From positions 675,371 to 689,472 of the forward strand of contig MU631307.1 of NCBI GenBank assembly GCA_026770615.1: 14,102 nt of DNA, in the 5' to 3' direction. The number at the start of each line of letters is the position of its first letter. Positions within the stretch are counted from its first letter, which is position 1. The DNA is from Pavlovales sp. CCMP2436. Its lineage: Eukaryota; Haptophyta; Pavlovophyceae; Pavlovales. Shown here in pieces: positions 1-14,102 of the stretch. The notes under the pieces are model-generated. The model was not told the DNA's origin, did no database searches, and saw only the letters and a list, made by a program, of their open reading frames with translations. The position numbers and the translations under genes were made by a program.

Positions 1-2945
<2,945 letters not shown>

Positions 2946-3360
2946 GCGTTTCACTCGAGATCGACGGGTTGGTCGACGGCGGCGCCCGGGGCGGTGTGGG
3001 AAATTCGGAATTGGGGGGGCCTGCCTGGCAGTGGACACTGCTGTTGGCGTGCTACCAGCTACCCGGACTTCTCCCATGACCTTATTAGCTAGGTTATGGC
3101 CCATGCGGACGGGGCCCGGCAGGGAGCCGACGGCGGGACGTGACTTAGTAAGCGAGCAGGAACGCGCGAAATCTGATGGGTTTTTTTTTTGTTTTTTTTT
3201 TAGCTACGTAGAAATCTGATGGCGTTTTGGTAGAGCACATAAGCAGAGCGCTTCACTTCACGGGGACATCTGCGCTCACCTTCGTGGGCTCCAGACGCGT
3301 GGCCTGGCGGGTGCACACGCGCGCGTGCGCTACGGTCAAGCAGCTGGCCGACGCGAAGCT
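2946..3360. promoter_or_regulatory. Divergent promoter region between protease and methyltransferase
   Basis: The protease start (minus) and the methyltransferase start (plus) face away from each other with 415 bp between them, so one shared bidirectional promoter is likely. I see no clear TATA box. The interval holds the poly-T insertion at 3180-3210 and GC-rich sequence with alternating purine/pyrimidine near 3313-3330. The boundary is inferred from the chosen start codons only. Confidence 0.4.
3168..3222 (-). mobile_element. Tiny poly(A)-type insertion flanked by 12-bp direct repeats
   Basis: GAAATCTGATGG occurs at 3168-3179 and again at 3211-3222. Between them lie 31 bp: a T11-G-T10 tract plus AGCTACGTA. 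Read on the minus strand this is TACGTAGCT followed by a long A tract, bracketed by a target-site-like duplication. That is the footprint of a severely 5'-truncated retrotransposed poly(A) tail. No internal sequence remains to name the element. Confidence 0.5.
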
Positions 3361-4146
3361 ATGGCGCTTACTGCCCTTCTGCTGCCACTCCTTGCCTCCA
3401 ACTTCTCACTCAAATCGCACTGGGACACAATCTACGCCGCGCCGCGCACCGCGCAAAAGGAGTGGCTGGCCGGGAGCGAGGCACTGCCAGCCGTGCTCTC
3501 GCGGCTCGAGCACCTGGAACCCGGCCGGCGGATGCTCATCCCCGGCTGCGGTATCTCTTCGCTCGGCGAGTCGTTTGCAGGCTGCGGCTGGGAGGTACGC
3601 TGCACACCCTGTCCGATTGAGACCCGGACTTCCACTACCAAGCCTCGAAAAATATGATAGCATTTTCTCCGTGGTTTGACGCGGAGCACGTACGGGTCTC
3701 GATTGGACATCTGCCCACCTTACACGCTTCCGCCCCTCACGCTTCCCAGCTCTCACTGCCTCACCCTACCCACCCCACACGCTGCCTAACCCTGCCCTCC
3801 CCTCGCACGTCCCACCCCTCACCCTACCCACCCCTCGCTGCCACACGCTGCCCACTCCTCACCCTGTCCGATAGAGACCCGGAACTGCTTTTCATTTTCC
3901 TTCGCGATAAATCACTCTGGTAGTTTACGCTAGATCTCCCCTCCGCCATCCTGCTTCGTATTTAGTTATAGCCCCCGCTTAATAACTAAAGGCCGAGTCT
4001 CAATCGAACAGCTCCTCACCATGCCTACCCCTCACGCTGCTCACCCCTCATGCTGCTCAACTCAGGTTCTGAACGTCGATTTCTCCCCGAGCGCCATAGC
4101 CATTGGTAGCGAGCGCACGATGGGGAACCCGTTGGTCGACTGGGAG
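3361..4146 (+). CDS. METTL13-like SAM-dependent methyltransferase, first two exons only
   Basis: Predicted class I methyltransferase of the METTL13/EFM-type group, whose known members mostly methylate protein lysines or N-termini; the substrate here is unknown. Exon 1 is 3361-3594, beginning at the only in-frame ATG. Its N-terminus is hydrophobic (ALTALLLPLLASNF), followed by the family signature HWDTIYAAP...KEWL at residues 20-36 and SAM-binding motif I (LIPGCGISSLGE). Exon 2 is 4066-4146 (VLNVDFSPSAIAIGSERT...VDWE), giving the acidic residue after strand beta-2. The donor GAG/GTACGC, acceptor CTCAG/GTTCTG and donor GAG/GTGATA keep phase 0. The exons for the later motifs (typically a D-K-G-T-L-D stretch) were not found in the next 1.8 kb, so the gene is truncated, interrupted or has a very long intron. 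Intron 1 carries two foldback elements. Confidence 0.8.
3608..3710. mobile_element. Foldback element copy 1 (ends CCTGTCCGATTGAGACCCGG)
   Basis: The left arm CCTGTCCGATTGAGACCCGG (3608-3627) pairs with the right arm CGGGTCTCGATTGGACA (3693-3709) with few mismatches, leaving a spacer of about 65 bp. It begins 13 bp inside intron 1 of the methyltransferase. The same ends occur at 3863-4011 and 13731-13838. It has no coding capacity. Confidence 0.65.
3711..3862 (+). repeat. C-rich degenerate minisatellite in methyltransferase intron 1
   Basis: Imperfect repetition of CTCACCCTACCCACCCC-like words (for example near 3760-3778 and 3814-3837). It resumes at about 4013-4056 after the second foldback element, immediately before the acceptor at 4065. 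The repeat could double as a polypyrimidine tract. Confidence 0.6.
3863..4011. mobile_element. Foldback element copy 2
   Basis: The left arm CCTGTCCGATAGAGACCCGG (3863-3882) is answered by GCCGAGTCTCAATCGAACAG (3992-4011), its imperfect reverse complement. Inside is a second, perfect 9-bp stem, TTTAGTTAT (3961-3969) with ATAACTAAA (3982-3990). It is longer than copy 1 (149 against 103 bp) and the interior is not clearly alike, so only the ends define the family. Confidence 0.6.
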
Positions 4147-4160
4147 GTGATATATATATA

Positions 4161-4323
4161 TATATTAATGTAGGGGGGTTCGGGCTGGCAGTGCGTTTCA
4201 AGTTCAAGTCAGGCTGATCTTAGCGCTCCGACGCAGGCTCCTACGCGCTAAGCCGAAGTGGGGAGATGGTAGAAGTGGTGGATGATGAGGAAGCCGAAAA
4301 CAAAGCGCTAGAGTCGCTGCGCA
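4161..4323 (+). repeat. 164-bp dispersed segment, copy 1
   Basis: Closely similar to 5716-5879, both starting TATATTAATGTAGG just after a (TA)n tract and ending at GAGTCGCTGCGCA. The stretch around 4193-4227 (CGTTTCAAGTTCAAGTCAGG onward) is identical in both copies. After an acceptor-like ATCTTAG (4202-4220 region) an open frame reads RSDAGSYALS...MVEVVDDEEAENKALESLR. Differences from the other copy are mostly amino-acid-changing, which argues against conserved coding. Confidence 0.75.
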
Positions 4324-4421
4324 ACGCGGGGCCGCCCGACAGTGCGCGAGCAAGCGAGTCCATTGGTGATGTTGGCTTGCTCATTCGTTATTTGTTGGTT
4401 TATCTATTTATGTGCGATCAG

Positions 4422-4755
4422 ACCGTCTGGAACGGCAATTGCGCGCGGCAGGTGGCGCCCGATAACAATCATTTGACCCCCCCCCCTCCCCTCCCCCCCA
4501 ACTCGCTACTCCGCGACCCCCCTTTGACCCCCCCCCCCTTCCCCCCCCCTTTGGCACAGGCCGTCTGGGACGGCATCTGCGCGCGGCAGGTGGCGCTCAA
4601 TAACAATCATTTGACCCCCCCCCCCCTCCCCTCCCCCCCAACTCGTTACTCCGCGACCCCCCTTTCACCCCCCCCTCCCCCCAAATGACACAGGCCGTCT
4701 GGGACGGCATCTGCGCGCGTCAGGTGGCGAGCGCGGACGACGCCGAAGCGCTTGC
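4422..4755 (+). repeat. Exon present three times in tandem (period about 136 bp), two copies decayed
   Basis: Acceptor-like CAG plus CCGTCTGGNACGGCA...TGCGCGCGNCAGGTGGCG begins at 4422, 4560 and 4694. Copies 1 and 2 lose the exon after GGTGGCG and continue into near-identical poly-C intron-like sequence (AATAACAATCATTTGACC then C tracts). Copy 3 continues into a full exon of 62 nt with a good donor (GC/GTGAGT at 4756). The arrangement is two relic exons, each with its following intron piece, ahead of the intact exon. Confidence 0.8.
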
Positions 4756-5068
4756 GTGAGTTGTTTTTTCTCCTTTATTCTCCTTTTTTTTTGACTTGTC
4801 AACTTATGCTTTGCCATCTTTATGCATTGCTGCATGAAACGCGGGCTGTCTTGCCTGTGCTCCTTCAAGATTTAGCCTTGTTCGCACTGAATGCCCCCCC
4901 TCCCCCTCCCTGTTACCTCACTAACAAACTCATTTAAATGAAGTGATCTAAACGAACAGGTGCGTCGGGCGGCTAGGGCTCGTGCTTGACCAGCTGCGCG
5001 CGCTCTCGCTACAGCGCGCCGGAGCGCGCGACGGGCGCAAGCGCACGCGTGCGGCCGGAACCAATTGA
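4694..5068 (+). CDS. 3' end of an unrecognised gene (two exons)
   Basis: Exon 4694-4755 reads AVWDGICARQVASADDAEAL and ends in phase 2 at a consensus donor GTGAGT. The acceptor GAACAG at 4954-4959 opens an exon that restores the frame exactly: CVGRLGLVLDQLRALSLQRA, then a basic tail RDGRKRTRAAGTN and TGA at 5066-5068. The match of phases and the high GC content of both exons support coding. The family is not recognised. It could be the far end of the methyltransferase gene, a separate gene, or an upstream part of the phospholipase D gene ending in a misread stop; nothing visible decides this. Confidence 0.4.
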
Positions 5069-5620
5069 GTGAATGAAAAAGCGCAATTTAAAAATAATAC
5101 CTAACTCTTCGGAACTGCGCGGAAGTTGTATTTTTGTTCTGCTCCATATGCTGAGCGTTTTGTTCCGCGGCGCGTGGGCGGTCCGGAACCCGAGTGCGCG
5201 CCGCGATCGTCAGCTCCGCTCTACTAGTAGTCCGCTTGAAAGCGAATCACACCTGTCATGGGTCAAGGGTTGGGGCTGGGCTACGGTTAGAGATGTAGGG
5301 TTACTAGAGCAGAACTTTAGGGTTATGCGGATGCTCGCCCGCCGCCTCCTCGCCAATTGCTGGATCGGTGCGCACGCCCACCGACTATCGGTCACCTTGG
5401 TCGTGACTTTGAGCGAGCCGTGCAGTGCCAGCCCTCGCTCGGCGCGGGGCAACTATTTAAATTATTTATTTTAAAATTAATTCTTATTTATTTACAACAC
5501 GGGGGGAGGGGGGGGCGATCAGGCACGCCCCGCGCATTTGACTGCGACGTTAAACGCAATATTAATATTTAAAACTATTTAAAACGTCAGGCTACAGTAC
5601 TGAGTAGGGGCTGCAGTGCA
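5069..5620. other. Gene-poor stretch, no supported feature
   Basis: It starts AT-rich, has a GC-rich middle (about 5165-5450) with short open frames on both strands that resemble nothing I know and lack splice-consistent partners, and ends in a strongly AT-rich block (5451-5600). A G-run (5501-5515) is the only conspicuous motif. Confidence 0.5.
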
Positions 5621-5621
5621 T

Positions 5622-5658
5622 GTATATATATATATATATAAGCTTGAATCCCTATCAG

Positions 5659-5694
<36 letters not shown>
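5622..5694. repeat. Two (TA)n microsatellites
   Basis: TA runs at about 5622-5640 and 5661-5692 are separated by 20 bp of unique sequence. They precede the second copy of the 164-bp segment, as a shorter TA run (4150-4165) precedes the first, so the microsatellite probably travelled with the segment or marks its target. Confidence 0.85.
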
Positions 5695-5697
<3 letters not shown>

Positions 5698-5715
5698 TAT
5701 ATGCATTACATGATT

Positions 5716-5879
5716 TATATTAATGTAGGAGGGGTTCGGGCGGGCGGTACGTTTCAAGTTCAAGTCAGGCTGATCTTAGCGCTCTGACGCAGACTCCTAC
5801 GCGCTACGCCGAAGTGTGGAGCTGGTAGAAGTGGTGGATGATGAGAAAGCCAAAAACAAAGCGTTGGAGTCGCTGCGCA
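5716..5879 (+). repeat. 164-bp dispersed segment, copy 2
   Basis: Second copy of 4161-4323, with about ten substitutions and a one-base length difference in the GTAGGAGGGG stretch. An open frame runs from an acceptor-like CTTAG through VELVEVVDDEKAKNKALESLR and on to a TAA at 5942-5944. Downstream similarity to copy 1 ends after CTGCGCA. Confidence 0.75.
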
Positions 5880-5900
5880 CCAATCCACTCTTCGGAGCTA

Positions 5901-5945
5901 CGTCGTTAAAAGCCGCTGACGACGAGGGGGCGCGAGCGGAATAAG
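5901..5945 (+). repeat. Short dispersed motif (CGTCGTT...GCGGAATAA), copy 1
   Basis: Resembles 11546-11591 and 13575-13620. The shared pattern is CGTCGTTA, a few bases, CGACGA, then an AG/G-rich stretch and GCGGAATA. In this copy the stem partner of CGTCG is altered (GCTGACGACG). Confidence 0.5.
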
Positions 5946-5975
5946 TTACACTATATCATTTTATGTCACGTGTAG

Positions 5976-6301
5976 GTCGGCCTGCATGTTCCGCTCTTCG
6001 ACACGGAGCAGGTGTACGTGCACAGCAAGCTCATGCTCGTCGACGGGACGGCCGCCCTGCTCGGCTCAGCCAACCTCAACGACTGCTCGCTCCTCGGCGA
6101 CTGCGACTCTGAGATCGACGTGCTCGTCCGCGACGCCGACGACGACGCCAACGGGTTCAGCGCGACTCTGCAGGCGCAGCTGCTCGCCGAGCACCTCGGC
6201 CTGGTGCGCGCATCAGCCGACGAGGCGGCTGACATCCTCGTCGACCCGGCGTCCGAGCAGGCGTGAGCGGCGATCTGCAACGTGGCGGTCGTGAACAACA
6301 G
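5976..6301 (+). CDS. Phospholipase D, exon with the C-terminal HKD motif (partial)
   Basis: Hydrolyses phospholipids to phosphatidate in its full form. The acceptor TGTGTAG at 5969-5975 opens VGLHVPLFDTEQVYVHSKLM. HSKLMLVD (His 6021-6023, Lys 6027-6029, Asp 6042-6044) is the second HxKxxxxD half-site, followed by GSANLNDCSLLGDCDSEIDV and, as in eukaryotic PLDs, an LG...DP region (HLGLVRASAD...LVDPASEQA). The frame then meets TGA (6264-6266) where PLDs usually have Trp, and continues AAICNVAVVNN to a donor AG/GTGAGA at 6302, which fits the family. An alternative donor GC/GTGAGC at 6263 would end the exon before the TGA. The first HKD half and all upstream exons are absent from the window, so this is a fragment, a relic, or one exon of a gene with a long upstream intron. 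Confidence 0.8.
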
Positions 6302-6312
6302 GTGAGAAAGTT

Positions 6313-6424
6313 AGAAGGAAGAAAAGAAAGAAAGAAAGAAAAATAGTAAAAAGAAAGAAAGAAAGAAAGAAAGAAGGCAAGCAAGCAAGAAAGAAAGAAA
6401 AAGAAAGCAACCAAGCAAGCAAGC

Positions 6425-6460
<36 letters not shown>

Positions 6461-6490
6461 AGGAAAGAAAAAGAAAGAAAGAAAGAAGGA

Positions 6491-6534
<44 letters not shown>

Positions 6535-6566
6535 ATGAAAGAAAGAAAAAAAGAAAGTAAGAACAC
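6313..6566 (+). repeat. (GAAA)n microsatellite, about 250 bp
   Basis: Nearly pure GAAA repeats with occasional GCAA and GGAA variants, sitting in the presumed intron after the phospholipase D exon. The minus-strand frames full of Phe/Leu/Ser are translations of this repeat and not genes. Confidence 0.95.
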
Positions 6567-7854
6567 TTGGTGAGAAAGTCAAGAATTTTTATCCAGAATT
6601 GTTATCCATCAGGTGGCGCAGAAGGGGCTGCACACAGCGCGCTGGGAATGAGTGCATAATGCTAAATGTAGAAATCGCATCGACCGGGCGACGATTAAGT
6701 TATAACATTATTAATATTATAATCATAATGATAATGAAATGAAATGGACGAGTCGGGCTGGATCGCGATAGAGCGCATTGCCAGACAACACGAACTTGTG
6801 ATCCCCATGCAAGCTTAAAGTAACTTGATACCGCCAGTCACACTCAATATCATTGCCGTTGTTGCCGCGGGCGGCGGGGTGCCGCAGTGCCGGGTGGCGC
6901 TGATTTTACCTTTATACGAGCGAGTGTGAATTCAGCAGCTAACGGTGCCACCACATAGCGACTGCGCAGGAGAGGCAGACGACGATTATTGAATTTAGAG
7001 CATTTTCGACCATCATCTCAGTTATGTAATTGTTAGTTATAACTTTAACTAAGAGAGTAAGTGTCAGGCTACGGATCCAGCGTGGTGCTGGTCTGGCCGC
7101 AGACACTGACTGGACTATCAGTGGTTGATAACCAGTCCGCGCGGAAATTCGCGCGGGGTGAACCCCACCCGGACTTTATCCCGCGTAACAGAAATAACAG
7201 CAAACAGCAAATAACATCCCAGACCTCGCCTCTCTGGCCGAGAGTCAGCGGTGACGGGGGCGCGTGCCAGCGAGTCGGATCGACCCGTGCGAGCGGCCCG
7301 CCCAGGGACTGGCAGCAGCCCGGTTTTGTTCCCGCCCACCCACCGAGCAGTTGGTACGGGTACGCCGCCATTCAGCGATTTTAATGCTTCATATTCAATT
7401 AGTTGCGTGTTCTATTCATACTACAGAGAGAGCATGTGTACTACACATGGGTAGCTTAATCTGCCTCTCTAGCATTACATACGCATTTTTTTTGGCTCCA
7501 AATACCAAATGTTTTGACTGGTTAGTCTTTAAAACTCAGGGGTCTTTAAAACTCCTGCACACTGCTGACGCGAAGTGGCTCAGTGTGTAAATATCTAGAA
7601 ATACGTCCGAACCCTGACAGGTCTCCACCGGACCCAAGTGTTGAGAAAACACTCGGATCAAGGGACCTTTGCAGAGCACACGGATACCGTCCTTACCGCT
7701 ATGCTGATCAGACACACGACAATCGACGACTCTCTGACTGACGCGCTGACCGGCCACTGCTGCCTCTCGCTCGTCTCAAAACGCAGCTCGCCTGCGCACG
7801 TGCCGCACCTGTACCACACAATAAACAGACAAATAACCTCCGATAGCCTCTATC
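6567..7854. other. Gene-poor stretch, no supported gene
   Basis: Mixed composition. A CAG followed by GTGGCGCAGAAGG at 6611 could be an acceptor for the next phospholipase D exon, but its translation matches nothing. An AT-rich patch with ATTATTAATATTATAATCATAATGATAATG-like sequence (6707-6735) and a direct repeat TCTTTAAAACTC (7527 and 7543) are visible. Short open frames on both strands are unrecognised. Confidence 0.5.
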
Positions 7855-7901
7855 CCACTGTGTGATCCTTGTCCACGAGGGGCAGGAATCACACGGTGGG
7901 G
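7855..7901. other. Hairpin (CCCACTGTGTGATCC / GGAATCACACGGTGGG)
   Basis: A near-perfect 15-bp inverted repeat with a 17-base loop lies just beyond the stop end of the 306-codon minus ORF. It could form an RNA stem at the 3' end of that transcript or be a remnant of an inverted-repeat element. Confidence 0.5.
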
Positions 7902-7919
7902 GCTCATTTTGGTCCCAGT

Positions 7920-8840
7920 CTACCCCACCCCCTCAGGAGGGTGGGCCTCGGGCTCAATATGTTGGGGTGTGTTTTCGAGGCATTGTTCCCTCTTATTGCG
8001 CTTTTGGCGCGCCTCTGCTGGCTGTTGGGGTGTGCGGGTCTGCGTCACTGATTTGGGCCGTGTGGATGAGCGCAGAACACGGTGAGGTGGGGCTTTGATG
8101 GCGGTCGTTCCGCTATTGTTTGTGGGGGGTCGCGTCGTGTGAGTCCGCTTCCGTTTTCCGACCAGCTGTTGTGTGTCGTCCGGCTCCATAGGTGGTGTGC
8201 AGGTCTGGCTGGCCTCCAGTGAGCGTTGGGATAAGCGCAGCATGCGTGTGTGGGGCGCTGGCATGTCCTCATCTACTGCGGTGTGGTCGGGCGCTTCTCG
8301 TGGTGCCTGTGGGGCGATTGGGGCTGACCTATATGTAGTGGCCGGCCTAGAGTTGGCTGGGGTGTGCCTCAGTGGTGTGGCGGGCTTGGCTCGGCTCTGT
8401 GTGCGTTTGCGTGGTGGGCTTGTTGTAGTATCGTGAAGAGTCGCTGTTGATGGCTCGAGGGTCTGTGGGTGTTCATCTCCAGTAGGTGGTGCGGTGGTCT
8501 GGCACGCTTCAACTGGCCGTTTGGATGAGCGCTGTGTGCGTGCGTGTGTGGGTGGAGTAACTACATTTGGTGCGTTGGGGGTGGCCGTTGTTTGTGGCGC
8601 TGGGGGGTTGGTTGATGTTGACATCTGTGGTGTGGCCGGCTTTGGTGTGGCGGGAGGGTGCCTCTGAGGTGTGGCGGGCGTGGTTTGGCTCTGCAAATAT
8701 TTGGGTGGCGGTCTTGAATTGGCCGCATGAGGCATGGCTGGCGAGGCCGTTGGTGGTGTGGGTGTGTGGTTTTGCTGTGTGGCAGCTCGTTCCCGTAGGC
8801 GTGGTTCAGCCCGTATAGCCTGGAGGGGGACTGTGGGCAT
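7920..8840 (-). CDS. Pro/Thr-rich, basic hypothetical protein with internal repeats (306 codons)
   Basis: A single uninterrupted frame, ATG at 8840-8838 and stop at 7922-7920, far longer than chance frames here. It is dominated by Pro, Thr, Ala, Gln and Arg, with no membrane segment or Cys. About three 20-residue repeats share the pattern RxxRxSxRxxEAxQTxTPP (residues about 101-119, 197-217, 253-273). Basic patches RKRTQSR (144) and GKRKRTH (228) could be nuclear localisation signals. Third codon positions are A/C-mixed, unlike the C/G-rich exons of the protease or phospholipase D. A disordered nucleic-acid-binding or transposon-borne (gag-like) protein is possible. A non-coding GT-rich minisatellite that happens to be stop-free is the main alternative. 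Confidence 0.35.
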   Translation of the reverse strand: MPTVPLQAIRAEPRLRERAATQQNHTPTPPTASPAMPHAANSRPPPKYLQSQTTPATPQRHPPATPKPATPQMSTSTNPPAPQTTATPNAPNVVTPPTHARTQRSSKRPVEACQTTAPPTGDEHPQTLEPSTATLHDTTTSPPRKRTQSRAKPATPLRHTPANSRPATTYRSAPIAPQAPREAPDHTAVDEDMPAPHTRMLRLSQRSLEASQTCTPPMEPDDTQQLVGKRKRTHTTRPPTNNSGTTAIKAPPHRVLRSSTRPKSVTQTRTPQQPAEARQKRNKREQCLENTPQHIEPEAHPPEGVG

Positions 8841-8934
8841 CGGTTTGTGTGATGCTGTACGTACGGGGGTGGTCAGTGCTCAACCAAGGGTGTGAGGGCT
8901 GCAAACTGAGGGCTGCTAACGTATGGAGGGCCTT

Positions 8935-9153
8935 CGGTTAGTTTTCGACACAAAATAACCGCCGAAACCAAGGTCCGCGCCCAGGTTCAGTATCACAGAT
9001 CCGTGTACGTACGTGGGCCGCGATATGGCATCGCATCCGCAACCCTCGTTACACCAATTTATCCGAGCGCGTCGAAGTCACAACTCGACTCCTCGCGCCG
9101 CTGGAAAGAGATCTCCGAGCGTCTTGGTTCTAGTTTGTGTCGAAAACTAACCG
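8935..9153. mobile_element. 219-bp element with perfect 20-bp inverted ends
   Basis: CGGTTAGTTTTCGACACAAA at 8935-8954 is the exact reverse complement of TTTGTGTCGAAAACTAACCG at 9134-9153. The interior is unrelated between arms and has no recognised gene. I see no convincing target-site duplication (CCTT left, GGGG right). MITE-like by structure only. Confidence 0.6.
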
Positions 9154-9633
9154 GGGATCCTGTCCACGTGGACGAGCTAACAAACCACGCGCGGACGGAA
9201 GCGACGACGGAGTCTTCGGGCGCTGGCGTACTTCGAAAGCACGCGCCTAGCTATCGGCACAGCCAGTCTCACCTTCCGTGCGCCATATCTCGCCGCTCTG
9301 CGCCCGCCCACGCGGAGGGCTATCACGTGCCAAAAGTGGCTCGCCATCGTGATTATCGAACTACTTCTTCATAAACATAAGAAAGTTTGCCTCTTGGTCG
9401 ACATATTTGTGAGAAAACTTCAGTTACTTTTCCTACACGGTTGGAAAAAATGAGAAAAATGAAGTATGCGAGTTGCCAGCCCATCATACGTATGCGCGCG
9501 TCACTTTGTAAACCCCCTCACCTCCCTTGTCCTTGCGTAGGGGAGTTACGTTTAACGGTATCTATGGAAAAAATGTAGGGCGTACGTTCAACGTTATTCG
9601 AATAAAAAATCACAGGGGGGGTCGTTTCACATT
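9154..9633. other. Gene-poor stretch, no supported gene
   Basis: GC-rich at first, with one 123-codon open frame starting at 9003 that overlaps the inverted-repeat element and matches nothing known, then AT-richer from 9370. No repeats worth naming apart from a G-run plus GTCGTTTC at 9614-9627 that recurs at 9824-9836 on the far side of the next MITE. Confidence 0.45.
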
Positions 9634-9635
9634 TA

Positions 9636-9802
9636 CAGGGTGTCGCGGGCAATAAGAACCCGTAACGTTAAGAAATCGAGCCTCATTTCTGTGCCCTTTA
9701 ATAGTGATTAAAACAAAATTTAAGCATTTAATGTTTATGTAATTTGCTAAGAAACTAAGCCTCAGTCTCAAAAGCGCCGTTCTTATTGCCCGCGACATTC
9801 TG
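9636..9802. mobile_element. TA-flanked MITE, copy 1 (167 bp)
   Basis: The ends are CAGGGTGTCGCGGGCAATAA and its near-exact complement TTATTGCCCGCGACATTCTG; 19 bp (TGTCGCGGGCAATAAGAAC) are perfectly inverted. Both sides carry TA (9634-9635 and 9803-9804), as expected of a Tc1/mariner-type TA target duplication. The interior is AT-rich and non-coding (TTTAAGCATTT, ATGTAATTTGCTAAGAA). It is the same family as 10299-10464. Confidence 0.8.
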
Positions 9803-9847
9803 TAATCGCAAAATGGAGCGAGAGGGGGGTCGTTTCTCCGCCTCGGC

Positions 9848-10010
9848 GCAGATCTGCTTTCGGGGCTCGGCACTCTGCGAAGATTTGCGCTCGGCGCTCG
9901 GCGCCCGGTGCTCAGCGCTCGGCGTAGATCTGCGCTCGCGGGTGCTCGGTGCTCGGCGCAGATCTGGGCTCGGCGCTCGGCGCAGATCTGCGCTCGGCGC
10001 TAGGCGCTCC
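9848..10010 (+). repeat. GCTCGGCGC / GCAGATCTGC minisatellite
   Basis: Imperfect alternation of GCTCGGCGC and the palindrome GCAGATCTGC (BglII-like AGATCT core), about five rounds. Open frames across it simply reflect the repeat. Confidence 0.8.
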
Positions 10011-10076
10011 TATTATGATTATGATAATTATGATTACTATAATAAGGATGATTATGATGATTATTATAGTTGTACA
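10011..10076. repeat. AT-rich ATTATGATTATGA-type simple repeat
   Basis: Degenerate ATTATGATTATGATAATTATG triplet-like repeat that abruptly follows the GC-rich minisatellite. Confidence 0.7.
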
Positions 10077-10298
10077 TAGAAGAAAGACTGGCAGGGCATC
10101 AAAAGCCCCTACTACAGAGGAAAAAGACTTTAGTCATAGGTTTGCTATTTCGAGTCGAAATCACGAACCCTGACGACGGCGACTTAAGCTCAATTACTTC
10201 AACTCTTCCGATCGGTCTGCAGGACCTGGCGTGGGTGGCGGCGGTGGCGGCTTGGGCTGCTCCTCCTGCTACCGGCCAACACGGTGAGAATCTCCCTA

Positions 10299-10464
10299 CA
10301 GGGATCGCGGGCAATAAGAAGCCGTAGTGTTAAGAAGCTGAGCCTCGTTTTTTTGCATTGTTTGTATGTAATTTAAGCAAATTTAAGCATTGTTTTTATG
10401 TAATTTGCTAAGAAGCTCAGCCTCAAGCTCAAAATTTACCCTTCTTATTGCCCGTAATTCCCTG
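10299..10464. mobile_element. TA-flanked MITE, copy 2 (166 bp)
   Basis: The ends CAGGGATCGCGGGCAATAAG and TTCTTATTGCCCGTAATTCCCTG are inverted with few mismatches and flanked by TA on both sides (10297-10298, 10465-10466). It shares size and interior words with copy 1 (ATGTAATTTGCTAAGAA, AGCCTCA). No transposase is present, so it is a non-autonomous element. Confidence 0.8.
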
Positions 10465-10486
10465 TAAGCAACCCATGAACCGGGTT

Positions 10487-10574
10487 GGGCACAGATACGT
10501 TAGTTGCAGATTCGTGAATGGGTCAGCACCCCATTCATTCGCGTCCAAATCTGGAACTAAGTCCCCTGTGCCCC
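10487..10574. other. Long imperfect hairpin (88 bp)
   Basis: GGGCACAG, TTAGTT, CAGATT and GAATGGGGT-type blocks in the left arm (10487-10530) recur in reverse complement in the right arm (ACCCCATTCATTCGCG, AATCTGGAACTAA, CTGTGCCCC). The loop is only a few bases. It could be a foldback element or a folded RNA; no flanking duplication was recognised. Confidence 0.6.
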
Positions 10575-11545
10575 TTTTACTTTTAGAATCATGACTTTGT
10601 TATCGCTCCCGAGCGCTGAGAATTGGAAATGTTATACTTACCTATTTAGCATGTCGTCGACCCCAGAGGCACACAAGAGGCACATGCAGTGGGCTCTGGC
10701 GATCGAGGAGGACCATATTATTTGACAACGGCAACTATCGACACTTTGCGCGAAGGAGCGAATAATGTCTGCACTTATTCGTCCCGGCCACAGCTTTCCA
10801 GCTTCCCCAGTGTGGAGTTGCGCTACTTATTCGGATCTCGACCCAACGGACGAGTACGGCGCGAAGGAACAACAAATAGGCGACTCGCACAGGGACATTG
10901 ATAAGTGTGGGATGTTAGATGCATCACCCTTCGCGGAGTGATACCTGACTAACGCGTATATGCTTTCGAATGATTCATTAGCAGTTGGTGCCTACGGACA
11001 AGAAATCGGCCTCCGCAAAGTTAGCATTAGACCGGTATTTTTCAGATGTTTGCGACATGCCGGCGAACAGATCAGTCTGACTTTGGATGCCACTTTCTCG
11101 TAATTTCTGCCAGAATCAGGTGTCGGACGGAAAGTGGTACAGAGGTTGTTCGGTTAGTTAGTTAGTGTGATACCCTTCAACACACCCGCAAATGCCATTG
11201 GCGTCGAGGGAGGTGGCTTTGATGATACATATCTGCAGTGAAAGGGGGCACTCAGCCCCCCTGGGCAGCAATCAGCCTTGGCGAAGATGGCTACAATATG
11301 TGTGTGCTCGATTGGTAGCCACACGAAGACGCAGCCCACGATGCGCCGCCTGTCAGTGAGTGATATGGGTGGACGGATGCATACCCATGCGATGCACCTG
11401 AATGCGGTCCCCAATTTCCGCGAGCCTCGCTCAATTTGTGCGTCTAGGGGTGTTTTGAGTTCTACTACCGGTGCTAAGTCTCAATAATAAATGCAATACC
11501 TCTGGATCAGCGCCATTGCTCCCAATCCGAGCATGATCTAGATCT
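10575..11545. other. Gene-poor stretch, no supported gene
   Basis: Mixed composition with short unrecognised frames, the longest 86 codons on the minus strand (11154-11414). A perfect 7-bp stem (AGGGGGC ACTCA GCCCCCCT, 11244-11262) is the only clear structure. No splice-consistent exon chain found. Confidence 0.45.
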
Positions 11546-11591
11546 CGTCGTTATGAACCGACGACGATAAGAGGTCGAACAAGCGGAATAT
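11546..11591 (+). repeat. Short dispersed motif (CGTCGTT...GCGGAATA), copy 2
   Basis: CGTCGTTATGAACCGACGAC is identical to the start of the copy at 13575. It folds as CGTCG-loop-CGACG. The motif ends with AAGCGGAATA. Confidence 0.6.
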
Positions 11592-11634
11592 ATTACAAAA
11601 ATGATTAAATGCAATCGTATTTAAAAGAATTATT

Positions 11635-12096
11635 TTAATTTCCCAGGTGGGCACTATTCTTTTGGTGCGATTTTAATCGGCTCGGACGTTTGTGCGAGCC
11701 TGCGCTCCCACCGCAGCGGCGCCGCCGCAGCGAGGGCCTCCTCGGGATGAAAGAGGAGAAGGCGGTGGGCTGGCGCAGGGCGAGGACATTCTCGAGGAGG
11801 CGGATGGCGAGGAGGCGGGCGCAGCGGATCCCGCGCGGCCGCCGGCGTCTCGCCGCAGATCGATGCGCCAAAGCATCGACGCGGCGCGCCAGATTGTCGA
11901 CGCGGAGCACGTTGCGCACGCGCGCGCCTTGGCCTCCGAGCCAAGTCGCGAGCCCGTTGAGCTGGGCTCCTCGGATGCAGCTCGTTTCCGTGAGAAAAAA
12001 GAAAAAGAAAAAGAAAAAGAGAAAGATGGCGGCCTCCTTCCAGGTCGCTGTGTTTGCTAGATGTGCTGTGAGGTGCTCGCGGTCACCTAGGCTCAC
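11635..12096 (-). CDS. Possible hypothetical gene divergent from the cupin gene
   Basis: An open frame of 153 codons. The part from about 11994 down to 11690 (SCIRGAQLNGLATWLGGQGA, then RVRNVLRVDNLARRVDALAH and Arg-rich sequence) has strongly C/G-ending codons, like the confident exons here, which favours this strand over the overlapping plus frame. The upstream part crosses a T/C tract (complement of 11994-12024) read as a Phe run, which more likely is an intron polypyrimidine tract. The start at 12096 is therefore doubtful. No family recognised. The opposite-strand frame 11692-12060 is the alternative. Confidence 0.3.
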   Translation of the reverse strand: MSLGDREHLTAHLANTATWKEAAIFLFFFFFFFFLTETSCIRGAQLNGLATWLGGQGARVRNVLRVDNLARRVDALAHRSAARRRRPRGIRCARLLAIRLLENVLALRQPTAFSSFIPRRPSLRRRRCGGSAGSHKRPSRLKSHQKNSAHLGN

Positions 12097-12125
12097 GTGC
12101 CCCGACCCCTGCCCGACCCAAGCAG

Positions 12126-13441
12126 ATGTCGACGGCCCTGCCTATTGTGGCCATAAGCGCCGCGTGTGGAGCGCTCGCGGCGGTGCTTGCCATGCGCGCG
12201 CTCGGCCCACGCTTTGAGAAACGGACGAAGGGCGCTTCGGCCGCTGCCGTGCTGGCGAAGGAGCTTGGGCTGATTCCGCATCCCGAGGGGGGGTATTTCC
12301 TAGAAACTTACCGAGCGGGCGCGGCACCGATGGCCTCGCGCGGGCAGACAGACGTATGTAACAGCTATGCCAACCCACCCCCACCCACCCACCCATGCAT
12401 CCACCCACCCATCCCCACCCCACCCCCCACCCCCACACTCCACCCCACCCACCCACATGCAGACACATATACAAACCTGCTCACTCACCACCAATACAAC
12501 CACACCACATTCAGCTAACAGCTACCTCCCCCCCCAGACGACGGGAGCGCTGATCTCTGCTCCTGCGCGCGAGGGTGGCACTCGCAACTCGCTCACCTCG
12601 ATTTACTACCTACTCACGCCCGAGTCACCCAGGTTAATGAGTGGGACAGGGGGGACAAGGGGGTGGTGGGAGCATTCTGTGGAATTTAACTTACCCTATC
12701 TTTGATTATTAAAATATTAAATATTGAATATTGAACTCACGCCTGGTGCAACCAGGTGGTGGCCAGGGATAGGGAAAGGGTTCATAGTTGTAAAATAGCT
12801 CCGAGATATGGCCCCGAGATATTAAATATCAAACCACTGCCTGTAATAATACACAGACAGTGGTGTTCGCATAACATGAGCGACCACGTACACACCTACT
12901 ACTCTCACAAATTAGAACAATAACCGTGATTAATACGCTAGGTTAATCACACTCATATGAATTACTACAATATATAATGTTATATTATGTAATATAAATA
13001 ACAGGCAGTGTGATTAATACGCTAGGTTAATAACACTCATATGAATTGCTACAATATATAATGTTATATTATGTAATATAAAGAACAGGCAGTGGTGGGC
13101 GAATAACATGAGCGACCACGTTCACTACTTCCACGGCGGCGGTGATTTGGTAGGAACGCCCCTCCGACCCCCCCCCCGCTCCTCTTCCTCATTCTTCTTC
13201 TCCTCCTCCTCCAGACCTATCGCGTGATATTTAGCGACAATCGAAAAAGATGGATCGCTCACACACACACACCTTCTGACTACCCCCCCCCCACCACCAC
13301 CACACACACACACACTCTCTTCTGAGTTCTGACTCATCCCCCCCCCCAGGTCTATCGTGTGATCGAAAAAGATGGATCGCTACACACCCACACGCTCGGC
13401 CCCGCCTGCCCGCAGCTAGTCGTTCGCGGTGGCTCCTACAA
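12126..13441 (+). CDS. Cupin_5 (DUF985) family protein with N-terminal membrane anchor, four exons, 3' end not found
   Basis: Exons 12126-12353, 12538-12632, 13089-13149 and 13350-13441 join in consistent phase. Residues 1-25 (ALPIVAISAACGALAAVLAM) form a hydrophobic anchor or signal. The cupin part has the family opening LAKELGLIPHPEGGYFLETYR, then NSLTSIYYLLTPESP, the metal-site region NMSDHVHYFHGG, and VIEKDGSLHTHTLG...PQLVVRGGSY. Members are small beta-barrel proteins of poorly known function. In this one the usual SDEVWH is SDHVHYFH, so the metal ligands may differ. The final part of the family (usually ending in a cysteine-poor G-F-x-F-x-D-F stretch) should lie in a later exon. Exons 3 and 4 both have decayed partial copies in the neighbouring introns. 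The ATG at 12126 is preceded by GCAG, so a non-coding or short upstream exon is possible. Confidence 0.85.
12366..12536 (+). repeat. CCCACC-type low-complexity tract in cupin intron 1
   Basis: CCCACCCACCCATCC-like repeats grading into AC-rich sequence and a C9 run, ending exactly at the acceptor CAG (12535-12537). Apparent minus-strand frames rich in Gly/Trp/Val are translations of it. Confidence 0.85.
12834..12900 (+). pseudogene. Decayed copy of cupin exon 3 inside intron 2
   Basis: From the acceptor-like ACACAG (12851-12856), ACAGTGGTGTTCGCATAACA continuing to ATGAGCGACCACGTACACAC matches the start of true exon 3 (13089 onward) with few changes, then diverges. The reading frame is broken. 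Its left edge lies in a hairpin, ACCACTGCCTGT (12834-12845) with ACAGACAGTGGT (12854-12865). Confidence 0.8.
12926..13093 (+). repeat. 84-bp tandem duplication in cupin intron 2
   Basis: Two units begin GTGATTAATACGCTAGGTTAA at 12926 and 13010 and differ at few positions. Each ends with ATTATGTAATATAAANAACA and GGCAGT, that is, the acceptor and first bases of exon 3; the second runs into the true exon. The first unit holds a perfect stem GTGATTAA...TTAATCAC, broken in the second by one change. Confidence 0.85.
13214..13275 (+). pseudogene. Decayed copy of the 5' half of cupin exon 4 inside intron 3
   Basis: Following CTCCAG (acceptor-like) the sequence ACCTATCGCGTGAT and ATCGAAAAAGATGGATCGCT matches true exon 4 (13350-13390), but with a 13-base insertion between the blocks that breaks the frame. 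It then dissolves into (CA)n. The true exon begins 136 bp downstream. Confidence 0.85.
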
Positions 13442-13444
13442 GTG

Positions 13445-13573
13445 AGTTACTATTACTACTAGGTTATGAGTATGATTACTATTACTACTAGGTGATGAGT
13501 ATGATTACTATTACTACTAGGTTATGAGTATGATTACTATTACTATTAGGTGATGAGTATGATTACTATTACT
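13445..13573 (+). repeat. 29-bp tandem repeat with alternating variants in cupin intron 4
   Basis: Unit close to ATTACTATTACTACTAGG plus TTATGAGTATG, about four and a half copies, starting directly after the donor GTGAG at 13442. Successive units alternate GGTTATG and GGTGATG. Confidence 0.85.
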
Positions 13574-13574
13574 A

Positions 13575-13620
13575 CGTCGTTATGAACCGACGACGATGAG
13601 GGGTCTCGTGCGGAATAAAG
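13575..13620 (+). repeat. Short dispersed motif (CGTCGTT...GCGGAATAA), copy 3
   Basis: CGTCGTTATGAACCGACGAC then GATGAGGGGTCTCGTGCGGA and ATAAAG. It is inserted between the 29-bp repeats and a (TAC)n tract. Confidence 0.6.
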
Positions 13621-13653
13621 TATATACTACTACTACTACTACTACTACTACTA
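13621..13653 (+). repeat. (CTA)n microsatellite
   Basis: About ten CTA triplets directly after the dispersed motif, as a 3' tail of a retroelement-like insertion might appear. Confidence 0.85.
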
Positions 13654-13730
13654 TTAATATTATTCATAATATTGATATTATTGATATGGTTAATCATTTT
13701 AATGTTATCCCGCCAGACCCCCACCTGTCC

Positions 13731-13838
13731 GCAGCCTGTCCGATAGAGACCCGGGCTATTCTTTTGGGGCTTCGCGTCAGGAGCTCAAATGAGCATATTC
13801 CGGTAACGGTCAAGTCCGGTTTCAACAGGACAGGCTGC
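13731..13838. mobile_element. Foldback element copy 3
   Basis: The left arm GCAGCCTGTCCGATAGAGAC then CCGG (13731-13754) pairs with CCGGTTTCAACAGGACAGGC then TGC (13816-13838). GCAGCCTGTCC is a perfect 11-bp stem. The left end is the same word as in the elements at 3608 and 3863. Confidence 0.65.
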
Positions 13839-13898
13839 AAGTCAGGGGACCTCGGAGGTTTTTTTTTAAAAAAAATACCGGACAGGACAGCTCCCCGC

Positions 13899-13950
13899 TT
13901 GCCCGCAGCTGAACGATTAGCCTACAAGTGAATTACTATCACTACTATGA
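13899..13950 (+). pseudogene. Decayed copy of the 3' half of cupin exon 4 with its donor
   Basis: GCTTGCCCGCAGCTGAACGA then TTAGCCTACAAGTGAATTAC parallels the end of exon 4 and the first intron bases (13411-13450), with deletions that remove part of the coding sequence. The AA/GTGA donor and the following ACTATNACTACTA are kept. Confidence 0.75.
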
Positions 13951-13958
13951 TTTTGACT

Positions 13959-14102
13959 ATGATTAATTTTACCAGTAATAATAACAAACCGGTACCGGTA
14001 TATCTGTGTGCTCGAGGAGTGGTCCTGGACATGTCCGGGAGACCGTCTTCGGGGACAGACGTCCTCATCGGAAATCCTTTCCTTTACGGTATCAATCTAC
14101 CC
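13959..14102 (+). CDS. Partial open frame at right edge, weakly retropepsin-like
   Basis: 48 codons open to the window edge. VYLCARGVVLDMSGRPSSGT followed by DVLIGNPFLYGIN recalls the DVLLGxDFL stretch near the end of retrotransposon aspartic proteases, but the DTGA/DSGA active-site motif is not visible. It may instead be a further exon or chance. Confidence 0.2.
   Translation, partial: MINFTSNNNKPVPVYLCARGVVLDMSGRPSSGTDVLIGNPFLYGINLP

What the first reader, a model, noticed from the sequence alone, without database searches (positions are those of the whole stretch)
12834..13149. Cupin exon 3 is preceded in its own intron by partial copies of itself
The start of exon 3 with its acceptor occurs three times: a decayed 40-bp copy (12857-12900), a six-base stub ending an 84-bp tandem unit (13003-13009), and the true exon (13089). 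Copies of exon boundaries within the upstream intron point to repeated local duplication of intron-exon junctions followed by decay. The same pattern is seen at two other exons in the window, so it may be a genome-wide mode of intron growth or a slippage or template-switch mechanism.
Basis: seen in the sequence. Interest (0 to 1): 0.75.

Follow-up and report, generated by a model that had tools for sequence, protein, structure and literature searches.

The report
Splice junctions duplicated into neighbouring introns
In an Arctic haptophyte alga, short stretches of DNA spanning an intron-exon boundary have been duplicated locally in several unrelated genes, leaving decaying exon fragments inside introns; the kind of mutation is ordinary, but its recurrence at splice junctions is worth a genome-wide count.

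Summary
The start of cupin exon 3 with its acceptor recurs upstream as a decayed copy (12846-12902, 79%) and as the end of an 84-bp tandem unit (96%); 0 of 300 shuffled introns match as well. Exon 4 shows the same on its acceptor side, as does a probable methyltransferase-like exon. The gene is DUF985/Cupin_5; its best match is Pavlovales sp. CCMP2436. Among junctions in 82 loci fetched by Pfam family alone, a uniform rule with two hits discarded by eye leaves 2 of 42 acceptors and 2 of 50 donors with a direct intron-side copy; controls gave no direct hit in 348 comparisons. Of 12 events seen, four clearly abut their originals, four abut only through weak alignment, four do not. Best reading: local, largely tandem duplications that happen to cross a junction and are tolerated because the junction beside the intact exon remains. 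No transposon or acceptor-specific machinery is needed. The same structure is published for a potato gene. Splice-site use is untested. Real, modestly novel through recurrence.

The parts
12126..12353 (+). cupin (DUF985) exon 1, coding part
   Evidence: Pfam Cupin_5 1.1e-5 on 12126-12355; splice sites and joined frame checked
12538..12632 (+). cupin exon 2
   Evidence: TTGALISAPAREGG...SPR aligns with haptophyte homologs; the deposited model P0001 starts it 12 residues later; coordinates checked
12633..13088 (+). intron 2, which holds the copies
   Evidence: donor CAG|GTTAAT and acceptor AACAG|GCAG give the homologous junction SPR-Q-WWANN
12833..12844 (-). exact 12-base inverted copy of the exon 3 junction (13085-13096)
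   Evidence: I1; 3 of 2000 shuffles reach 12, 0 of 500
12846..12902 (+). decayed copy A of intron end + acceptor + about 46 bases of exon 3
   Evidence: 79% to 13078-13134; 50/63 with gaps from 12842; 0 of 300 shuffles
12926..13009 (+). first 84-bp tandem unit, ending in acceptor + first five or six exon bases
   Evidence: 96% to 13010-13093; copies abut, 81/84
13010..13093 (+). second 84-bp unit, crossing the true acceptor into exon 3
13089..13149 (+). cupin exon 3 (true)
   Evidence: conserved QWWANNMSDHVHYFHGGG; P0001 fits the junction; coordinates checked
13215..13272 (+). decayed copy of the start of exon 4 with its acceptor, with a 13-base insertion
   Evidence: (D3), (13156-13272 against 13282-13393, 83/127, 9 bases between, intron part low-complexity); 0 of 300 shuffles; stop in frame
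13350..13441 (+). cupin exon 4 (true)
   Evidence: VYRVIEKDGSLHTHTLGPACPQLVVRGGSY in homologs and P0001
13893..13972 (+). decayed copy of the end of exon 4 with donor and start of intron 4
   Evidence: 76% to 13400-13485, 87 columns; 69/92 with gaps; 0 of 300 shuffles
4419..4457 (+). copy 1 of the start of the methyltransferase-like exon with its acceptor
   Evidence: 138-bp array 4419-4729; 87% to 4691-4729
4557..4595 (+). copy 2 of the same
4694..4755 (+). methyltransferase-like exon (exon status inferred from splice sites and frame only)
   Evidence: Pfam TPMT match of the joined peptide covers only residues before it

Best explanation
Small local duplications, largely tandem, occur in many of the loci sampled from this genome. 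When one happens to span a splice junction it gives intron end + acceptor + exon start twice, or exon end + donor + intron start twice. The change is tolerated because the junction next to the intact exon remains and can still yield the normal mRNA. The other copy becomes intron, adds its length to it, and decays. Shown: the copies, their register with the junction, abutting copies in four of 12 events, decay in cupin copy A, recurrence in unrelated genes, cases on both acceptor and donor sides, and no inverted copy of 30 bits or more at the junctions surveyed. Inferred: which acceptor is used, the order of events, that the non-abutting cases began as tandem units, and the molecular cause. The likeliest cause is fill-in of staggered breaks followed by end-joining; replication slippage is possible.
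For: Register and significance. Junctions fixed by conservation and the deposited model. Survey: at 30 bits or more, 3 of 40 exon starts have a direct copy in the 700 bp upstream and 4 of 47 exon ends a direct copy downstream; 0 inverted among these 87; 0 direct in 348 comparisons with loci of other families; wrong-side tests 0 of 47 and 1 of 40, that one being L073 again, whose exon is only 110 nt. Two donor hits were discarded by eye, L030 (repeat inside coding sequence) and L008 (3' end of the coding region). L057 had been set by hand; under one rule for all stop-bearing matches it scores no hit and six junctions join the count, L057's own acceptor among them, which leaves 2 of 42 acceptors and 2 of 50 donors. 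Fisher: 4 of 86 against 0 of 348, p 0.0015; with the hand-set L057, 5 of 87, p 3e-4. Clearly abutting or within 5 bases: cupin 84-bp unit, the 4694-exon array, L082 first exon, L080. The 84-bp unit shares one base at its ends, which fits end-joining better than recombination between existing repeats. Small tandem duplications are described as the commonest human insertions under 100 bp and as arising by fill-in at breaks with 3' overhangs (PMC8355091, abstract and introduction read).
Against: Only four of 12 events clearly abut. In cupin exon 4, L082 second exon, L079 and L073 the copies meet only if low-complexity or low-identity stretches are counted; the strong parts lie apart. L057 and L072 leave 25-34 and 51 unrelated bases between copies. 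Cupin copy A lies 232 bp from the exon; an original 148-bp unit is inferred, and homology upstream stops after 17 intron bases. The exon 4 donor copy is 492 bp away. All vetted survey cases are helicase loci, which supply 33 of the 87 junctions. A cruder test with the Pfam match alone against its own 1-kb flanks gave 7 hits in 164 comparisons at E 1e-3 (one inverted) against 15 in 656 controls (five inverted), a weak contrast; only at E below 1e-5 does it separate (2, L073 and L082; the controls at that level are same-family or overlapping loci). Junctions come from a home-made gene finder anchored on Pfam matches; by eye it misplaced those of L082 and L080. Direct against inverted among the 87 gives p 0.06.
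Confidence: 0.7

Rival explanations
1. Template switching, or break repair with inserted filler, copies the junction into the intron, sometimes inverted, without a plain tandem unit.
For: Exact 12-base inverted copy of the exon 3 junction beside copy A; unrelated bases between copies in L057 and L072; L082 A has a 9-base inverted match (12 of 500 shuffles).
Against: Of 11 junctions tested only exon 3 has a telling inverted match; L057's 12 bases are a palindrome, CCAGGTACCTGG. No inverted copy of 30 bits or more at the 87 junctions. Four events abut cleanly. Raised from 0.12 to 0.16 after the recount of abutting cases.
Confidence: 0.16
2. Insertion of an introner or other transposon with terminal inverted repeats ACCACTGCCTGT...ACAGGCAGTGGT (12833-13096).
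For: The 12-base arms are perfect.
Against: The right arm contains codons for QWW, invariant in the ten aligned sequences, so it was not brought in. 12926-13158 matches only its own locus, and the 34-bp L057 filler only its own place at up to 3 mismatches. Units of different genes look unrelated by eye.
Confidence: 0.03
3. The copies are used as alternative acceptors or exons and are kept for regulation.
For: The AG is intact by eye in cupin A, the first 84-bp unit, the exon 4 copy, both 4694-exon copies, both L082 copies and L057; cupin copy A spliced to exon 2 stays in frame for 22 codons, to the TAA ending at 12923 (ORF).
Against: Copies break residues: W to C, A to S, N to H in copy A, V to E in L082. 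Copies run into stops: cupin A, exon 4 copy, L057 and L082. L079's copy has lost the AG and L072's copy the donor.
Confidence: 0.06
4. Assembly artefact: allelic or misassembled sequence placed in tandem.
For: The published CCMP2436 assembly is Illumina with AllPathsLG (PMC9756366, passages read). L057's 32-bp copies are identical.
Against: The other 11 of 12 events differ by roughly 3-24% between copies, some with indels and stops; false duplications would be near-identical. They lie on several contigs (C1, C3, C40, C75, C215).
Confidence: 0.04

Closest known systems
Potato RdRp intron gained by tandem duplication across an intron-exon boundary (Ma, Lan and Niu 2016, PMC4974935; abstract and passages read)
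   Same: A tandem unit spans the 3' end of an intron and the start of the next exon, giving acceptor + exon start twice; splicing signals are inherited in the copy.
   Different: In potato a new intron arose from the end of the upstream copy's exon part and the downstream copy's intron part. Here the upstream copy appears to be swallowed by the existing intron (not tested), the event recurs in several genes, and donor-side cases exist.
Small tandem duplications from fill-in at staggered breaks (Schimmel et al. 2021, PMC8355091; abstract and introduction read)
   Same: Local direct duplications; little homology at the ends of the 84-bp unit here.
   Different: Shown in human and mouse cells, where they are discussed as insertions under 100 bp; spacings here run from 38 to about 155 bp in ten events and to 232 and 492 in two; nothing is known to me about repair in this alga.
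Intron gain by duplication of an AGGT-containing exon segment (reviewed in PMC3443670, passages read)
   Same: Tandem duplication touches splice sites.
   Different: No new intron: existing introns appear to lengthen, and the duplicated stretch usually includes intron sequence.
Introners (Gozashti et al. 2022, PMC9860276, one passage read)
   Same: Intron sequence is gained.
   Different: No dispersed copies of the 84-bp unit found, and the direct repeats here are longer than the 3-9-bp target-site duplications named there; the terms for haptophytes and Pavlova have zero occurrences in that paper's main text.

Membership tests
Tandem duplication crossing an intron-exon boundary | direct copies that abut, same orientation | tested here: inconclusive
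   Met in 4 of 12 events: cupin 84-bp, 4694-exon array, L082 first exon (5 bases), L080. Only through weak alignment in 4: cupin exon 4 acceptor, L082 second exon, L079, L073. Not met in 4: L057, L072, cupin copy A and exon 4 donor copy. Same orientation in all 12.
Tandem duplication crossing an intron-exon boundary | unit contains both intron and exon bases at the true junction | tested here: met
   78 + 6 (cupin), 27 + 60 (L082), 8 exon + 30 intron (L080), 17 + 46 (copy A); the L072 copy stops one base before the donor, and in L073 the clear part of the copy is exon only
Tandem duplication crossing an intron-exon boundary | normal mRNA made from the junction next to the intact exon | not testable with these tools
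   only the deposited model P0001, whose protein fits 13089 and 13350; no reads seen
Introner / transposon insertion | dispersed similar copies in other introns | tested here: not met
   12926-13158 matches only its own locus; that search skips simple repeats and very common words, so this is not absolute
Introner / transposon insertion | terminal repeats outside conserved coding sequence | tested here: not met
   the right 12-base arm lies in codons invariant in the alignment
Intron gain | intron absent at the orthologous position in relatives | not tested
   no relative's genome DNA was available
Mutually exclusive exons | complete exon copy with both splice sites and open frame | tested here: not met
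   cupin copies are partial; copy A and the exon 4 copy reach stops

The most novel reading that the evidence does not exclude
Splice junctions in this lineage are preferred sites of small local duplication, for instance through nicks or breaks tied to co-transcriptional splicing. Repeated junction duplication would then be a main route by which introns lengthened in a Pavlovales genome some three to four times the size of that of Diacronema lutheri (119 Mb held here or 165 Mb published, against about 45 Mb), leaving datable fossils of former exon starts and ends.
Probability: 0.12. Interest if true: 0.7.

Novelty: new variant of a known kind. Interest (0 to 1): 0.42.

Why it matters
How introns change length apart from transposon insertion is, to my knowledge, thinly documented. 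Exon fragments inside introns mark where a duplication crossed a splice junction, hint at the order of events, and let the divergence of copies be compared with the age of the intron. If something like 1 junction in 20 to 25 carries such a fossil (4 of 92 here, or 5 of 87 with L057 set by hand), a whole-genome count would measure how much intron length comes from it, whether acceptor and donor sides differ, and how often a spare acceptor is tolerated. It also matters for gene models: the deposited cupin model is already incomplete.

Tried and rejected
An ab initio gene finder retrained on its own predictions missed known exons such as that of L082; I used it only with fixed parameters and Pfam-anchored exons, and judged hits by eye. 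In one search L057's match was shortened by hand after I had seen its duplication, while five other loci with stops in the match (L012, L015, L022, L036, L045) were left out; one search treats all six alike and finds three acceptors (L012, L015, L057) and three donors (L012, L036, L045) testable, none with a hit. A transposon with terminal inverted repeats was rejected because one arm is conserved coding sequence. A source for the L057 filler was sought and not found. A general role of inverted copies was tested and not found. Rfam gave no match at gathering scores in the window. In one search the codon comparison of L082 was out of frame and is not used; one search repeats it in frame. In one search several alignments are trivial self-matches and are replaced, where the row 'cupin E3 copyA' found the 84-bp unit and the row 'cupin E4 donor' an intron repeat; for those two events and for L073 one search is used. 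The tests used exon ends one or two bases off (see parts for the checked ones).

Literature searches answered. Their listings show no report of recurrent junction-crossing duplication in one genome or of introns lengthened this way; the closest is the potato case. The library lacks most subscription papers, so this is no proof of absence. Recalled, from no call: the helicase motifs by which I judged L080 and L082.

Full report
What the window is. It lies at 675371-689472 of contig C1 in a genome of 119 Mb and 703 contigs. The cupin gene matches Pfam Cupin_5/DUF985. Its best protein match, P0001, is named Pavlovales sp. CCMP2436 and equals the exons here apart from a shorter start and a shorter exon 2. 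I infer this haptophyte or something all but identical. The published assembly is given as 165.4 Mb in 2,243 scaffolds, Illumina with AllPathsLG (PMC9756366, passages), so the set held here differs from that figure.

The true exons. Ten sequences were aligned: this gene, P0001 and eight relatives. SPxQWWANNxSDHVHYxHGGG is shared by all ten. This puts the acceptor of exon 3 at 13088/13089. Exon 4 starts at 13350. The four exons, 12126-12353, 12538-12632, 13089-13149 and 13350-13441, join in frame with GT and AG at their borders.

The copies at exon 3. Copy A (12846-12902) is 79% identical to 13078-13134. With gaps the shared stretch is 17 intron and 46 exon bases, 50 of 63. Two abutting 84-bp units follow, 81 of 84 alike. 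None of 300 shuffles of the intron reaches the observed score. Five of six changed codons in copy A alter residues, four of them at positions invariant in the alignment: the copy decays while the exon does not.

More of the same in this gene. Exon 4 has an upstream copy with its acceptor at 13215 (83 of 127, 9 bases between the units, the intron part low-complexity and less telling); read in frame it meets a stop. The end of exon 4 with its donor recurs at 13893-13972. Four other cupin junction tests (start of exon 2; ends of exons 1, 2 and 3) gave 11, 24, 6 and 289 of 300 shuffles reaching the score, which I take as negative. So 3 of 7 tested cupin junctions carry copies; the gene was picked because of them, so this is no rate. 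The exon at 4694 has two upstream copies in a 138-bp array, but its exon status rests on splice sites and frame only.

Does it occur elsewhere? I fetched 80 loci around matches to three Pfam families (30 kinase, 20 short-chain dehydrogenase, 30 helicase C) and 2 of a fourth (proteasome), chosen without regard to repeats. A further family, AAA, was searched but its loci could not be cut out. A fixed-parameter gene finder anchored on the Pfam match gave an exon for 77 of 82 loci; five with stops in the match were left out, and three that overlap other loci were dropped before counting. Requiring the junction within 250 nt of the match and 200 bp of flank left 40 acceptors and 47 donors. At 30 bits or more, 3 of 40 exon starts have a direct copy upstream (L082, L057, L073) and 4 of 47 exon ends one downstream (L008, L080, L030, L072). 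None of the 87 has an inverted copy at that level. Wrong-side tests gave 0 of 47 and 1 of 40. Of 348 comparisons with loci of other families, none was a direct hit and one was inverted.

Vetting. By eye I discarded L030 (repeat inside coding sequence) and L008 (3' end of the coding region). L057's match had been shortened by hand after its duplication was seen. Under one rule for all six loci with stops in the match, three acceptors (L057's among them) and three donors are testable and none has a copy. The fair count is therefore 2 of 42 acceptors and 2 of 50 donors. Fisher p is 0.0015 for 4 of 86 against 0 of 348, and 3e-4 for 5 of 87 with L057. L057 remains a case by inspection: a 32-bp stretch with acceptor, 100% identical, 66 bp apart. 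A second exon of L082, an exon of L079 and an unverified one in L044 also came from self-comparison and are outside the denominator. The vetted cases are all helicase loci, which supply 33 of the 87 junctions; kinase and dehydrogenase loci gave none after vetting. A cruder test with the Pfam match against its own flanks contrasted only weakly at E 1e-3 (7 of 164 against 15 of 656) and separated only below 1e-5 (2, L073 and L082; the controls at that level are same-family or overlapping loci). Coordinates given for minus-strand loci (L008, L057, L073, L079) are in gene orientation.

What kind of change. I count 12 events (five here: copy A, the 84-bp unit, exon 4 acceptor, exon 4 donor, the 4694 array; seven elsewhere: L057, L072, L073, L079, L080 and two in L082). 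Copies clearly abut, or lie within 5 bases, in four: the 84-bp unit, the 4694 array, L080, L082 first exon. In four more they meet only if weak stretches are counted: exon 4 acceptor, L082 second exon, L079, L073. L057 and L072 leave 25-34 and 51 unrelated bases; the L057 filler occurs nowhere else in the assembly at up to 3 mismatches. Copy A and the exon 4 donor copy lie 232 and 492 bp from their originals. The ends of the 84-bp unit share one base, so pre-existing repeats did not mediate it. In the loci sampled (261,048 non-N bases in 79 loci), 56 direct and 19 inverted local repeats under 1 kb were found, many of the direct ones coding arrays.

How it probably works. Breaks with staggered ends, filled in and joined, give small tandem duplications (PMC8355091, abstract and introduction). 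A unit wholly inside an exon usually breaks the protein. A unit across a junction need not, provided splicing keeps the junction next to the intact exon: where the duplicated stretch carries its own intron end, the second acceptor can stay functional. The discarded copy adds to the intron and decays. The selection filter is inferred. Which acceptor is used cannot be seen here; the intact AG in eight copies (by eye) leaves room for some use of the first one.

What is known. The same structure, a tandem unit across an intron-exon boundary, made a new intron in a potato RdRp gene (PMC4974935, abstract and passages). A review lists tandem duplication among routes of intron gain (PMC3443670, passages). 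The listings of seven searches show no account of introns lengthening this way again and again in one genome. [quoted passage not shown]

Verdict. The process is not special to acceptors and needs no new mechanism. Its recurrence is the interesting part and is cheap to measure in full.

Noticed in passing
window 13574-13625, 11546-11576, 5898-5944; L082 1329-1372: A dispersed element of about 52 bp (CGTCGTTATGAACCGACGACGATGAGGGG...CGGAATAA, with a short palindrome). The search had 704 candidates in the genome, scored 40, and all 40 matched, this one included. Rfam has no match in the window at gathering scores.
   Followed up: partly
window 3605-3628, 3860-3883, 13728-13757: A second short repeat, CTGTCCGATAGAGACCCGG and variants, in two genes of the window.
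   Followed up: no
window 4158-4323 and 5713-5879: A 167-bp repeat, 92% identical, 1.55 kb apart.
   Followed up: no
window 9634-9792 and 10297-10454: A 79% direct repeat whose ends also match each other inverted; looks like a small inverted-repeat element.
   Followed up: no
window 12538-12573 and after 13441: The deposited model P0001 lacks 12 residues at the start of exon 2 that homologs have, and ends at SYK, as if the donor AAG|TGA were read as a stop, while homologs P0002 and P0003 continue for some 60 to 85 residues. Later exons should lie beyond the window, where L001 reads N.
   Followed up: partly
L011, L015, L016, L020, L021, L022, L029, L030: Kinase loci carry long arrays of 132-144-bp repeats beside the kinase match.
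   Followed up: no
L044 497-575, 685-742, 835-892: Three copies of an acceptor-like stretch with CTAAC and about 32 following bases; the exon is not verified.
   Followed up: partly
L057 1499-1510 and 1565-1576 (gene orientation): The duplicated junction is a 12-base palindrome, CCAGGTACCTGG, with the acceptor inside it (read by eye).
   Followed up: no
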